Source: Pseudomonas sp. S06B 330
GTDB lineage: Bacteria > Pseudomonadota > Gammaproteobacteria > Pseudomonadales > Pseudomonadaceae
DNA length: 64,000 nucleotides
Direction: 5' to 3'
Assembly (NCBI RefSeq): GCF_002845275.2
Contig: NZ_CP088149.1
Location: forward strand, 62,001 to 126,000
The position numbers and the translations under genes were made by a program. The notes under the pieces were generated by a model. That model did no database searches and was not told where the DNA came from. It saw nothing but the letters and a program-made list of their open reading frames with translations. This document shows, piece after piece, positions 1 through 64,000 of this stretch; the stretch's first letter is position 1, and each line of letters begins with the position of its first letter.

Positions 1-206
1 ATGTTGCGCTCCATCTGGTTGATCTGCTCATCGACTTCCCGCACCTGCTGGGCAAGGCCGGAGTCGGCCTCGATCAGCGCAGTGACTGCGTCGTTAACCT
101 GCTTCTCGACCAGGCCGCCCATCGCCAGGAGGTGGCTGCGAACCTCTTCGAGTTCGGCGTTGAACTGCTGGGAGATATGGTGGGTAAGGCTGTCTTTATT
201 GATCAT
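1..206 (-). CDS. phoU: Phosphate signalling protein PhoU (N-terminal part)
   Basis: PhoU is a cytoplasmic helical-bundle protein that connects the Pst transporter to the PhoR sensor kinase and holds the Pho response off when phosphate is plentiful. Only about the first 68 residues are in the window; the gene runs off the left edge. The start is the ATG read at 206-204. The protein begins MINKDSLTHHISQQFN and continues with a helical stretch (ELEEVRSHLLAMGGLVEKQV) typical of the family. It lies 56 bp downstream of pstB on the same strand, the usual last position of a pst operon, so the order and sequence agree. Confidence 0.93.
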   Translation of the reverse strand, partial: MINKDSLTHHISQQFNAELEEVRSHLLAMGGLVEKQVNDAVTALIEADSGLAQQVREVDEQINQMERN

Positions 207-262
207 GAGAAATCCTTGGAGCGTCCGGTAAGTGCGATCAGGCGGCGTTCAATCATTGAAAC

Positions 263-1096
263 CTAGCCATACCGACCGGTGATGTAATCTTCGGTCTGCT
301 TCTTCGCCGGGTTGGTGAACAGCGTGTCGGTATCACCAAACTCGATCAGCTTGCCCATGTACATGAACGCGGTGTAGTCGGAGACCCGCGCCGCCTGTTG
401 CATGTTGTGGGTAACGATGACGATGGTGTACTTGGACTTCAGCTCGTAGATCAGTTCTTCGACTTTCAGTGTCGAAATCGGGTCGAGTGCCGAGCACGGT
501 TCGTCGAGCAGCAATACTTCTGGCTCTACGGCGATGGTACGGGCAATCACCAGACGCTGCTGCTGACCACCGGACAGACCCAGCGCCGACTCGTGCAGAC
601 GGTCTTTGACCTCTTCCCACAGGGCTGCGCCCTTGAGTGCCCACTCCACCGCTTCGTCGAGCACGCGCTTTTTGTTGATACCCTGGATGCGCAGGCCGTA
701 GACCACGTTTTCATAGATGGTCTTAGGGAACGGGTTAGGCTTTTGGAACACCATACCAACCCGGCGGCGCAGCTCGGCAACGTCTTCGCCTTTGCGGTAG
801 ATGTTGTTGCCGTAGAGGTTGATCGCGCCGTCAACACGGCAACCGTCAACCAGGTCGTTCATGCGGTTGAAGGTACGCAGCAAGGTCGACTTACCGCAGC
901 CGGACGGGCCGATGAAGGCTGTCACGCGCTGTTTCGGGATGTTCATACTGACGTCGAACAAGGCTTGTTTTTCGCCGTAGTACAGGCTCAGACCCGGCAC
1001 TTCGATGGCCACGGTTTCATCAGCCAATTGCAGGCTCTGCTTGGTGCGACCCAGGGCCGACATATCGATGCCGTGGGCGTGGGATTCATGCTGCAT
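263..1096 (-). CDS. pstB: Phosphate ABC transporter ATP-binding protein PstB
   Basis: The ATPase of the high-affinity phosphate importer PstSCAB, acting on the cytoplasmic face of the inner membrane. The 277 residues have a Walker A (GPSGCGKST, about residues 63-71), an ABC signature (LSGGQQQR, about 173-180), a Walker B ([11 protein letters not shown]) and a switch histidine (VTHNMQQ). The ATG at 1096 follows a GGAG Shine-Dalgarno. An extra N-terminal stretch of about 30 residues precedes the ABC core. It sits between pstA (84 bp upstream) and phoU. Identification is secure. Confidence 0.97.
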
Positions 1097-1180
1097 GGTC
1101 AGACTCCATACGCTATCAATTTCGTTTCATCGAACCGCCCGGCACAACACACAGGCGGCACTTGCAAAATGTTGTATCGA

Positions 1181-2851
1181 TCAATGATCCAGCGCTTTGT
1201 ACTTCTCGCGCAGGTGGTTACGAATCCATACCGCCGACAGGTTGAGCGTGGCGATTACTAGCACCAGCAGCAACGCAGTGGCATAAACCAGCGGCCGCGC
1301 AGCCTCGACGTTGGGGCTCTGGAAGCCGACGTCGTAGATGTGGAAGCCCAGGTGCATGATTTTCTGGTCCAGGTGCAGGTACGGGTAGTTGCCGTCCACT
1401 GGCAGTGATGGCGCCAGTTTCACTACACCCACCAGCATCAGCGGTGCCACTTCACCTGCGGCACGAGCCACGGCGAGAATCATGCCGGTCATCATCGCCG
1501 GGCTGGCCATTGGCAGGACGATCTTCCACAGCGTCTCCGCCTTGGTCGCACCCAGTGCCAACGAACCTTCGCGGACTGTACGCGGGATACGCGCCAAACC
1601 TTCTTCAGTGGCCACAATCACCACCGGTACCGCCAGCAACGCCAGGGTCAGCGAGGCCCAGAGCAGGCCCGGAGTGCCAAGGGTCGGCGCAGGTAATGCC
1701 TCAGGGAAGAACAGCTGGTCAAGCGAGCCACCCAGTACATAGACAAAGAAGCCCAGACCAAACACACCGTATACGATGGCCGGAACACCGGCGAGGTTGT
1801 TCACCGCGATACGAATCAAACGAGTGACCGGCCCCTGACGCGCATACTCACGCAGGTACACCGCCGCCAGCACGCCGAACGGGGTGACGATCACGGCCAT
1901 GATCAGGGTCATCATCACGGTACCGAAGATGGCCGGGAAGATTCCGCCTTCGGTATTGGCTTCACGCGGGTCGTCGCTGAGGAACTCCCAGACCTTGGCG
2001 AAGTACACACCCATCTTGGTGAAAAAGCCCATGCCATTAGGCTGGTAGGCGTGAACCACCTTGCTCAGGTTGATCTCGACCTCACGGCCGTTGCCATCCT
2101 TTGCAACCAGGCTGTCACGACCGAAGTCCTGGTGCAGGCTACCAAGACGCTCTTCGATGGCCTTGTAGCGGTTGTTCAGCTCGGCGCGTTCGGCATCCAT
2201 GTCTGCCTGGGCAGCCGCATCGAGCTTACCGGCAAGTTCCAGCTTACGGGCCTGCAGGCGCAAACGCTCAAGGCCGTAGTTGATGGCGCCGATGTCCTTC
2301 TTCTCAAGCTGTTGCAGCTCGCCAGCCAGCTTGTCAGCACGTTTGAGGCGCGCCTGCAGCTCGGTCCACGCAGCCTGGCCCTCAGCGACAACCTTGCCGT
2401 TTTCCTTGACGCTGACCAGGTAGCCGTAGAAGTTACCCCACTCACGACGCTCCAGTGCAATCAGGTCGACCGGCTTTTGTTGATCGATCAGCCATTCGCC
2501 AACCACCCAAGTGAAGTCGCTGCCATTGAGGTCACGGTTGCCGACCTTGATCAGCTCACGGGTCATGAACTCCGGACCCTCGTCCGGCACCGGCAAGCCG
2601 GCACCTTTGAGACGCGCGCGTGGCACTTCTTCCTTCTGCACCACTTCGCCGACGACGATATGATTCGCCTGGCCCGGTACGTTGTAGCTGGCCTGAATCA
2701 GGTCAGCCGGCCAGAAGTGGCCCAGACCGCGTACGGCGATCACCGAGAGCAGACCAATGGTCATGATCACAGCGATGGCGACGGCGCCACCGCTGATCCA
2801 GACGCCAGGGGCGCCGCTCTTGAACCAGCTTTTGAGGGAATCCTTTTTCAC
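1181..2851 (-). CDS. pstA: Phosphate ABC transporter permease PstA, long form
   Basis: One of the two membrane permeases of PstSCAB. The start is a GTG at 2851, 17 bp after the pstC stop, which suggests translational coupling. The 556-residue product is about twice the length of E. coli PstA. A first membrane segment (about residues 17-40) is followed by about 250 periplasmic, charged, partly coiled-coil residues (DUF3333 type), and then by the five-to-six-helix permease core from about residue 305. The core contains the EAA-type loop (EGSLALGATKAETLWKIVLP, about 430-450). The long form is normal for pseudomonads; what its added domain does is not known to me. Confidence 0.95.
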   Translation of the reverse strand: MKKDSLKSWFKSGAPGVWISGGAVAIAVIMTIGLLSVIAVRGLGHFWPADLIQASYNVPGQANHIVVGEVVQKEEVPRARLKGAGLPVPDEGPEFMTRELIKVGNRDLNGSDFTWVVGEWLIDQQKPVDLIALERREWGNFYGYLVSVKENGKVVAEGQAAWTELQARLKRADKLAGELQQLEKKDIGAINYGLERLRLQARKLELAGKLDAAAQADMDAERAELNNRYKAIEERLGSLHQDFGRDSLVAKDGNGREVEINLSKVVHAYQPNGMGFFTKMGVYFAKVWEFLSDDPREANTEGGIFPAIFGTVMMTLIMAVIVTPFGVLAAVYLREYARQGPVTRLIRIAVNNLAGVPAIVYGVFGLGFFVYVLGGSLDQLFFPEALPAPTLGTPGLLWASLTLALLAVPVVIVATEEGLARIPRTVREGSLALGATKAETLWKIVLPMASPAMMTGMILAVARAAGEVAPLMLVGVVKLAPSLPVDGNYPYLHLDQKIMHLGFHIYDVGFQSPNVEAARPLVYATALLLVLVIATLNLSAVWIRNHLREKYKALDH

Positions 2852-2868
2852 GGATCTCTACCTTTCTA

Positions 2869-5157
2869 TCAAAGCGACGAGTATTTCTTGCGCAGACGCT
2901 GGCGAATCAGCTCGGCCAAGGTGTTCATCACGAAGGTGAACATCAGCAGCACCAGCGCGGCGAGGAACAGCACGCGGTAGTGACTGCCACCGACTTCCGA
3001 CTCCGGCATCTCAACGGCAACGTTGGCGGCCAGGGTGCGCATACCTTCGAACAGGTTCAGCTCCATGACCGGGGTGTTGCCGGTGGCCATCAGTACGATC
3101 ATGGTTTCGCCAACAGCACGGCCCATACCGATCATCAGTGCCGAGAAAATGCCCGGGCTGGCGGTGAGGATGACCACACGGGTCAGGGTCTGCCATGGCG
3201 TTGCACCCAGCGCCAGGGAGCCCAGAGTCAGGCTGCGCGGCACGCTGAACACGGCGTCTTCGGCAATCGAATAAATGTTCGGAATCACCGCGAAACCCAT
3301 GGCAATACCGACTACCAGGGCATTGCGCTGGTCGTAGGTGATGCCCAAATCGTTGGTAATCCACAGGCGCATGTCGCCGTCGAAGAACCAGGTCTCCAGG
3401 AAGGGGCTCATGTACAGCGCGAACCAACCTGTGAAGAGGATCACCGGGATCAGGATCGCCGCTTCCCAGCCATCCGGAACCCGCAGGCGGATCGACTCAG
3501 GCAGACGGCTCCAGGTGAAACCGGCAACCAGGATGCCAATCGGCATCAGCAGGAACAGGCTGAACACACCCGGCAAGTGCCCTTCCAGGTACGGCGCCAG
3601 GAACAAGCCAGCGAAGAAACCGAGAATTACGGTTGGCATTGCCTCCATCAGCTCAATCACCGGCTTGACCTTGCGGCGCATGCCCGGGGCCATGAAGTAG
3701 GCGGTGTAGATGGCTGCGGCAATGGCCAGCGGTGCAGCCAGGATCATGGCGTAGAACGCCGCTTTCAAGGTGCCGAAGGTCAGAGGCGAAAGGCTCAGCT
3801 TGGGTTCGAAGTCGGTGTTCGAGGCGGTCGACTGCCAGACATACTTCGGCTCGTCATAGTTCTCGTACCAGACCTTGCTCCACAACGCGCTCCAGGACAC
3901 TTCCGGGTGCGGGTTCTTCAGGGTCAGGGGCAGAAGCTTGCCGCCTTCTTCGATGATGATGCGGTTAGCACGTGGCGACAGGCTCAGAATGCCAGCGCCT
4001 TCGGCGACCGGTTCGACCAGCAAGGTACGATGCGCGGTGCTGTGGAACACGCCAAGCTCGCCGCTGGCATCCAGGGCCACGAAGCCCTTGCGACGCTCTT
4101 CGGCATCGATCTGGACGATTGGCGCCTTGCCCATCTGGAACTCGCGGATGCGCTTGAAGCGTTGTTCGCCATCCGGGTCGCGGGCCATGAACCACTGGGC
4201 CAAGCCACCTTTGGAGTCGCCAATGATCAGCGAGATACCGCCGACCAACTGGTTGCTGGCAGTCACTTCGGCGTTGCCGTCGTCCAGCAACTTGTAGCGG
4301 CCATTGAGGCTCTTGTCACGCAAGCTGAAGACGTCCGCCTGCGCGCGACCATTGATCACATACAGCCACTGCTGACGCGGATCGATGAAGATCGCTTTGA
4401 CCGGCTCGGTCATCTGCGGCAGGTCAATGCGGCTCTGCTCGCTGGTAACCTCGCCGGTCATCATGTTTTCTTCGCGGCTCAGCGAAATCACCTGCAGGTG
4501 CGCGCCAGTGGAACCGGCAACCACCAGGGTTTCACCGTTCACATTGAGGCTGACATGCTCAAGCGCACGGCCCTGCTCGTCGAGTACGAACGGTTCCTGA
4601 CCATACGGGAAGTCGATGGCCGGGCTGATGGTCTTCTTGTTGTCCGGGTAGGTGATCTTGTAGCTGTGGCTGAACGCCAGTGCCTGACCATTGGACAAGC
4701 CCAGCACCACCAGCGGGTTGCCCGGCTGGTCGGTGCCAATAGAAGTTACCTGAGTACCTGCAGGCACCGGCAGGTCAACGCGCTTGAGTTCAGCACCCGT
4801 CTTGGTGTCGAAGAACAGCGCCTGCCCCTTGTCGGACACACGCATGCCGACCAAATTCTGCTCTTCCAGAGCAATCATCAGCGGCTTGCCGGCATCCTGG
4901 CTCAGCCAGGTCGGCTCCAGCGCTTTCTTGCTGGTCAGCGTGGCACCCTGGAACAGGGGCACGACCACGTAGGCCAGGTAGAAGAAGATCAAGGTAATCG
5001 CTGCCAACACGGCAAGCCCGCCCACCAGTACATACCAGCGAGTCAGGCGATCCTTGAGCGCACGCAAGCGACGCTTGCGCTGCAGTTCGGGCGTATTGAA
5101 ATCAATCCGCACGGGGGGAGAATTTTGGGTCATGGTGGAGTTGGCCAGATCATTCAT
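2869..5157 (-). CDS. pstC: Phosphate ABC transporter permease PstC, long form
   Basis: The partner permease of PstA. The 762-residue protein has one membrane segment near residues 45-70, then about 380 periplasmic residues with beta-propeller-like character (repeated short strands such as GNPLVVLGLSNGQALAF), then a permease core from about residue 460 with the loop RSLTLGSLALGATPWQTLTRVV. I chose the ATG at 5157 because AGGGTG lies just upstream and the product MNDLANSTMTQ matches family starts as I remember them; a GTG two codons earlier (5163) is possible. A Pho box ends only 22 bp before this ATG. Confidence 0.93.
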   Translation of the reverse strand: MNDLANSTMTQNSPPVRIDFNTPELQRKRRLRALKDRLTRWYVLVGGLAVLAAITLIFFYLAYVVVPLFQGATLTSKKALEPTWLSQDAGKPLMIALEEQNLVGMRVSDKGQALFFDTKTGAELKRVDLPVPAGTQVTSIGTDQPGNPLVVLGLSNGQALAFSHSYKITYPDNKKTISPAIDFPYGQEPFVLDEQGRALEHVSLNVNGETLVVAGSTGAHLQVISLSREENMMTGEVTSEQSRIDLPQMTEPVKAIFIDPRQQWLYVINGRAQADVFSLRDKSLNGRYKLLDDGNAEVTASNQLVGGISLIIGDSKGGLAQWFMARDPDGEQRFKRIREFQMGKAPIVQIDAEERRKGFVALDASGELGVFHSTAHRTLLVEPVAEGAGILSLSPRANRIIIEEGGKLLPLTLKNPHPEVSWSALWSKVWYENYDEPKYVWQSTASNTDFEPKLSLSPLTFGTLKAAFYAMILAAPLAIAAAIYTAYFMAPGMRRKVKPVIELMEAMPTVILGFFAGLFLAPYLEGHLPGVFSLFLLMPIGILVAGFTWSRLPESIRLRVPDGWEAAILIPVILFTGWFALYMSPFLETWFFDGDMRLWITNDLGITYDQRNALVVGIAMGFAVIPNIYSIAEDAVFSVPRSLTLGSLALGATPWQTLTRVVILTASPGIFSALMIGMGRAVGETMIVLMATGNTPVMELNLFEGMRTLAANVAVEMPESEVGGSHYRVLFLAALVLLMFTFVMNTLAELIRQRLRKKYSSL

Positions 5158-5179
5158 GCGCACACCCTAGCGGTCCCGT

Positions 5180-5197
5180 ATGACAAAAACATGACAA
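5180..5197 (-). promoter_or_regulatory. Pho box before pstC
   Basis: On the minus strand the sequence is TTGTCATGTTTTTGTCAT, two heptamers TTGTCAT separated by 4 bp. The PhoB consensus is CTGTCAT-N4-CTGTCAT, so each half has one mismatch. TAGGGT lies 10 bp downstream, where a -10 hexamer is expected in a PhoB-dependent promoter. Confidence 0.85.
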
Positions 5198-5208
5198 TGC
5201 AGTGACGC

Positions 5209-5243
5209 AAAAAAGCCCGCCGCTCAGAAACGCCTGGCAGCGG
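5209..5243 (-). terminator. Probable weak terminator between pstS and pstC
   Basis: On the minus strand, arms CCGCT-(GC)-CAG and CTG-AGCGG enclose GCGTTT. Six T residues follow, but 5 bp (CGGGC) after the stem, so termination is likely partial. It lies between the pstS stop and the pstC Pho box and would lower pstC levels relative to the binding protein. Confidence 0.5.
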
Positions 5244-5296
5244 ACTCGCAATTTGCGGCAGGATCCGGTCATTTCCAGACCCCGCCTAGCTCACAC

Positions 5297-6298
5297 TTAG
5301 TTTGCTGCGACGCCTTTAGTGGCGTGGTTCAGGCCCAGGTCAGCCAGGGCTTTTTCGGCCACTTTGGCAGGCAATGGGATGTAACCGTCCTTCACAACAA
5401 CTTGCTGGCCTGCTTGCGACAGCACCAGTTTGACGAACTCAGCTTCCAGCGGGGCCAGAGGCTTGTTCGGTGCCTTGTTGACGTAGACGTAGAGGAAACG
5501 CGACAGCGGGTAGGTACCGTTCAGGGCATTGGCTTCGTTGTCTTCAACGAACGCGCCACCTTCCTTCTTGGCCAGAGGCACGGTTTTAACGCTGGCGGTC
5601 TTGTAGCCGATGCCCGAGTAACCGATGCCGTTCAGCGAGCTGCTGATCGACTGCACGACCGAAGCCGAACCTGGTTGCTCGTTGACGTTAGGCTTGAAGT
5701 CACCTTTGCACAGGCCTTCTTCCTTGAAGTAGCCATAAGTGCCGGATACCGAGTTACGACCGAACAATTGAACCGGCTTGTTGGCCAGGTCGCCCGTCAC
5801 ACCCAGGTCACCCCAGGTTTTCACGTCGGCCTTGGCACCGCACAGGCGGGTCGAAGAGAAGATCGCGTCGACCTGGGACATGGTCAGGCCTTTGATTGGG
5901 TTGTCCTTGTGCACAAATACGGCCAGGGCATCGACGGCAACCGGGATAGCGGTTGGCTTGTAGCCGTACTTCTGCTCGAACGCCTGCAGCTCGACGTCCT
6001 TCATTTTGCGGCTCATTGGGCCGAGGTTGGCGGTGCCTTCGGTCAGCGCCGGTGGCGCGGTGGAGGAACCGGCAGCCTGAATCTGGATGTTTACGTTCGG
6101 GTATTCCTTCTTGTAGGCCTCAGCCCACAGAGTCATAAGGTTCGCCAGGGTATCGGAACCGACGCTGGAGAGGTTGCCCGACACACCGGTGGTCTTGGTG
6201 TAGGTCGGAATAGCAGGGTCAACAGCGGCGACCGCATTGGCGGTGGCAACGCCAGCGGCGACGAAAGTCAGGGCCGCCATCAAACGCTTCAGTTTCAT
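5297..6298 (-). CDS. pstS: Periplasmic phosphate-binding protein PstS
   Basis: Captures phosphate in the periplasm and delivers it to PstCA. The 333-residue product has a Sec signal peptide (positively charged [10 protein letters not shown], hydrophobic core, cut near AVA-A at residues 22-25), followed by a mature protein with the motifs [11 protein letters not shown] and [11 protein letters not shown] that form the phosphate site in the family, and [14 protein letters not shown]. It starts at the ATG at 6298. It is the first gene of the pst group, preceded by four Pho half-sites. The gap to pstC contains its own Pho box, so pstS and pstCAB-phoU can be transcribed separately. Confidence 0.97.
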
Positions 6299-6357
6299 GC
6301 CTTACTCCTAGCAGGAATTGGGGTGAGATGGATCGGGCCCAAGTATCTGCAGGCCGC

Positions 6358-6397
6358 ATGACTACTCTATGAATGGAATATGACAATTAGATGAAAG
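6358..6397 (-). promoter_or_regulatory. Tandem Pho box array before pstS
   Basis: Read on the minus strand there are four heptamers at an exact 11-bp pitch: CTTTCAT, TTGTCAT, CATTCAT and TAGTCAT, separated by CTAA, ATTC and AGAG. The central pair is the best match to CTGTCAT-N4-CTGTCAT. The array would bind two PhoB dimers side by side. It ends about 60 bp before the pstS ATG. Confidence 0.8.
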
Positions 6398-6426
6398 GCC
6401 ATCATCGAATCTCGAGGATGGCCTTT
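6394..6426 (-). terminator. Hairpin after the MHS transporter gene
   Basis: Perfect 10-bp arms AAAGGCCATC and GATGGCCTTT enclose a 13-nt loop. On the minus strand three T residues end the second arm; read on the plus strand the run is TTTT. It lies 34 bp after the transporter stop and overlaps the outermost pstS Pho heptamer by 4 bp. Confidence 0.55.
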
Positions 6427-6459
6427 TCAAAATGTTGCGAGGGTTGCGCTAGAGCGGCG

Positions 6460-7749
6460 TCAGCGTTTCTTGGCCAGCAGATAGAGGCCAACCAGCAGAC
6501 CAATGGTGCAAATTCCGGCGACGTAATAGGCCGGTGCCATAGGGCTGAGTTTGAGCAGGGCGGTCACTACCATCGGGGTCAGACCACCGAAGATTGCGTA
6601 AGCCAGGTTGTAAGAAAAAGACAGACCGCTAAAACGCACCACGGGTGGGAAGGCCTTGACCATCACGTAGGGCACGGCGCCGACGATGCCGACACACAAG
6701 CCCGTCAGGGCATACAGCGGGAACATCCACTCAGGATGGGTTGGCAGGCTGTGGTAGAAGGTCCAGGACGAAATCAGCAGCAACAGGCTGCCGACGATGA
6801 ACACCCGGCCGGCACCCAAGCGATCTGCGAGTGCTCCCGTGCCAATGCAGCCCAGGCTAAGCAGGACAATCGCCAGGCTGTTGGCCTTGAGCGAATCAGT
6901 CGGGCTGACCTGATAGAGGCTCTGCAGCAGTGCCGGGGTCATCAGAATAACCACTACAATGCCGGCCGACAGCAGCCAGGTCAGCAGCATCGAGATGACA
7001 ATGGCGCCCCGGTGGTCACGCAATACCGCACGCAGCGGTACTTCATCGGCCAGCGCCTTGCGCGCCTGCATTTCAGCAAATACCGGTGTTTCGTGCAGCC
7101 AGCGGCGCAGGTACACCGCGAAGAAGCCGAACACCCCGCCGAGCAGGAATGGAATTCGCCATGCGTAGTCAGCGACTTCCTCCGGGGTATAGATACTGTT
7201 GATCAGTGTGGCCACCAACGAACCCAAAAGGATCCCGGCGGTAAGCCCGGCAGTCAGAGTGCCGCAGGCATAGCCCGTATTGCGTGCAGGCACATGCTCG
7301 GAAACGAACACCCAGGCACCTGGCACCTCCCCTCCAATCGCTGCGCCCTGGATCACCCGCATCAGCAGCAACAGGATTGGTGCCCACATGCCGATCTGCG
7401 CGTAGGTTGGCAGCAGGCCCATGATCAGCGTCGGTACGGCCATCATGAAAATGCTCAGGGTGAACATCTTCTTGCGCCCCAACAGGTCGCCGAAGTGGGC
7501 CATGACGATGCCACCCAGCGGCCGCGCCAGGTAACCGGCGGCAAAAATCCCAAACGTTTGCATCAACCGTAGCCATTCCGGCATATCGGCAGGGAAAAAT
7601 AGCTTGCCGACCACCGTGGCGAAGAATACGAAAATAATGAAATCGTAGAACTCCAGCGCACCGCCCAAAGCGGAAAGCGACAGGGTCTTATAGTCACTGC
7701 GGGTGAGCGGCCTCGAAGGCTGCGCGATACTGCCGGGCACGGAGGTCAT
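6460..7749 (-). CDS. MFS transporter, metabolite:H+ symporter (MHS) type
   Basis: A 429-residue inner-membrane carrier with about 12 hydrophobic segments. The start is the ATG at 7749. The MHS/ShiA-ProP-like family is indicated by the N-terminal LGGALEFYDFIIFVFFATVVG, the loop GDLLGRKKMF between helices 2 and 3, and RVIQGAAIGGEVPGAWVFVSEH in helix 4-5. Family members carry organic acids, betaines or shikimate with protons; the substrate here cannot be read from the sequence. It stands alone between pstS and a 370-bp gap. No regulator is adjacent. Confidence 0.85.
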   Translation of the reverse strand: MTSVPGSIAQPSRPLTRSDYKTLSLSALGGALEFYDFIIFVFFATVVGKLFFPADMPEWLRLMQTFGIFAAGYLARPLGGIVMAHFGDLLGRKKMFTLSIFMMAVPTLIMGLLPTYAQIGMWAPILLLLMRVIQGAAIGGEVPGAWVFVSEHVPARNTGYACGTLTAGLTAGILLGSLVATLINSIYTPEEVADYAWRIPFLLGGVFGFFAVYLRRWLHETPVFAEMQARKALADEVPLRAVLRDHRGAIVISMLLTWLLSAGIVVVILMTPALLQSLYQVSPTDSLKANSLAIVLLSLGCIGTGALADRLGAGRVFIVGSLLLLISSWTFYHSLPTHPEWMFPLYALTGLCVGIVGAVPYVMVKAFPPVVRFSGLSFSYNLAYAIFGGLTPMVVTALLKLSPMAPAYYVAGICTIGLLVGLYLLAKKR

Positions 7750-8122
7750 AGGTCTCTCTTATTGGTATCTCTTTATTGATACTGCAGGCCGTCTGAGACG
7801 CGTGTTTCAGCCTGGGAAGCCCCGAACGATAGCAAATTGCCGGAAAAAGCACATAGCAGTACATTTTCAATACAAGTATTCATGACGCCATGGTCGTCGT
7901 TGCGCTTTCGCCTCTATATACTGCCCGCTTGTAGGAAAAGGTTGGGTCATATGAAGGATGTTGTGCGAAAACGCCGCTAGATATGCTTAGTCGGTTTCGC
8001 AGAGTTTCCCTTCGCCGCCTGGCAAAGCGAAAGCAGCGTAGTATGGTTGTGCTGAATCGTTTTTCGAGGCGTCTGTATTAGCGCCAACCAACGAAGCGTC
8101 ACGGGTCAGAGGCACCCCCGGC
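7750..8122. other. Intergenic gap, no gene seen
   Basis: Divergent intergenic region between the MHS transporter and a thioesterase gene. It is more AT-rich than its flanks and has TATACT near 7916-7921, a possible -10 element for the plus strand, without a clear -35. Only very short open frames are present and I cannot support any of them as a gene. Confidence 0.5.
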
Positions 8123-8524
8123 ATGATTGAACTCGAACAAGAAGATCCTATTCCGCAAGGCGACCTGGCCTTGCAAATCACTGCACTACCGCGTGAAACC
8201 AATGGTTTCGGCGACATCTTTGGCGGCTGGCTGGTCGCTCAGATGGACTTGGCCGGCACCGCCATGGCCAGTCGCGTCGCCGGTGGCCGCGTTGCTACCG
8301 TGGCGATCGATCGTATGGCTTTCCTGGTCCCTGTCGCCGTTGGCGCCCAGTTGTCCTTCTATACCCAGACCCTGGAAATCGGCCGCAGCTCGATCCAGAT
8401 GATGGTCGAGGTGTGGAGCGACGACCCGCTGTCCAGCGAATGGCGCAAAGTGACTGAAGCGGTATTTGTGTTCGTTGCCATCGATGGCAGCGGCCGTACC
8501 CGTTCGGTTCCTCCTCGTCGCTGA
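8123..8524 (+). CDS. Acyl-CoA thioesterase, YciA-like hotdog fold
   Basis: A 133-residue single hotdog-domain protein expected to hydrolyse acyl-CoA to free acid and CoA in the cytoplasm. The family signature GDIFGGWLVAQMDLAGTAMA (residues 30-49) contains the helix and the catalytic aspartate region, and TVAIDRMAFLVPVAVG follows. The start is the ATG at 8123 with AGAGG about 10 bp upstream. It is 72 bp before the mutarotase gene on the same strand, so the two may be co-transcribed. Its natural acyl chain is not determinable. Confidence 0.88.
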   Translation: MIELEQEDPIPQGDLALQITALPRETNGFGDIFGGWLVAQMDLAGTAMASRVAGGRVATVAIDRMAFLVPVAVGAQLSFYTQTLEIGRSSIQMMVEVWSDDPLSSEWRKVTEAVFVFVAIDGSGRTRSVPPRR

Positions 8525-8596
8525 GTCGCCTGCGCGGTAAACTCGAAGGCATGCAAGCGGTCCAAAACCGTACGGCAAACCAACGAGATCAAGCGC

Positions 8597-9493
8597 ATGT
8601 CCACACCCAAGGTCGAATCCGAACAGCACGGCGAGCTCAATTGCTGGCGCATCACCACTGACAGTGCCGAACTGCTGGTCGCCCAGCAGGGCGCGCAGGT
8701 GTTGAGCTACCAGCGACTCGGCGAGCCGCCGTTGCTGTGGTTAAGCGAACAGGCCATCTTCAAGCAGGGCAAATCCGTGCGTGCCGGGGTACCGGTGTGC
8801 TGGCCCTGGTTTGGCCAACTGAGTCGCAATCCGCAGGCGGTGCAGGCCATGTATCAAGGCGCTGAGCCACCTGCTCATGGCCTGGTCCGCGGTCGCGACT
8901 GGCAATTGTTGGGGATTGCTGAAACAGGCGATACGGTGCGGGTTGATTTCAATCTACCCGACACCCAAGGCGACCTCCCAGGCTGGCCACACAATGTCGA
9001 GCTGAAACTGAGCATCGTATTGGGCGAGCAGCTGACAATCGCCCTCACCAGCTACAACCTCGACAACGTGCCCGTGACCATCAGCCAGGCGCTGCACAGC
9101 TACTTTGCAGTCAGCGATGTGCGTGAGGTGAACGTCGAAGGTGTCGATGGCTTGCACTATATCGAAACCCTGGCCGACTGGGAGTCACGCGCCCAGCAAG
9201 GCGACTTGGGTTTTGCTGGTGAAACCGACCGCATTTACCTGCAGGCGCCTAAGAAGCTAAGCATTGTCGATCCAGCCTGGAATCGGCGCATCCATCTGAG
9301 CAGTAGCGGTTCGCGCTCTGCAGTCATTTGGAACCCCTGGACGGATCGCGCGGCGCAACTGACTGACATGGCCAACGATGGCTGGCAGCGCATGCTGTGT
9401 ATCGAGACAGCCAATGTGTGGGACGACGTGGTCACTTTGGCGCCGGGGGCTACCCATACACTGAGTCTGACCCTCGGTAGCGAACCGCTCTAG
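8597..9493 (+). CDS. D-hexose-6-phosphate mutarotase (YeaD type)
   Basis: An aldose 1-epimerase-fold enzyme of 298 residues, expected to interconvert alpha and beta anomers of hexose 6-phosphates in the cytoplasm. Family landmarks are PVCWPWFGQ (about residues 67-75), the histidine motif PAHGLVRGRDW (about 92-102), LHSYFAVSD (about 166-174) and the C-terminal VIWNPWTDRAAQLTDM...CIETAN, which holds the catalytic glutamate. The length and motif order fit the family. It follows the thioesterase gene closely and is followed by a REP-like hairpin. Confidence 0.92.
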   Translation: MSTPKVESEQHGELNCWRITTDSAELLVAQQGAQVLSYQRLGEPPLLWLSEQAIFKQGKSVRAGVPVCWPWFGQLSRNPQAVQAMYQGAEPPAHGLVRGRDWQLLGIAETGDTVRVDFNLPDTQGDLPGWPHNVELKLSIVLGEQLTIALTSYNLDNVPVTISQALHSYFAVSDVREVNVEGVDGLHYIETLADWESRAQQGDLGFAGETDRIYLQAPKKLSIVDPAWNRRIHLSSSGSRSAVIWNPWTDRAAQLTDMANDGWQRMLCIETANVWDDVVTLAPGATHTLSLTLGSEPL

Positions 9494-9515
9494 CCCGCAC
9501 TCAGCGGGCTCCTAC
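9491..9515 (+). repeat. REP-like hairpin after the mutarotase gene
   Basis: Arms AGCCCGC (9492-9498) and GCGGGCT (9504-9510) with loop ACTCA, followed by CCTACA. The arm plus CTCCTACA resembles the conserved end of P. putida REP elements. There is no T-run, so it is not a typical intrinsic terminator, but it may serve as a transcript end or mRNA-protecting hairpin. Confidence 0.5.
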
Positions 9516-9531
9516 ACAATCTGGCACGCTT

Positions 9532-10065
9532 TCAAAGATCAGCGTCTTCCACAACCCGTACCTTGTCAGCATCCATTGCGTAGGCGGCATCTGCCAGGTC
9601 ATTGCTGACCTTCTCCACCTTCAATGTGCCGTTGACCCACAACGGTGTATAGATATCCTCAAGCTTCAGGCCCTTGGGGTATCGCACCAGCACCAGCTGG
9701 TTTGGCGGCGGCGGTGGGACGTGAATGCAGGCGCCCGGATAGGGCACGAGAAAGAACAACGTGCTGTTGCCCTTGGCATCACTTTCCAATGGCACCGGAT
9801 AACCACCCAGACGGATGTGCTTGCCATTCATGGCAGGCACGGTCTTGCTCGAATACATCACCGCCGGCAAGCCCTTGGCCTGCTTCATGCCACCTTTCTC
9901 GGTGAAGGTGCCCATGGCTTCCGGGGAGTTGTGATCGATTTCGGGCATCAGCTCCAACGCTTTCTGGTCCGACTTGGGCATGAGCTCCAGCCAGTCGGTT
10001 TCAGCCAGCTCGGCGCGGGCAAGGCTACTGATGAGCAGCAAAGAAAGCAGTAGTACACGGCGCAT
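9532..10065 (-). CDS. DUF3299 secreted protein
   Basis: A 177-residue protein with an N-terminal signal peptide (MRRVLLLSLLLISSLARA, cut after residue 18) and a DUF3299 domain containing PVPLESDAKG and the proline run CIHVPPPPPNQ (about residues 110-120). The function of DUF3299 is unknown to me; related operon members are often linked to ABC-type export of small molecules. I chose the ATG at 10065 because it starts directly with the signal peptide; a TTG at 10080 would add five residues. No Shine-Dalgarno is visible, and a perfect hairpin ends one base before the ATG. Confidence 0.8.
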   Translation of the reverse strand: MRRVLLLSLLLISSLARAELAETDWLELMPKSDQKALELMPEIDHNSPEAMGTFTEKGGMKQAKGLPAVMYSSKTVPAMNGKHIRLGGYPVPLESDAKGNSTLFFLVPYPGACIHVPPPPPNQLVLVRYPKGLKLEDIYTPLWVNGTLKVEKVSNDLADAAYAMDADKVRVVEDADL

Positions 10066-10066
10066 G

Positions 10067-10100
10067 AGAATGCTCGGCAACAGGAATTGCCGAGCATTCT
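10067..10100 (-). other. Perfect hairpin directly before the DUF3299 start codon
   Basis: Perfect 14-bp arms (10067-10080 and 10087-10100, core GAATGCTCGGCAA) with a 6-nt loop. On the minus strand the second arm ends one base before the ATG. It lies after the GlsB-type gene, but no T-run follows on either strand, so it is a poor terminator. It would fold over the DUF3299 ribosome entry region. Confidence 0.75.
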
Positions 10101-10109
10101 AGCCTGTCA

Positions 10110-10355
10110 TCAGTTCTTTTTGACCATGGCGTAGATCACCAGAAGAACGACCGCACCCACCAGCGCACCCAGGAAGCCTGCACCCTCTCCGGCCTGGTAG
10201 ATGCCCAGCGCCTGGCCGCCATAGGTCGCCGCGAGCGAACCGGCAATGCCGAGGAGAATGGTCATGATCCAGCCCATGCTGTCGTCGCCAGGCTTTAGAA
10301 AGCGCGCTAGCAGACCGACAATCAGGCCGATGAAGATAGTTCCGATGATACCCAT
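10110..10355 (-). CDS. GlsB/YeaQ/YmgE-family small membrane protein
   Basis: An 81-residue protein of the transglycosylase-associated (YeaQ/YmgE) family of general stress membrane proteins. It has three hydrophobic segments: IIGTIFIGLIVGLLARF, WIMTILLGIAGSLAATYGG and GAGFLGALVGAVVLLVIYAMV. The central GGQALGIYQAGEGAGF linker is typical. The start is the ATG at 10355, preceded by AGAGGG at good spacing; upstream in-frame codons lack this. Family members are induced by stress and have no assigned reaction. It may be read together with DUF3299 downstream. Confidence 0.9.
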   Translation of the reverse strand: MGIIGTIFIGLIVGLLARFLKPGDDSMGWIMTILLGIAGSLAATYGGQALGIYQAGEGAGFLGALVGAVVLLVIYAMVKKN

Positions 10356-10450
10356 GGCAATCCCTCTGAATGAAATAGCGCACGCCAAAGCCTAGTCAGC
10401 GCTTTGGCATCCTGCCATCAGAGGGATCGCGAAGAAGGAAGGTTCCCTCT

Positions 10451-11533
10451 TCAGCCTTGGATCAGGGCTTCGACCTGCTGGATTTTCTGTTCCAGAGTCT
10501 CCATGTCGGCACAACGCAGGGTGGCGTGACCGACCTTGCGCCCGACCTTAAAGGCCTTGCCGTAGTGATGCAGGTGGCATTCATCGATGGCAATCACTTT
10601 GTCCACCGCTGGCACTTCACCGATGAAATTGAGCATCGCGCTCTCACCGACCTTGGCGGTCGAACCCAGCGGCAGGCCGGCAACGGCGCGCAGGTGGTTT
10701 TCGAACTGGCTACACTCGGCGCCTTCGATGGTCCAGTGCCCGGAGTTGTGCACACGCGGGGCGATTTCGTTGGCTTTAAGGCCACCGTCGACCTCGAAGA
10801 ACTCGAACGCCAGCACGCCGACATAGTCGAGCTGCTTGAGCACGCGGCCGGCGTAGTCTTCGGCCAAGCCCTGGAGCAGATGATCTTCACTGGCAACCGA
10901 CAAGCGCAAAATGCCGTTCTCGTGGGTGTTGTGCACCAACGGATAGAAACGAGTTTCGCCATCACGGGCACGCACAGCGATCAGCGACACTTCACCGGTG
11001 AACGGTACAAAGCCTTCCAGCAGGCAAGGAACGCTACCCAGTTCAGCGAAAGTGCCGACAACATCCTCGGCAGTTCGCAGTACTTTCTGGCCTTTTCCGT
11101 CATAACCCAGGGTGCGGGTTTTAAGCACAGCCGGCAGGCCAATGCTCGCCACCGCGGCGTCCAGGTCGGCTTGCGACTGGATGTCGGCGAATGACGGAGT
11201 AGGAATGCCCAGATCCTTGAACATGCTCTTTTCGAACCAGCGATCGCGGGCGATGCGCAGCGACTCGGCACTTGGATAGACCGGGACGAATTGCGACAGG
11301 AAGGCCACGGTTTCAGCCGGGACACTTTCGAACTCGAAGGTGACCAAGTCGACTTCGTCGGCCAATTGGCGCAGATGGTCCTGGTCGCCGTAATCGGCAC
11401 GCAGGTGCTCGCCCAGCGGCGCGGCGCAGGCGTCCGGCGCAGGGTCGAGGAAGGCGAAGTTCATGCCCAGCGGGGTACCTGCCAGGGCCAACATGCGACC
11501 CAGCTGGCCGCCACCGATTACACCGATTTTCAT
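10451..11533 (-). CDS. purK: 5-(carboxyamino)imidazole ribonucleotide synthase PurK
   Basis: An ATP-grasp enzyme that carboxylates aminoimidazole ribonucleotide with ATP and bicarbonate in purine biosynthesis; its product goes to PurE. The 360 residues start MKIGVIGGGQLGRML at the ATG at 11533. The ATP-grasp middle (LKTRTLGYDGKGQKVL, EGFVPFTGEVSLIAVR) and the C-terminal NEIAPRVHNSGHWTIEGAECSQFENHLRA are typical. It starts 10 bp after the purE stop, so the two genes form an operon with purE first. Confidence 0.97.
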   Translation of the reverse strand: MKIGVIGGGQLGRMLALAGTPLGMNFAFLDPAPDACAAPLGEHLRADYGDQDHLRQLADEVDLVTFEFESVPAETVAFLSQFVPVYPSAESLRIARDRWFEKSMFKDLGIPTPSFADIQSQADLDAAVASIGLPAVLKTRTLGYDGKGQKVLRTAEDVVGTFAELGSVPCLLEGFVPFTGEVSLIAVRARDGETRFYPLVHNTHENGILRLSVASEDHLLQGLAEDYAGRVLKQLDYVGVLAFEFFEVDGGLKANEIAPRVHNSGHWTIEGAECSQFENHLRAVAGLPLGSTAKVGESAMLNFIGEVPAVDKVIAIDECHLHHYGKAFKVGRKVGHATLRCADMETLEQKIQQVEALIQG

Positions 11534-11543
11534 GCGATTGACC

Positions 11544-12035
11544 TCAAGCCTGGCGCGGATCTGGATTGTCCAGAACGTTGTCTGTCTGCTCAGCGCGGAA
11601 CTGTTTGAGTACCGCGTGGAACTGCGGATGCTTGGCGCCAAGGATGCTCGCCGAAAGTAGCGCGGCGTTGATTGCACCGGCCTTGCCAATAGCCAGGGTG
11701 GCCACCGGAATACCCGCTGGCATCTGCACGATCGACAGCAGCGAGTCGACGCCCGAAAGCATCGACGACTGTACCGGAACGCCCAAGACAGGCAGGTGGG
11801 TCTTGGCGGCGCACATGCCTGGCAGGTGGGCAGCGCCACCGGCACCAGCGATGATCACCTCGATGCCACGGCCTTCGGCCTCTTCGGCATACTGGAACAG
11901 CAGGTCCGGGGTGCGGTGGGCAGAAACCACCTTGACCTCGTAGGGAATGCCGAGTTTTTCCAGCATATCGGCGGTGTGGCTAAGGGTGGACCAATCGGAC
12001 TTGGAGCCCATGATCACGCCAACCAGTGCACTCAT
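11544..12035 (-). CDS. purE: N5-carboxyaminoimidazole ribonucleotide mutase PurE
   Basis: Moves the carboxylate of N5-CAIR to C4 in purine synthesis. The 163-residue protein has the class I motifs [10 protein letters not shown] (residues 5-14), VVSAHRTPD (about 42-50), [14 protein letters not shown] (about 68-81) and [10 protein letters not shown]. The start is the ATG at 12035, 10 bp after AGAGG. Longer in-frame starts upstream lie in the leader and would read through the terminator hairpin, so I rejected them. It is the first gene of purEK. Confidence 0.97.
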
Positions 12036-12072
12036 CGTCGAGCCTCTTCTCTTGGGCGCCCGCAGGCGCGTC

Positions 12073-12113
12073 AAAAAACAACAAGCCACGCGGGACAACC
12101 GGCGTGGCTTGTT
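12073..12113 (-). terminator. Intrinsic terminator in front of purE
   Basis: On the minus strand, perfect 12-bp arms AACAAGCCACGC and GCGTGGCTTGTT enclose a 10-nt loop. G and then TTTTTT follow. It ends 37 bp before the purE ATG. It is either the terminator of the upstream LysR gene or, because a good -10 lies between the two, a leader attenuator of purEK. Confidence 0.85.
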
Positions 12114-12153
12114 ATACGAATTAGGGCCGGCTGAAACCGACCGAAGGCCGCGC

Positions 12154-12159
12154 AGTATA
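12154..12159 (-). promoter_or_regulatory. Possible purE promoter -10 element
   Basis: TATACT on the minus strand, one mismatch from the sigma-70 -10 consensus, about 120 bp before the purE ATG. The upstream TTAAAC is only 14 bp away, so the -35 is poor. A transcript from here would include the terminator hairpin. Confidence 0.4.
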
Positions 12160-12237
12160 TCGTAACCAGGTGCGTTTAAGGCACCCCGGCGACCAACTGT
12201 GGGGCCTTATTTTTCGGGGCTTTGGCTGACTTTCAAG

Positions 12238-13146
12238 TCAAGCTGCTGTTGAAGGCCCACCCTCCAGCTTGCGCCAGAGCAGGCGCACGTTCGCCTTGCG
12301 CACCAGCGCGCAGCGATACAGGCGAATTTCCAGCGGCACGTGCCACTGGCTGCCGCCGCAGATCACCAACTCACCACGCTCAAGTTCGGCGCGCGCCGAA
12401 AGCCGCGGTACCCAGGCAATACCCAGGCCTTCCAGGGCCATGCTTTTGAGGCTGTCGGCCATCGCCGTTTCATACACTGTAGTGAACCGCAGGGCGCGCT
12501 GACGCAGCAGCAGATTGACCGAGCGCCCAAGGAACGCACCAGCGCTATACGCCAGTAACGGCACACTACCCTCGCCTTCGAGGTCGAACAGTGGCTTGCC
12601 GTCGGCGTCGGCGGCACACACCGGCAGCATTTCAGTGTTGCCCATGTGCAGCGAAGGGAAGATCTCCGCGTCCATCTGCAAGGCAGCGTCGGGGTCATAG
12701 AACGCCAGCATCAGGTCGCAGCCGCCTTCACGCAAAGCATGCACCGCGTCGCCAACGTTGGTCGCCACCAGGCGAGTGGCAATGTTCAGGCCATCGTTAC
12801 GCAACTGGGCGATCCAGCGCGGAAAGAAGCCCAAGGCCAGCGAGTGCGCTGCGGCAACCTGAATCACCTCACCCTGCCCGCCTTCCAGGTGATGCAAATG
12901 GCGCAGCACTTCGCCCAGCTGATCGACCACAGTCCGCGCCGTCACCAGAAATAACTGACCCGCTGCGGTCAGCTCGATCGGCGTGCGTGAGCGGTTAACC
13001 AAGGTCAGCCCCAGCGCCGCCTCGAGGCTGCGAATGCGCCGGCTGAAGGCCGGCTGGGTCACGAAGCGGCGCTCAGCCGCTTGGGAAAAGCTGCGGGTCG
13101 CCGCCAGGGCACTGAAGTCTTCCAGCCATTTGCTTTCGAGGTTCAT
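12238..13146 (-). CDS. LysR-family transcriptional regulator
   Basis: A 302-residue LysR regulator. The winged HTH covers residues 1-62 (FSALAATRSFSQAAERRFVTQPAFSRRIRSLE) and the co-inducer domain about 90-300. The start is the ATG at 13146, since MNLESKWLEDF aligns with LysR N-termini. It is divergent from aspA with 178 bp between start codons, and the gap holds a TATGC-N7-GCATA palindrome. By the usual LysR logic it may control aspA or itself. The effector is unknown. Confidence 0.88.
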   Translation of the reverse strand: MNLESKWLEDFSALAATRSFSQAAERRFVTQPAFSRRIRSLEAALGLTLVNRSRTPIELTAAGQLFLVTARTVVDQLGEVLRHLHHLEGGQGEVIQVAAAHSLALGFFPRWIAQLRNDGLNIATRLVATNVGDAVHALREGGCDLMLAFYDPDAALQMDAEIFPSLHMGNTEMLPVCAADADGKPLFDLEGEGSVPLLAYSAGAFLGRSVNLLLRQRALRFTTVYETAMADSLKSMALEGLGIAWVPRLSARAELERGELVICGGSQWHVPLEIRLYRCALVRKANVRLLWRKLEGGPSTAA

Positions 13147-13211
13147 CTGTCTCTCCAGGCGCGCACCAAAATGGCACACGCTCGAATGTCGGTTGGCGTC
13201 ACATCAACCAT

Positions 13212-13228
13212 TATGCCGTTTGTGCATA
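13212..13228. promoter_or_regulatory. Candidate LysR operator between the LysR gene and aspA
   Basis: TATGC-N7-GCATA, a perfect interrupted palindrome with the LysR-type spacing, 66 bp before the LysR ATG and 97 bp before the aspA ATG. The function is inferred from geometry and position. Confidence 0.45.
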
Positions 13229-13324
13229 GGTTAGCGTGCAACAGCATTGGCCGCAAAATCGGCGCAGGCCTAGGATTAGCGCCATTCCGGCATGTGCCGG
13301 GCCTAACTCGAGATGATATTTATC

Positions 13325-14749
13325 ATGTCCGCTGCTGCATCGTTCCGCGTCGAAAAAGACCTGCTTGGCACCCTTGAAGTCCCAGCTGATGCCTACTACG
13401 GCATCCAGACCCTGCGCGCTGCCAACAACTTCCACCTCTCCGGTGTGCCGCTGTCGCATTACCCTAAATTGGTTGTGGCCCTGGCCATGGTCAAACAGGC
13501 TGCTGCCGACGCCAACCGTGAGCTGGGTCACCTGAGCGATGCCAAGCACGCCGCCATCAGCGAGGCTTGCGCCCGTCTGATTCGCGGTGACTACCACGAG
13601 CAGTTCGTGGTCGACATGATTCAAGGCGGTGCTGGTACTTCTACCAACATGAACGCCAACGAAGTGATCGCCAACATCGCGCTGGAGGCCATGGGCCACC
13701 AGAAAGGCGAGTACAAGTACCTGCACCCGAACAACGACGTAAACATGGCGCAGTCGACCAACGACGCCTACCCAACGGCGATCCGCCTGGGTCTGCTGCT
13801 CGGTCACGACGCCCTGCTGGCCAGCCTCGACAGCCTGATTCAGGCCTTCGCTGCCAAAGGCAAGGAATTCGACCACGTACTGAAGATGGGCCGTACCCAG
13901 CTGCAGGATGCCGTGCCGATGACCCTGGGCCAGGAATTCCGCGCCTTCGCCACCACCATGACCGAAGACCTGCAGCGCTTGCGCTCGCTGGCTCCGGAAC
14001 TGCTGACCGAAATCAACTTGGGTGGTACCGCCATCGGCACCGGCATCAACGCCGACCCTGGCTACCAGGCCCTGGCCGTACAGCGTCTGGCGACCATCAG
14101 CGGCCAGCCGCTGGTACCAGCTGCCGACCTGATTGAAGCCACCTCGGACATGGGCGCTTTCGTCCTGTTCTCGGGCATGCTCAAGCGTACTGCGGTCAAA
14201 CTGTCGAAGATCTGTAATGACCTGCGCCTGCTGTCCAGCGGCCCACGTACCGGCATCAACGAGATCAACCTGCCAGCGCGTCAGCCAGGCAGCTCGATCA
14301 TGCCAGGCAAGGTCAACCCGGTCATTCCGGAAGCAGTCAACCAAGTGGCCTTCGCCATCATGGGTAACGACCTGGCCCTGACCGTCGCTGCCGAAGGCGG
14401 TCAACTGCAACTGAACGTGATGGAGCCGCTGATCGCTTACAAGATCTTCGACTCGATCCGCCTGCTGCAGCGCGCCATGGACATGCTGCGCGAGCACTGC
14501 ATCGTCGGCATCACCGCCAACGAACAGCGCTGCCGTGAACTGGTCGAACACTCGATCGGCCTGGTCACCGCCCTGAACCCTTACATCGGCTACGAAAACG
14601 CCACCCGTATCGCCGCCATCGCCCTGGAAAGTGGCCGTGGTGTGCTGGAACTGGTTCGCGAGGAAGGCCTGCTGGACGAAGAGATGCTCAACGACATCCT
14701 GCGTCCGGAAAACATGATTGCTCCGCGTCTGGTTCCGCTCAAAGCGTAA
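13325..14749 (+). CDS. aspA: Aspartate ammonia-lyase
   Basis: Converts L-aspartate to fumarate and ammonia. The 474-residue product belongs to the fumarase/aspartase superfamily: the signature GSSIMPGKVNPVIPE (about residues 319-333) contains the mobile catalytic serine loop, and GGAGTSTNMNANEVIAN and STNDAYPTAIRL are substrate-site segments. The LNPYIGYENATRIA end favours aspartase over fumarase. I chose the ATG at 13325 (MSAAASFRVEKDLLG); an ATG at 13313 would add four residues. A terminator follows. An asparaginase that makes its substrate lies 1 kb downstream. Confidence 0.95.
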   Translation: MSAAASFRVEKDLLGTLEVPADAYYGIQTLRAANNFHLSGVPLSHYPKLVVALAMVKQAAADANRELGHLSDAKHAAISEACARLIRGDYHEQFVVDMIQGGAGTSTNMNANEVIANIALEAMGHQKGEYKYLHPNNDVNMAQSTNDAYPTAIRLGLLLGHDALLASLDSLIQAFAAKGKEFDHVLKMGRTQLQDAVPMTLGQEFRAFATTMTEDLQRLRSLAPELLTEINLGGTAIGTGINADPGYQALAVQRLATISGQPLVPAADLIEATSDMGAFVLFSGMLKRTAVKLSKICNDLRLLSSGPRTGINEINLPARQPGSSIMPGKVNPVIPEAVNQVAFAIMGNDLALTVAAEGGQLQLNVMEPLIAYKIFDSIRLLQRAMDMLREHCIVGITANEQRCRELVEHSIGLVTALNPYIGYENATRIAAIALESGRGVLELVREEGLLDEEMLNDILRPENMIAPRLVPLKA

Positions 14750-14804
14750 CCGATGCTGTAAAACGCTCACCAGGTCGAGGGACTAGACACCTCTCACCTT
14801 TTGA

Positions 14805-14839
14805 GGGCCCAGGGATCACTCCCCGGGCCCTTTTTTTTT
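14805..14839 (+). terminator. Terminator of aspA
   Basis: Arms GGGCCC-A-GGGA and TCCC-C-GGGCCC with a 4-nt loop, followed by nine T residues. A strong intrinsic terminator 55 bp after the aspA stop. Confidence 0.95.
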
Positions 14840-14862
14840 GCGCCATCAGCGGCAGCACTTGC

Positions 14863-15002
14863 TGTAGCCGCTGCCGAGGTACGAGGCTGCGATCGACTGC
14901 AGAGCAGTCGCAACTCGGGCACCTCGTTGGACCTGGCGAATCGCGGTGACCTGGTCTTGCGGCCGTTTCACGCCCGATCGCAGCCTCACGGCAGCGGCTA
15001 CA
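14863..15002. repeat. REP-type inverted pair (BIME-like)
   Basis: TGTAGCCGCTGCCG ... AGGCTGCGATCG at 14863-14895 is repeated in inverse orientation as CGATCGCAGCCT ... CGGCAGCGGCTACA at 14975-15002. About 80 bp lie between the arms, including the small palindrome CGACTGCAGAGCAGTCG. Paired inverted REP units of this type are scattered through Pseudomonas intergenic regions, and the element lies between a terminator and the next leader. Confidence 0.75.
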
Positions 15003-15059
15003 AGAGGCCAGTTCAGACAGTTGCTCCCCCGGCCCCACAAAAAGCAGCGACAAATCGCG

Positions 15060-15356
15060 AGACTGTAGGTGTTTTCTGTAGGACCGTTCTGAATCATACT
15101 TTCGGCGCCGTTGCTCTGTTGTACCAGGCCCTTCATGGGCCTAGGCTGCTGCCGTCGTTGGAAAATCCAACGATCGGATTTAGCAGTCCGGAACATTCAT
15201 ATGAGGTCGACGGCACACCGCTGAAATGGCGGTTGTACGTGGGGCGCCTTCGGGTGCGCCGGGTTCCTCTGTGACCGGTCTGCTAACCCGCGTACAGCTG
15301 CCACCCTTCGTTTAGCAGCGAAGTCTGGTTGCTTCACTTTTACATAGAGGCTAACC
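15060..15356 (+). promoter_or_regulatory. Long structured leader of the DUF6124 gene
   Basis: About 300 bp without an open frame. It contains successive hairpins: AGGCCC/GGGCCT (15126-15142), CGTTGGA-AAA-TCCAACG (15156-15172), and a GC hairpin with a UUCG loop (about 15243-15260, GGCGCC TTCG GGTGCGCC). A motif-like stretch (about 15274-15306) then leads to the GAGG Shine-Dalgarno at 15346-15349. CATACT near 15096 with TTTTCT 17 bp upstream is a possible promoter. The density of folds suggests a functional leader RNA; this is inference. Confidence 0.5.
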
Positions 15357-15659
15357 ATGAAAAAGATCGTCCCCGATCCACCCATTCTCGACCTTTCTCA
15401 CGCAACCACCGCCAACACTCCGTTCGGCACCAACCTCATGTTCAACGTCCGCGAAGGCATACCCGCCGAAGAAGCTTTGCTTCACGCTTGCCAACTGCTG
15501 CGTTGTGCCGAAGCCACGGTGAGCGATGCGCTTGATCATCTCACGCACAACGACCGCTCCCTCGTCTCGGGTGCCGGCCAGCATATCGAGGCGGCGCATG
15601 CGCTGATCGATGCAGTGCTTGATGGCGTTGGTGTGCAACGGATCTTCACTCCCCATTAA
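15357..15659 (+). CDS. DUF6124 (DUF3077-like) small protein
   Basis: A 100-residue cytoplasmic protein, MKKIVPDPPILDLS at the start, with the family-type central segment MFNVREGIPAEEALLHACQLLRCAEATV (about residues 28-55) and a C-terminal helical part. Several copies of this Pseudomonas-specific family usually occur per genome, as I remember it; no function is established. The ATG at 15357 follows GAGG with 7-bp spacing. Its unusually long folded leader is the main oddity. No signal peptide or membrane segment. Confidence 0.85.
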   Translation: MKKIVPDPPILDLSHATTANTPFGTNLMFNVREGIPAEEALLHACQLLRCAEATVSDALDHLTHNDRSLVSGAGQHIEAAHALIDAVLDGVGVQRIFTPH

Positions 15660-15674
15660 CCGTACCGCTGTTTC

Positions 15675-15700
15675 TGTGGGAGCTGGCCTTGCCTGCGATG
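15675..15700 (+). repeat. REP-like unit
   Basis: A 26-bp unit starting TGTGGGAGCTGGCC and ending CTGCGATG. It matches the unit at 50970-50995 at 24 of 26 positions. It lies between the DUF6124 gene and the asparaginase gene. Confidence 0.6.
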
Positions 15701-15798
15701 CAAACACCGCGCAATAGCTGACACCGCAACGCTGACAGCCTCACCACTGATGACGTAGTGTGGCTAGCCAAACCTTGGCCGACCCACGGAGACAGCAC

Positions 15799-16791
15799 AT
15801 GGCAACCGCACACCCCGCTCGCAACATTATGGTGTTGTACACCGGTGGCACCATCGGCATGCAAGCCAGCGCCAATGGCCTGACACCGGCTTCAGGCTTC
15901 GAGCAGCGGATGCGCGAGCAACTGACCGGGCTGGCTGCACTACCACAGTGGCAATTTCGTGAAATGCAGCCGCTGATCGACAGCGCCAATATGACGCCCC
16001 AGTACTGGCAGCGCCTGCACCAGGCAATCCTCGACGCCGTCGATGTCCAAGGCTGCGATGCGGTATTGGTCCTGCACGGCACCGACACCCTGGCCTACAG
16101 TGCCGCCGCCATGAGCTTCCAGCTCCTTGGCTTGCAGGCACCTGTGCTGTTCACAGGCTCCATGCTGCCAGCCGGTGTTACCGACAGTGATGCCTGGGAG
16201 AACCTTGCCGGCGCCTTGCAGGCATTGGCCCAAGGCCTGGCGCCTGGCGTGCAGCTGTATTTTCACGGCGAACTGCTCGAACCCAATCGCACCGCCAAGG
16301 TGCGCAGCTTCGGTCGGCACCCTTTCGTCACGCTCAAGCGCTTCGGTGGTGCACCCCGGGTGAAGGTGCTGCCAAAAGAGCTCGACTATCGACAGGTAAG
16401 ACAGCCCGCGACAGTCGCGGTACTGCCATTGGTACCAGGCTTCGGCGCCGCACTCTTGCGAGCCGCGCTCGACAGCGGTGCCCAAGGTTTGATCCTGGAA
16501 TGTTTTGGCAACGGTACCGGCCCCGCGGATAACGCAGACTTTCTCAACGCCCTGGCCCAGGCGCAAGCAAAGGGCATCGTGGTGGTAGCGATCACCCAAT
16601 GCCACGAAGGTGGGGTCGAGCTGGATGTCTACGAAGCTGGCAGTCGCCTACGGCAGGTCGGCGTGTTGTCGGGTGGCGGCATGACCCGCGAAGCAGCGTT
16701 CGGCAAATTGCAGCTACTGCTCGGGGCAGGCTTGCCAACCGAAGAAGTGCGCCACCTGATTGAACTGGACCTCTGTGGAGAGCTGCGCTGA
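15799..16791 (+). CDS. ansA: L-asparaginase, cytoplasmic type
   Basis: Hydrolyses asparagine to aspartate and ammonia. The 330-residue protein has the first catalytic threonine in YTGGTIGMQ (residues 13-21) and the second in LHGTDTLAYSAAAMSF (about residues 90-105), plus TGSMLPAGVTDSDAWEN. There is no signal peptide, so a cytoplasmic enzyme. I chose the ATG at 15799 because GGAG lies 7 bp upstream; the first in-frame TTG-type starts are less well placed. Its product aspartate is the substrate of AspA nearby. An AraC regulator follows on the same strand. Confidence 0.9.
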   Translation: MATAHPARNIMVLYTGGTIGMQASANGLTPASGFEQRMREQLTGLAALPQWQFREMQPLIDSANMTPQYWQRLHQAILDAVDVQGCDAVLVLHGTDTLAYSAAAMSFQLLGLQAPVLFTGSMLPAGVTDSDAWENLAGALQALAQGLAPGVQLYFHGELLEPNRTAKVRSFGRHPFVTLKRFGGAPRVKVLPKELDYRQVRQPATVAVLPLVPGFGAALLRAALDSGAQGLILECFGNGTGPADNADFLNALAQAQAKGIVVVAITQCHEGGVELDVYEAGSRLRQVGVLSGGGMTREAAFGKLQLLLGAGLPTEEVRHLIELDLCGELR

Positions 16792-16849
16792 TCGCGGCAA
16801 GGCACACATATTGCTCGCTTTCAGGCAGCCCTTTAGCAGGAAGCCCTCC

Positions 16850-17842
16850 ATGCTCCACTCGCACCTCACTACCCTCAACGCCGTGTCTCTGGTTCTGCAA
16901 GCCTTTCAGGACGATGAGGTAGACGCTGCAGCGCTGCTCGAAGGGAGTGGTATAAGCCCGGCGGACCTGGGCCGCGCCGACTCGCGCATCACCACACGCC
17001 AGGAGTTGCTGGTGTGTGCCAATGCCGTGGCGCGCCGCCGTGATGTGGGCTTGGCGCTGGGCAAACGCATGCATGTTTCCTGCTACGGCATGCTCGGTTA
17101 CGCCCTGCTTTCCAGTGCCACCTTAGGTGACGCTTTGCGCCTGGCGATGCAATACCCAGCACTCTTGGGAACACTTTTTCAGTTGCGCCTGATCGAAGAT
17201 GGCGAGCGCATATGGTTCAGCGCCAGCAATTATCGCGAGGCCCCTCACCTGGCAGCATTCAATGCCGAGTTTTGCCTGACCTCGCTGAAAGTCATCTGCG
17301 ATGACTTGCTCGGCCAATCGCTACCGCTGCTGGCGTCACGTTTTGTCCATACAGCCCCGGATTACCAGGCACTGTATGCGGACACCTTTAACTGCCCTTT
17401 GCACTTCGAGGCCAGCGACAACGCCTTTGCCTTCGAACGCCGCTGGCTAGACGCACCGCTACCCTTGGCCGATCAAATCACCCATAGAGCCATGAGTGAA
17501 CGCTGCCGTCGGCAGAACCTGGAGTTCACCGGGCGCCAGGCGTGGCTGGGGCGAATCCGGCAGCTGCTGCTTGAGCAACTGCACGCTGCACCTGGCCTGG
17601 AAGGCCTGGCAAAGCAGATGAACTGCTCTTCACGCACCCTGCGTCGCCACCTGCAGGAATTGGGCAGCAGCTACCAGCAACTGCTCGATGAGCTGCGCTT
17701 CGAGCGGGCCAAGCAATTACTGGCCGAGGACCAGTTGCCGATCTATCAAATTGCCGAAGCATTAGGCTTTAGTGAAACCGCCAGCTTCCGCCACGCCTTT
17801 CTGCGCTGGAGCGGTGTCGCCCCAAGCCATTTCCGCGCCTGA
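16850..17842 (+). CDS. AraC-family transcriptional regulator
   Basis: A 330-residue regulator with an N-terminal Arabinose_bd-type (OruR/ArgR-like) sensor domain (about residues 1-200; SCYGMLGYALLSSATLGDALRLAMQYPALLG is typical) and a C-terminal AraC HTH (about 230-328: LEGLAKQMNCSSRTLRRHLQELG and IYQIAEALGFSETASFRHAFLRWSGVAPSHFR). The ATG at 16850 follows AGGAAG. It lies between asparaginase and the acetylpolyamine deacetylase-like gene on the same strand; by position it may control the latter. Confidence 0.9.
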   Translation: MLHSHLTTLNAVSLVLQAFQDDEVDAAALLEGSGISPADLGRADSRITTRQELLVCANAVARRRDVGLALGKRMHVSCYGMLGYALLSSATLGDALRLAMQYPALLGTLFQLRLIEDGERIWFSASNYREAPHLAAFNAEFCLTSLKVICDDLLGQSLPLLASRFVHTAPDYQALYADTFNCPLHFEASDNAFAFERRWLDAPLPLADQITHRAMSERCRRQNLEFTGRQAWLGRIRQLLLEQLHAAPGLEGLAKQMNCSSRTLRRHLQELGSSYQQLLDELRFERAKQLLAEDQLPIYQIAEALGFSETASFRHAFLRWSGVAPSHFRA

Positions 17843-17965
17843 GGGCGAAATCCGGACAGCCAAGCTGGCCACATCGATCCCCTTTTGGCCGTTTACGTCG
17901 TTCTGAACCGGAGCCGGTCCATCAACAATGGACCCCACGCCAGTGAACTCCCAGAGAACAACAAA

Positions 17966-19000
17966 ATGCTGACCATTTATTCTGATGACCATCGCCTGCA
18001 CCACGGCCGCTGTGAACTGATCGACGGGCAATTGATGCCATGCTTTGAAATGCCGTCGCGTGCCGACCATGTGCTGGAGCGGGTCAAAAGCCGGGAACTG
18101 GGGCCTGTGCAAGGTCCCGCAGATTTTGGCCGTGCGCCATTGCTACGGGTGCACAGCGCCGACTACCTGAATTTCTTTGAAGGTGCCTGGCAGCGCTGGG
18201 CCAGCCTTGGTCATGACGGCGACTTGCTGCCCTTCACCTGGCCAGCACGTACCTTGCGTAGCGTCAAACCAACTGGCCTGCATGGCGAACTGGGCTATTA
18301 CAGCTTCGACGCCGGAGCGCCGATTACCGCAGGTACCTGGCAGGCAGCCTACAGCGCAGCGCAAGTAGCACTGACCGCCCAGGCCGCCGTGCAAGCAGGC
18401 GCCCATAGCGCCTTTGCCCTGTGCCGCCCACCAGGACACCATGCCGCCAGCGATGTTATGGGTGGTTACTGCTACCTGAACAACGCCGCAATTGCCGCCC
18501 AGGCTTTCCTCGACCAAGGGCACAGCAAAGTAGCCATCCTTGACGTCGATTATCACCACGGCAACGGCACCCAGGAAATCTTCTACCAGCGCAGCGACGT
18601 ACTGTTCGCGTCCATCCATGGCGACCCGCAGGCCGAATTCCCGTTCTTCCTCGGCTATGCCGACGAACTAGGCGAAGGAGAAGGTCTGGGATACAACATC
18701 AACTATCCATTACCGGCCGGCAGTGACTGGCCAACCTGGAGCAACGCCCTGGAGCAAGCCTGCCAGCGCATCGCCGCCTATGCACCAGATGTGGTGGTGG
18801 TATCGCTTGGCGTTGATACCTTCAAGGACGACCCGATCTCCCAGTTCAAGCTGGACAGCCCCGACTACCTGCAGATGGGCGAACGCATTGCGCGTCTGGG
18901 CAAACCAACCCTGTTTGTCATGGAAGGCGGTTACGCCGTCGAGGAAATCGGGATCAATGCGGTGAATGTACTGGAAGGTTTCGAACGCGTCCGAGCATAA
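17966..19000 (+). CDS. Histone deacetylase-family protein, acetylpolyamine deacetylase-like
   Basis: A 344-residue class II HDAC-fold zinc hydrolase. Active-site parts are all present: the tandem histidines in RPPGHHAASD (about residues 152-161), zinc ligands in ILDVDYHHGNGTQ (about 190-202) and GVDTFKDDP (about 287-295), and the C-terminal EGGYAVEEIG. The length and first residues (MLTIYSDDHRLHHG) match the acetylpolyamine amidohydrolases (AphA/AphB type) of Pseudomonas, which remove acetyl groups from acetylputrescine and related amines. The neighbouring PaiB/GNAT genes fit polyamine acetylation. The start is the ATG at 17966. Confidence 0.87.
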   Translation: MLTIYSDDHRLHHGRCELIDGQLMPCFEMPSRADHVLERVKSRELGPVQGPADFGRAPLLRVHSADYLNFFEGAWQRWASLGHDGDLLPFTWPARTLRSVKPTGLHGELGYYSFDAGAPITAGTWQAAYSAAQVALTAQAAVQAGAHSAFALCRPPGHHAASDVMGGYCYLNNAAIAAQAFLDQGHSKVAILDVDYHHGNGTQEIFYQRSDVLFASIHGDPQAEFPFFLGYADELGEGEGLGYNINYPLPAGSDWPTWSNALEQACQRIAAYAPDVVVVSLGVDTFKDDPISQFKLDSPDYLQMGERIARLGKPTLFVMEGGYAVEEIGINAVNVLEGFERVRA

Positions 19001-19006
19001 GCCACT

Positions 19007-20533
19007 TCAACCCCAGGCACGCCGCAAGCGTGCCAGGGCCTCGGCAATCTGCGCTTCGCCCACTGCGGCGAAGCCCAGCACCAATCCCGCACGGTTATCC
19101 ACAGGGGTGGTCGAGTCTGGTAACCAGTAGTCGCTTAACGCATTGAGCTCGACGCCAACGGCTTCAGCTCGAGCGATCAGTTCCTGCTCACGCTCATAAC
19201 TGTCGACGTCAACCTTCATATGCAGCCCCGCCGCCACTTCAGGCATCGGTCCGAGGCCTGAGATATCCACAGGCCAGCCTGCCTGCAACGTGTTGCGCCG
19301 ATTCAACGAAGCGCGACGTACACGACGAATGTGTCGCTGAAAATGACCTTGGGCCATAAATTGCGCCATTACCGCTTGGGTGCCTACTTCTGAATGCCTG
19401 ACCGCCAATGCTCGACAACGAGAGAAGGCCTGTACCAACTGTTGCGGCAGCACCAGATAGCCCAGACGCAACGCAGGAAAGGCGATCTTGCCGAAGGTGC
19501 CGATGTACAGCACCCTCCCACTGCGATCCAGGGCCGCCAACGGCGCCAGCGGCGCTCCGCTGTAGCGGTATTCACCGTCGTAGTCGTCCTCGATGATCCA
19601 GCCATCCTTGCGCTGTGCCCAATCCAGCAACGCCAGACGCCGCGCCAGGCTCATGGTGACTCCAGTGGGGTACTGGTGCGCAGGGGTTACGTAACTCAAG
19701 CGACAATCCGCCACGTCATGCAATGCAGCGCAGTCCAGGCCCTCATTGTCGACTGCAATACCTCGCACTTGTGCGCCGGTCAGGGCGAAGGCATTACCGG
19801 CCGCGCGATAGCCGGGGTTTTCCACAGCCACCACATCACCCGGCTCCAGCAGCAACTGTGCACAAAGGCTAATTGCCTGCTGTGCGCCACTGGTGATCAC
19901 AATTTGTTCAGCGGTGCAGGAAAGCCCGCGTGATCGACGCAAATAGGCAGCAATCAGCTCGCGAAGTTGCGGTTCACCTGCAGGGTCTCCATAACCCAGC
20001 ACCGCGGCATCCGGGTTGCGCCAAAATCCTGCCTGCAGCTTGGCCCAGACGTCGAAAGGGAACAGATCAAGCGCTGGTAAACCGACACGAAAAGCCCGCG
20101 GCGGACCGCTTTTTGGCGCAGGCAAGTGGTGCTTTTCCAGGCGCTCCAAGGGACCACTGTGGATAACTTTACTGGATAAAATCTCAGTTGTTTCAACCGA
20201 TTTTGTGGATAACCCTGTGGAAAAACCCAGGGATAACCCTGTGGATACTTTTGTGGATAGTTTCGGCAGTTGACTTACATAAGTCCCGTCCCCCACCCGA
20301 CTCTCGATAAAACCTTCGGCATACAGCTGGTCATAGGCACGCACCACGCTGTTGCGTGACAGGGCCAATGCAGCGGCCATGTCACGTGTGGCCGGCAATC
20401 GTGTGCCGCTGCTCAAGCGGCCATCCAATACCCGTATGCGCAATGCCTGGTAGAGCTGGCGGCTCAAACCCTGGCGACGATCAAGAACAATACCGGTGGG
20501 GTCGAATGGCAGGGTGAAAGGACGCACGCTCAT
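19007..20533 (-). CDS. MocR-type regulator (GntR HTH fused to aminotransferase fold)
   Basis: A 508-residue protein. Residues about 15-85 form a GntR winged HTH (SRNSVVRAYDQLYAEGFIESRVGDGTYVS). A linker of about 55 residues follows, then a fold-type I aminotransferase domain (about 145-505) with EDDYDGEYRY and the PLP lysine in IGTFGKIAFPALRLGYL. MocR proteins sense PLP or amines and usually control the divergent gene, here paiB 90 bp away. The linker is unusual: it is built of four-residue units (STK-V-STG-L-SLG-F-STG-L-STK) encoded by a 12-bp DNA repeat. Confidence 0.92.
   Translation of the reverse strand: MSVRPFTLPFDPTGIVLDRRQGLSRQLYQALRIRVLDGRLSSGTRLPATRDMAAALALSRNSVVRAYDQLYAEGFIESRVGDGTYVSQLPKLSTKVSTGLSLGFSTGLSTKSVETTEILSSKVIHSGPLERLEKHHLPAPKSGPPRAFRVGLPALDLFPFDVWAKLQAGFWRNPDAAVLGYGDPAGEPQLRELIAAYLRRSRGLSCTAEQIVITSGAQQAISLCAQLLLEPGDVVAVENPGYRAAGNAFALTGAQVRGIAVDNEGLDCAALHDVADCRLSYVTPAHQYPTGVTMSLARRLALLDWAQRKDGWIIEDDYDGEYRYSGAPLAPLAALDRSGRVLYIGTFGKIAFPALRLGYLVLPQQLVQAFSRCRALAVRHSEVGTQAVMAQFMAQGHFQRHIRRVRRASLNRRNTLQAGWPVDISGLGPMPEVAAGLHMKVDVDSYEREQELIARAEAVGVELNALSDYWLPDSTTPVDNRAGLVLGFAAVGEAQIAEALARLRRAWG
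20204..20263 (-). repeat. 12-bp tandem repeat of DnaA-box-like units inside the MocR gene
   Basis: Five units at exact 12-bp spacing (20204, 20216, 20228, 20240, 20252), written on the plus strand: TGTGGATAACCC, TGTGGAAAAACC, CAGGGATAACCC, TGTGGATACTTT, TGTGGATAGTTT. The first nine bases of unit 1 are an exact reverse-complement DnaA box (TTATCCACA). Another exact copy lies at 20158-20166. The repeat encodes the four-residue periodic linker. Confidence 0.85.
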
Positions 20534-20540
20534 GACAATG

Positions 20541-20583
20541 GACCTATCAAATTAGCTGGAAATGGCTCTTACCATAGACCAAT
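20541..20583. promoter_or_regulatory. Possible MocR operator repeats
   Basis: Direct repeats GACCTAT (20541-20547) and GACCAAT (20577-20583), 36 bp apart, lie in the 90-bp gap between the MocR gene and paiB. MocR proteins bind direct repeats in such divergent promoters. The assignment is from geometry only. Confidence 0.35.
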
Positions 20584-20623
20584 AGCCTGCCTAGGATTGA
20601 GCCATTCGCCAAGGACAATCCTC

Positions 20624-21253
20624 ATGTTCACACCTTCGAGCTACAAGGAAACCAATCTTTCCCAGCTGCAGCAGCAGATTGAACAAACCCGCCTGGCCGT
20701 GCTGGTCACCCACGGCGAACAGGGTTTGCAAGCCAGTCACCTGCCGCTGCTGCTGGATCGTAGCCAAGGCAGCAATGGCACGCTCTATGGACACTTTGCC
20801 CATGCCAACCGCCAATGGCAGGAATTGGCCAACGGCGCCGAGGCCCTGGTGGTATTTGCCGGACCCGACGCTTATGTCAGCGCTGGCTATTATCCAAGCA
20901 AGGTTGAGGACCCGCGCACCGTACCCACCTGGAACTACCTGGCCGTACACGCCTGGGGCAAAGCCGAGGTGTTTCACGATGCCGAGCGCCTGTTGGATAT
21001 CGTCAGGCGTCTGAGCGACCACCATGAACAGCGCCAGGCCAAACCCTGGTCGGTGGAGGAAGCGCCTGCCGACTACATGGCCGGGATGCTCAGGGCCATC
21101 GTCGGCTTTGCCCTTCCCATTGAGCGTCTGCAAGGCACACGCAAACTCAGCCAGAACCGTTCGGCCATCGACATTGAAGGCGTACGCACGAGCCTGGCCA
21201 ACAGCACCGATCCACTGGACAACCAACTGGCCGCGTTGATGCGCCAACCTTGA
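20624..21253 (+). CDS. PaiB-family FMN-binding regulator
   Basis: A 209-residue member of the PaiB (FMN-binding negative transcriptional regulator) family with a split-barrel fold. Typical segments are YGHFAHANRQWQEL (about residues 54-67), VVFAGPDAYVSAGYYPSK (about 78-95) and VPTWNYLAVHAWGKAEVF (about 101-118). In Bacillus, paiA/paiB are linked to polyamine acetylation; PaiB itself is poorly understood. The ATG at 20624 follows AAGGA. It is the first gene of a three-gene operon with two GNAT acetyltransferases and is divergent from the MocR regulator. Confidence 0.88.
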   Translation: MFTPSSYKETNLSQLQQQIEQTRLAVLVTHGEQGLQASHLPLLLDRSQGSNGTLYGHFAHANRQWQELANGAEALVVFAGPDAYVSAGYYPSKVEDPRTVPTWNYLAVHAWGKAEVFHDAERLLDIVRRLSDHHEQRQAKPWSVEEAPADYMAGMLRAIVGFALPIERLQGTRKLSQNRSAIDIEGVRTSLANSTDPLDNQLAALMRQP

Positions 21254-21264
21254 AGGAATCGCCC

Positions 21265-21711
21265 ATGTCTACCGTTACCATCCGCCGAGTCACCGCCGAC
21301 GACCATAGCGCCTGGCTGCCACTGTGGCAGGCCTATCAACGCTTTTACGAAACCCGAATTGCCGATGAAGTAAGCGCCGTGGCCTGGCAGCGTATGCTTG
21401 ATGCCAACGAGCCGACCAACGCTGCCCTGGCCTGGGTCGACGGCAAGGCGGTGGGCATGGTCCATTGGATCTATCATCGTTCGAACTGGAGCATCGAAAA
21501 CTCCTGCTACCTCCAAGACCTTTACGTGCAGAGCGAACAACGTGGTCTGGGAGTTGGCCGCCAACTGATCGAGTATGTTTACGACACCGCTCGCGAAGCA
21601 GGCTGCGCCAAGGTTCATTGGCTGACGCATGAAACCAATGCCACCGCGATCAGTCTCTACGAACAGGTCGCCGAACGGCCTGGCTTCATTCAGTTTCGCA
21701 AACCGCTGTAA
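21265..21711 (+). CDS. GNAT N-acetyltransferase
   Basis: A 148-residue single-domain GNAT protein. The acetyl-CoA binding motif A is YLQDLYVQSEQRGLGVGRQLIEYVYDTA (about residues 85-112), and the C-terminal ETNATAISLYEQVA is the usual motif B. The start is the ATG at 21265, 7 bp after GAAGGA and 11 bp after the paiB stop. Linkage to PaiB and the acetylpolyamine deacetylase-like gene suggests a small amine or polyamine as acceptor, as for Bacillus PaiA; sequence alone does not fix it. Confidence 0.88.
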   Translation: MSTVTIRRVTADDHSAWLPLWQAYQRFYETRIADEVSAVAWQRMLDANEPTNAALAWVDGKAVGMVHWIYHRSNWSIENSCYLQDLYVQSEQRGLGVGRQLIEYVYDTAREAGCAKVHWLTHETNATAISLYEQVAERPGFIQFRKPL

Positions 21712-21727
21712 GCCCAGGAGCCACCTT

Positions 21728-22402
21728 ATGAGCGCATCGTTAAACTGGCATCCGGCCAAACGCCCCCAGCCTACAGCCTTAGTCGGACGTTTCGTTCGTT
21801 TGGAGAAACTCGATCCTCGACGAGACCGGGAAGACCTCTGGCAGGTGTTCCAAGGCCCTGAAGCCGACCCAAAACTCTGGGATTACCTGGCTTACGGCCC
21901 GTTTGCTGAGCGCGAAGACTTCGATCACTGGCTCGACAGCAATGCAGCCAGCAGCGACCCGTTGTTCTACAGCGTCATTGACCTGGCCAACGGCCAGACC
22001 CAAGGCATCCTCAGTCTGATGTCGATCGTTCCCGAGCAAGGCCGTATCGAGATCGGCCACATCGCCTTCGGTGCCGCTATGCAGCGTACGCCCAAGGGCA
22101 CTGAAGCTGTGTACTTGCTCGGCAAGCGGGCATTCGAATTGGGTAACCGCCGCCTGGAGTGGAAGTGCAATAACGACAATGCCCGCTCGAAACGGGCTGC
22201 ATTGCGGTTTGGCTTCACCTTCGAAGGGGTATTGCGCAAACACATGGTGATCAAGGACCGCAACCGCGACACGGCATGGTTCTCGATAACAGATGATGAG
22301 TGGCCGACGATTGCAGCGGGGTTTGAGCGCTGGCTAAGTGCTGATAATCAACGACCAGGGGGGCAACGCAGTACGCTGGAGGCTTGCCGCACTTCAGCCT
22401 GA
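21728..22402 (+). CDS. GNAT N-acetyltransferase, RimJ/RimL-like
   Basis: A 224-residue acetyltransferase of the RimJ/RimL subgroup. It starts at the ATG at 21728 with AGGAG 7 bp upstream, 16 bp after the previous GNAT gene. Typical segments: LVGRFVRLEKLDP, SLMSIVPEQGRIEIGHIAFG (about residues 98-117), and LEWKCNNDNARSKRAALRFGFTFEGVLRKHMVIKDRNRDTAWFSI (about 146-190). Such proteins acetylate protein N-termini or small amines. The gene ends the operon; the C-terminal 20 residues are polar and probably disordered. Confidence 0.87.
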   Translation: MSASLNWHPAKRPQPTALVGRFVRLEKLDPRRDREDLWQVFQGPEADPKLWDYLAYGPFAEREDFDHWLDSNAASSDPLFYSVIDLANGQTQGILSLMSIVPEQGRIEIGHIAFGAAMQRTPKGTEAVYLLGKRAFELGNRRLEWKCNNDNARSKRAALRFGFTFEGVLRKHMVIKDRNRDTAWFSITDDEWPTIAAGFERWLSADNQRPGGQRSTLEACRTSA

Positions 22403-22431
22403 AGTTCAGCTGACCTGGCGATCAAAGCGCT

Positions 22432-22560
22432 TCATCCACAAGCTCGGCTTGGCTGCCTCTTCCAGGGCTAGTTCTGCAGTCGCGACGGTGTCGATACCCA
22501 GCGCTTGCAGTGCTTTGTAGTACGAGTTCGCAGGGGCTCAGAAAACCGTTTGCTGGCTGC
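22432..22560 (-). pseudogene. 3' remnant of an unidentified gene
   Basis: On the minus strand an open frame gives ANSYYKALQALGIDTVATAE followed by LALEEAAKPSLWMKRFDRQVS and a stop. It has the look of a real, partly helical C-terminus, but in the same frame a TGA lies a few codons before it and no start or ribosome site precedes. Upstream on the same strand are two palindromic operator-like sites. I read this as the end of a gene whose front has been deleted. I do not recognise the family. Confidence 0.4.
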
Positions 22561-22606
22561 GCGAAGTTCAGGGACATGACGTCCTGCCACCGACCGTCTG
22601 CATATG

Positions 22607-22662
22607 CATTAAAATGCACATACTTTTGAAGATTTTCCCTATTTCTGCATTTAAATGCATGT
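22607..22662. promoter_or_regulatory. Two palindromic operator-like sites
   Basis: TGCATTAAAATGCA (22607-22620) and TGCATTTAAATGCA (22646-22659, a perfect palindrome) lie about 39 bp apart in AT-rich DNA unlike the surroundings. Paired identical palindromes ahead of a small gene are typical of autoregulated repressors or antitoxins. Positions are accurate to a few bases. Confidence 0.5.
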
Positions 22663-22670
22663 ACATGGGC

Positions 22671-22695
22671 AAAAAAAGGGGAGCAAATGCTCCCC
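22671..22695 (-). terminator. Terminator of pycAB
   Basis: On the minus strand GGGGAGCA-TT-TGCTCCCC is followed by seven T residues. A strong intrinsic terminator 35 bp after the pycB stop. Confidence 0.95.
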
Positions 22696-22729
22696 AGAGG
22701 TTAACCGCTTGTAGATGAGGGCCTGAAAA

Positions 22730-24538
22730 TCAGCCCTCGATCTCTATCAGGATTTCACCCGGGTTGACCCGGTCGCCCTTGGCCACATGGATGGCAGTGA
22801 CCTTGCCGGCGATCGCCGCCTGTACTTCGGTCTCCATCTTCATCGCCTCGGTGATCAGCACTGGCTGACCGGCCTTGACCATGTCACCTTCCTTGACCAG
22901 TACATCAACGATGTTGCCCGGCATGGTGGTGCTGACGTGGCCCGGTGCACTGGCTTGCTTGCGCTTGCTGCTGCCACCGCCGACGAATTCGTTGAGCGGC
23001 TCGAACACCACTTCTTCCGGCATGCCGTCGATGGACAGGTAGAAGTGGCGCTTGCCTTCGGCCTTGACGCCAACACCGGTGATGTCGACGCGATAGGTTT
23101 CGCCGTGAACGTCGATCACGAACTCGGTCGGTACGCCTTCGCCACTGGCCGAAGCCACGGCGCCCGCTTCCGGAATTGGCAGCAGTACTTCAGGGGTCAG
23201 GGTGCCGGCTTCGCGCTCCTCGAGGAACTTGCGCCCGATGTCCGGGAACATGGCGAAGGTCAGCACGTCTTCTTCCGATTTAGCCAGGTTGCCGATGTCA
23301 GCACGCAACTTGGTCATTTCCGGCTTGAGCAGGTCCGCCGGACGCACATCGATCACCTCTTCGCTGCCGATGGCCTGGCGACGCAGTTGTTCATCGACCA
23401 CACCCGGGGCTTTGCCGTAACCGCCCTGCAGGTACAGCTTCACCTCGTTGGTGATGGTCTTGTAGCGCTCGCCAGCCAGTACGTTGAAGAACGCCTGGGT
23501 ACCGACGATCTGCGAAGTCGGGGTCACCAGCGGCGGGAAACCGAGGTCTTCACGGACCCGCGGGATCTCGGCCAGCACTTCGTTCATGCGATTGAGTGCG
23601 CCCTGCTCCTTGAGCTGGTTGGCCAGGTTGGAAATCATCCCGCCAGGGACCTGGTTTACTTGCACGCGGGTGTCGACCGCGGTGAACTCGCTTTCGAACT
23701 GGTGATACTTTTTGCGTACGGCGTAGAAGTACAGGCCGATTTCCTGCAGCAATTCCAGATCCAGGCCAGTGTCAAACTCACTGCCCTTGAGCGCCGCAAC
23801 CATCGATTCGGTACCAGGATGGCTGGTGCCCCAGGCGAAGCTGGAGATGGCGGTGTCGATATGATCGGCGCCATTCTCGATGGCCTTCATCTGGCACATG
23901 GCAGCCAGGCCAGCGGTATCGTGCGAGTGAATGAACACTGGCAGCGACTGTTCAGCCTTAAGTGCCTTGACCAGTTCGCCGGTGGCGTAAGGAGTCAGCA
24001 GACCAGCCATGTCTTTGATTGCCACCGAGTCGCAACCCATGGCTTCCATCTGTTTGGCTTGAGCCACGAAAGCGTCGATGGTGTGCACTGGGCTGGTGGT
24101 GTAAGCAATAGTGCCCTGAGCGTGCTTGCCAGCAGCCTTAACAGCTTCAATGGCAACGCGCAGGTTACGCACGTCGTTCATGGCGTCGAAGATACGGAAC
24201 ACGTCGATACCGTTGACGGCGGCCTTGGCCACGAAAGCCTTGACCACGTCATCGCTGTAGTGGCGATAGCCGAGCAGGTTTTGCCCGCGCAGAAGCATTT
24301 GCAGACGCGTGTTAGGCAGGGCTGCGCGCAGTTTACGCAGGCGCTCCCACGGGTCTTCCTTGAGGAAGCGCACGCAAGCGTCGAAGGTCGCACCGCCCCA
24401 GACTTCCAGCGACCAGTAGCCGACTTTGTCGAGCTTGTCACAAATAGGCAGCATGTCTTCGGTGCGCATGCGGGTGGCCAGCAGGGACTGGTGGGCGTCG
24501 CGCAGGATTGTGTCGGTAACAAAGATTTTCTTGGACAT
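22730..24538 (-). CDS. pycB: Pyruvate carboxylase subunit B (carboxyltransferase plus biotin carrier)
   Basis: The 602-residue subunit carries carboxyl groups from biotin to pyruvate, giving oxaloacetate. The carboxyltransferase TIM barrel covers about residues 5-300 (TDTILRDAHQSLLATRMRT; metal-binding HSHDTAG at about 206-212), the conserved PYC_OADA domain about 320-450, and the biotinyl domain the last 70 residues with the biotinylated lysine in EAMKMETEV. The ATG at 24538 starts MSKKIFVTDT. Together with pycA it forms the two-subunit pyruvate carboxylase of pseudomonads. Homology alone would also allow an oxaloacetate decarboxylase alpha chain, but no beta/gamma membrane subunits are present. 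Confidence 0.92.
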   Translation of the reverse strand: MSKKIFVTDTILRDAHQSLLATRMRTEDMLPICDKLDKVGYWSLEVWGGATFDACVRFLKEDPWERLRKLRAALPNTRLQMLLRGQNLLGYRHYSDDVVKAFVAKAAVNGIDVFRIFDAMNDVRNLRVAIEAVKAAGKHAQGTIAYTTSPVHTIDAFVAQAKQMEAMGCDSVAIKDMAGLLTPYATGELVKALKAEQSLPVFIHSHDTAGLAAMCQMKAIENGADHIDTAISSFAWGTSHPGTESMVAALKGSEFDTGLDLELLQEIGLYFYAVRKKYHQFESEFTAVDTRVQVNQVPGGMISNLANQLKEQGALNRMNEVLAEIPRVREDLGFPPLVTPTSQIVGTQAFFNVLAGERYKTITNEVKLYLQGGYGKAPGVVDEQLRRQAIGSEEVIDVRPADLLKPEMTKLRADIGNLAKSEEDVLTFAMFPDIGRKFLEEREAGTLTPEVLLPIPEAGAVASASGEGVPTEFVIDVHGETYRVDITGVGVKAEGKRHFYLSIDGMPEEVVFEPLNEFVGGGSSKRKQASAPGHVSTTMPGNIVDVLVKEGDMVKAGQPVLITEAMKMETEVQAAIAGKVTAIHVAKGDRVNPGEILIEIEG

Positions 24539-24549
24539 TATGGAATTCC

Positions 24550-25965
<1,416 letters not shown>

Positions 25966-26101
25966 TGGAGTATTCCCAAGGCCGCTAGAACAAACGATCC
26001 GGCACCGCCGGTCGGCGCGTGACCAATCGTCGCTGGCCAGTCGCATCTTTACCCTAGCGCTGTCTCTGGATAAACAAAAATCAATATTTATTAGGGCGTG
26101 C

Positions 26102-26117
26102 ATAAGCAAAAGCTTAT
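26102..26117. promoter_or_regulatory. Candidate PycR operator
   Basis: ATAAGC-AAAA-GCTTAT, a perfect interrupted palindrome, 36 bp before the pycR ATG in the pycA-pycR divergent region. LysR proteins commonly bind such a site in front of their own gene. Confidence 0.45.
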
Positions 26118-26153
26118 AGTGCTGTTACAAGGTTTTGCCAGGGCAGAGACAAA

Positions 26154-27116
26154 ATGCGTAAGTCATTGATGCGTATGACATTGCGTCAACTACAAATCTT
26201 CAATGAGGTCTGTGACCTACGCTCCTACAGCCGGGCGGCTGAGGAGATGAACCTGACACAACCCGCCGTTAGTCTACAAATCCGTCAGCTCGAAGAACTG
26301 GTGGGGCAGCCGTTGTTCGAGTATGTCGGCAAGAAGCTGTACCTTACCGAAGCTGCAGAAGCCCTGCAGCGTGCCAGCCGCGACATCTTTGGCCGCCTGG
26401 AAAGCCTTGATATGCAGCTCTCCGACATGCAGGGGTCCTTGCAGGGGCACTTGAAGCTGGCGGTTGAGTCCAGCGCCAAATACTTCGTGCCGCACCTGTT
26501 CGCTGCCTTCAAGCGCATGCATCCAGAGGTCAATCTTACCCTCACCGTGGTCAACCGCGCCCAGGCCATCCGGCGACTTTCCGACAACCGCGACGACCTG
26601 ATCATCATGTCGATGGTGCCGCAAGACATGGGGCTGGAGTTCTTACCTTTCCTCAATAACCCCATCGTCGCCGTTGCCCCCCCCGATCATCCCCTGTGCA
26701 AACTGGAAAAGCTGCGCCTGCAGGACCTGGAGCCCCATACGTTATTAGTACGCGAACAAGGCTCAGGGACACGAAAAGCATGCGAGGAGTACTTCAAGGA
26801 AAAACGCGTGCACTTCACCCAAACCCTGGAAGTTGCCTCCACGGATGCCCAGCGCGAGTGTGTGATTGCCGGCCTCGGCATCGCTCTGCTGACCCGCCAT
26901 GCGCTGAATCTGGAATTGGCCACTGGCGTGCTTTGCGAATTACCGGTTGAAGAGCTTCCGTTGTATCGCAGTTGGTGTGTAGTGCAAGCCAAGGCCAAGC
27001 GGCAGTCGCCGGTGGCCTTGGCCTTTCTTGCGTTCATCCGTAGCGAACGTGCGCAAATCAGCGCGCTTGTTGAACGCTTTTCGGGGAACCTGCCGCCGAT
27101 ACCTGCCACACATTGA
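26154..27116 (+). CDS. pycR: LysR-family regulator PycR
   Basis: A 320-residue LysR regulator: HTH at residues 8-67 (LRQLQIFNEVCDLRSYSRAAEEMNLTQPAVSLQIRQLEELVGQPLF) and a co-inducer domain to about 305. Its place divergent from pycA is the same as that of PycR in P. aeruginosa (known from that organism as a regulator of pyruvate carboxylase). I chose the first ATG at 26154; others at 26169 and 26175 are possible. Its last 59 bp overlap a convergent small gene. Confidence 0.88.
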   Translation: MRKSLMRMTLRQLQIFNEVCDLRSYSRAAEEMNLTQPAVSLQIRQLEELVGQPLFEYVGKKLYLTEAAEALQRASRDIFGRLESLDMQLSDMQGSLQGHLKLAVESSAKYFVPHLFAAFKRMHPEVNLTLTVVNRAQAIRRLSDNRDDLIIMSMVPQDMGLEFLPFLNNPIVAVAPPDHPLCKLEKLRLQDLEPHTLLVREQGSGTRKACEEYFKEKRVHFTQTLEVASTDAQRECVIAGLGIALLTRHALNLELATGVLCELPVEELPLYRSWCVVQAKAKRQSPVALAFLAFIRSERAQISALVERFSGNLPPIPATH

Positions 27117-27276
27117 TGGCCTGCAATTCGGGATAGTCGGCTATTTCCTGGAGCAGGCGGCGCTGTTCGGAGTAACTTTCGATCGCGCGGCGAAACTCCA
27201 TGCGGCGCTGATCTTTCTCCTGCTGTTTGCGGGATTTTGCGTTGGGTTGGTACGAGCCATCGAGTTCACGAGCCAT
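27058..27276 (-). CDS. Small conserved hypothetical protein, highly charged
   Basis: A 72-residue protein, MARELDGSYQPNAKSRKQQEKDQRR at the start, followed by a helical, charged middle (EFRRAIESYSEQRRLLQEIADYPELQAI) and a short polar tail. It has no signal peptide or membrane segment. The ATG at 27276 is preceded by GGGAG at 8 bp, a strong ribosome site, which is why I count it as real. Its 3' end runs 59 bp into the end of pycR on the opposite strand. The function is unknown; the helical basic composition would suit a nucleic-acid or ribosome-associated protein, which is a guess. Confidence 0.68.
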   Translation of the reverse strand: MARELDGSYQPNAKSRKQQEKDQRRMEFRRAIESYSEQRRLLQEIADYPELQAINVWQVSAAGSPKSVQQAR

Positions 27277-27379
27277 TGCATATCTCCCTGATCGAGTGCG
27301 GGAGTTCAGCGTGGCGCGTGCGGGTTACAGTTTGGCGGCGCGGCGGTTACAGGTGGGTTAAACCTGCTCCCAGGGCGCT

Positions 27380-28246
27380 TCAGTCGTCCATTGCCTTCAC
27401 TGACTTGGGTGACAAACGCAGGCTGCGCAAGCTGCGTTTAACGCTCTTGAGGTGATTGACCAGGCTCGGACCGCGGGCCATGGCCACACCCATGGCGAGC
27501 ACATCAATCACTACCAGGTGGGCGATACGCGAAGTCAGCGGAGTGTAGATCTCTGTGTCTTCGTGGACGTCGATCGCCAGATTGACCGTCGACAGCTCAG
27601 CCAGCGGTGTCTGGCTCGGGCACAGGGTAATCAGGGTGGCGCCGCTTTCACGAACCAGGTTGGCCGTGATCAGCAGGTCTTTGGAACGCCCCGATTGCGA
27701 GATGCAGATGGCTACATCACCCGGTTTGAGGGTTACTGCCGACATTGCCTGCATATGCGGATCAGAGTACGCCGCTGCCGTCAGCAGCAGGCGGAAGAAC
27801 TTGTGCTGGGCATCAGCCGCCACTGCACCCGAAGCACCAAAACCATAAAACTCGACGCGTTGAGCCTGGGCCATGGCCGAAACTGCCCGCTGCAAGGCCT
27901 GAGGGTCAAGGTGCTCGCGCACTTCCATCAGCGTATGCAGGGTGGTGTCGAAAATCTTCAGGCTGTAGTCAGCGACCGAGTCGTCTTCATGAATAGCGAA
28001 CTGGCCAAAACTGGCACCCGCCGCCAGGCTTTGGGCCAGCTTGAGCTTGAGATCCTGGAACCCGGAGCAACCAATGGCTCGGCAAAAGCGCACGATGGTC
28101 GGCTCGCTGATACCAACGCTATGGGCAAGATCGGCCATGGAGCTGTGCATGACGGCTGCGGGATCAAGCAGCACGTGATCGGCAACCTTCAGTTCCGATT
28201 TGCGTAGCAGATGGCGCGACTGGGCGATGTGTTGCAACAGATTCAA
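27380..28246 (-). CDS. RpiR/HexR-like sugar-phosphate regulator
   Basis: A 288-residue regulator with an N-terminal RpiR HTH (about residues 1-78: SSMADLAHSVGISEPTIVRFCRAIGCSGFQDLKLKLAQSL) and a C-terminal SIS domain (about 125-260: VEFYGFGASGAVAADAQHKF and VAICISQSGRSKDLL). It is similar to HexR, the regulator of Entner-Doudoroff genes that senses KDPG, but lies beside a second zwf. The ATG is at 28246. A perfect palindrome lies between it and zwf, so it probably represses one or both. Confidence 0.9.
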   Translation of the reverse strand: MNLLQHIAQSRHLLRKSELKVADHVLLDPAAVMHSSMADLAHSVGISEPTIVRFCRAIGCSGFQDLKLKLAQSLAAGASFGQFAIHEDDSVADYSLKIFDTTLHTLMEVREHLDPQALQRAVSAMAQAQRVEFYGFGASGAVAADAQHKFFRLLLTAAAYSDPHMQAMSAVTLKPGDVAICISQSGRSKDLLITANLVRESGATLITLCPSQTPLAELSTVNLAIDVHEDTEIYTPLTSRIAHLVVIDVLAMGVAMARGPSLVNHLKSVKRSLRSLRLSPKSVKAMDD

Positions 28247-28290
28247 GGGCAGGACTCGGTTATGATCGACTGACCGGGTTGTAGCTTTCT

Positions 28291-28305
28291 TGTAGTTATA
28301 CTACA
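28291..28305. promoter_or_regulatory. RpiR/HexR-type operator
   Basis: TGTAGT-TAT-ACTACA is a perfect 6+3+6 palindrome, 45 bp before the regulator ATG and 46 bp before the zwf start. It resembles the HexR consensus (TGTA...TACA core). It would control both divergent genes. Confidence 0.75.
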
Positions 28306-28350
28306 TGACCGGCGACCCGCCCAGCTAAACGAACTAGGAGAGTGGTGGTA

Positions 28351-29793
28351 TTGACTATCCCTTGCGACATCATGGTGTTCGGCGGCACCGGTGATCTGGC
28401 CCTGCACAAACTGCTTCCGGCGCTCTACCATCTGTATCGTGAGGCTCGCCTGCACCCCGCCGTGCGCATCATTGCCCTGGCGCGCAGCGCACTGCCACGT
28501 ACTGAATTTCTCAAGCTCGCCGAACGCCGCTGTCGGGCACAGATTGCCCGCGTTGACTTCGACGACGACGTTTGGGCGCGCTTTTGCGCGCGCCTCGACT
28601 ACTTCCCCATGGACGCCTCACAAAGCGCTGACTTCGTGCGTCTGGCGCGTTTTCTCGGCGAAGCGGGCGGACTGACGCGGATCTACTACCTGGCCACCGC
28701 ACCAAACCTGTTTGTGCCCATCGCCAACCACCTGAAAATTGCCGGCCTGGTCGATCATGACGCGCGCATCGTCCTGGAAAAACCGATCGGCCACTCGCTG
28801 GAATCGGCCACCGCAATCAACGAAGCCATCGGCGCGGTGTTTGCAGAGTCCCAAGTGTTTCGCATCGATCACTACCTGGGTAAGGAGACGGTGCAGAATC
28901 TCATGGCACTGCGGTTCGCCAATGCCCTGCTGGAACCGGTATGGCGCAATAATCAGGTTGATCATGTACAGATCAGCGTCTGCGAAACACTCGGCGTAGA
29001 AAACCGCGGCGCCTACTACGACCGTGCTGGCGCTACTCGCGACATGCTACAAAACCACCTGCTCCAACTCCTCTGCCTGGTAGCCATGGAACCGCCCGCG
29101 CAGTTCGAAGCAGAAGCGGTGCGCGACGAGAAGGTGAAAATTCTCAGGGCGCTCAAACCCATTGCCGGCCAGGATGTGCAGGACAAGACGGTGCGCGGCC
29201 AGTACAGCGCCGGCAAAATCGGCGGCCAGGAAGTTCCGGCGTATTACTTCGAGAAAGATGTCGACAACGACAGCGATACCGAGACCTTCGTCGCCGTTGA
29301 AGCGCATATCAATAACTGGCGCTGGGCCGGCGTGCCGTTCTATTTGCGTACCGGTAAGCGCCTTGCCAAGCGTTCATCGCAGATTGTCATCCAGTTTAAG
29401 CCGGTACCCCATCGCCTGTTCGAAGGCGACCAGGCGAATCAGCTACTGATTCAGCTGCAGCCGGATGAGCGCATCAGCCTGCAAATGATGACCAAGACGC
29501 CAGGTAAGGGCATGCGCTTGGAGCCGGTGGAACTGAACCTGAACCTGGCTCAGGTGTTCGGCCAGACTCGGCGCTGGGACGCCTATGAACGGCTGCTGCT
29601 GGATGTGCTCGAAGGCGACTCTACGCTGTTCATGCGCCGTGACGAGGTCGAGGCGGCCTGGGCCTGGATCGACCCAATCCTCAACGGCTGGGAAGAGCAC
29701 TTCCAGGCGCCCAGGCCCTACCCTGCCGGCTCCAATGGGCCGGAGCAGGCCCATAGCCTGCTGGCACGTCAGGGTAGTAGCTGGCACGGCTGA
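28351..29793 (+). CDS. zwf: Glucose-6-phosphate 1-dehydrogenase
   Basis: Oxidises glucose 6-phosphate to 6-phosphogluconolactone at the entry to the Entner-Doudoroff and pentose phosphate routes. The 480-residue protein has the N-terminal nucleotide fold VFGGTGDLALHKLLPAL, the active-site signature FRIDHYLGKETVQNLM (about residues 168-183) and the C-terminal RTGKRLAKRSSQIVI. I chose the TTG at 28351 because AGGAG lies 9 bp upstream and the product starts MTIPCDIMVFGG; GTG codons at 28342 and 28345 are alternatives. Pseudomonads have a second zwf in the hexR-edd-eda region, so this is probably a paralogue. Confidence 0.92.
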   Translation: MTIPCDIMVFGGTGDLALHKLLPALYHLYREARLHPAVRIIALARSALPRTEFLKLAERRCRAQIARVDFDDDVWARFCARLDYFPMDASQSADFVRLARFLGEAGGLTRIYYLATAPNLFVPIANHLKIAGLVDHDARIVLEKPIGHSLESATAINEAIGAVFAESQVFRIDHYLGKETVQNLMALRFANALLEPVWRNNQVDHVQISVCETLGVENRGAYYDRAGATRDMLQNHLLQLLCLVAMEPPAQFEAEAVRDEKVKILRALKPIAGQDVQDKTVRGQYSAGKIGGQEVPAYYFEKDVDNDSDTETFVAVEAHINNWRWAGVPFYLRTGKRLAKRSSQIVIQFKPVPHRLFEGDQANQLLIQLQPDERISLQMMTKTPGKGMRLEPVELNLNLAQVFGQTRRWDAYERLLLDVLEGDSTLFMRRDEVEAAWAWIDPILNGWEEHFQAPRPYPAGSNGPEQAHSLLARQGSSWHG

Positions 29794-29878
29794 AGGGTTT
29801 CCAGCTCCTTCGCAGACCTCGATAGCAGCAGGATGGGCTTGCAACATGAGTTGCACACCATTATCGAGGATTCAAGAC

Positions 29879-30202
29879 ATGACCATTAAAACCAAGGATT
29901 GGAGTATTCAAAATGACCTGATGCCAGGCATCGGAGGTGGAAGCTTTCGGGTGCGAGGCACCATCACCGTTGCCAACCCAGGCATCAAACCGGTACTGGT
30001 AAAGGCCAAGATCCAGGACAAATCTTTTGGCTTGAACCTGGAGCTTCAACTGGAGCAAGAAGAAGGCATGTTCATGCAGATGCTGACCGATAAAGAAGTC
30101 TGCTTCGAAATGTCCGGCGATCACAGCTATATCCCGTGGGTGAACGTGATACATGAAGGTGAGCAGCTGACTACCATCAAAAAAGTCATCACCACCAACT
30201 GA
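29879..30202 (+). CDS. Hypothetical protein, beta-rich, 107 residues
   Basis: A small protein, MTIKTKDWSIQNDLMPGIGG at the start, with alternating beta-type segments (FRVRGTITVANPGIKPVLVKAKIQ, LNLELQLEQEEGMFMQML, YIPWVNVIHEGEQLTTIKKV). No signal peptide, membrane segment, cysteine pair or catalytic motif is visible. The ATG at 29879 follows GAGGA at 7 bp. It follows zwf on the same strand, so co-transcription is possible. A conserved hairpin follows its stop. I do not recognise a family. Confidence 0.72.
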   Translation: MTIKTKDWSIQNDLMPGIGGGSFRVRGTITVANPGIKPVLVKAKIQDKSFGLNLELQLEQEEGMFMQMLTDKEVCFEMSGDHSYIPWVNVIHEGEQLTTIKKVITTN

Positions 30203-30210
30203 CGCGTTCT

Positions 30211-30235
30211 GTAGCAGGCCTCCAAGGCCTGCTAC
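30211..30235. other. Hairpin between converging genes
   Basis: Perfect 11-bp arms GTAGCAGGCCT and AGGCCTGCTAC with loop CCA. It covers the stop codon of the minus-strand PAS-GGDEF-EAL gene. AAAAA follows on the plus strand and TTTTT precedes on the minus strand, so it is not a standard terminator in either direction, though it may end both transcripts. Confidence 0.6.
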
Positions 30236-33048
30236 TGCAAAAAGCGGGTCATGCTACGCCCCAGTAGAGCGCTGAATGCACAGGCATCCACGGGTTTACT
30301 GATCAGGTAGCCCTGTACCTCGTCACAGCCCTGCTTACGCAACAAGGCCAACTGCTCCGGGGTTTCCACGCCTTCGGCAACCACTTTCAAGTCCAGGCTC
30401 TTGGCCATGGCAATAATTGCCCGGGTTATCGCGGCGTCTTCACTGCCTTCGTGCAGGCCTCGGATAAAGGCCTGGTCGATTTTGACGTAATCCACCGGAA
30501 AACGCTTGAGGTAGCTGAGCGATGAATAGCCGGTGCCAAAATCATCAATCGCCAGTTTGACGCCAAGCGCATGCAATTGCTCAAACGTGGTAATGATGTG
30601 CTCGACACTATCGAGCAACTGGCTCTCGGTCAGCTCCAGCTCCAACAATTGCGGGGCCAAGCCACTCTCCTCCAGGACCTGGCGCACCAGACTGACCAGT
30701 TTTCCCTGACGCAATTGGTACACCGACAGATTCACCGAGACACGAATCGGCGCCAGACCTTGGCGCTGCCACTCGCAGGCCTGCCAACACGCCTGGCGCA
30801 GGACGAACTCGCCAATCGGAGCGATCAATCCGGTCTCTTCGGCCAAACCGATGAACTCACTCGGCGGCACCATGCCCCACTGCGGGTGTTGCCAGCGCAC
30901 CAAGGCTTCGGCGCCAAGCAGCCGCCCTTGGCGCAAGCACAGCTTGGGTTGGTAGTAGACCAACAACTGCCGCTCCTCGATGGCCTTGCGCAGGTGATTC
31001 TCCAACTGCAGGCGCTCAAGAGTGCTGGCCCGCAAGTTTTCGGTGTAGAACTGGAAGCTGTTACCACCCAGATGCTTGGCATGTTGCTTGGCCATATCCG
31101 CCTGGCTGATCAGCGCTTTCAGGTCGAAAGTAGCATCTGAGAGCAAGCTGATACCCACCGAGGCGCTGATCACCATCTCGTGACCCTCCAGGCGCAGCGG
31201 CACACGCAGCTTGTCCAGCAACCGCGTGGTTACCCGTACCAGGCTGGACAGATTGGTGTAGCCATCGAACAACACGGCGAATTCATCACCGGACAAACGC
31301 GCCACGGTATCGGCTTCCGGCACAGCGTTGGCGATACGTTGGGCCATCTGCTTGAGCAATTGGTCGGCCAGTTCATGGCCCAGGCTTTCATTGAGCAATT
31401 TGAAGCGATCAAGGTCTATGTGCAGCAGCGCCAGGCTGCGACCGTTCAACCGTACTCGCTGCCCTGCATCGTGTAAGCGCAGGCGGAACAGTGCGCGGTT
31501 GGCCAGCCCGGTCAGCTCGTCAAAATGCGCCAGATAACGCAAACGCTCTTCCGATTCCCGGCGAGCCGACAGGTCGGTGAAAAAGCCGACAACATGGCTG
31601 ATATTGCCGCGGGCATCACGCACCCCATTGAGTTGCAGCCACTGCGGGTATAGCTCGCCATTTTTGCGCGCTTCCACCAGCTCGCCCTGCCAGCGGCCCT
31701 GCTGGTCCAGCGCTTGCTCAATGGCCACACTATGGCGCCGCGCATCGCGACTGCAAGGCAGCTCCAGCACATTGCGCGAGAGCAATTCTTCACGGCAATA
31801 ACCGGTGACTTCGCAATACGCTTGGTTGACGGCCAATAGCAGGAAGTCCGGGTCGAGGATGGCAATGCCTTCGCTCGCCGCCTCAAATACCGTGGCCGCC
31901 AGACGTTGCTGTTGTTCCTGGTTTTTTTGCGCGGAAATGTCGCGGCGCGTGCCCAGCATGCGCAGGACCCTGCCATCAGCACCGTGCTGCACGGCCCGAC
32001 CGCGGTCTTCAATCCAGCACCAGTGGCCCAGGCTGTGGCGTACACGGTACTCGACGCGGTAGTCCTCGGTGCGGCCCTTGAGGTGCTCGACCAGCGTCCG
32101 CTTCAGCAACGGCAGGTCGTCCGGATGCAGACGCGGTTTGAGGTCATTGCGCACACTGCGTACCTGGGCCGAATCAAGCCCAAACAGCTCGCGTAGCTGG
32201 GTATGGTGGATCTCATCAGTCTCCAGATTCCAATCCCACAGCCCCAATTCACTGGCCTCTAGCGCCAGCGCCAAGCGCGACTCCAGGCCAGCCTGTGCCT
32301 CACGCAATTGCTCCTCGATCAAACGTCGGTGCTGGACTTCGCCTGCCAACGCCTGATTGAGCCGCTCACTACGTTGCTGGGCGCTCTGCAGATGCTCAAT
32401 CAGTGCCTGATTCTGAAAGCGTTTGAGTAGGCCGCGCTCAATCAGGCGATTAACCTGCCAAGCCACCACCAGCAATGCACCTAGTAATATCAGCCCGAGC
32501 CAGCCCCATCCCCATTGGTGTTGGTCGCCATTGAAGAATAGAAAAGCGATCGGCGGTAACAGACAGGGCAAGGTAAAGCTGAGAAAGGCTGGCAGGCTGA
32601 CGGCATAGGCAATGCTCGCCGATAGCGTCGCCGCCCCGAGCAAGCCGAACACCCACGCCTGCTGTACGAAGTTATCCACAGGGACCAGAGCGATCGCTGC
32701 ACTGGCCAAGGTCAAGCCACTGAAGGCCGAGCCCAGCAGAAACATTCGCCACCAGCTCGGCTGAGCCTGACGTTCAGGCATGGCCGAGTCAAAGGCAGCT
32801 ACCTGTATAACTCGTAAGGCAACCAACGCCATTAGCCAGACCACCCAAACGCTGACCAGCAGCGATCGCGCCGGGCTCCAGAGCAACCAGGCACAGACCA
32901 GTCCGTTGAGCAGCATGAACAAGGTAGGCAGCAGTGAGCCTTGATAGAGCAGACGGGTGCGCTCTACCGCCAACTGCGTTGCGAATTGCTTACGAATACT
33001 CCCACGTGTCCCCAGTGGCACGTCGACGGAGCTAAAACCCGATGTCAT
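30232..33048 (-). CDS. Membrane-bound PAS-GGDEF-EAL cyclic-di-GMP enzyme
   Basis: A 938-residue inner-membrane signalling protein. About residues 30-195 hold several hydrophobic segments, then a short coiled coil ([21 protein letters not shown]), two PAS domains (about 245-370 and 375-500), GGDEF (about 505-665) and EAL (about 675-930). The GGDEF motif reads SGDEF, which can be active, and the RxxD product-inhibition site is absent. The EAL domain has [34 protein letters not shown] and EGVET, so phosphodiesterase activity is likely. I chose the ATG at 33048; the ribosome site is weak. Confidence 0.9.
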
Positions 33049-33272
33049 AGGCAGTGTTCTTGTAATGGTTAGCCCTAAACGAGCACGGAGCATACACAAG
33101 CCAGCGCCTGGGCCAAACTGCTCTGGATCATTATTCTGCCAGCCGGTTTTCCGACGAAAAGCGCTCAAGCGCGCAGGCCTTGGGCTAGCGGTCGGTGACC
33201 GGTCGGTCGCTGCTGCCAAGTTTTTCTACTGTATATTTGCCCAAGGGTTGCCCGCGCCCCTAAAATGGTCGA

Positions 33273-35456
33273 ATGCGCGATGATCTCTCTCTCCTGTTGA
33301 ACTCCCTCAACGACGCCCAACGCCAGGCCGTAGCGGCCCCCGTCGGTCGTCAGTTGGTCCTGGCCGGTGCCGGCTCTGGTAAGACCCGAGTGCTGGTGCA
33401 CCGCATCGCCTGGTTGATCCAGGTCGAGCAGGCCTCGCCACACTCGATCCTGTCAGTGACCTTCACCAACAAGGCTGCCGCCGAGATGCGCCAGCGTATC
33501 GAGCAGCTGATGGGCATCAATCCTGCCGGTATGTGGGTAGGCACCTTCCACGGCCTGGCCCATCGTCTGTTGCGAGCACACTGGCAAGAAGCCGGGCTGA
33601 ACCAGAACTTCCAGATCCTCGACAGCGATGACCAGCAGCGCTTGGTAAAGCGCGTGATCCGCGAACTGGGCCTCGACGAACAGCGCTGGCCAGCACGCCA
33701 GGCGCAATGGTTCATCAACGGGCAGAAAGACGAGGGCTTGCGCCCGCAACACATCCAGGCCAGTGGCGATCTGTACCTGGGCACCATGCGCAGCATCTAT
33801 GAGGCCTATGAGGCCGCTTGCCAGCGCGCTGGGGTCATCGATTTCTCCGAGCTGCTGCTACGTGCCCTGGACCTGTGGCGCGATCACCCGGGCCTGTTGG
33901 AGCACTACCAGCGGCGCTTCCGTCATGTGCTGGTAGACGAATTCCAGGACACCAACGCCGTGCAGTACGCCTGGTTGCGTCTGCTGGCTAAAGGTGGCGA
34001 CAGCCTGATGGTGGTTGGTGACGACGACCAGTCGATTTACGGCTGGCGGGGTGCCAAGATCGAGAACATCCACCAGTACAGCGCCGACTTCCCCGACGCC
34101 GAAATGATCCGCCTCGAGCAGAACTATCGCTCCACCGCTGGCATCCTCAAGGCTGCCAACGCCCTGATCGCCAACAACAGCGATCGTCTGGGCAAGGAGC
34201 TATGGACCGATGGCGGCGATGGCGAACCTTTGAGCCTGTACGCGGCCTTCAACGAACACGATGAAGCGCGCTATGTGGTAGAAACCATCGAAAGCGCGCT
34301 CAAGACCGGTCTGGCCCGTAGCGACATTGCCATCCTCTATCGCTCCAACGCCCAATCGCGGGTGCTGGAAGAAGCCTTGCTGCGTGAGCGCATTCCCTAC
34401 CGTATCTACGGTGGCCAACGCTTCTTCGAGCGTGCCGAGATCAAGAACGCCATGGCTTACCTGCGCCTGCTTGAAGGTCGCGGTAACGACGCAGCGCTAG
34501 AACGGGTTATCAACGTACCGCCACGCGGAATCGGCGAGAAAACCGTCGAAGCCATTCGCGACCACGCTCGGCACGCCGAAGTGTCGATGTGGGAATCGAT
34601 GAGCCTGCTGATCGCCAACAAGGCGCTCAAAGGCCGCGCTGCCAGCGCCCTGGCGGCGTTTATCGAACTGATTGAAAACCTTGCCGCCAAGGTCATGGAA
34701 ATGCCGCTGCACTTGATGACCCAGACGGTCATCGAGCAGTCCGGGCTGATCATCTATCACCAGGAAGAAAAAGGTGAAAAGGGTCAGGCACGGGTAGAAA
34801 ACCTTGAGGAACTGGTCAGCGCCGCGCGCAACTTCGAAACCAGCGAAGAAGACGCCGAGCTTTCACCGTTGGCCGCGTTCCTCGGTCATGCGTCCCTGGA
34901 AGCCGGCGATGCCCAGGCTGACGAGCACGAAGACAGTATCCAGCTGATGACCTTGCACAGCGCCAAAGGCCTGGAGTTCCCGCATGTGTTCCTGGTCGGC
35001 ATGGAAGAGGGTCTGTTCCCGCACAAGATGAGCCTGGAAGAGCCTGGCCGTCTGGCGGAAGAGCGCCGTCTGGCCTATGTCGGTATCACCCGGGCCATGC
35101 AGCAACTGGTCATGACCTACGCCGAAACCCGTCGCCTATATGGCAGCGAAACCTACAACAAGGTTTCCCGTTTCGTACGCGAGATTCCGGCGGGACTGAT
35201 TCAGGAAGTGCGCTTGTCCAACAGCGTCAGCCGCCCTTTCGGTTCCGGCCAGAAGCAAAACACCAGCAGCCTGTTCGCCAACGCGAATATTCCGCAGACC
35301 GCCTTCAACCTTGGCCAGCGTGTGCAACACGCGGTGTTCGGCGAAGGCGTGATCCTCAATTTTGAAGGTTCCGGCGCCCAGGCACGGGTGCAGGTCAACT
35401 TCGCCGAAGGCAGCAAATGGCTGATGCTCGGCTACGCCAAGCTGGAAGCCCTGTAG
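33273..35456 (+). CDS. uvrD: DNA helicase II UvrD
   Basis: An SF1 3'-5' helicase acting in nucleotide excision and mismatch repair. The 727-residue protein has all helicase motifs: AGAGSGKT (about residues 30-37), VDEFQDTN (about 220-227), GDDDQSIYGWRGA (about 248-260), EQNYRS (about 281-286), LMTLHSAKGLEFPHVFLVGMEEGLFPH (about 551-577) and RRLAYVGITRA. The C-terminal part from about residue 640 includes a UvrD-type Tudor-like end (VQHAVFGEGVILNFEGSG). The ATG is at 33273. It is divergent from the cyclic-di-GMP enzyme gene. Confidence 0.95.
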   Translation: MRDDLSLLLNSLNDAQRQAVAAPVGRQLVLAGAGSGKTRVLVHRIAWLIQVEQASPHSILSVTFTNKAAAEMRQRIEQLMGINPAGMWVGTFHGLAHRLLRAHWQEAGLNQNFQILDSDDQQRLVKRVIRELGLDEQRWPARQAQWFINGQKDEGLRPQHIQASGDLYLGTMRSIYEAYEAACQRAGVIDFSELLLRALDLWRDHPGLLEHYQRRFRHVLVDEFQDTNAVQYAWLRLLAKGGDSLMVVGDDDQSIYGWRGAKIENIHQYSADFPDAEMIRLEQNYRSTAGILKAANALIANNSDRLGKELWTDGGDGEPLSLYAAFNEHDEARYVVETIESALKTGLARSDIAILYRSNAQSRVLEEALLRERIPYRIYGGQRFFERAEIKNAMAYLRLLEGRGNDAALERVINVPPRGIGEKTVEAIRDHARHAEVSMWESMSLLIANKALKGRAASALAAFIELIENLAAKVMEMPLHLMTQTVIEQSGLIIYHQEEKGEKGQARVENLEELVSAARNFETSEEDAELSPLAAFLGHASLEAGDAQADEHEDSIQLMTLHSAKGLEFPHVFLVGMEEGLFPHKMSLEEPGRLAEERRLAYVGITRAMQQLVMTYAETRRLYGSETYNKVSRFVREIPAGLIQEVRLSNSVSRPFGSGQKQNTSSLFANANIPQTAFNLGQRVQHAVFGEGVILNFEGSGAQARVQVNFAEGSKWLMLGYAKLEAL

Positions 35457-35474
35457 CAGGGGCTTGCTGCTCTA

Positions 35475-35505
35475 TTGTGGGCGTCAGCCTGGCTGGCGCC
35501 CACAA
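35475..35505. other. Hairpin after uvrD
   Basis: Arms TTGTGGGCG and CGCCCACAA around TCAGCCTGGCTGG, which can pair further. It lies 19 bp after the uvrD stop. There is no T-run on the plus strand, so I call it a hairpin, not a terminator. Confidence 0.55.
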
Positions 35506-35613
35506 AAGCAGTCAAAATTAGGCAAAAGATGGAAACATCTTGGCGCTGGTCATGTGTCCTACAACCTGTGCACCATGACGCGCGTGCAATCCACAAAACG
35601 GGAATACCCTTCT

Positions 35614-36468
35614 ATGCAACGTTTTCTTAGCATCGCCCTGGCGTTGTGCATCGGCCTGACGATGAGCCTCGACGCCAACGCCAAACGCATGGGCGGCGGT
35701 AAAAGCTCGGGCGCCGCGCCTATGCACCAGACCCGCCAGGCTGCCCCGACTACACCGGCCGCCTCGCCAACCGCTCCAGGTCGCGCACCTGCCGCTGCCA
35801 GCGGTGCCTCGCGCTGGCTCGGCCCTCTGGCCGGTATCGCCGCCGGTGGCCTGCTGGCCTCGATGTTCATGGGCGATGGCTTCGATGGCATGCAGATCTT
35901 CGACATCCTGATCATCGCGTTGATCGCCTTCCTGGTGTTCCGCTTCATCGCCGCCCGTCGCCGCAAGCAGCAGCCACAAATGGCCGCCGCCGGTCACGCG
36001 CCGTTCCAGCGTGAAGCGCACCAGCAACCTGCTCAGTCGTCGATCTTCGGTGGCTCCGCCGCACCTGCCGCGGCTGCCCGTCCGGTCATCAATGCGCCGG
36101 CCTGGTTCAACGAGCAAAGCTTCCTGGCAGCTGCCCGCAACCACTTCCAGACGCTGCAGCAGCACTGGGACGCCAACGAAATGGACAAGATCGCCGAGTT
36201 CGTCACCCCGCAGATGCTGCAGTTCCTCAAGCAGGAACGTGCTGAGCTGGGTGACGGCTTCCAGTCCACCTACATCGACAACCTGGATGTGCAACTTGAC
36301 GGTGTTGATGATCGTGCCGACAAGACCATCGCCACCCTGACCTTCAGCGGTGTGTCCAAGACCTCGCGCTTCGACCAGGGCGAAGTGTTCAGCGAAAGCT
36401 GGAACATGGAACGCGCTCAGGGCGAAAACCAGCCTTGGCTGGTCGCCGGGATCCGCCAGAACGGCTGA
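35614..36468 (+). CDS. Tim44-domain membrane protein
   Basis: A 284-residue protein. A signal peptide or first membrane segment (residues 1-24, ending ANAKRMGGG) is followed by an alanine/proline-rich linker, a membrane segment pair (about 72-115: WLGPLAGIAAGGLLASMFM and IFDILIIALIAFLVFRFIAA), and a C-terminal Tim44-like domain (about 165-284: FNEQSFLAAARNHFQTLQQHWDANEMDKIAEFVTPQML). The bacterial family has no settled role. The ATG at 35614 follows GGGAA. A strong terminator follows the gene. Confidence 0.85.
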   Translation: MQRFLSIALALCIGLTMSLDANAKRMGGGKSSGAAPMHQTRQAAPTTPAASPTAPGRAPAAASGASRWLGPLAGIAAGGLLASMFMGDGFDGMQIFDILIIALIAFLVFRFIAARRRKQQPQMAAAGHAPFQREAHQQPAQSSIFGGSAAPAAAARPVINAPAWFNEQSFLAAARNHFQTLQQHWDANEMDKIAEFVTPQMLQFLKQERAELGDGFQSTYIDNLDVQLDGVDDRADKTIATLTFSGVSKTSRFDQGEVFSESWNMERAQGENQPWLVAGIRQNG

Positions 36469-36484
36469 TCTTGAGGCATTGCAC

Positions 36485-36514
36485 AAAAAAACCCCGGGCT
36501 TGTCCCGGGGTTTT
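36485..36514 (+). terminator. Terminator of the Tim44-domain gene
   Basis: AACCCCGGG-CTTGT-CCCGGGGTT, followed by TTGCTTTT on the plus strand and preceded by a run of A residues, so it may work in both directions. 16 bp after the stop. Confidence 0.9.
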
Positions 36515-36580
36515 GCTTTTAGCGCAGCGGGCTACTAGGGTATAACGCGCAGCGTGTCGTAAAGGTTAGAGGATAGAACC

Positions 36581-36988
36581 GTGGAAGAAGTCATCGAACA
36601 GCTCCGAGAAGCCAATGAACCGGTACCGGTGCCACTGGAATTACCGGACGAAGATCAGTTGGTCGAAATCGAAGAAGAGTTGTTCATCAACATTCCGTTC
36701 GTCTTCAAGGAATTCCTGCTGACGGTCAGCGATGTGGTCTATGGCAGCCTGGAACCCGTGACTGTCACCGATCCGCAGTCGCACACCTACCTGCCAGAGG
36801 TAGCGGCCAACGCCTGGGATTCCGGCGTCCCGCGGGACCTGATCCCAATCTGCCAGGATGGCGACGATTACTACTGCGTCGAGGAAGACGGCACAGTCGT
36901 GCTGTGGTCCGGCGAAGAAGAGCTCGTCACCGAAGAAAGCTGGGAATCGGTCTGGCACTGGGCACGAGATGTCTGGCTGGAAAGCTGA
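36581..36988 (+). CDS. SMI1/KNR4-family protein
   Basis: A 135-residue acidic protein with the SMI1/KNR4 (SUKH) fold: ELPDEDQLVEIEEELFINIPFVFKEFLLTVSDV (about residues 19-51), then LPEVAANAWDSGVPRDLIPICQDGDDYYCVEEDGTVVLWSGEE (about 69-111). The start is a GTG at 36581 with GAGGA 8 bp upstream. SUKH proteins often act as immunity proteins against polymorphic toxins, but no toxin gene is adjacent, and a stable housekeeping-like copy of this kind is common in pseudomonads. The role is unknown. Confidence 0.85.
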   Translation: MEEVIEQLREANEPVPVPLELPDEDQLVEIEEELFINIPFVFKEFLLTVSDVVYGSLEPVTVTDPQSHTYLPEVAANAWDSGVPRDLIPICQDGDDYYCVEEDGTVVLWSGEEELVTEESWESVWHWARDVWLES

Positions 36989-37007
36989 ATGAGAAATATC
37001 CGCACAA

Positions 37008-37030
37008 ATTAATGGCCCTTGGCCATTAAT
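37008..37030. other. Hairpin between converging genes
   Basis: Perfect 10-bp arms ATTAATGGCC and GGCCATTAAT with loop CTT, just after the SMI1/KNR4 gene. A second imperfect hairpin (AATCGCCA ... TGGCGATT, 37039-37071) follows. Neither has a clear T-run, but together they probably separate the SMI1/KNR4 and antiporter transcripts. Confidence 0.55.
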
Positions 37031-37131
37031 GTTCGTAGAATCGCCATGCCTTCCTGTGCGTGGCGATTTCGTTACCGCTCCATCCCCTCGGACATTCGAA
37101 TCGTCCGCGCAGGAAGCGTTTCCTCCTCACC

Positions 37132-38892
37132 CTAGCGGTGATTCTCCTGATGATTGTCCAGCGTCTCCAGCAAGGCGATCTGCATCCGCGTGTGCACGCG
37201 GATAAGCCAGCGCCAGAGCAATGCCGCCACCCCCGCCGCTACCACCACGATCAGCACCAGCAACTCGCTGGTGGGCAGAATGCTTGCCGAAAGCGCCGAC
37301 AGCAGCAGAAAGATCACCAGCAATGACAACAGGGGGATCACCTCGGCAATTACCCGACGCACGCGCTGGGTATGGCGCCCAGCCATTTCCGGCTTGACCC
37401 CCATCTCCGCCAGCAGCATCGACAGCGCCTTGAGCTTGCGATAAGCGGCGATCAGGAATGGTAACGACAACAGCAATGCCGCGCCCCAGATCAACGCCTT
37501 CTGCTGGCCGACGTCACTGATCCATTCGCCCAGATACTCACCAATTTGCGCAGCGAAGTAACCACCACTGAAAAAGATCGCCACCACCAAAGCCAGGTTC
37601 ACCCCTACCTGCAACAGGATACGGCGGATCATCGACGCCAGCAGTGCCCCCTCGCCCTGGGGCTGGATGCTGCGCAACCACTCTCCGTACAACGACAAAA
37701 CCCGCGTCAGGCGCCGCGGCATGACCTTGGCCAGCTTCAGCGACAAGGGGTCGGCGCCACGGATCAGGTAGGGCGTTAGCAAGGTGGTAATAGCCGACAC
37801 GGCTACCGCGACCGGATAGAGAAAGTCGCTGGTCACCTGCAGTGTCATGCCCAACGCAGCAATGATGAACGAGAATTCGCCAATTTGAGACAGGCCCATC
37901 CCGACACGCAGCGAAGTACGCCCGTCATTACCGGCGATGAAGGCCCCCATGCCGCAGGACAGCATCTTGCCTAGCACCACCGCGACCGTAATCACCACGA
38001 TCGGCCAGGCGTACTCGACCAACACCATAGGGTCGATCATCATGCCGATGGCAACGAAAAAAATCGCACTGAACAGGTCGCGAACCGGTTCGATAAGGCG
38101 CTCGATTTTCACCAGTTGTCGAGATTCGGCCATGATTGCGCCAATCAGGAAGGCGCCGAGCACCATGCTGTACTCGAGTTTGACCACCAACAGACAGAAG
38201 CCGAAACACAACCCCAACACCGTGATCAGCAGCATCTCGTTGCTTTCGAAACGGGCTACATAAGCCAGCAGGCGCGGCACCAGCAGAATACCGATGACCA
38301 ACGCCACAATCATGAACAATGACAGCTTACCGACCGTGGAGAACACCTCACCGGAGCTTACCGAGCCACTGACAGCGATCCCTGAGAGCAAGGCGATGAT
38401 ACCGATGCCAAGAATATCCTCGACGATCAGTACGCCGAAGATCAGCTGAGCAAAGCGCTCATTCTTCATCTTCAGGTCATTGAGCGCTTTGACAATGATG
38501 GTGGTAGAGGAAATTGCCAGAATCGCACCGAGGAACAGCGAATCCATGGTGCTCCACCCGAACCAGCGGCCGATCTCGAAGCCGATCCAGATCATCAGCA
38601 CGATTTCCAGGAACGCTGCGATAAACGCAGTGGCCCCCACCTTGAACAGCTTGCGCAGGCTGAACTCCAGGCCCAAGCAGAACATCAGGAAGATCACCCC
38701 CAGCTCAGCGAGCGTCTTAATCGTGACTTCGTCGTGAATCAAGCCAAATGGTGGGGTGTGCGGGCCGATAATAAAGCCGGCGACAATGTAACCCAGTACC
38801 ACCGGCTGCTTGAACCGGTGGAAAAGGATGGTGACCACACCGGCGACCAGCATGATCACTGCCAAGTCCTGGATAAAGCTGATGGCATGCAC
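37132..38892 (-). CDS. Kef-type monovalent cation:proton antiporter (CPA2)
   Basis: A 586-residue inner-membrane protein of the KefB/RosB type with about 12 hydrophobic segments (residues 7-385: LGYIVAGFIIGPHTPPFGL, LGVIFLMFCLGLEFSLRKL, AISSTTIIVKALNDLKMK, VEDILGIGIIALLSG) typical of CPA2 exchangers of K+ or Na+ for H+. About 200 C-terminal residues hold further hydrophobic stretches but no TrkA-N (RCK) nucleotide domain. The start is the GTG at 38892 with AAGGAG 9 bp upstream. Confidence 0.88.
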   Translation of the reverse strand: MHAISFIQDLAVIMLVAGVVTILFHRFKQPVVLGYIVAGFIIGPHTPPFGLIHDEVTIKTLAELGVIFLMFCLGLEFSLRKLFKVGATAFIAAFLEIVLMIWIGFEIGRWFGWSTMDSLFLGAILAISSTTIIVKALNDLKMKNERFAQLIFGVLIVEDILGIGIIALLSGIAVSGSVSSGEVFSTVGKLSLFMIVALVIGILLVPRLLAYVARFESNEMLLITVLGLCFGFCLLVVKLEYSMVLGAFLIGAIMAESRQLVKIERLIEPVRDLFSAIFFVAIGMMIDPMVLVEYAWPIVVITVAVVLGKMLSCGMGAFIAGNDGRTSLRVGMGLSQIGEFSFIIAALGMTLQVTSDFLYPVAVAVSAITTLLTPYLIRGADPLSLKLAKVMPRRLTRVLSLYGEWLRSIQPQGEGALLASMIRRILLQVGVNLALVVAIFFSGGYFAAQIGEYLGEWISDVGQQKALIWGAALLLSLPFLIAAYRKLKALSMLLAEMGVKPEMAGRHTQRVRRVIAEVIPLLSLLVIFLLLSALSASILPTSELLVLIVVVAAGVAALLWRWLIRVHTRMQIALLETLDNHQENHR

Positions 38893-39213
38893 GGCGTGGC
38901 ACTCCTTACCTTATGACGAAAGACAAACCGCCACTCACCCCCGGAATTGACTGATTGAGTTGCGGGTACATAGTGTTTTTAATGTAAGAGCCCACCTTGC
39001 ATGGGTCTCCTCAGGTTAACACCGCCGCCTGTCGCGAAAAGCCGATGCAATAAGTGGAAACAGATCGACCAAATCAACGCCGTAAATGGCACAAACAGCG
39101 TGACGGCAAGGCCGCTGTCAGCGTCCCGTCTTTAGATGGGAATCGTAATAGGGGAAAGAAGCGTGAACACCAGTCGCCACCCCGCCTCAGCGCAACCTCA
39201 CCGTGAGCACACT
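38893..39213. other. Intergenic gap, no gene seen
   Basis: Divergent gap between the antiporter and a thioesterase. It has one small imperfect hairpin (GAGCCCA...TGGGTCTC, about 38988-39011) and no other feature I can support. A GTG at 39163 could give the thioesterase 17 extra residues. Confidence 0.45.
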
Positions 39214-39699
39214 ATGGAACCTGGAAACGCCCAGCTGTCGATGACCGTCCTGATGACCCCGGACATGGCCAACTTTTCTGGCAACGTTCATGGCGGCACG
39301 CTGCTCAAATACCTCGATGAAGTCGCCTACGCCTGCGCCAGCCGCTACGCAGGGCGCTATGTGGTGACCTTGTCGGTCGACCAGGTGGTCTTTCGCGAGC
39401 CGGTGCATGTCGGCGAACTGGTGACCTTTCTGGCCTCGGTCAACTACACCGGCAATACCTCGATGGAGGTTGGCATCAAGGTCGTCACCGAAAACATTCG
39501 CGAGCGTTCAGTGCGCCACAGCAACAGCTGCTTTTTCACCATGGTCGCCGTCGATGACGACCGTAAACCCGTTGCCGTGCCTCCACGCCAACCGGAAAGC
39601 AGCGAAGAAAAACGCCGCTTCCTGCAGGGTAAGCAGCGTCGATTGATTCGCCAGGAGCTGGAAAAGCGCTACCAGGAACTCAAGGGCGACGCCCTTTAA
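39214..39699 (+). CDS. Acyl-CoA thioesterase, hotdog fold
   Basis: A 161-residue thioesterase with one hotdog domain. The signature [30 protein letters not shown] (about residues 16-45) is the conserved active-site helix, and [30 protein letters not shown] follows. The C-terminal tail is charged ([26 protein letters not shown]). It expects long-chain acyl-CoA substrates by family. I chose the ATG at 39214; a GTG at 39163 with GGGGAAAG upstream is an alternative. It ends by sharing TTAA with the pdxY stop on the opposite strand. Confidence 0.87.
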
Positions 39700-40568
39700 C
39701 AACTCAGGCGACGCGCTTCAAAACGCACCCGTGGATGCACGATGCGGTCCTGGGCCCGCACCAGTTCGAGTTCGTAGCTGGCGCAGGCCTGGGTTTCCAG
39801 CAACACCTCATGCACCGCAGCGGCGGCAAACTCGAACGCGGCCAGCCAATCATCACCCAGCAGCACGCGGGCAAGGAACAGTCCTGAGGTCAGGTCGCCG
39901 ACACCCACTGGCTGCCGTGGAAAGGCCAGCAGCGGTCGGCGCAGGTGCCAGCTGCCTTGGGCAGTAACCAGCAGCATCTCGAAATCTTCCGCCGCGCGCC
40001 CCGGATAAGCCAAGTGCTTGACCAGCACCGCTTTCGGCCCCCGCTCCAGCAGGCTACGCGCCATGGCTACACAATCGTCCAAGGACGCTGGTCGACGATC
40101 GCAGAAGCTGTCCAGCTCCAGCTGGTTCGGACACAACACGTCAGCGACCGTTAACGCTTCTTCGAGCAAGAAGGTACTCACTTCAGCAGGTACGATGCAG
40201 CCCTTTTCCGGATGCCCCATGACCGGGTCACACAGGTACAAGGCCTTGGGATTAGCCGCCTTGATACGTGCGACGCCACTGAGAATGGCTCGCCCCTGTT
40301 CGGCACTACCCAGGTAACCGGATAACACCGCATCGCAGTTGCCCAGTTCGCCAATCGCCGCAATGCCTTCTACCAGTGCCGGAATTTGAACTGGCGCAAG
40401 CACTTCTCCCGTCCACTGGCCATACTGAGTGTGGTTGGAGAACTGCACGGTATTGAGCGCCCAGACATTCACACCGACCCGCTGCATCGGGAATACCGCC
40501 GCGCCATTACCGGCATGGCCGAACACTACATGGGACTGGATGGCGAGCAGATGCGGCGTACGTTTCAT
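39696..40568 (-). CDS. pdxY: Pyridoxal kinase PdxY
   Basis: Phosphorylates pyridoxal in the vitamin B6 salvage pathway. The 290-residue protein starts [32 protein letters not shown] at the ATG at 40568. It has the ribokinase-like motifs of PdxY/Pdx[17 protein letters not shown] (about 112-127), [11 protein letters not shown], and the C-terminal anion hole [15 protein letters not shown] (about 220-234) with the catalytic aspartate. Its stop overlaps the stop of the convergent thioesterase by 4 bp. Confidence 0.92.
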
Positions 40569-40684
40569 GCAAAACTTCCGAAGCAAGAATGAAAGACAAG
40601 GCGCGCAGTATGGCGCTAAAAGCCACCTGTACGACAGACCAGGGAGGCGGTTAAGCTGGGTATACTTTGTTGGAGCATTGGTAA

Positions 40685-41077
40685 ATGTTGACCCTGGGTA
40701 ATCTCGCCGTGCTGATGTTGCTGGCTACCGCCGGCGCCTGGCTGTGGCACAACCACGGATTGCGTGAAAAGGCCCTGGAACGGGTCAAGCAGCACTGTGC
40801 AAAGCTCGATCTGGAACTGCTCGATGGCAATGTCGCGCTCAAGCGCATCGGCTTTGTTCGCGATGCTCAGGGTCGCAAGCGCCTGGCGCGTGTGTATAAC
40901 TTCGAATTCACCGTCACCGGTGAGCAGCGTCACCCCGGTACTGTCACCCAGTTTGGCGCCCATAGCATGCAGATCGAACTGGCGCCCTACCCGTTCGAGA
41001 TCAAACCGGTTGAGCATGTCGACAACGTCATCGAGATGAAGCAGTGGCGCCAGGATCATAACCGCTGGCGTAACTAG
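40685..41077 (+). CDS. DUF3301 protein
   Basis: A 130-residue protein with one N-terminal membrane helix ([21 protein letters not shown], residues 2-22) and a cytoplasmic or periplasmic domain with the DUF3301 pattern: [35 protein letters not shown], then [19 protein letters not shown]. The function is unknown. The ATG at 40685 is preceded by a weak GGAG-like site (TTGGAGCATTGGTAA). The stop overlaps that of the COG0523 gene on the other strand (shared CTAG). Confidence 0.88.
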
Positions 41078-42045
41078 ATCCGGCAGGCCTGCATGGCCTG
41101 CTGCAACAGATTGCGGTCCTGAACGGTGGCGAAAATCAGCTCAATGCGCGAGTCACGGCGCCATTCACTAGGCTGCCACTGCAGAGCACTCTGCCCCTGC
41201 AAGGCATTGATAGACTGCCAACCTTGAGGGCTGTGGATAACTAGCTTGGCCCGGCGCCAGTCAAAATCACCCAAGAACTGTTCAATTTTTGATCGTTCGA
41301 AGACCTGCTGGGGATGCCAGCGCCAGCCGATACTCCACCCCTCGGTAGCCTCCTGAATGCTGCAGATGGGCTCGTCAGGAGTTGTCCACAGGGTCGCTAG
41401 AGGCCCATCAACAGTGGGCAAAGCAGGCTTATCCACAACCTCAAATGCAGCCGGTACCTCTACCTGGATGGGTAAAGCTGATAACGGCAGTCGCCCCTGC
41501 TCGGTCCAAAACATAGGCTGATGGGGTAGCTGTGAACTTATCCACAAGCGTTGTTGGTCATCCAGCCCTTGCGACTTGTTCAGCACCAACAAGCCCGCGC
41601 TGCTCAGCGCCTCTTCCTGCGCCGGAGGCAACGCCCTGTGCGCAGCAAGTTGCTGGGCATCCAACACCATGATCGCTGGCTGTACAGTCAACACCCCGCG
41701 CCATGGCGACTGTTTGAGCTGCTCCAACAGTTGCAACGGATGCCCTAAACCCGACGGTTCGATAAACAACCGATGTGGCTGGGCTTTGCGCAGTAAACGG
41801 CCCAAACCGACCTGAAATGGCGTTCCATTCACACAACATAGACAGCCGCCGGCCACCTCCCCCATAGCGATACCCTGATCATCAGTACTGAGCAGCGCCG
41901 CATCCAGACCGATCTGGCCGAACTCATTGACCAAGATCGCCCAGCGCTCGTTAGCAGGCCGTTGAGCCAGCAACTGGCAGATCAGGCTCGTCTTGCCGGC
42001 CCCCAAAGGACCGGCAATGACGTGAGTAGGGATGTTCTGCAGCAT
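41074..42045 (-). CDS. COG0523 GTPase, CobW-like
   Basis: A 323-residue GTPase of the CobW/COG0523 metal chaperone family. Walker A HVIAGPLGAGKTSL (about residues 8-21), the metal-binding CxCC motif GGCLCCVNG (about 65-73), and NKSQ as a variant of the usual NKxD base-recognition motif. The C-terminal CobW_C part (about 200-320) is less conserved. I chose the ATG at 42045 (MLQNIPTHVIAG); a GTG at 42075 would add ten residues. It follows the ZigA-like gene by 77 bp on the same strand and is likely in the same zinc-responsive operon. Confidence 0.85.
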   Translation of the reverse strand: MLQNIPTHVIAGPLGAGKTSLICQLLAQRPANERWAILVNEFGQIGLDAALLSTDDQGIAMGEVAGGCLCCVNGTPFQVGLGRLLRKAQPHRLFIEPSGLGHPLQLLEQLKQSPWRGVLTVQPAIMVLDAQQLAAHRALPPAQEEALSSAGLLVLNKSQGLDDQQRLWISSQLPHQPMFWTEQGRLPLSALPIQVEVPAAFEVVDKPALPTVDGPLATLWTTPDEPICSIQEATEGWSIGWRWHPQQVFERSKIEQFLGDFDWRRAKLVIHSPQGWQSINALQGQSALQWQPSEWRRDSRIELIFATVQDRNLLQQAMQACRI

Positions 42046-42122
42046 GTGAAAGTAGGCACCTGGGATTTTCGTCACTATGCCTTGATCTCAGTGCATTCAG
42101 TCAATAGCTGCTAACGCCCATC

Positions 42123-43331
42123 TCATGCCGCCTCCTCTTCGTACCAAGGCCCAAAAGGATCCGGCAGCTGACGCCAGCTATCGACACCTTCGGCCATTTC
42201 CGCGTCACTCAGCAGGCAGGCATCGAGTTCGGATTTGAGTCGGGAGAAGTCGATATTCTGACCGATGAACACCAGTTCCTGACGGCAATCCCCCTGTTCA
42301 GCCGTCCAGTTCTTGAGGATCGCTGCGCTGCTCTGTTCATCCTGCGGCCAGTGCTGACGCGGTACATAGCGCCACCAGCGTCCGGCAAAACCATAACGCA
42401 TCATGCCCCCGGCCTGAGACCAGCTTCCCGCATCCTGGTGCTTGTTGGCCAACCAGAAGAAACCCTTGGAGCGCAGCAATCGGCCGTTGCTCCATGGACC
42501 GTTAATAAAGTCGAAGAAGCGCTGTGGATGCAGCGGACGACGGGCCTGCCAGGTAGTGGCTGCGATGCCATACTCTTCGGTTTCCGGCACATGTTCACCG
42601 CGCAGTTCCTGCAGCCATCCTGGCGCTTGGGCGGCACGCTCAAAGTCAAACAGGCCCGTGTTGAGAATTTCCGCCAAAGGCACCTGACCCATCAGCATTG
42701 GGACAATCCGCGCGTGGGCGTTGAGTCGACGCAGAATGGCACTCAACTCTTCACGCTCGTGACTACTGATTAGGTCGACCTTACTGAGCAGGATGACATC
42801 GGCGAACTCCACTTGTTCGATCAGCAGGTCACTGATCGAACGCTGATCATCTTCTCCCAGGGTTTCGCCATGACCGGCCAGGCTTTCAGCTGCCTGGTAA
42901 TCGCGCAGGAAGTTCAGGCCGTCGACAACCGTGACCATGGTATCGAGGCGTGCCTGGTCGGCCAGGCTACGGCCCTGGTCATCACGAAAGGTAAACGTCT
43001 CGGCAACCGGCAAGGGTTCGGAAATACCCGTGGACTCAATCAACAGGTAATCAAAACGACCTTCCTGCGCGAGTCGGCTGACTTCCTCCAGCAAGTCCTC
43101 ACGCAAGGTGCAGCAGATGCAGCCGTTGCTCATCTCCACCAGTTTTTCTTCGGCACGATTGAGGCTGACATTGCGTTGCACCTCGCTCGCGTCGATGTTG
43201 ATTTCACTCATATCGTTGACGATCACCGCTACCCGCAGGTTCTCGCGGTTGCGCAAGACATGGTTGAGCAGCGTACTTTTACCGGCACCCAGAAAGCCGG
43301 ACAGCACGGTAACAGGAAGGCGATTGGGCAT
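42123..43331 (-). CDS. zigA: Zur-linked COG0523 GTPase (ZigA-like zinc metallochaperone)
   Basis: A 402-residue GTPase expected to supply zinc to client proteins under zinc shortage. Walker [17 protein letters not shown] (about residues 10-25), CxCC motif [12 protein letters not shown] (about 63-74), SKVD as the base-recognition motif, and a C-terminal CobW_C domain (about 250-370, [15 protein letters not shown]). The ATG at 43331 starts [14 protein letters not shown] perfect Zur-box palindrome lies 48 bp upstream. Length and sequence match the ZigA/YciC group. Confidence 0.9.
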
Positions 43332-43379
43332 GATCAGGTCCTCATCAGGGCGAGCGTATTCAAATGATGCATTGCGCAA

Positions 43380-43394
43380 TGTTATATTATAACA
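43380..43394. promoter_or_regulatory. Zur box
   Basis: TGTTATA-T-TATAACA, a perfect palindrome of the gammaproteobacterial Zur type (GTTATANNATAAC core). It lies between the ZigA-like gene (48 bp) and the divergent secreted-protein/folE2 genes (64 bp), so it can control both under zinc shortage. Confidence 0.88.
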
Positions 43395-43458
43395 ATACAA
43401 TTTCGCCAAGCTGCTTTACCTGAACACGACCAGAAGCCTCGACGAAGGACGCTAAAAA

Positions 43459-43839
43459 ATGAAGTTGTTGCGTGCCGCTGTCGCATTACTACTGTGCCTG
43501 CCTGTTGGCGCCGTTGCCGGTCCTTTGAGCAAGGGATTGGCGTTATGCACCCGCAGCGCCACATTGCTCGCCTGCGGCGACGCTCAAGGTAACTACTACA
43601 GCGTGCGAACCGATGGCCAAACAACGTACCTGCGTGGTTATGAAGTGCAAGGAAAGCGACTGTGGACACAAACCAACAGCCGTTACGGGCAGCTAACTTT
43701 CTATACCGGCCTGGCCAGCGACGGTGAAACCTGGGTGGGCTACAGCCGTAAAATCGGCTGGACCACGTTCAACCGGGTCTTCAGCTCCAGCGGGCAACGC
43801 TTTAATCTGCGCTGCAATCGCCTGAGCGGCTGCCAGTAA
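43459..43839 (+). CDS. Uncharacterised secreted protein under the Zur box
   Basis: A 126-residue protein with a signal peptide (MKLLRAAVALLLCLPVGAVA, cut after residue 20). The mature protein of about 106 residues has four cysteines (CTRSATLLACGD and LRCNRLSGC), enough for two disulphides, and is rich in aromatic and glycine residues (GNYYSVRTDG, YGQLTFYTGLASDGETWVGYSRKIGW), suggesting a small beta-sheet fold. The ATG follows AAGGA. It lies between the Zur box and folE2. I do not recognise it. A role in zinc acquisition or envelope response to zinc loss is inference. Confidence 0.72.
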   Translation: MKLLRAAVALLLCLPVGAVAGPLSKGLALCTRSATLLACGDAQGNYYSVRTDGQTTYLRGYEVQGKRLWTQTNSRYGQLTFYTGLASDGETWVGYSRKIGWTTFNRVFSSSGQRFNLRCNRLSGCQ

Positions 43840-43871
43840 TCGCTATTGCCACCCTGAATAACGAGCTGTCC

Positions 43872-44759
43872 ATGAGCGTTCTTAATCTTCCGGATATTGC
43901 CACGCAAGTTACCCAAACCTCGCTGCCACTGGACTGGGTAGGTATGTGCAACATCGCCTTGCCTGTTCTGTTTGCTGACCGCACGCTGCGTGCCAGTGCC
44001 GACGCTGGCGTCAGCCTCGACGATGGCAATTCACGTGGCATCCATATGTCACGCTTGTATCTGGCGCTTGAAGTTTTTGAGCATCAGCCCTTAACGCCCA
44101 TGCTCTTCCAACAAGTGCTGGATGAGTTTCTGCAGAGTCATGCTGGGTTATCGGCGGGCGCTTATTTGAATTTGCGCTTTGATTTGATGCTAAAACGGCC
44201 CGCTTTGATCAGCCCGCTAGCAGGATGGAAGGCCTATCCGGTCACCGTTGCTGCGCAGCTAAAAGATGAAATGTTCCACGTGGAACTAAAAGTGGAAGTC
44301 GATTATTCCTCCACTTGCCCCTGCTCAGCGGCGTTAGCCAGGCAATTGATCCAACAGCAATTCCTGACCGATTTTGGCAATCGTAGCCTCAGCCATGAGG
44401 CGGTACTCAGCTGGTTGGGCAGCGCCCAAGGCGTGGTGGCGACACCTCACAGCCAGCGCAGCGTGGCGCTATTGCAGGTACGTTTGGGGCATGGGGTCAA
44501 TGAATTGCCGATCGTGGCATTGATTGATGAGGCTGAAACCGCGCTAGGCACCGCCGTGCAGACGGCGGTGAAACGAGCAGATGAACAGGCCTTTGCCTTG
44601 GCCAACGGTCAGAACCTGATGTTCTGTGAAGATGCTGCACGGCGTTTGCATCTGGCCCTGCAACGGATGAACTGGCTAAGCGGGTTTGACCTGCGCGTGG
44701 AACACGCGGAAAGTTTGCATGCCCACGATGCTGTCGCCGCTAGCCAGTGGCATTGGTAG
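43872..44759 (+). CDS. folE2: GTP cyclohydrolase FolE2 (type IB)
   Basis: Makes 7,8-dihydroneopterin triphosphate from GTP in folate synthesis. FolE2 does not strictly need zinc and replaces the zinc enzyme FolE1 when zinc is scarce. The 295-residue protein has the family signature YSSTCPCSAALARQLIQQQF (about residues 144-163), and TPHSQRSVALLQV and LMFCEDAARRLHLAL. The ATG is at 43872. Its position behind a Zur box with zigA nearby fits the zinc-sparing function. Confidence 0.94.
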   Translation: MSVLNLPDIATQVTQTSLPLDWVGMCNIALPVLFADRTLRASADAGVSLDDGNSRGIHMSRLYLALEVFEHQPLTPMLFQQVLDEFLQSHAGLSAGAYLNLRFDLMLKRPALISPLAGWKAYPVTVAAQLKDEMFHVELKVEVDYSSTCPCSAALARQLIQQQFLTDFGNRSLSHEAVLSWLGSAQGVVATPHSQRSVALLQVRLGHGVNELPIVALIDEAETALGTAVQTAVKRADEQAFALANGQNLMFCEDAARRLHLALQRMNWLSGFDLRVEHAESLHAHDAVAASQWHW

Positions 44760-44766
44760 TCGAGCT

Positions 44767-45294
44767 CTAGGTACGCGGTTTGACGCTACCACACTCGCTT
44801 CCCACCCAAACGGCTCGGGTATTCATGCTGCCCTGTTGCTGAACCCCGGAGGCATTGAAAGTGCCGTTGACCGTTGTAGTGAACTCACGGTCGCTGACAA
44901 AAGTAGCCTGACCTGCTCCCTGTGCTTTGGGGCAGCTGAAGGTGAACTTCCAGACGTTACCATTGCGCTCGGTAATCTTCTGGGTACAGCCAGACTTCGG
45001 GTCTTGCAGGGGAATGTCGTCAGTTTTGACCTGCTCAGGCGTCAGGCAAGACTGCACGCCCTTACCGGCCACGCTGATACCCTGCTTGGCCAAGCCACCT
45101 TCGATCATCGCCCGCTGCTCGGGCGGCAGGTTCTTCAGCTGTCCGAGCATAAAGCCCATGTCCGGGAGTGCCTTGCCATCCACCTGCATGTTGCTGGTAG
45201 TCAGCTCCCACAACCCTGGCTGCAGCATTTGTGCGTGCACCAATGGGCTCGACACCGCCAGGACCAATGCCAGCATCGGCAGACGACTTTTCAT
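44767..45294 (-). CDS. DUF3617 periplasmic protein
   Basis: A 175-residue protein with a signal peptide (MKSRLPMLALVLAVSSPLVHA, cut after residue 21) and the DUF3617 pattern: QPGLWELTTSNMQVDGKALPDM (about residues 24-45), a conserved cysteine in QSCLTPEQV and another in GCTQKIT. The ATG at 45294 follows GAGGAG. The function is unknown. It converges on folE2 with only 7 bp between the stops. Confidence 0.85.
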   Translation of the reverse strand: MKSRLPMLALVLAVSSPLVHAQMLQPGLWELTTSNMQVDGKALPDMGFMLGQLKNLPPEQRAMIEGGLAKQGISVAGKGVQSCLTPEQVKTDDIPLQDPKSGCTQKITERNGNVWKFTFSCPKAQGAGQATFVSDREFTTTVNGTFNASGVQQQGSMNTRAVWVGSECGSVKPRT

Positions 45295-45421
45295 GTAATG
45301 GCTCCTCGAAACTCCAGCCCCACGCTGGAACAAAGCTTAGACGCCAATTTCGCCTTTCGGTTGCAAGTAGGGTGTGGAACATGCTCTGTTAGGGGCAGTG
45401 CCATTGGACAGCAGGATGCAT

Positions 45422-46861
45422 ATGGATTACCACAGCCCCTACTTCTTCGGTTACCTCATCGGTGCCTTGCACCTACTCGGGGCTATCGCCGCTACGCATG
45501 CGGTGCTCACCGTGCGCACTGCCCAGGGGGCAATCGCCTGGGCCTTGTCGCTGCTCTTTATCCCTTACTTCACCTTGATCCCGTACCTGATATTCGGCAG
45601 TCGCACATTCGACGCCTACATTCAGGCCCGGCGCCAGGCCAACCGCGAAATGCATGTGGCCATGGCTGACCTCAACTGGCGACCCTGGGTCGACGAAGCC
45701 TTGGCGGCACGCAACTCCGAATCCTATGGCGCGCTGCGGGCCATGCCCAGGTTGGGCCGGATGCCTTGCTTGGCGAATAATCAGGTACGGCTGCTCATCG
45801 ACGGCAAAGCAACCTTCGATGCAATCTTCGCCGCTATTGAACAAGCACGGGATACGGTGCTGGTGCAGTTCTTCATCATCCACGACGACAACCTTGGCCG
45901 CGCCTTGCAAGCGTTGTTGCTCAAGAAAGCCGCCGAGGGGGTGAAGGTCTATGTACTCTACGATCGGGTTGGCAGCCATGCCCTGCCCTCCGCTTACAGC
46001 CAGACCCTGCGCGACGGCGGCGTCAACATTCGTGCGTTTGCCACACGCCGAGGCTGGTTCAACCGCTTCCAGGTCAACTTCCGCAATCATCGAAAGATCG
46101 TCGTGGTGGATGGTGTACAAGGCTTTGTCGGCGGTCACAACGTGGGGGACGAGTACATGGGTGCCAAACCTAAACTCTCTCCTTGGCGCGACACTCACGT
46201 ACAAGTCAGCGGCCCGGTGCTGGCTTGCCTGCAAGAGTCCTTCGCGGAGGATTGGTTCTGGGCCGCACGGCAGCTACCGCCGCTGATCCTGCCCGACACC
46301 TACCCCGAAGATGGCGTGCTCTGTCAGGTACTGGCCAGCGGCCCAGCCGACCCTCAGGAAACCTGTTCGCTGTTCTTTGTCGAAGCCATCCACTCGGCGC
46401 GTGAACGGCTGTGGATCACCAGCCCCTACTTCATCCCCGATGAAGCGGTGACCGCCGCCTTGCGTCTGGCCGTGCTACGCGGTGTGGATGTACGCATCCT
46501 GCTGCCATCGCGCGCAGACCATCGCATCGTCTATGCCGCCTCCAGCTTGTTCGCGTTCGAAGCGGTGCGCGCTGGCGTTCGGATGTTCCGTTACGGTCCG
46601 GGGTTCCTGCACCAGAAGGTGGTGCTCATCGACAACGAGATCAGTGCCATTGGCAGTGCCAACTTGGACAACCGCTCGTTCCGACTCAACTTTGAAGTGA
46701 TGTTGCTGACGGTCGACCGAACCTTCTCCGATCAGGTCGAAGCCATGCTCATCCATGACTTCGAACTCGCCCGGGAAATCACTTCCGAAGACAGCCAGGA
46801 CACCCATCGCCTGCAGCAACTGGGGATGCGCATTGCCCGACTGATCTCGCCGATTCTCTAG
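45422..46861 (+). CDS. cls: Cardiolipin synthase
   Basis: Joins two phosphatidylglycerols to make cardiolipin in the inner membrane. The 479-residue protein has two N-terminal membrane helices (about residues 7-60, [23 protein letters not shown]) and two phospholipase D motifs: [10 protein letters not shown]...GGHNVGDEY (about 220-245) and [23 protein letters not shown] (about 396-418). I chose the ATG at 45422 because GCAGG lies 6 bp upstream; an ATG two codons earlier is possible. It ends 6 bp before the stop of the convergent cfa gene. Confidence 0.95.
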
Positions 46862-46867
46862 GCTTGT

Positions 46868-48052
46868 CTAGCGGTAAAGATCCTCGCGGGTCAGCGGCAG
46901 ATCGTGGTGTCCATCAGCGAAAGGTTTGACCGCGAGGATTTGGTGCAGGTTGATCCGGCCCTTGGCGAAGGCGTAGGAACAACCCGCCAGGTACAGGCGC
47001 CAGATGCGCAGTGCTTTTTCCGGCACCAGCGTCGAAGCCTTCTGCAACTGGTTCTCCAGTCGGTCACTCCAGTGCTGGAGCGTACGCGCATAGTGCAGGC
47101 GTAAGCTTTCGACATCGACAATCTCCAGGCCCGCTTCGCTGATACGGGCAGAGATCATCGACAAGTGTGGCAGCTCGCCGTGGGGAAACACATAACGCTC
47201 AATGAAACTCCCCGCACCCCGCCCTACGGGACGGCCATCCACATGCTTGGCGGTGATGCCATGGTTCATCACCAGGCCACCCTCACGCACCGCACCGAAC
47301 AGGCGCTGGCAGTACAACGCCAGATTGGCATGGCCGACGTGCTCGAACATACCGACGCTGACCACCTTGTCGAAGCGGCCATCCTGAGGCAGATCACGAT
47401 AGTCGAGGATCTGTAGATCGACCTGCTTCTGTAACCCTTCAGCCTTGACCCGTTGGCGACCCAGCTTGAGCTGCTCCTTGCTCAAGGTGATACCAAAGAC
47501 CTTGGCGCCAAATTCGCGCGCAGCAAAGCGCGACAACCCGCCCCAACCGCAACCGACGTCGAGCAGGTAGTCGCCCTTCTGCAAGCGCAACTTGCGGCAC
47601 AGATGCTCGAACTTGTTTTGCTGGGCTTGCTCCAGGGTGTCCTGATCGCTTTTGAAGTAAGCGCAGGAATAGGCCATGTCCTGGTCCAACCACAGCTGAT
47701 AAAAGTCGTTGGACAGGTCGTAGTGGTAGGAGATCGCCGCCTCATCGGTGGCCTTGTCGTGCTCACGGCGCACGGGTTGGTTGTCGACTTCATCCTTAAG
47801 CAGCGCTTCACTCAATTCATCGCAAACCCGAATCACCTCACTGATGGTGCCCTCCAGCTCCAGCTTGCCTTCAACGAAGGCAGCGCCCAGCTCGTCCAGG
47901 CTTGGATGGGTGAGCTGTGAGATCAGTTGTGGATCCTTGACCAGGATGGTGACCTGCGGCTTGGGCCCCAGATCGAACTCATGACCATCCCACAGCTTCA
48001 GGCGCAGTGGCAGTCGCAGGCTTTGCAGAACAGGTGGAAGTTGCGAAAGCAT
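46868..48052 (-). CDS. cfa: Cyclopropane-fatty-acyl-phospholipid synthase
   Basis: Adds a methylene group from S-adenosylmethionine across the double bond of unsaturated phospholipid acyl chains, hardening membranes in stationary phase. The 394-residue protein has an N-terminal domain (about residues 1-110) and a class I methyltransferase core with YLLDVGCGWGGLSRFAAREFG (about 167-187), VVSVGMFEHVGHAN (about 232-245) and FIERYVFPHGELP. The ATG at 48052 follows GGAGG. Adjacent cardiolipin synthase gives a membrane lipid pair. Confidence 0.94.
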   Translation of the reverse strand: MLSQLPPVLQSLRLPLRLKLWDGHEFDLGPKPQVTILVKDPQLISQLTHPSLDELGAAFVEGKLELEGTISEVIRVCDELSEALLKDEVDNQPVRREHDKATDEAAISYHYDLSNDFYQLWLDQDMAYSCAYFKSDQDTLEQAQQNKFEHLCRKLRLQKGDYLLDVGCGWGGLSRFAAREFGAKVFGITLSKEQLKLGRQRVKAEGLQKQVDLQILDYRDLPQDGRFDKVVSVGMFEHVGHANLALYCQRLFGAVREGGLVMNHGITAKHVDGRPVGRGAGSFIERYVFPHGELPHLSMISARISEAGLEIVDVESLRLHYARTLQHWSDRLENQLQKASTLVPEKALRIWRLYLAGCSYAFAKGRINLHQILAVKPFADGHHDLPLTREDLYR

Positions 48053-48262
48053 GAAGGGAGCCTCCCTTTCTTCGTCGGTCGTCACCGCAAAAGGGTAGTT
48101 CATCTGCGGAAAACTTCAGCTCATCATGACCATAGTCTGAGCCTATTCCCTCTGTTCCAGACCCTCCCAGAGCACTCTACCCACACGATAAATTGTATAC
48201 AATCAGTCGCCTGGCAGACTAATCTTGGCGCCATTGTCGATTCTTCATCCTGGAGTAAAACA

Positions 48263-49663
48263 ATGAAAACCTATGATGTGGTGATCATCGGCGGTGGCCC
48301 CGGCGGCTATAACGCTGCTATTCGTGCCGGCCAGTTGGGCCTGAGCGTAGCTTGTGTGGAAGGCCGTGCAACCTTGGGCGGGACCTGTCTGAACGTCGGT
48401 TGCATGCCATCCAAGGCGCTCCTGCATGCCTCGGAACTTTATGAAGCAGCCGTCGGCAGCGAGTTCGCCAACCTCGGTATCGAGGTCAAGCCGACCTTGA
48501 ATCTCGCGCAGATGATGAAGCAAAAAGATGAAAGCGTGACCGGCCTGACCAAGGGCATCGAGTTCCTGTTCCGCAAGAACAAGGTCGACTGGATCAAGGG
48601 TTGGGGTCAGTTGGCAGGGCCGGGGCGAGTCAATGTCAGTGCCGAGGATGGCAGTGTCACTAAACTGCAGGCCAAGGACATCGTCATCGCGACGGGCTCC
48701 GAGCCAACCCCGTTGCCAGGTGTGACCATCGACAACAAACGCATTATCGACTCCACCGGCGCCTTGTCGTTGCCCAACGTGCCCAAGCACCTGGTGGTGA
48801 TTGGTGCGGGAGTGATTGGCCTGGAGTTGGGTTCGGTGTGGCGGCGCCTGGGTAGCCAGGTCACGGTGATCGAATACCTGGACCGCATCTGCCCAGGCAC
48901 CGATGAAGAAACTGCCAAGACCCTGCAGCGCGCACTGGCCAAGCAAGGCATCAGCTTCAAGCTGGGCAGCAAGGTCACTCAAGCCACCGCCTCAGCAGAG
49001 ACCGTCAGCCTGAGCCTGGAACCTGCCGCAGGTGGGGCCAGCGAAAGCCTCGAAGCAGACTACGTACTGGTCGCCATTGGCCGTCGCCCTTACACCCAGG
49101 GCCTGGGTCTGGAGAGCGTCGGCCTGGAAACCGACAAGCGTGGCATGCTCAGCAATGAACATCACTGCACTTCAGTGCCAGGCGTGTGGGTGATCGGTGA
49201 CGTGACCTCTGGCCCGATGCTCGCGCACAAGGCCGAAGATGAAGCAGTGGCCTGCATCGAGCGGATTGCCGGCAAACCCCATGAGGTCAACTACAACCTG
49301 ATTCCCGGGGTGATCTACACCCGCCCGGAACTGGCCAGCGTTGGCAAGACCGAAGAGCAGCTCAAGGCCGAAGGCCGCGAGTACAAAGTCGGCAAGTTCC
49401 CTTTCACCGCCAACAGCCGGGCCAAGATCAACCATGAGACCGAAGGCTTCGCCAAAGTCCTGGCCGACGCCAAGACCGACGAGGTACTCGGCGTACACCT
49501 GGTCGGCCCGAGCGTCAGCGAAATGATCGGTGAGTTCTGCGTGGCCATGGAGTTCTCGGCGTCGGCGGAAGACATCGCCCTCACCTGCCATCCGCACCCG
49601 ACCCGTTCCGAAGCCTTGCGCCAGGCGGCGATGAACGTCGAAGGCATGGCCATGCAGATCTGA
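48263..49663 (+). CDS. lpd3: Dihydrolipoyl dehydrogenase (Lpd3 type)
   Basis: FAD-dependent oxidation of dihydrolipoyl groups in 2-oxoacid dehydrogenase complexes. The 466-residue protein has the FAD fingerprint DVVIIGGGPGGYNAAI (residues 5-20), the redox disulphide GGTCLNVGCMPSKALL (about 40-55), the NAD fold VVIGAGVIGLELGSVW, and the dimer-interface histidine LTCHPHPTRSEAL near the end. It has no lipoyl domain. The ATG at 48263 follows TGGAG. It is not next to any complex subunit, as for the third lpd gene of P. aeruginosa. It ends 2 bp from benE. Confidence 0.93.
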   Translation: MKTYDVVIIGGGPGGYNAAIRAGQLGLSVACVEGRATLGGTCLNVGCMPSKALLHASELYEAAVGSEFANLGIEVKPTLNLAQMMKQKDESVTGLTKGIEFLFRKNKVDWIKGWGQLAGPGRVNVSAEDGSVTKLQAKDIVIATGSEPTPLPGVTIDNKRIIDSTGALSLPNVPKHLVVIGAGVIGLELGSVWRRLGSQVTVIEYLDRICPGTDEETAKTLQRALAKQGISFKLGSKVTQATASAETVSLSLEPAAGGASESLEADYVLVAIGRRPYTQGLGLESVGLETDKRGMLSNEHHCTSVPGVWVIGDVTSGPMLAHKAEDEAVACIERIAGKPHEVNYNLIPGVIYTRPELASVGKTEEQLKAEGREYKVGKFPFTANSRAKINHETEGFAKVLADAKTDEVLGVHLVGPSVSEMIGEFCVAMEFSASAEDIALTCHPHPTRSEALRQAAMNVEGMAMQI

Positions 49664-49665
49664 CC

Positions 49666-50889
49666 TCAGTCAGCTCGCAGCTCTGACCTGCTCACCTGCG
49701 GCGCTGGTCGCCGCAGGTTCAGCAGCAGGTGGGCGAACAAGCCAAAGATCAGCCCCCAGAACGCCGCCGACAGGCCCAGAAATGACATCCCCGAAGCCGT
49801 CACCAAAAAGGTGATCAGCGCCGCTTCTCGATCGCTCGGTACACTCATCGCCCCTGCCAACGCGCCGCCAATCGCACCGAACAAGGCCAGCCCGGCCAAC
49901 GCGGCGATCAGGGCTGCTGGAAAGGCAGTGAACAGTGAGACCAGCGTTGCCCCGAACACGCCCAGCAACAGGTACAACACACCGCCGCTTACGCCTGCCC
50001 AATAGCGCTTGCGCGGATCGTCATGGGCTTCGCGGCCTGTGCAGATGGCTGCCGTGATCGCCGCCAGGTTCAGGCCATGACAACCAAAAGGCGCCAGCAG
50101 CACACTGGCCAAGGCATTGCTGGCAATGATCGGACTGGCTGGCGTTTGATAGCCGTCATTGCGCAACACGGCGATACCCGGGACAAACTGCCCGGTCAGC
50201 GCCACCATCACCAGCGGCAGGCTGATGCTCAACAGCGCATGCCAGCTGAACGCTGGCAGGGTCCAGACCGGCGTCGCCAAGCCGACCACCAGTGCAGAAC
50301 TATTCAATTCGCCACTGAAGACAGCGATGCTCACCCCACACACCAGTACCGCCAATACCGCATAGCGCGGCGCCATGCGCTTGAACAGCAGGTAAGTGAC
50401 AAACATCGCTAACACCAGCAACGGCTGCGACTTCAACGACGTGAACAAGCCCGTACCGAAGCTGAACAGGATGCCCGCCAGCATCGCGGCGGAGATCGCC
50501 GGGGGCAGCTTGCTGACGACCCGGTCGAAGGCACCAGAAACCCCCACCACAAGGATCACCAGGTTGGCGACGATGTAGGCACCGATCGCTTCAGCAAAAG
50601 CAATATCCGGCAGCAACGCCACCAGCAAGGCCGAGCCCGGCGCCGACCAGGCAATCACCACTGGTACTTTGAAGCGCAGGCTGAGCACCACACCCAGTAC
50701 CCCACTGCCGATGGAAATCGCCCAGACCCATGACGACAGTTCAGCTGCCGACAACTGTGCGCTGTGGGCAGCCTGGAAAATGATCACCAAGGGGCCGGCG
50801 TAGGAAATCAGGGTGGCGATGAAGCCGGCGACCAAGGCAGAGAGGGAGAAGTCCTGGAATACATTCTTCATGTTGTTTCTTATTGTCAT
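49666..50889 (-). CDS. benE: Benzoate:H+ symporter BenE
   Basis: An inner-membrane importer of the BenE family, 407 residues with about 12 hydrophobic segments. Typical stretches are SAVVAGF-like SALVAGFIATLISYAGPLVIIFQAA, VVIAWSAPGSALLVAL (about 76-91), LPPAISAAMLAGILFSFG and LAPFGCHGLNLAAITAAICTG (about 275-295). I chose the ATG at 50889 with GGGGG upstream; MKNVFQ at 50871 is possible. It is the last gene of the ben-cat block, 120 bp after catA. Confidence 0.88.
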   Translation of the reverse strand: MTIRNNMKNVFQDFSLSALVAGFIATLISYAGPLVIIFQAAHSAQLSAAELSSWVWAISIGSGVLGVVLSLRFKVPVVIAWSAPGSALLVALLPDIAFAEAIGAYIVANLVILVVGVSGAFDRVVSKLPPAISAAMLAGILFSFGTGLFTSLKSQPLLVLAMFVTYLLFKRMAPRYAVLAVLVCGVSIAVFSGELNSSALVVGLATPVWTLPAFSWHALLSISLPLVMVALTGQFVPGIAVLRNDGYQTPASPIIASNALASVLLAPFGCHGLNLAAITAAICTGREAHDDPRKRYWAGVSGGVLYLLLGVFGATLVSLFTAFPAALIAALAGLALFGAIGGALAGAMSVPSDREAALITFLVTASGMSFLGLSAAFWGLIFGLFAHLLLNLRRPAPQVSRSELRAD

Positions 50890-50946
50890 GATGGCGCCCC
50901 CGAAAGTATGGGTTCGGGATAGGCATCATCGCTGGCAACGCCAGCC

Positions 50947-50995
50947 CCCACAAGAACACTCCCGGTACTTGTGGGAGCCGGCCTTGCCGGCGATG
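50947..50995. repeat. REP-like unit and hairpins between catA and benE
   Basis: CCCACAAG (50947-50954) and CTTGTGGG (50968-50975) are inverted arms. Overlapping them, GCCGGC-CTT-GCCGGC (50977-50991) forms a second hairpin. The 26-bp unit 50970-50995 matches the one at 15675-15700 at 24 of 26 bases. The position would reduce read-through from catA into benE. Confidence 0.6.
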
Positions 50996-51009
50996 GGCTC
51001 AACCCGACG

Positions 51010-51942
51010 TCAAGCGTCCTGCAACGCCCGCGGCCGCTGGCTGCGCGCTTCACTGGCAGGCTTGGGCGCACTGAGCAGCTGGAAGTCAAAATCCATCTCG
51101 GCAAATCGCCCTTCTATACCGCGCGCATCGGCGGCTGCCGCATCCTCGACAAAACGCAGCTCGCCAATCAGGCCATCACGGGTGGCGTAGGCGAAGTCGT
51201 CCCACAGATACTCATCACCCGCCAGGTTGATCTGGGTGGTCAGGTGCCGGTAACCCGGAGCCGAGATGAAGAAGTGGATATGCGCCGGGCGATTGCCATG
51301 GCGGCCAAGCTGATTGAGCAGTTCCTGGGTCGGCCCGTCTGCTGGGCAACCGTAACCCGAGGGGACGATGCTGCGCGCTCGGTAGCGGCCCTCGGCATCG
51401 GTAACAATGCGTCGACGCAGGTTGTAGTCCGACTGGGTGCTGTCGAAATACGAGTAAGTACCCTGGGTGTTGGCATGCCACAGGTCCACCACCGCACCGG
51501 CCACCGGCTGGCCCTGCTCATCCAGCACGCGCCCCTGAAGAAACATCACCGTGCCCGGATCAACCCCATCGTCCATCCGCACTTCGCCTTCGGCCATCGG
51601 TGCACCCGCCACATACAGCGGCCCTTCGATGGTCCGCGGGGTGCCACCGCTGATACCGGCTTCGGCATCCTGAGCATCCAGTTGCAGGTCCAGGTAGTGT
51701 TCAACACCAAGCCCTGCCACCAGCAGGCCTGCTTCCTGGCGACTGCCCAGACGGTTCAGGTAATCCACTGCCTTCCAGAACTCATCCGGGGTGATTTGCA
51801 GGTCCTCGATGATGCGCGCCACATCGTTGACGATGCGGTTGGTCACCCGCTTCATGCGCAGGCTGCCCAGGTCGTTGTTAAGGCCGCTGACTTCTTCGAA
51901 GAATTTCTGGATATCGGCAGTGTGAGCAATTTTCACGGTCAT
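51010..51942 (-). CDS. catA: Catechol 1,2-dioxygenase CatA
   Basis: An intradiol dioxygenase with a ferric iron that splits catechol to cis,cis-muconate. The 310-residue protein has an N-terminal helical dimer domain (about residues 1-105), and the core with PVAGAVVDLWHANTQGTYSYFD (about 150-171) plus the iron-ligand pair in RPAHIHFFISAPGYRHLTTQIN (about 223-244). The tyrosine ligands fall in these segments. The ATG is at 51942. It follows catC in a benABCD-catBCA run. Confidence 0.95.
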   Translation of the reverse strand: MTVKIAHTADIQKFFEEVSGLNNDLGSLRMKRVTNRIVNDVARIIEDLQITPDEFWKAVDYLNRLGSRQEAGLLVAGLGVEHYLDLQLDAQDAEAGISGGTPRTIEGPLYVAGAPMAEGEVRMDDGVDPGTVMFLQGRVLDEQGQPVAGAVVDLWHANTQGTYSYFDSTQSDYNLRRRIVTDAEGRYRARSIVPSGYGCPADGPTQELLNQLGRHGNRPAHIHFFISAPGYRHLTTQINLAGDEYLWDDFAYATRDGLIGELRFVEDAAAADARGIEGRFAEMDFDFQLLSAPKPASEARSQRPRALQDA

Positions 51943-51981
51943 GATGGTTTACCTCGAATTGTTGTTATCGGCACTTGGTGT

Positions 51982-52272
51982 TCAGCGGTCGTCGCTGTGG
52001 ATTGATGACGGATGGCGGCACAGGCCGTTGATTTCGATGGCCATGTAGGGGAACAGCGGCAACTGCATCAGGGTGTCGTGCAGCGCCTCGATACTGGGCA
52101 GGTCGAACACGCTGTAGTTGGCGTAGTGGCCCGCAATTCGCCACAGGTGGCGCCAGCTGCCTTCGCGCTGCAGGCGTTGAGCCAGTTCTTTTTCGTCAGC
52201 CTTGAGCCGGGTAGCGAGGGCCGGGTCCATGTCCAGCGGCAAGTTCACGGTCATTTTCACGTGGAACAACAT
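51982..52272 (-). CDS. catC: Muconolactone delta-isomerase CatC
   Basis: Converts muconolactone to beta-ketoadipate enol-lactone. The 96-residue protein starts MLFHVKMTVNLPLD and contains LKADEKELAQRLQREGSWRHLWRIAGHYANYSVFDLPS, the conserved family core of a small ferredoxin-like barrel that assembles as a decamer. It is encoded between catB (11 bp) and catA (39 bp) with consistent spacing, so the three are co-translated. Confidence 0.95.
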   Translation of the reverse strand: MLFHVKMTVNLPLDMDPALATRLKADEKELAQRLQREGSWRHLWRIAGHYANYSVFDLPSIEALHDTLMQLPLFPYMAIEINGLCRHPSSIHSDDR

Positions 52273-52283
52273 GGCATCTCTCC

Positions 52284-53405
52284 TTACTTGCGGCTGAAGA
52301 ACGCCAGGCGCTCTTCATCCAGGGTCAGGCCCAGGCCTGGGGTGCGGGGTACGTGCAGAGCAAAGTCGCGATAGACCGGCGCTTCGATAACGATCTCTTC
52401 GGTCAGCAGCAGCGGGCCGAACAGCTCGGTGTGCCAGGTCAGTTTGTTCAGGGTGACAAAGGCGTGAGCAGCGGCCAGGGTGCCGATGGAGCCTTCGAGC
52501 ATGGTTCCACCGTATAGGGCGATCCCCGCTGCTTCGGCAATCTGTGCGGTGCGCAGTACGGCACGCGGGCCACCGTTCTTGGCGATCTTCAAGGCGAAGA
52601 TGCTGGCAGCACCGTCGGCCGCCAGACTAAAGGCGTCCTCGACGCTTTCGATCGATTCATCGGCCATGATCGGCGCCGGACTGCGCTGGTTAAGACGTAC
52701 CTGGCCGGCCCGGTTGATGCGCGAAATTGGCTGCTCGACCAGGTCAATACCGTTGTCACCCAGCACCTGGCAGGCGCGAATCGCCTGGGACTCGTCCCAG
52801 TATTGATTGACGTCGACGCGCACACTGGCGCGCTCGCCCAACGCGCGTTTGATGGCAATCACATGCTTGAGGTCATGGGCGACTTCGTTGGCGCCGATCT
52901 TCAGCTTGAAGATGCGGTGGCGACGCAGGTCGAGCATCTGCTCGGCTTCGGCAATGTCTCGCGCGGTGTCGCCACTGGCCAGGGTCCAGGCCACCTCCAG
53001 GCTGTCGCGCACACGCCCGCCCAGCAGTTCGCTGACCGCCACACCGAGACGCTTGCCTTGAGCATCGAGCAATGCGCTTTCGATGCCGGAACGGGCAAAG
53101 GTGTTGCCTTTGATCACCTTGTCCAGGCGTTGCATGGCGGCATTGATGTTGCTCGCGTCCTGGCCAACCAATAATGGCGCGAAGTAGCTGTCGATGTTCT
53201 GCTTGATGCTTTCCGGGCTTTCGTTGCAATAGGCCAGACCACCGATGGTGGTCGATTCACCAAGGCCTTCAATGCCATCCGAACACTGCAGCCGGATGAT
53301 CACCAGGGTCTGCTGCTGCATGGTGTGCATCGCCAGCTTGTGCGGGCGAATGGTGGGCAGGTCGACGATCAGCGTCGAGATGCGTTCAATCAGGGGATGA
53401 CTCAT
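52284..53405 (-). CDS. catB: Muconate cycloisomerase CatB
   Basis: Cyclises cis,cis-muconate to muconolactone; a Mn2+-dependent enolase-superfamily enzyme. The 373-residue protein has the catalytic lysine segment RIFKLKIGANEVAHDL (about residues 163-178), metal ligands DVNQYWDES (about 198-206), LVEQPISRIN and PIMADESIESVEDAF (about 222-252), and IFALKIAKNGGPRAVL. The ATG is at 53405. The benD stop is 19 bp upstream, so it is in the ben operon, not behind a catR promoter. Confidence 0.95.
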   Translation of the reverse strand: MSHPLIERISTLIVDLPTIRPHKLAMHTMQQQTLVIIRLQCSDGIEGLGESTTIGGLAYCNESPESIKQNIDSYFAPLLVGQDASNINAAMQRLDKVIKGNTFARSGIESALLDAQGKRLGVAVSELLGGRVRDSLEVAWTLASGDTARDIAEAEQMLDLRRHRIFKLKIGANEVAHDLKHVIAIKRALGERASVRVDVNQYWDESQAIRACQVLGDNGIDLVEQPISRINRAGQVRLNQRSPAPIMADESIESVEDAFSLAADGAASIFALKIAKNGGPRAVLRTAQIAEAAGIALYGGTMLEGSIGTLAAAHAFVTLNKLTWHTELFGPLLLTEEIVIEAPVYRDFALHVPRTPGLGLTLDEERLAFFSRK

Positions 53406-53424
53406 TTAAATCTCCAGGCGCCGC

Positions 53425-54183
53425 TCAACCGAGGTCGCCGCCGCCGACCGGCAACACCGTGCCGGTGATGTAGGAAGCCTCGTCGGAGGCCAGAAAGAGG
53501 ATCGCGCCGACCTGCTCGTCGAGGTTGCCGTAGCGCTTCATCAGGCTGCTATCGAGGGTCTGATCTACGATCTGCTGGTACCAGACTTTTTCCTCGGCAC
53601 TTTGCTCGGTGCTGTTGCGCGGGACGCGGCGCGGCGGTGCTTCGGTGCCGCCCGGTGCTGTAGCGTTGACCCGCACGCCACGGCCTGCGGTTTCAAACGC
53701 CAGGCAGGCGGTCAGCGCATTCACGCCACCCTTGGCCGCGCCGTACGGCACGCGGTTGACGCTGCGCGTGGCGATAGAAGAAACGTTGACGATGGCGCCC
53801 CTGCCGCGTTCAAGCATGTACGGCAACGCCGCATGACAGCACCACAGGGTGGGAAACAGCGAGCGGCGTACTTCGGCTTCGATCTGTGCCGCTTCGTAGT
53901 GCTCGAAGGGCTTGGCCCAGATGGTCCCACCGACGTTATTGATCAGTACGTCGAGGCGACCGAAACGCTCTACCGCAGCCGCCATTACTCGACTGCATTC
54001 GCCGTATTGCTCAAGGTCGGCGGTCAGGCTCAGCACACCGTCACCTTGCAGTTCATGCACCAGTTCTGAGCGGTCTACAGCCACCAGCGTCGCACCCTCT
54101 TCAAGCAAGCGCTCACACAATCGGCGACCGATCCCCTGCGCCGCGCCAGTAACCAGCGCGACCTTGTTGGTGAATCTGTTCAT
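53425..54183 (-). CDS. benD: 1,6-dihydroxycyclohexa-2,4-diene-1-carboxylate dehydrogenase BenD
   Basis: An SDR enzyme that oxidises and decarboxylates benzoate cis-diol to catechol with NAD+. The 252-residue protein has the cofactor motif VTGAAQGIGRRLCERLLEEG (about residues 10-29), NNVGGTIW, and the catalytic Ser...Tyr-x-x-x-Lys set in VNVSSIATRSVNRVPYGAAKGG (about 135-156). The C-terminal SYITGTVLPVGGGD is usual. I chose the ATG at 54183. Confidence 0.95.
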   Translation of the reverse strand: MNRFTNKVALVTGAAQGIGRRLCERLLEEGATLVAVDRSELVHELQGDGVLSLTADLEQYGECSRVMAAAVERFGRLDVLINNVGGTIWAKPFEHYEAAQIEAEVRRSLFPTLWCCHAALPYMLERGRGAIVNVSSIATRSVNRVPYGAAKGGVNALTACLAFETAGRGVRVNATAPGGTEAPPRRVPRNSTEQSAEEKVWYQQIVDQTLDSSLMKRYGNLDEQVGAILFLASDEASYITGTVLPVGGGDLG

Positions 54184-54248
54184 GACAACCTCGAATAAAA
54201 AAGGGACCGACCGTACCCGCACGATGCGTCCGGCCCCATAAAACGGGT

Positions 54249-55259
54249 TCAGGCAGCGGCGGCGGCAAATTTTTCGTAGTAGAAGTTCGCCGGGCTGATG
54301 CCCTGTTCGCGGATGTACTGGCTGACCGCTTCGACCATCGGCGGCGGACCACACAGGTACACGTCGACATCGCCTTCGTTAAGGTGACGTGGCTCGATGT
54401 GCTGGGTGACATAGCCCTTGAGCGGGTGCTGGCTCTCGGGGTTGGCCACGCAGGCACTGAAGCTGAAGTTGGGAATGCGCGTGGCGAAGTCCTGCAGACG
54501 ATCGAGCTCGACCAGATCGAAGTCGTTGGTTACGCCATAGATCAGGTGCAGTGGATGCTCGCTACCCTCCTCGGCGATCTTCTCGAGCATCGCGGTGAAC
54601 GGCGCCAGCCCGGTGCCACCGGCCAACAACAGCAGCGGCCGGCGAATTTCACGCAGGTAGAAACTGCCCAAAGGACCAGCCAGAGTCATGCTGTCGCCGG
54701 CTTTGGCCAAACCGGTGAGGAAGCTGCTCATCAAGCCGCCCGGCACATTGCGAATCAGGAAACTGACCTCGCCATCCTTCTGTAGCGAGCTGAAGGAGTA
54801 GGCGCGGGTCTGTTCACTACCGGGCACGCCGAGGTTGACGTACTGCCCTGGCAGAAACGCCAGGCGGCTCAGCGCTTCGCCTTTGATCGACAGGGCTATG
54901 GTGCTGTCGGAGAGCTGGCGCACGGCACTGATGCTGGCCTGATAGCTGGACTGCTCGGTCTTGCAGACCTGCGACGATGCCGGCACCCGCACGACACAAT
55001 CACTTTCTGCGCGCATCTGGCAGGTCAATACATAGCCCTGGGCAGCTTCTTCCTCGCTCAAGGCATCTTCGATGTATTCCTGGCCCTGGTCGTAACGGCC
55101 GGCCTCGGCAAAACATTTGCAGGTACCGCAAGCGCCATCACGGCAGTCCAGCGGAATGTTGATGCCCTGGCGGTAGGCGGCGTCAGCCACGGTTTCGTCA
55201 GCAGTGGCGTCAATGAAACGGGTAACCCCGTCCTCGAAATTCAAGGCGATCTTGTGCAT
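54249..55259 (-). CDS. benC: Benzoate 1,2-dioxygenase reductase BenC
   Basis: Transfers electrons from NADH to the Rieske oxygenase BenAB. The 336-residue protein has an N-terminal plant-type [2Fe-2S] ferredoxin (CRDGACGTCKC at about residues 39-49, and a fourth cysteine in LTCQMRAE at about 79), an FAD domain (RAYSFSS, about 156-162), and an NAD domain (LLAGGTGLAPFTAMLE, YLCGPPPMVEAV). It starts at the ATG at 55259, 25 bp after benB. Confidence 0.96.
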   Translation of the reverse strand: MHKIALNFEDGVTRFIDATADETVADAAYRQGINIPLDCRDGACGTCKCFAEAGRYDQGQEYIEDALSEEEAAQGYVLTCQMRAESDCVVRVPASSQVCKTEQSSYQASISAVRQLSDSTIALSIKGEALSRLAFLPGQYVNLGVPGSEQTRAYSFSSLQKDGEVSFLIRNVPGGLMSSFLTGLAKAGDSMTLAGPLGSFYLREIRRPLLLLAGGTGLAPFTAMLEKIAEEGSEHPLHLIYGVTNDFDLVELDRLQDFATRIPNFSFSACVANPESQHPLKGYVTQHIEPRHLNEGDVDVYLCGPPPMVEAVSQYIREQGISPANFYYEKFAAAAA

Positions 55260-55284
55260 GGCGCACCTCGCAGAAAAGCTGGAT

Positions 55285-55773
55285 TCAGATGTGATAAACG
55301 TCGATGACCTGACGCACGTAGTCGTTCTTGAGCACCACCTTCTTGGCCTTGATCAGCGGCCGCTCGCCGCGCACATCAAGGGTGTAGAAACTGGTGCCGA
55401 AGTGACTGTCCACGGTCTTGTAGCGAAAGCTCAGGGTGTGCCAGTTGAAGCGCACCTTGCACAAGCCTTCGCCCTGCTCCAGCAGTTCAATGTTGCTGAT
55501 GTTGTGCGAGGTCCGCGTGTCGGGCATGGTCGCGCTTGAGCGTTCGGTCTTGATCCGGAACACCCGGTCTTCCAGGCCGCCGCGGTTGCCGTACCAGATC
55601 AGCGAAATTTCCCGTTGCGGGTCTTCGGTGAGCTGGTCGTTGTCATCCCAGGCCGGCATCCAGAAGGTGGCGTCGGCGGCGTAGCACTCCAGCCAGTTAT
55701 CCCACTGGCTGTCGTCCAGGTAGCGCGCCTCTTCGTAGAGAAAGTCGCGCACGTGCTCGAAGGAGATGCTCAT
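55285..55773 (-). CDS. benB: Benzoate 1,2-dioxygenase beta subunit BenB
   Basis: The small structural subunit of the alpha3beta3 oxygenase. The 162-residue protein has the family pattern [36 protein letters not shown] (about residues 11-46), and LRTSHNISN as [12 protein letters not shown]. The ATG at 55773 overlaps the benA stop by 4 bp, showing translational coupling for 1:1 subunit synthesis. Confidence 0.96.
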
Positions 55774-57128
55774 TGCACGGCCTCCACTGGGATCAGTTCC
55801 TGCTCGGCGGCGAGCGCCTTGAGCATGGTTTCCTGCCAGTACTTGTGTTGCAGCACAAACAGGCCTTCGTCTTCGGTGCGTACGCCGCTCAGTTGCGGAT
55901 GCAGATCGATTTCCTGGGCAGCCGCATCAGCGCCTTCGACCCAGTGGGTAGCGCCACGGGACATGTCGTTCCAACCGCGCCCGCCCTGATAGCCCATCTG
56001 GCAGGAGCGGAACTCTTCAAGGTCATCCGGGGTGGCCATGCCGCTGACGTTGAAGAAGTCTTCGTACTGACGGATACGTTGCGACCGGGCCTCGTCACTC
56101 TCGCCTTTGGGCGCAATGCAATAGATGGTGATCTCGGTCTTGTCCACGGCGATTGGCCGAGCGATACGGATCTGCGAGCTGAATTGGTCCATCAGGTAGA
56201 CGTTCGGGTACAGGCACAGGTTGCGCGAGTTCTCGATCATCCAGTTGGCGCGCGCCTGGCCAAAATCGGCTGCCAGCTCATCGCGACGCTCGAACAGCGG
56301 GCGATCCTCGGGGTTGGCCCAACGGGTCCAGAGCAACAGGTGACCTTTGTCGAAGGAGTAGAAACCACCGCCGCTTTTGGCCCAGCCACCAGCACTCATG
56401 GTTTTCACTTCACCACCGGCCTCGCGCTGTTTGCGCTGGTTCTGGGTGGCGGCGTAATTCCAGTGCACGGCACTGACGTGGTAGCCATCGGCGCCATTCT
56501 CGGCGGTCAGCTTCCAGTTACCCTCGTAGATGTAGGAGGACGAGCCGCGCAGCACTTCCAGACCTTCCGGAGACTGGTCGACGATCATGTCGATGATCTT
56601 TGCCGACTCGCCCAGATGCTCAACCAACGGCACCACGTCCGGGTTCAGGCTACCGAAGAGGAAACCGCGATAGGACTCGAAGCGGGCGACCTTGGTCAAG
56701 TCGTGAGAGCCTTCGCAGTTAAAGCTCGCCGGGTAGCCGGCATCAACCGGATCCTTGACCTTGAGCAGCTTGCCGGAGTTATTAAAGGTCCAGCCGTGGA
56801 ACGGGCAGGTATAGGACGAGCGGTTTCCACTCTTGTGCCGGCAAAGCATCGCACCGCGGTGGCTGCAGGCATTGAGGAAGGCGTTGAGCACGCCATCCTT
56901 GTTGCGCGCGATGAAAATCGGCTGGCGCCCCATGGTGGTGGTGAGAAAGTCGTTCTTTTCAGGAATCTGGCTTTCGTGGGCAAGGTACAGCCAGTTGCCC
57001 TCGAAGATGTGTTTCATTTCAAGATCGAACAGACGGGGGTCGGTGAACATCTCTCGCTTGCAGCGATAGACGCCCTTCTCCTGATCTTCTTCAAGCAGGG
57101 CATTAACGTAATCGAATCCCAGGGACAT
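55770..57128 (-). CDS. benA: Benzoate 1,2-dioxygenase alpha subunit BenA
   Basis: The catalytic Rieske oxygenase subunit that adds O2 to benzoate to give the 1,2-cis-diol. The 452-residue protein has the Rieske cluster ligands in [14 protein letters not shown] (about 88-101) and [10 protein letters not shown] (about 107-116), and the mononuclear iron site in [18 protein letters not shown] (about 210-227). The ATG at 57128 follows CGGAGG. Upstream lies a perfect tandem BenR/XylS-type operator. Confidence 0.97.
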
Positions 57129-57193
57129 GGCCGGGGCCTCCGTTGTTATTGTGTTCAGGCCATGTCAGGTTAAGGAGCGCGAGAAACGGCAAA

Positions 57194-57229
57194 TATCCGC
57201 TTTGTGCAGACCTTTATCCGTTTTCTGCA
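57194..57229 (-). promoter_or_regulatory. BenR operator of the ben promoter
   Basis: On the minus strand two direct repeats TGCA-N6-GGATA (57215-57229 and 57194-57208) separated by 6 bp. This is the XylS/BenR half-site consensus TGCA-N6-GGNTA, exact in both copies. It ends 66 bp before the benA ATG. Confidence 0.9.
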
Positions 57230-57234
57230 AAGTG

Positions 57235-58191
57235 TCAGGAACGACGCTTGAGGGTATCGGAGGGCAGTTCGCCGAACAGCGACTTGTAGTTTTCCGAGAA
57301 CCGGCCCAGGTGAACGAAGCCATAGTCCATGGCAAGTTCGGTGATGCTGCGCACCGGGCAGTTGGAGTCGGCAAGGCAGGCGTGGATGCGTTCGAGTTTC
57401 TTCTGGCGAATGTAGATTTTTGGCGTGGTAGCGGCATTGCGTTCGAACAGCGCATAGAGCGAGCGCAGGCTCATGCTGGCCTGACGCGCCAATTGCTCGC
57501 TGCAGATATCCAGCTTGAGGTTGCCTTCGATGTAGCCGGCAATCCGGTCGAAGGTCACGGCTTGACTGTTCAAGGCTTCACGGCTGACGTTGGTCGGCAT
57601 CAAGGTCAGCATCTTGCTGGCAACGATCTGGCTGTAGTGCTCCTGCACCCGCAGCAGCGGCTCACTGGCTTCGGCTTCGTGACAGACCATGGCCAATAAC
57701 CCAGCAAACCCTTCCAGCGCCAGCAACTGGTAGTGATTCTGAATAAAGCGTACGCCTTCACCGGGACGCTGCCAGCGTTGTTCATCGCAAACACTTTCAA
57801 GCAAGCGATTGGGCAGTTTGAGAATGAATTTTTCGCAGTCGGCCGAATAGGCCAGATCCACCGGCTCGTCCGGATTGATCAACAGCAGCTCACCGGGCCC
57901 CAGCAAGCGCTCATCGCGACCACGTCGCCACAGGCAATGGCCGCGCAGCAGAATTTGCAGGTGAAAGACGTCTTCCAACGCAGCCGACATCACCCGCACT
58001 TCGCCACCGTAGCTGATCCGGCACAGATCGAGGCTGGCGAATTTGCGATGATCGAGGCACGCCTCGGGATGCCCGTAACGCGGCAGGCGGATGTGGTGCA
58101 CGCCCACATGCTGATTGACATAGGTCGACACGGCATAAGGATCGGCACGATCGAAAACCCGGCTGCGCTCGCTGAGCAGGGGACTCTCCAT
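57235..58191 (-). CDS. benR: AraC/XylS-family benzoate regulator BenR
   Basis: A 318-residue activator that binds benzoate and turns on benABCD. The AraC_binding_2-type sensor (about residues 1-200: RISYGGEVRVMSAALEDVFHLQILLRGHCLWRRG, LLLINPDEPVDLAYSADCEKFILKLP) is followed by an AraC HTH (about 215-318: LARQASMSLRSLYALFERNAATTPKIYIRQKKLERI, AMDYGFVHLGRFSENYKSLFGELPSDTLKRR). The length and the ATG at 58191 (MESPLLSERSRVFDRADPYAVSTYVNQHVG) match P. putida BenR as I remember it. benA follows 106 bp downstream. Confidence 0.93.
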   Translation of the reverse strand: MESPLLSERSRVFDRADPYAVSTYVNQHVGVHHIRLPRYGHPEACLDHRKFASLDLCRISYGGEVRVMSAALEDVFHLQILLRGHCLWRRGRDERLLGPGELLLINPDEPVDLAYSADCEKFILKLPNRLLESVCDEQRWQRPGEGVRFIQNHYQLLALEGFAGLLAMVCHEAEASEPLLRVQEHYSQIVASKMLTLMPTNVSREALNSQAVTFDRIAGYIEGNLKLDICSEQLARQASMSLRSLYALFERNAATTPKIYIRQKKLERIHACLADSNCPVRSITELAMDYGFVHLGRFSENYKSLFGELPSDTLKRRS

Positions 58192-58312
58192 ACCAGGACA
58201 CTCGTTGTAGTTATCCTGCGAGTCTAAGCGATAGCAGCACACTGCGACCAATCCCGGGATGGACGGTGTGTTTCCAATCAAGACTTGTAGCAGCCACTGA
58301 CTTGCTTGATTT

Positions 58313-58341
58313 TGTGGGAGCAGGCAAGACCGGTTCCCACA
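58313..58341. repeat. Hairpin after the OprD gene, REP-like
   Basis: TGTGGGA (58313-58319) and TCCCACA (58335-58341) are inverted arms around AGCAGGCAAGACCGG. It shares TGTGGGAGC with the units at 15675 and 50970. It lies just after the OprD-type porin stop. Confidence 0.5.
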
Positions 58342-58351
58342 GGCATAAGCG

Positions 58352-59605
58352 TTACAACAAGGTCCAGGTGTAACTCAGAATCACCCGATTTTCATCAATA
58401 TCCGAGCGATAGTTCGACCGCGCCATGGCATTGCGCAGACGGATCCCCAGCCCTTTGAACACACCGCTCTGCACCGCATAGCCCAGGTCCAGATCACGTT
58501 CATGCTCCTTGCCCTCAAAGCCCAGACCGGTGTCAACGTTGTTGCCCTTCAGGTAGCGCACGGTGGCGGTCAACCCTGGTACGCCCATGGCGACGAAGTC
58601 GTAGTCATAACGCACCTGCCAGGAGCGTTCATCGGCATACGAAAACTCATAGGTCGGCACTTCGTTACCCAATGGTGAAATGTTCGGAAATACTCGAGGA
58701 AAAGCGTTCTCGCCAAATATTCCCTGATAACCCACGCTGAACGTATGCCCGCCACGCTTGGCCGACAGCAGCGAATAGAACGCCTGGTTGTCGATGTCGC
58801 CGATACGGCTTTCGCCCTGCTCCTTGGCGCTGAAATACCCAATGTTTGCCCCTAACACCCAATCGCCCACCGGCTGACTGTGCTTGAGCCCGACAAAACC
58901 CTGCTGATAGATATCCTCAAGTCGGCCATACCAGAGGCTCAAAGTGCTGCGGTTGGCGTTGAAGCTGTAGTCGCCCCCGGCAAAATTGAAGGCATCACTG
59001 TCGGCCTGACGCTGCGGTAAGTGTCCAAGCATGGCTATCAGCTTTTCATCACCGGCTTCGTTGCGCAGGCTGGTGGAGCTCAGGTGCCCAGCCTGCAAGG
59101 TCAGGCCATTAATCTCGGATGAGCTGATGCTGGCGCCTTGGTAGGTTGGCGGCAGCAGGCGTGAATCGTTGTACTGCAGGATCGGCAGATTGGTCTGCAG
59201 TTCACCGACCTTGAGTTCGGTTTTTGAGTAGTGCAGCTTCAAAGTGGCGCCTGCCCGGCTGTATTCATCCGCCGCGCGGCCATCGTCCTGAACTGGCAGC
59301 AGGCCGGTACCGGTGCGGTCAGGGCTGCTGTCGAGCTTGATGCCGAGCAGGCCGATGGCATCGAGGCCAACGCCAACGATTCCCGGGGTGTAACCTGACT
59401 TGAAATTGAGGATGAAGCCCTGCCCCCACTCCTCGGCCTTGGACTGTTGATTGGCGCCGACTATGCCGGAGAAATCACGGCTGAAGTAGTAATTGCGCGC
59501 TTGTAGCGTCGCCGTGGCGTCCTTGAAGAAGTCCGGTTCGGCGGCCTGGACAGAGAAACTCAGGGCGAGCGAAGTTAGCAACCCGGCTGGACGGAGGTTG
59601 TTCAT
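58352..59605 (-). CDS. benF: OprD-family outer-membrane porin (BenF-like)
   Basis: A 417-residue outer-membrane channel with a signal peptide (cut after VQAAE near residue 22) and the OprD repeating beta-strand pattern with LTLQAGHLSSTSLRNEAGDE (about 170-190) and VRYDYDFVAMGVPGLTATVRYLKGNNV (about 340-365), ending in aromatic VILSYTWTLL as expected for the BAM signal. Location beside benK and benR indicates benzoate uptake, as for BenF of P. putida. It follows benK by 65 bp. Confidence 0.9.
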   Translation of the reverse strand: MNNLRPAGLLTSLALSFSVQAAEPDFFKDATATLQARNYYFSRDFSGIVGANQQSKAEEWGQGFILNFKSGYTPGIVGVGLDAIGLLGIKLDSSPDRTGTGLLPVQDDGRAADEYSRAGATLKLHYSKTELKVGELQTNLPILQYNDSRLLPPTYQGASISSSEINGLTLQAGHLSSTSLRNEAGDEKLIAMLGHLPQRQADSDAFNFAGGDYSFNANRSTLSLWYGRLEDIYQQGFVGLKHSQPVGDWVLGANIGYFSAKEQGESRIGDIDNQAFYSLLSAKRGGHTFSVGYQGIFGENAFPRVFPNISPLGNEVPTYEFSYADERSWQVRYDYDFVAMGVPGLTATVRYLKGNNVDTGLGFEGKEHERDLDLGYAVQSGVFKGLGIRLRNAMARSNYRSDIDENRVILSYTWTLL

Positions 59606-59670
59606 GATGAGGTGCTCTTTTTATTGTTGTTTTTGATTTAAGAACTGCGGCGTCTGCATCGCGGGTTCGG

Positions 59671-61002
59671 CTAGACCGCTGACTGCAACTCAGCGTGGGC
59701 CTGCGCCACACTCCGACTGGCAAACACCATCATCGCGACCGCCGCCACGGCCCCCGGCACGGCAAAAGCCATGAAGTTCAGCGCCAGCGGCAGCTGAATC
59801 CCCAGCAGCAGACCGCCCAGAATCGGCCCAACAATCGCCCCACTGCGACCAATCCCCGACGCCCAGCCAAGGCCCGTGGAGCGAATGCCCATCGGGTAGT
59901 ACTGAGCGACACAGGCGTACGCCAGAATCTGCGTGCCGATTGTGGTGGCCCCTGCAATGGCAATTAGCAGGTACAGCACTGCTGTCGGGCTCTTGAAACC
60001 CAACAGGCTGATCGACAACGCTGCCAGTGCAAAGAACACCACCAGGACCCGGTCGAGCCTGAAGCGATCACCAATCCAGCCGCCGCCCACCGCGCCGAAA
60101 ATCGCACCGAAGTTGAGCACAAGAAGAAAAGCCAGGCTCGAGCCCAAACCGTAACCGGCATTGTTCATCAGTTTTGGCAGCCAGGAGTTGAGCGCATAGA
60201 CCATCAACAGGCAGCAGAAGAACGCCACCCAGAGCATCAAGGTGCTCAGTGTCCGGCCTTCACGAAACAACTGCGGCACCGAGCCACCGTCCTGAGCACC
60301 GGTGACCACCTCCAGGCGATCGCCCGGCTGCGGTTGATAACTGGGCTCTACCCGCTGCAGCAGTTGGCGGGCTTGTTCAGTACGTCCCTGACGCACCAGA
60401 AATCCCAGGGATTCGGGCAAAAAGCGCAGGATCAACGGCAACAGCAGCAAAGGGATGATTGCCACGTAGAACACCGACTGCCAGCCAAACGCCGGCAACA
60501 GAACGATGCCCAAACCTGCGGAGAGCATGCCGCCGACCGAGTAGCCGCTGAACATGATCGCCACCAGGGTGCTGCGCATGCGCTTGGGGGCATACTCGTT
60601 CATCAATGCCACCACATTGGGCATCACCCCGCCGATGCCCAAACCCGCCAGGAAGCGACAGATGCCAAACTCGGTAGGGTTGCGGGCAAAACCATTGAGC
60701 ACAGTGAAGCCGCTGAAGAGGATCACACAGATCATGATGGCTTTCTTGCGCCCGATGCGGTCCGACAGCGGCCCGAACAACAAGGCACCGAACATCATGC
60801 CAAACAGCGCGTAGCTGCCCAGGGCACCGGCCTGCAACGGGGTCATGCCCCACTCCTGCATCAACGCCGGCAACACCACGCCATAAATGACCAGGTCATA
60901 GCCGTCGAAGATGATGATCAGCGCGCACCAGAACAGCACCCGCCAGTGAAAGGCATTGAACTTGGCCTGATCGATCAGGCTATTGATATCGATCGCTCGC
61001 AT
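59671..61002 (-). CDS. benK: Benzoate MFS transporter BenK
   Basis: An aromatic acid:H+ symporter (AAHS) of 443 residues with 12 hydrophobic segments. Family signatures are DGYDLVIYGVVLPALMQEWG (about residues 33-52), GPLSDRIGRKKAIMICV (about 76-92), and FLAGLGIGGVMPNVVALMNEYAPKRMRSTLV (about 115-145). The ATG is at 61002. Its promoter region holds a second tandem BenR-type operator. With BenE there are two inner-membrane importers in the cluster. Confidence 0.92.
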   Translation of the reverse strand: MRAIDINSLIDQAKFNAFHWRVLFWCALIIIFDGYDLVIYGVVLPALMQEWGMTPLQAGALGSYALFGMMFGALLFGPLSDRIGRKKAIMICVILFSGFTVLNGFARNPTEFGICRFLAGLGIGGVMPNVVALMNEYAPKRMRSTLVAIMFSGYSVGGMLSAGLGIVLLPAFGWQSVFYVAIIPLLLLPLILRFLPESLGFLVRQGRTEQARQLLQRVEPSYQPQPGDRLEVVTGAQDGGSVPQLFREGRTLSTLMLWVAFFCCLLMVYALNSWLPKLMNNAGYGLGSSLAFLLVLNFGAIFGAVGGGWIGDRFRLDRVLVVFFALAALSISLLGFKSPTAVLYLLIAIAGATTIGTQILAYACVAQYYPMGIRSTGLGWASGIGRSGAIVGPILGGLLLGIQLPLALNFMAFAVPGAVAAVAMMVFASRSVAQAHAELQSAV

Positions 61003-61099
61003 GTGGCGTGTCTCTTTTGTTGTTGTTATCGAAACCCGAATGGCGAACCTGTCGAGCAGTGTTCGCAGCCTCAGGTTAGGAGCAGTACAAAAGGGCCAA

Positions 61100-61135
61100 T
61101 AGCCGTTTCCTGCGAATCGCTATCCAGTTTGCGCA
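61100..61135 (-). promoter_or_regulatory. BenR-type operator of the benK promoter
   Basis: On the minus strand TGCG-N6-GGATA, 6 bp, then CGCA-N6-GGCTA. Same 36-bp geometry as the benA operator (two 15-bp half-sites, 6-bp gap), each copy one mismatch from TGCA-N6-GGNTA. It ends 98 bp before the benK ATG and 16 bp after the paralogue's stop. Confidence 0.72.
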
Positions 61136-61150
61136 AGGGCTGACAAGGTG

Positions 61151-62107
61151 TCAGCGATGCCGTTTGAAGGTGGCCGACGGCAGCTCGCCGAAGCGTTGGC
61201 GATAGCTCTCGGCAAAGCGCCCCAGGTGCAAAAATCCGTAGTCCAGAGCGATCTCGGTGACGTTGCGCACCGAGCTTGCCGGGTCCTGCAAGGCAGCATG
61301 AATCCGCTCAAGCTTGCGCTGGCGCACATAGCCCTTGGGTGACAAGCCGGCATGCCGTTCGAACAAGGTGTACAGGGAACGCTCACTGACCCGCGCCACA
61401 TTCATCAGTTGCGCAACACTGATGTCCTGCTCCAGATGGGCATCGATGTAGGCCGCCAACTGTTCAAACGAATGGGTTTGCTGCACAGGTTCAGCACGCT
61501 GCACGTTGTTGCCCAGCAAACTGAGCAGCTTGCTGGCAACGATGCGTCCGTAATGCTCCTGTACCTGCAGCAGCGAGTCAGTAGATTCCGCCTCTGCGCA
61601 GATCAACCCGAGCAGGCCGATAAACCCTTCCAGCTCCCCGGTGACATGACGCGCACGGCTGAAGCGAATGCCGCCATCGGGCAACTGCCAGCGCTGCTCC
61701 AGGCAAGCCTGCTCCAACAAGTTGACCGGCAGCTTGAGGATGAACTTCTCGCAGTCGGCAGAATACGTCAGGTCTACCGGATCGTCCGGGTTGATCAGCA
61801 GTAGTTCTCCGGGCACGTAGTGATGCTCGTCGCCACGACAGCTGGACCGGCAATGGCCCTTGAGCAGAATCTGCAGGTGATACAGGGTACCTAGCGCGGG
61901 CGAAGTAATCCGTGCCTTGCCACCGTAACTGAGGCGGCACAGATCCAGGCTGGCAAATTTTCGGTGATTGATGCTCGCCTGCAGGTCGCCAGTCCTGGGC
62001 AAGCTCAGGCTATGACCACCGACATGCTGATTCACATACTCGGACACGGCATAAGGGTCGGCGCGCTGAAACACACAACTACGCTCGCTCAACAGGTGGC
62101 TGCTCAT
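61151..62107 (-). CDS. Second BenR-like AraC/XylS-family regulator
   Basis: A 318-residue paralogue of BenR: identical length, the same N-terminal pattern (ERSCVFQRADPYAVSEYVNQHVGGHSLSLPRTGDL), the same sensor core LLLINPDDPVDLTYSADCEKFILKLPVNLLE and HTH (VARVSERSLYTLFERHAGLSPKGYVRQRKLERIHAAL, ALDYGFLHLGRFAESYRQRFGELPSATFKRHR). I estimate about 60% identity by eye. It is the gene directly before benK, as BenR is before benA. Probably it activates benK-benF with an aromatic acid as effector; whether benzoate or another is unknown. Confidence 0.88.
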   Translation of the reverse strand: MSSHLLSERSCVFQRADPYAVSEYVNQHVGGHSLSLPRTGDLQASINHRKFASLDLCRLSYGGKARITSPALGTLYHLQILLKGHCRSSCRGDEHHYVPGELLLINPDDPVDLTYSADCEKFILKLPVNLLEQACLEQRWQLPDGGIRFSRARHVTGELEGFIGLLGLICAEAESTDSLLQVQEHYGRIVASKLLSLLGNNVQRAEPVQQTHSFEQLAAYIDAHLEQDISVAQLMNVARVSERSLYTLFERHAGLSPKGYVRQRKLERIHAALQDPASSVRNVTEIALDYGFLHLGRFAESYRQRFGELPSATFKRHR

Positions 62108-62220
62108 GGGCTGCCCTCTTCTTATTCTGGCTGGATGATATCCACAGGGTCTGGTTATCCACAGAGCGCCAGCTTGCGTCAGCCACAGCAGGCAGTCCAA
62201 TATCTGTTGGGTAGGCAACA

Positions 62221-62235
62221 ATACCCAGGAGGTAT
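62221..62235. promoter_or_regulatory. CatR/BenM-type operator over the catR ribosome site
   Basis: ATAC-CCAGGAG-GTAT is an exact match to the ATAC-N7-GTAT consensus of the BenM/CatM/CatR LysR group. The middle seven bases are the Shine-Dalgarno of catR. A weaker copy ATAT-N7-GTAG lies 21 bp upstream (62200-62214), the normal spacing of a LysR site pair. Confidence 0.72.
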
Positions 62236-62236
62236 C

Positions 62237-63112
62237 ATGGAACTGCGCCATCTGCGTTACTTCCGGGTGCTCGCGCAGACCCTCAACTTCACCCGCGCTG
62301 CCGAGCAATTGCACATTGCCCAACCGCCCTTGAGCCGGCAGATACGTCAGTTGGAGGAAACCCTGGGGGTCGAGCTGCTGGAGCGCAGCCGTCCACTGCG
62401 CCTGACCGAAGCTGGGCGCTACTTTTACGAACAAAGTGCGATGCTGCTTGATCAGCTTGAACAGATTTCCGAAGGTACGCGGAGGATAGCCAATAGCGAG
62501 CGACAATGGCTGCGCATTGGTTTCGCCCCTTCGACCTTGTATGACCTGTTACCGGAGCTGATTCGCCAATTGCGCCGCAACGAAGCGTTGGAGCTGGGTC
62601 TGCAGGAAATGATCACCCTGCAACAGGTCGAAGCACTAAAAGCCGGACGCATCGATATCGGCTTTGGTCGCATCCACATCAACGACCCAGCCATCGACCA
62701 GCAGGTACTGCGCCAAGACCCGCTGGTGGTGGCCCTGCCCTGCGGCCATCCGTTGATCGGCCAGCCGATTGATCTGGTGCGCCTGGCCTTTGAACCTTTT
62801 GTCCTCTATCCGGCCACGCCGCGTCCGAGTTATGCCGATCACATCATGGCGTTGTTCGCCGGCCAAGGGCTCGCGGTGCACGTTATCCAGTGGACCAACG
62901 AGCTACAAACCGCGCTCGGTCTAGTGGCCGCGGGCCTGGGGATAACGTTGGTGCCCGCTTCGGTCCAGCGCCAGCACCGCGACGATATTGTTTATGCACC
63001 ACTGAGCGAATCAGCGGCGGTTTCACCGATTATCCTCAGTCGCCGCCTTGGGGATAACTCGCCGCAGGTCAGGCATTGCCTCGAACTGATCAAGCGCATG
63101 GCCGACCACTAA
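62237..63112 (+). CDS. catR: LysR-family muconate regulator CatR
   Basis: A 291-residue LysR protein of the CatR/CatM/BenM group, which senses cis,cis-muconate and activates cat genes. HTH MELRHLRYFRVLAQTLNFTRAAEQLHIAQPPLSRQIRQLEETLG (residues 1-44); effector domain with GFAPSTLYDLLPELIRQLR (about 96-114), ITLQQVEALKAGRIDIGFGRI (about 127-147) and VLYPATPRPSYADHIMALF. These match the P. putida CatR family as I remember it. AGGAGG lies 5 bp before the ATG. It is not next to catBCA: the genes are 9 kb away. Confidence 0.9.
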   Translation: MELRHLRYFRVLAQTLNFTRAAEQLHIAQPPLSRQIRQLEETLGVELLERSRPLRLTEAGRYFYEQSAMLLDQLEQISEGTRRIANSERQWLRIGFAPSTLYDLLPELIRQLRRNEALELGLQEMITLQQVEALKAGRIDIGFGRIHINDPAIDQQVLRQDPLVVALPCGHPLIGQPIDLVRLAFEPFVLYPATPRPSYADHIMALFAGQGLAVHVIQWTNELQTALGLVAAGLGITLVPASVQRQHRDDIVYAPLSESAAVSPIILSRRLGDNSPQVRHCLELIKRMADH

Positions 63113-63129
63113 GATCGGCCACACACCAC

Positions 63130-64000
63130 TTATCCAATGGCCATAGTTTTATCCACAGGCCCGGAGTAGAAGCGTTCAGCCAGGAATGGGGTGATATCCA
63201 CAGGCGAGGTTTCCTCGTGCAGTGCCTTGTCGATCATCACCCCGGTGATCGCCGAGGTCAGGATACCGGTGCGAAAGTGTCCACAGGCATTCAGATAACC
63301 GGACACCTCCGGCACCGGTCCAAGGATGGGCAACTCATCGGGAGATCCCGGCCGCAAGCCGGCCCAGGTACGTTTGAGATTGATCTGCGCCAGCTGCGGA
63401 ATACAGCGAATTGCGCCCTGCACCAAGCCGTTGATTTCCGGGAAGGTGTTGCTGACGTCGAAGCCCTTATCTTCGGTGGTGCTGCCTATCAGGATTTCGC
63501 CGTTGTCCTTCTGCGCCATGTAGCAATCACTGGTGGTCAGGCAACCCTGCAGCAGCTTGGGCATGCGCTCGGTGAGAATGATCTGGCCCTTCACCGGAGA
63601 AACCGGAATGCGCAGGCCTGTGGCCTGTTCACTGAGTTCAGCTGCCCAGGCACCGGCGGCATTGATCAAGGTCTGGCAATGAAAGGTGCCTTCTTCGGCG
63701 GTCAGCACACCACTGACCCGCGAACCTTGGTGCAGCACACCGGTGACATTGGTGTTGTGGAAAAGATCCACACCATTCTGGCGCGCGGCTTCCATATAGG
63801 CATCCGCCAGGCGGAATGGGCTGACTTGGTGATCACAGAGAAACTCCAGAGCACCACGCGCCTGATGGCTGACCGCCGGTTCCGCCCGGCGCAGGGTCTG
63901 GCGATCGAGCCAGTGCACCTGCTCGGCCAGGTGCGGGATTTGCGCGACGATGTGTTCGGCGTACAGCTGGTCTTCATCGTCGTAGATCACATACTTCAGG
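63130..64000 (-). CDS. hcnC: Hydrogen cyanide synthase subunit HcnC (3' part)
   Basis: A membrane-associated FAD oxidase that with HcnA and HcnB oxidises glycine to HCN and CO2. About 290 C-terminal residues are in the window, and the gene continues past the right edge (LKYVIYDDEDQ is still open). Recognised by LYAEHIVAQIPHLAEQVHWLDRQ, EPAVSHQARGALEFLCDHQVSPFRLADAY, VKGQIILTERMPKLLQGCLTTSDCYMAQKDNGEILIGSTTEDKGFDVSNTFPEI and GHFRTGILTSAITGVMIDKAL, close to Pseudomonas HcnC as I remember it. A general amino-acid oxidase is the alternative. Since the 3' end is here, hcnB and hcnA should lie just off the right edge. Confidence 0.85.
   Translation of the reverse strand, partial: LKYVIYDDEDQLYAEHIVAQIPHLAEQVHWLDRQTLRRAEPAVSHQARGALEFLCDHQVSPFRLADAYMEAARQNGVDLFHNTNVTGVLHQGSRVSGVLTAEEGTFHCQTLINAAGAWAAELSEQATGLRIPVSPVKGQIILTERMPKLLQGCLTTSDCYMAQKDNGEILIGSTTEDKGFDVSNTFPEINGLVQGAIRCIPQLAQINLKRTWAGLRPGSPDELPILGPVPEVSGYLNACGHFRTGILTSAITGVMIDKALHEETSPVDITPFLAERFYSGPVDKTMAIG

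Follow-up and report, generated by a model that had tools for sequence, protein, structure and literature searches.

The window, the whole stretch of 64,000 nucleotides analysed from Pseudomonas sp. S06B 330 (contig NZ_CP088149.1, forward-strand positions 62,001 to 126,000), contains a gene for a 100-aa DUF6124 protein between genes for a fumarase/aspartase-type lyase and an asparaginase, the latter of which follows the DUF6124 gene. The protein scores above the cut-off for both DUF6124 (PF19619; 43.8 bits, cut-off 27) and DUF3077 (26.2 bits, cut-off 21), in agreement with the family assignment made in a previous reading of the locus from its letters (hereafter, the sequence-only reading). At curated cut-offs, an Rfam scan of the entire 64-kb window returned one match only, a C4 antisense RNA in the leader of this gene (cut-off 45 bits). 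The parts of the locus are as follows, with the lettering taken from P1, in which a' is the 7-nt junction of C4 and b' is the loop of a C4 hairpin.

14849..15025, no strand: REP-type inverted repeat pair, intergenic and outside the module
15033..15661, + strand: block in common with paralogue L006 (promoter region, leader and DUF6124 gene), 89.5% identical over 630 columns, the similarity stopping at these ends
15119..15147, + strand: probable promoter, TTGTAC (15119-15124), 17 nt, TAGGCT (15142-15147), a pattern conserved across loci
15141..15194, + strand: c4-a1b1-like element of two hairpins, the second with a1 in its loop (RF03163, 45.7 bits, E 4.1e-10)
15179..15186, + strand: a1, TTTAGCAG, upstream copy of the target of junction a'
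15222..15308, + strand: C4 antisense RNA (RF01695, 83.7 bits, E 5.7e-15, model positions 1-87 of 87)
15227..15303, + strand: C4 stem of 17 bp (15227-15243 with 15287-15303), enclosing the UUCG hairpin 15244-15257 and the hairpin 15258-15279
15263..15274, + strand: b', GTTCCTCTGTGA, 12-nt loop of C4 and its predicted anti-Shine-Dalgarno address
15280..15286, + strand: a', CTGCTAA, 7-nt junction and predicted second address of C4
15312..15318, + strand: a2, TTAGCAG, predicted target that pairs 7/7 with a' and is predicted to lie inside a hairpin 3' of C4
15342..15350, + strand: b2, ACATAGAGG, predicted target containing the Shine-Dalgarno sequence AGAGG; duplex with b' -16.2 kcal/mol
15357..15659, + strand: DUF6124 gene, 100 aa, MKKIVPDPP...

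The leader from 15152 to 15356 folds at -87.5 kcal/mol, and 200 dinucleotide shuffles of it fold at -66.95 ± 4.62 kcal/mol (z -4.45; none of the 200 was as stable), which bears out the earlier description of a structured leader. The UUCG-loop hairpin and the good ribosome site described in that reading were both recovered, the former carried on the 17-bp stem of C4 and the latter as AGAGG ahead of the ATG at 15357, and so was the REP pair in front of the leader, which has at least nine further near copies (87-93% identity) in this genome among the matches listed. Of the proposed leader of about 300 bp, the structure holds and the length does not carry over to the transcript, which probably has a leader of about 205 nt starting from the weak promoter at 15119-15147. 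The view that the region has no open frame was incorrect in that ORFs of 157 aa on the forward strand and of 116 and 62 aa on the reverse strand, among others, overlap it; none of them has support as a gene. The idea of a new leader class is ruled out by the RF01695 match over the cut-off and the RF03163 match just under it. The latter, found in a permissive scan of positions 14700-15800, reaches 45.7 of the required 46.7 bits and, therefore, the upstream element resembles c4-a1b1 and is not counted as a curated member. Similarly, the match to isrK (RF01394) at 15154-15236, over the a1b1 hairpins, reaches 23.9 bits at a cut-off of 50. The distances from C4 to a2 and to the DUF6124 start codon are 3 and 48 nt, respectively, and the upstream b1 is weak (-10.9 vs -16.2 kcal/mol for b2).

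When the window was scanned strictly for sigma-70 promoters, none was found, and by this standard the hexamers at 15119-15147 are poor; hence, the promoter assignment depends on conservation. The pattern TT[GC]N3-N16-18-TAN3T is present upstream in 161 of 172 loci, compared to 17% of sequences with shuffled mononucleotides. An a1 preceded by the pattern at 10-50 nt is present in 144 loci, and the two are 28-34 nt apart there (31 nt in 76 loci).

Several lines of evidence link the two unpaired parts of C4 to sites around the ribosome-binding site downstream in the same locus. They come from 172 loci, of which 168 are in register (L068, L111, L153 and L175 were dropped) and 162 also have an ORF by the test used (this leaves out L030, L049, L056, L058, L075 and L099); from genome G049, 50 of 55 C4 matches were analysed, the five weakest being left out. 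First, in 151 of 168 loci, all seven positions of a' can pair, G-U included, with a 7-mer located in the 22 nt that follow C4 (149 loci with Watson-Crick pairs alone). These pairings are spread over 34 distinct a' sequences, 43 being present in all 168 loci, and comprise 16/16 loci of this genome, 37/49 of G049, 26/28 of other genomes and 72/75 of the named loci. With swapped partners, the rate is 11.0%, and 4.1% for partner loci that differ in a'. Among the 17 loci with less than 7/7 pairing, 12 belong to the 49 of G049 and several appear mis-set in register. Second, in 56% of 162 loci, a helix of 9 bp or longer can be formed between b' and the Shine-Dalgarno region of the same locus, vs 4.3% with swapped partners; the median span is -16 to -6. 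Third, by the computed energies of a and b summed, the locus's own target is the best one in 15 of 16 cases in this genome and in 36 of 50 in G049, where it is among the top three in 47 of 50; across the 94 loci first analysed, the number is 60 only, because addresses recur between genomes. Fourth, 18 of the 27 predicted C4 pairs show double changes in 49 chosen sequences. Thus, as the comparison of own and swapped partners shows, loop and junction both have complementary sites in the ribosome-binding region downstream, and C4 stems and loop-target pairs both covary, as a check for compensating changes proposed together with the sequence-only reading had asked.

The upstream sites are less specific than the downstream ones. 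In 100 of 162 loci, a1 matches the locus's own junction a' 7/7 (8.0% with swapped partners of different junction), and over the same 162 loci b1 fits its own C4 less well than a1 does. The own upstream region is the best one in just 7 of 16 loci of this genome, 9 of 50 of G049 and 10 of the 94 first analysed. An alternative fold, in which the 3' arm of C4 pairs with a downstream repeat, showed no locus specificity (at least 7 bp in 46% of own vs 42% of swapped combinations). With C4 ends placed by Infernal, 89 of 94 loci have ACC right behind the stem; the corresponding 154 of 162 obtained by the register is partly so by construction because the register pattern requires a 3' CC.

C4 cassettes are abundant in this genome and its genus. 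The 5.64-Mb genome consists of one contig, on which 16 matches to C4, all of them over the cut-off, and 17 to a1b1 were found; of the a1b1 matches, 16 are immediately upstream of a C4 and 8 exceed the RF03163 cut-off. All 16 C4s are followed after 44-54 nt by a small ORF of 74-113 aa starting with M(x)K(I/P/S)VPDPP; a search with PF19619 alone gave 10 genes, 9 of them adjoining a C4. In a genus sample of 59 genomes, this one included, 54 have C4 (53 over the cut-off) and five have no match, with at least 1,002 copies in total and up to at least 54 per genome; DUF6124 gave 689 matches and is present in 47 of the 59, and the two counts per genome are correlated (Spearman rho 0.88, 59 genomes). 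Across the class, C4 was found in 18 of 274 genomes, this one among them, the other 17 having 1-6 copies each. The counts per genome in both surveys are lower bounds, with scoring limited to 61 candidates per genome in the genus and 15 in the class; for this genome, the class survey gives at least 15 C4s vs 16 in its own scan. Fourteen control genomes gave zero C4 matches. Eighty named relatives of the window protein (79 from Pseudomonas records, one from a Pantoea sp. Ap-967 record) were compared, and the genes of 78 have a C4 no more than 200 nt ahead of them. In G049, C4 is directly upstream of 35 of 41 DUF6124 matches, the other six being without one even in a scan at E 10. Similar leaders were, thus, found ahead of other DUF6124 genes, and of the suggested sRNA-bearing regulatory leader that accompanies the family and may form a class of its own, the first part holds and the second gives way to RF01695. 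The record titled Pantoea sp. Ap-967 holds its cassette (L126) amid Pseudomonas records, and the genome of that record is possibly misnamed. In one genome of the class, 1.5 Mb in size, four C4 matches follow one another within 1.4 kb (G319:C9:1700-3092).

The leader also precedes genes for proteins other than DUF6124, i.e., DUF3077 proteins, Bro-N antirepressors and 52-aa proteins. Among 84 C4-linked proteins scanned against Pfam at E 0.01, rather than at the gathering cut-off, 50 matched DUF6124, 12 DUF3077 and 5 Bro-N; the 84 are part of 88 proteins from the first 94 loci, with the short L035, L051, L060 and L104 omitted. Both Bro-N proteins tested match PHROG antirepressor families, and one of them, L088, has the N-terminal TPNPP motif found in many DUF6124 proteins. 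This N-terminal VPDPP/TPNPP motif (15369-15383 in the window, and in many loci) is common to C4-linked proteins that are otherwise unlike, DUF6124 proteins and one Bro-N protein. The tested member of the 52-aa family had no match. In the model of the window protein (mean pLDDT 84), two short strands are combined with two long helices; the DUF6124 fold gave no match at E ≤0.001 in the PDB and in viral models, and the sequence gave weak matches only in the PDB (best E 0.029). Two DUF6124 genes that lack C4, L019 in this genome and L213 in G049, are divergent from a gene for a CI/LexA-like repressor (HTH_3 and Peptidase_S24). There are hints, and no more than hints, in these sequences that DUF6124 may act on phage-type repressors. 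Some of the genes behind C4 look damaged: short ORFs follow C4 in L035, L051, L060, L104 and L115, and in L113 and L115, C4 is present and the DUF6124 gene is apparently frameshifted, the lengths of the tblastn matches not being multiples of three. One decayed cassette in this genome (L207, G000:C1:4924582-4924638) has lost the 5' half of C4, and its DUF6124-like gene is frameshifted. In a paper on DUF3077, a P. putida DUF3077 pseudogene is described as having regained its frame in evolved strains.

Within a genome, the b' loops all differ, both in this genome (16/16) and in G049 (50/50 as placed by Infernal; 49/49 in register). This is the case even for near-identical paralogues, in which unlike loops come with matching ribosome sites: the coding DNA of L012 and L015 is 99% identical, that of L001 and L007 97%, and that of L004, which is the locus in the window, and L006 94%. 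At a protein identity of at least 0.9, none of 19 same-genome pairs has b' in common and 16% could cross-pair over at least 8 bp; for the 29 pairs from different genomes, b' is common to 45% and 66% could cross-pair in this way. These pairs are not independent, and 15 of the 19 same-genome pairs are from G049, in which some loci are poorly in register. The C4 stem is also less similar in the same-genome pairs (identity 0.82 vs 0.94), and conversion of the coding part or differences in age can contribute to the divergence of the loops. Moreover, at a protein identity below 0.8, same-genome and cross-genome pairs are nearly alike. Selection for separate addresses among paralogues is, therefore, suggested rather than proven by this comparison.

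In genome G015, the DNA corresponding to 14842-15729, i.e., the REP pair and the cassette, is absent, the lyase terminator being directly followed by the asparaginase leader. Because of this gap and the stretch in common with L006, promoter, leader and gene appear to move together, as a block of about 600-700 bp, between intergenic places; in other pairs of paralogues, the block ends differ, giving stretches that are somewhat shorter or longer. A prophage origin of the window copy was considered and rejected on the basis of its lyase and asparaginase flanks and the empty site in G015. Viral contigs carry C4 cassettes, too. A search for an exact 18-mer from the C4 stem hit 66 such contigs; together with one contig from the DUF6124 profile, there were 67, of which 66 gave 69 C4 matches. 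In the 66 of these C4s that are in register with enough sequence, a2 pairs 7/7 in 64 and an ORF follows by the test in 48, and the cassettes carry the same kinds of gene as the chromosomal ones. Some of these contigs may contain host flanks. The window's DUF6124 protein had no tblastn match in phage and plasmid records, the DUF6124 profile found one locus in the viral contigs, through one short pattern, and the Bro-N protein L036 was not found in them.

A close known counterpart of the locus is immI (c4-icd-ant) of phages P1 and P7, in which promoter, a1, b1, C4, a2, b2 and small ORF follow in the same order as in the window (P1 background in PMC8546580 and PMC12197685). The P1 record annotates a1, b1, a C4 of 77 nt, a2 starting 3 nt past C4, b2, and icd with its start 50 nt past C4, so that the spacing from C4 to a2 is the same as in the window and that to the start codon is 50 vs 48 nt. 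Both C4s have two antisense elements, in both loci b2 lies at the ribosome site, and four loci of this genome have the P1 junction a', CTGTCAA. Unlike immI, the window cassette is outside a prophage and is one of many individually addressed copies per genome, and its target is DUF6124 or a small relative rather than icd-ant: the C4 of the window is followed by DUF6124 and then asparaginase, and ant-like Bro-N domains were found in 5 of the 84 C4-linked proteins. RNase P reportedly cleaves the pre-C4 RNA of P1/P7 (Hartmann 1995). The ACC behind the C4 stem is similar to the RCCA end that PMC12710915 names for substrates of RNase P. The CI RNA of phage P4, with seqA and seqC, is likewise a processed antisense RNA with complementary sites on both sides in the same transcript (cited in PMC4825925); P4 differs in that it works via transcription termination.

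We consider it very likely that the locus is a self-silencing C4 cassette in which C4 blocks translation of the gene on its own transcript and in which the addresses of paralogues are kept apart. We suggest that a single transcript, starting from the promoter at about 15119-15147, would comprise a1b1, C4 and the DUF6124 message. The C4 domain would fold into the 17-bp stem that presents the two antisense elements and would probably be freed by processing, possibly by RNase P as in P1; the ACC behind the stem (89/94) is consistent with such a release. C4 would then pair with its own transcript and with further copies of it, a' with a2 and b' with b2 in the Shine-Dalgarno region, thereby blocking ribosome binding, and the gene would stay off until C4 is titrated or lost, with the upstream a1b1 copy as the likely titrator. 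What the analysis shows is membership of the C4 family, the architecture, the covariation and, by computed energies, the preference within a genome; transcription, processing and titration are inferred, as is repression by C4, to which architecture and covariation point. Speaking against this reading are the 17 loci with incomplete pairing of a' and a2, the preference for the own target in no more than 60 of the 94 loci first analysed, the low specificity of the upstream sites, the short or apparently frameshifted genes behind some C4s (e.g., L035, L060, L104, L113 and L115) and the poor promoter hexamers. Because each cassette has its own b', its C4 should silence its own gene and not the paralogues.

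Type I toxin-antitoxin families also comprise paralogue-specific antisense RNAs and several orthogonal pairs of RNA and small protein per genome. It is conceivable, though on balance unlikely, that DUF6124 and its kin are harmful and C4 is an RNA antitoxin, the loss of which, e.g., upon phage attack, frees them; such a function would be compatible with a self-silencing cassette. The numerous orthogonal pairs of antisense RNA and small protein per genome fit this idea, as do the fact that the C4 of P1 guards Icd, an inhibitor of cell division according to the P1 record, and the broken gene of L207, the one cassette seen in this genome without an intact C4. However, apparently broken genes are found behind intact C4s as well (e.g., L113 and L115), so that a single broken pair proves little, C4 is missing ahead of six of the 41 DUF6124 matches of G049, and, unlike in type I systems, the antisense RNA is encoded on the same strand and in the same transcript as the gene.

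We regard as still less probable a circuit that is mainly activating, in which a short a1b1 RNA ending ahead of C4 would act like IsrK, either by binding C4 or by refolding the long RNA. The isrK-orf45-anrP locus of Gifsy-1 (isrK; STnc1160) resembles the window in its a1b1-like leader hairpins, stable processed RNA region and small ORF; it is a prophage locus and its outcome is net activation by a short RNA, as described in PMC4825925. Because the Gifsy-1 locus ends in activation, the net sign could differ here from the repression that we propose. The upstream repeat of the a' target in 100 of 162 loci and the weak isrK match would be expected of such a circuit, and a terminator-like hairpin with a T-run separates a1b1 from C4 in 22 of 172 loci (e.g., L001, L007 and L014) vs 1 of 172 when shuffled. 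By contrast, the same terminator test was negative in 150 of 172 loci, the window among them, and the preference of loops for their targets is much stronger downstream than upstream.

That the cassettes are relics, i.e., C4 loci left inactive by prophages and spread by chance, we hold to be very improbable. The copies on viral contigs, the decayed cassette in this genome and the short or frameshifted genes in the C4-bearing L035, L060, L104, L113 and L115 could be read in this way, but pairing has been kept across 34 junction sequences and the stems through double changes, and 40 of the 41 DUF6124 matches of G049, three of which are partial, have no internal stop. A metabolite- or protein-binding leader in which the C4-like fold is reused as an aptamer is scarcely credible despite the highly stable conserved stem with its UUCG tetraloop, because the Rfam match and the loop-target covariation set it aside together with the new class, and the unpaired parts, expected to be conserved in an aptamer, are those that vary most, jointly with the ribosome-binding site.

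C4 and c4-a1b1 were listed in 2010, with Proteobacteria and phages (PMC2864571). In the literature on C4/RF01695, c4-a1b1 and DUF3077/DUF6124, as far as titles and the beginnings of abstracts go, C4 is not tied to DUF6124 and no expansion is described; the supplements of PMC2864571 might mention Pseudomonas. Thus, the class is known, and its expansion with privately addressed pairs of C4 and gene appears to be new. Tentatively, and as one possible account among several, we suggest that Pseudomonas has made a phage lysogeny switch into a chromosomal family, in which tens of small genes per genome (DUF6124, DUF3077, Bro-N and others) would each be silenced by their own C4, with selection separating the addresses so that genes can be released singly; the stock of C4s could also silence matching operons of incoming phages. 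With the proposed cassette, the large and uncharacterised DUF6124 family gains a testable mechanism of control and a link to phage antirepressor biology. The dozens of natural antisense-target pairs per cell offer material on how RNA specificity evolves after gene duplication. Altogether, these findings suggest that control by C4, as known from phages, has grown into a system at the scale of the host.
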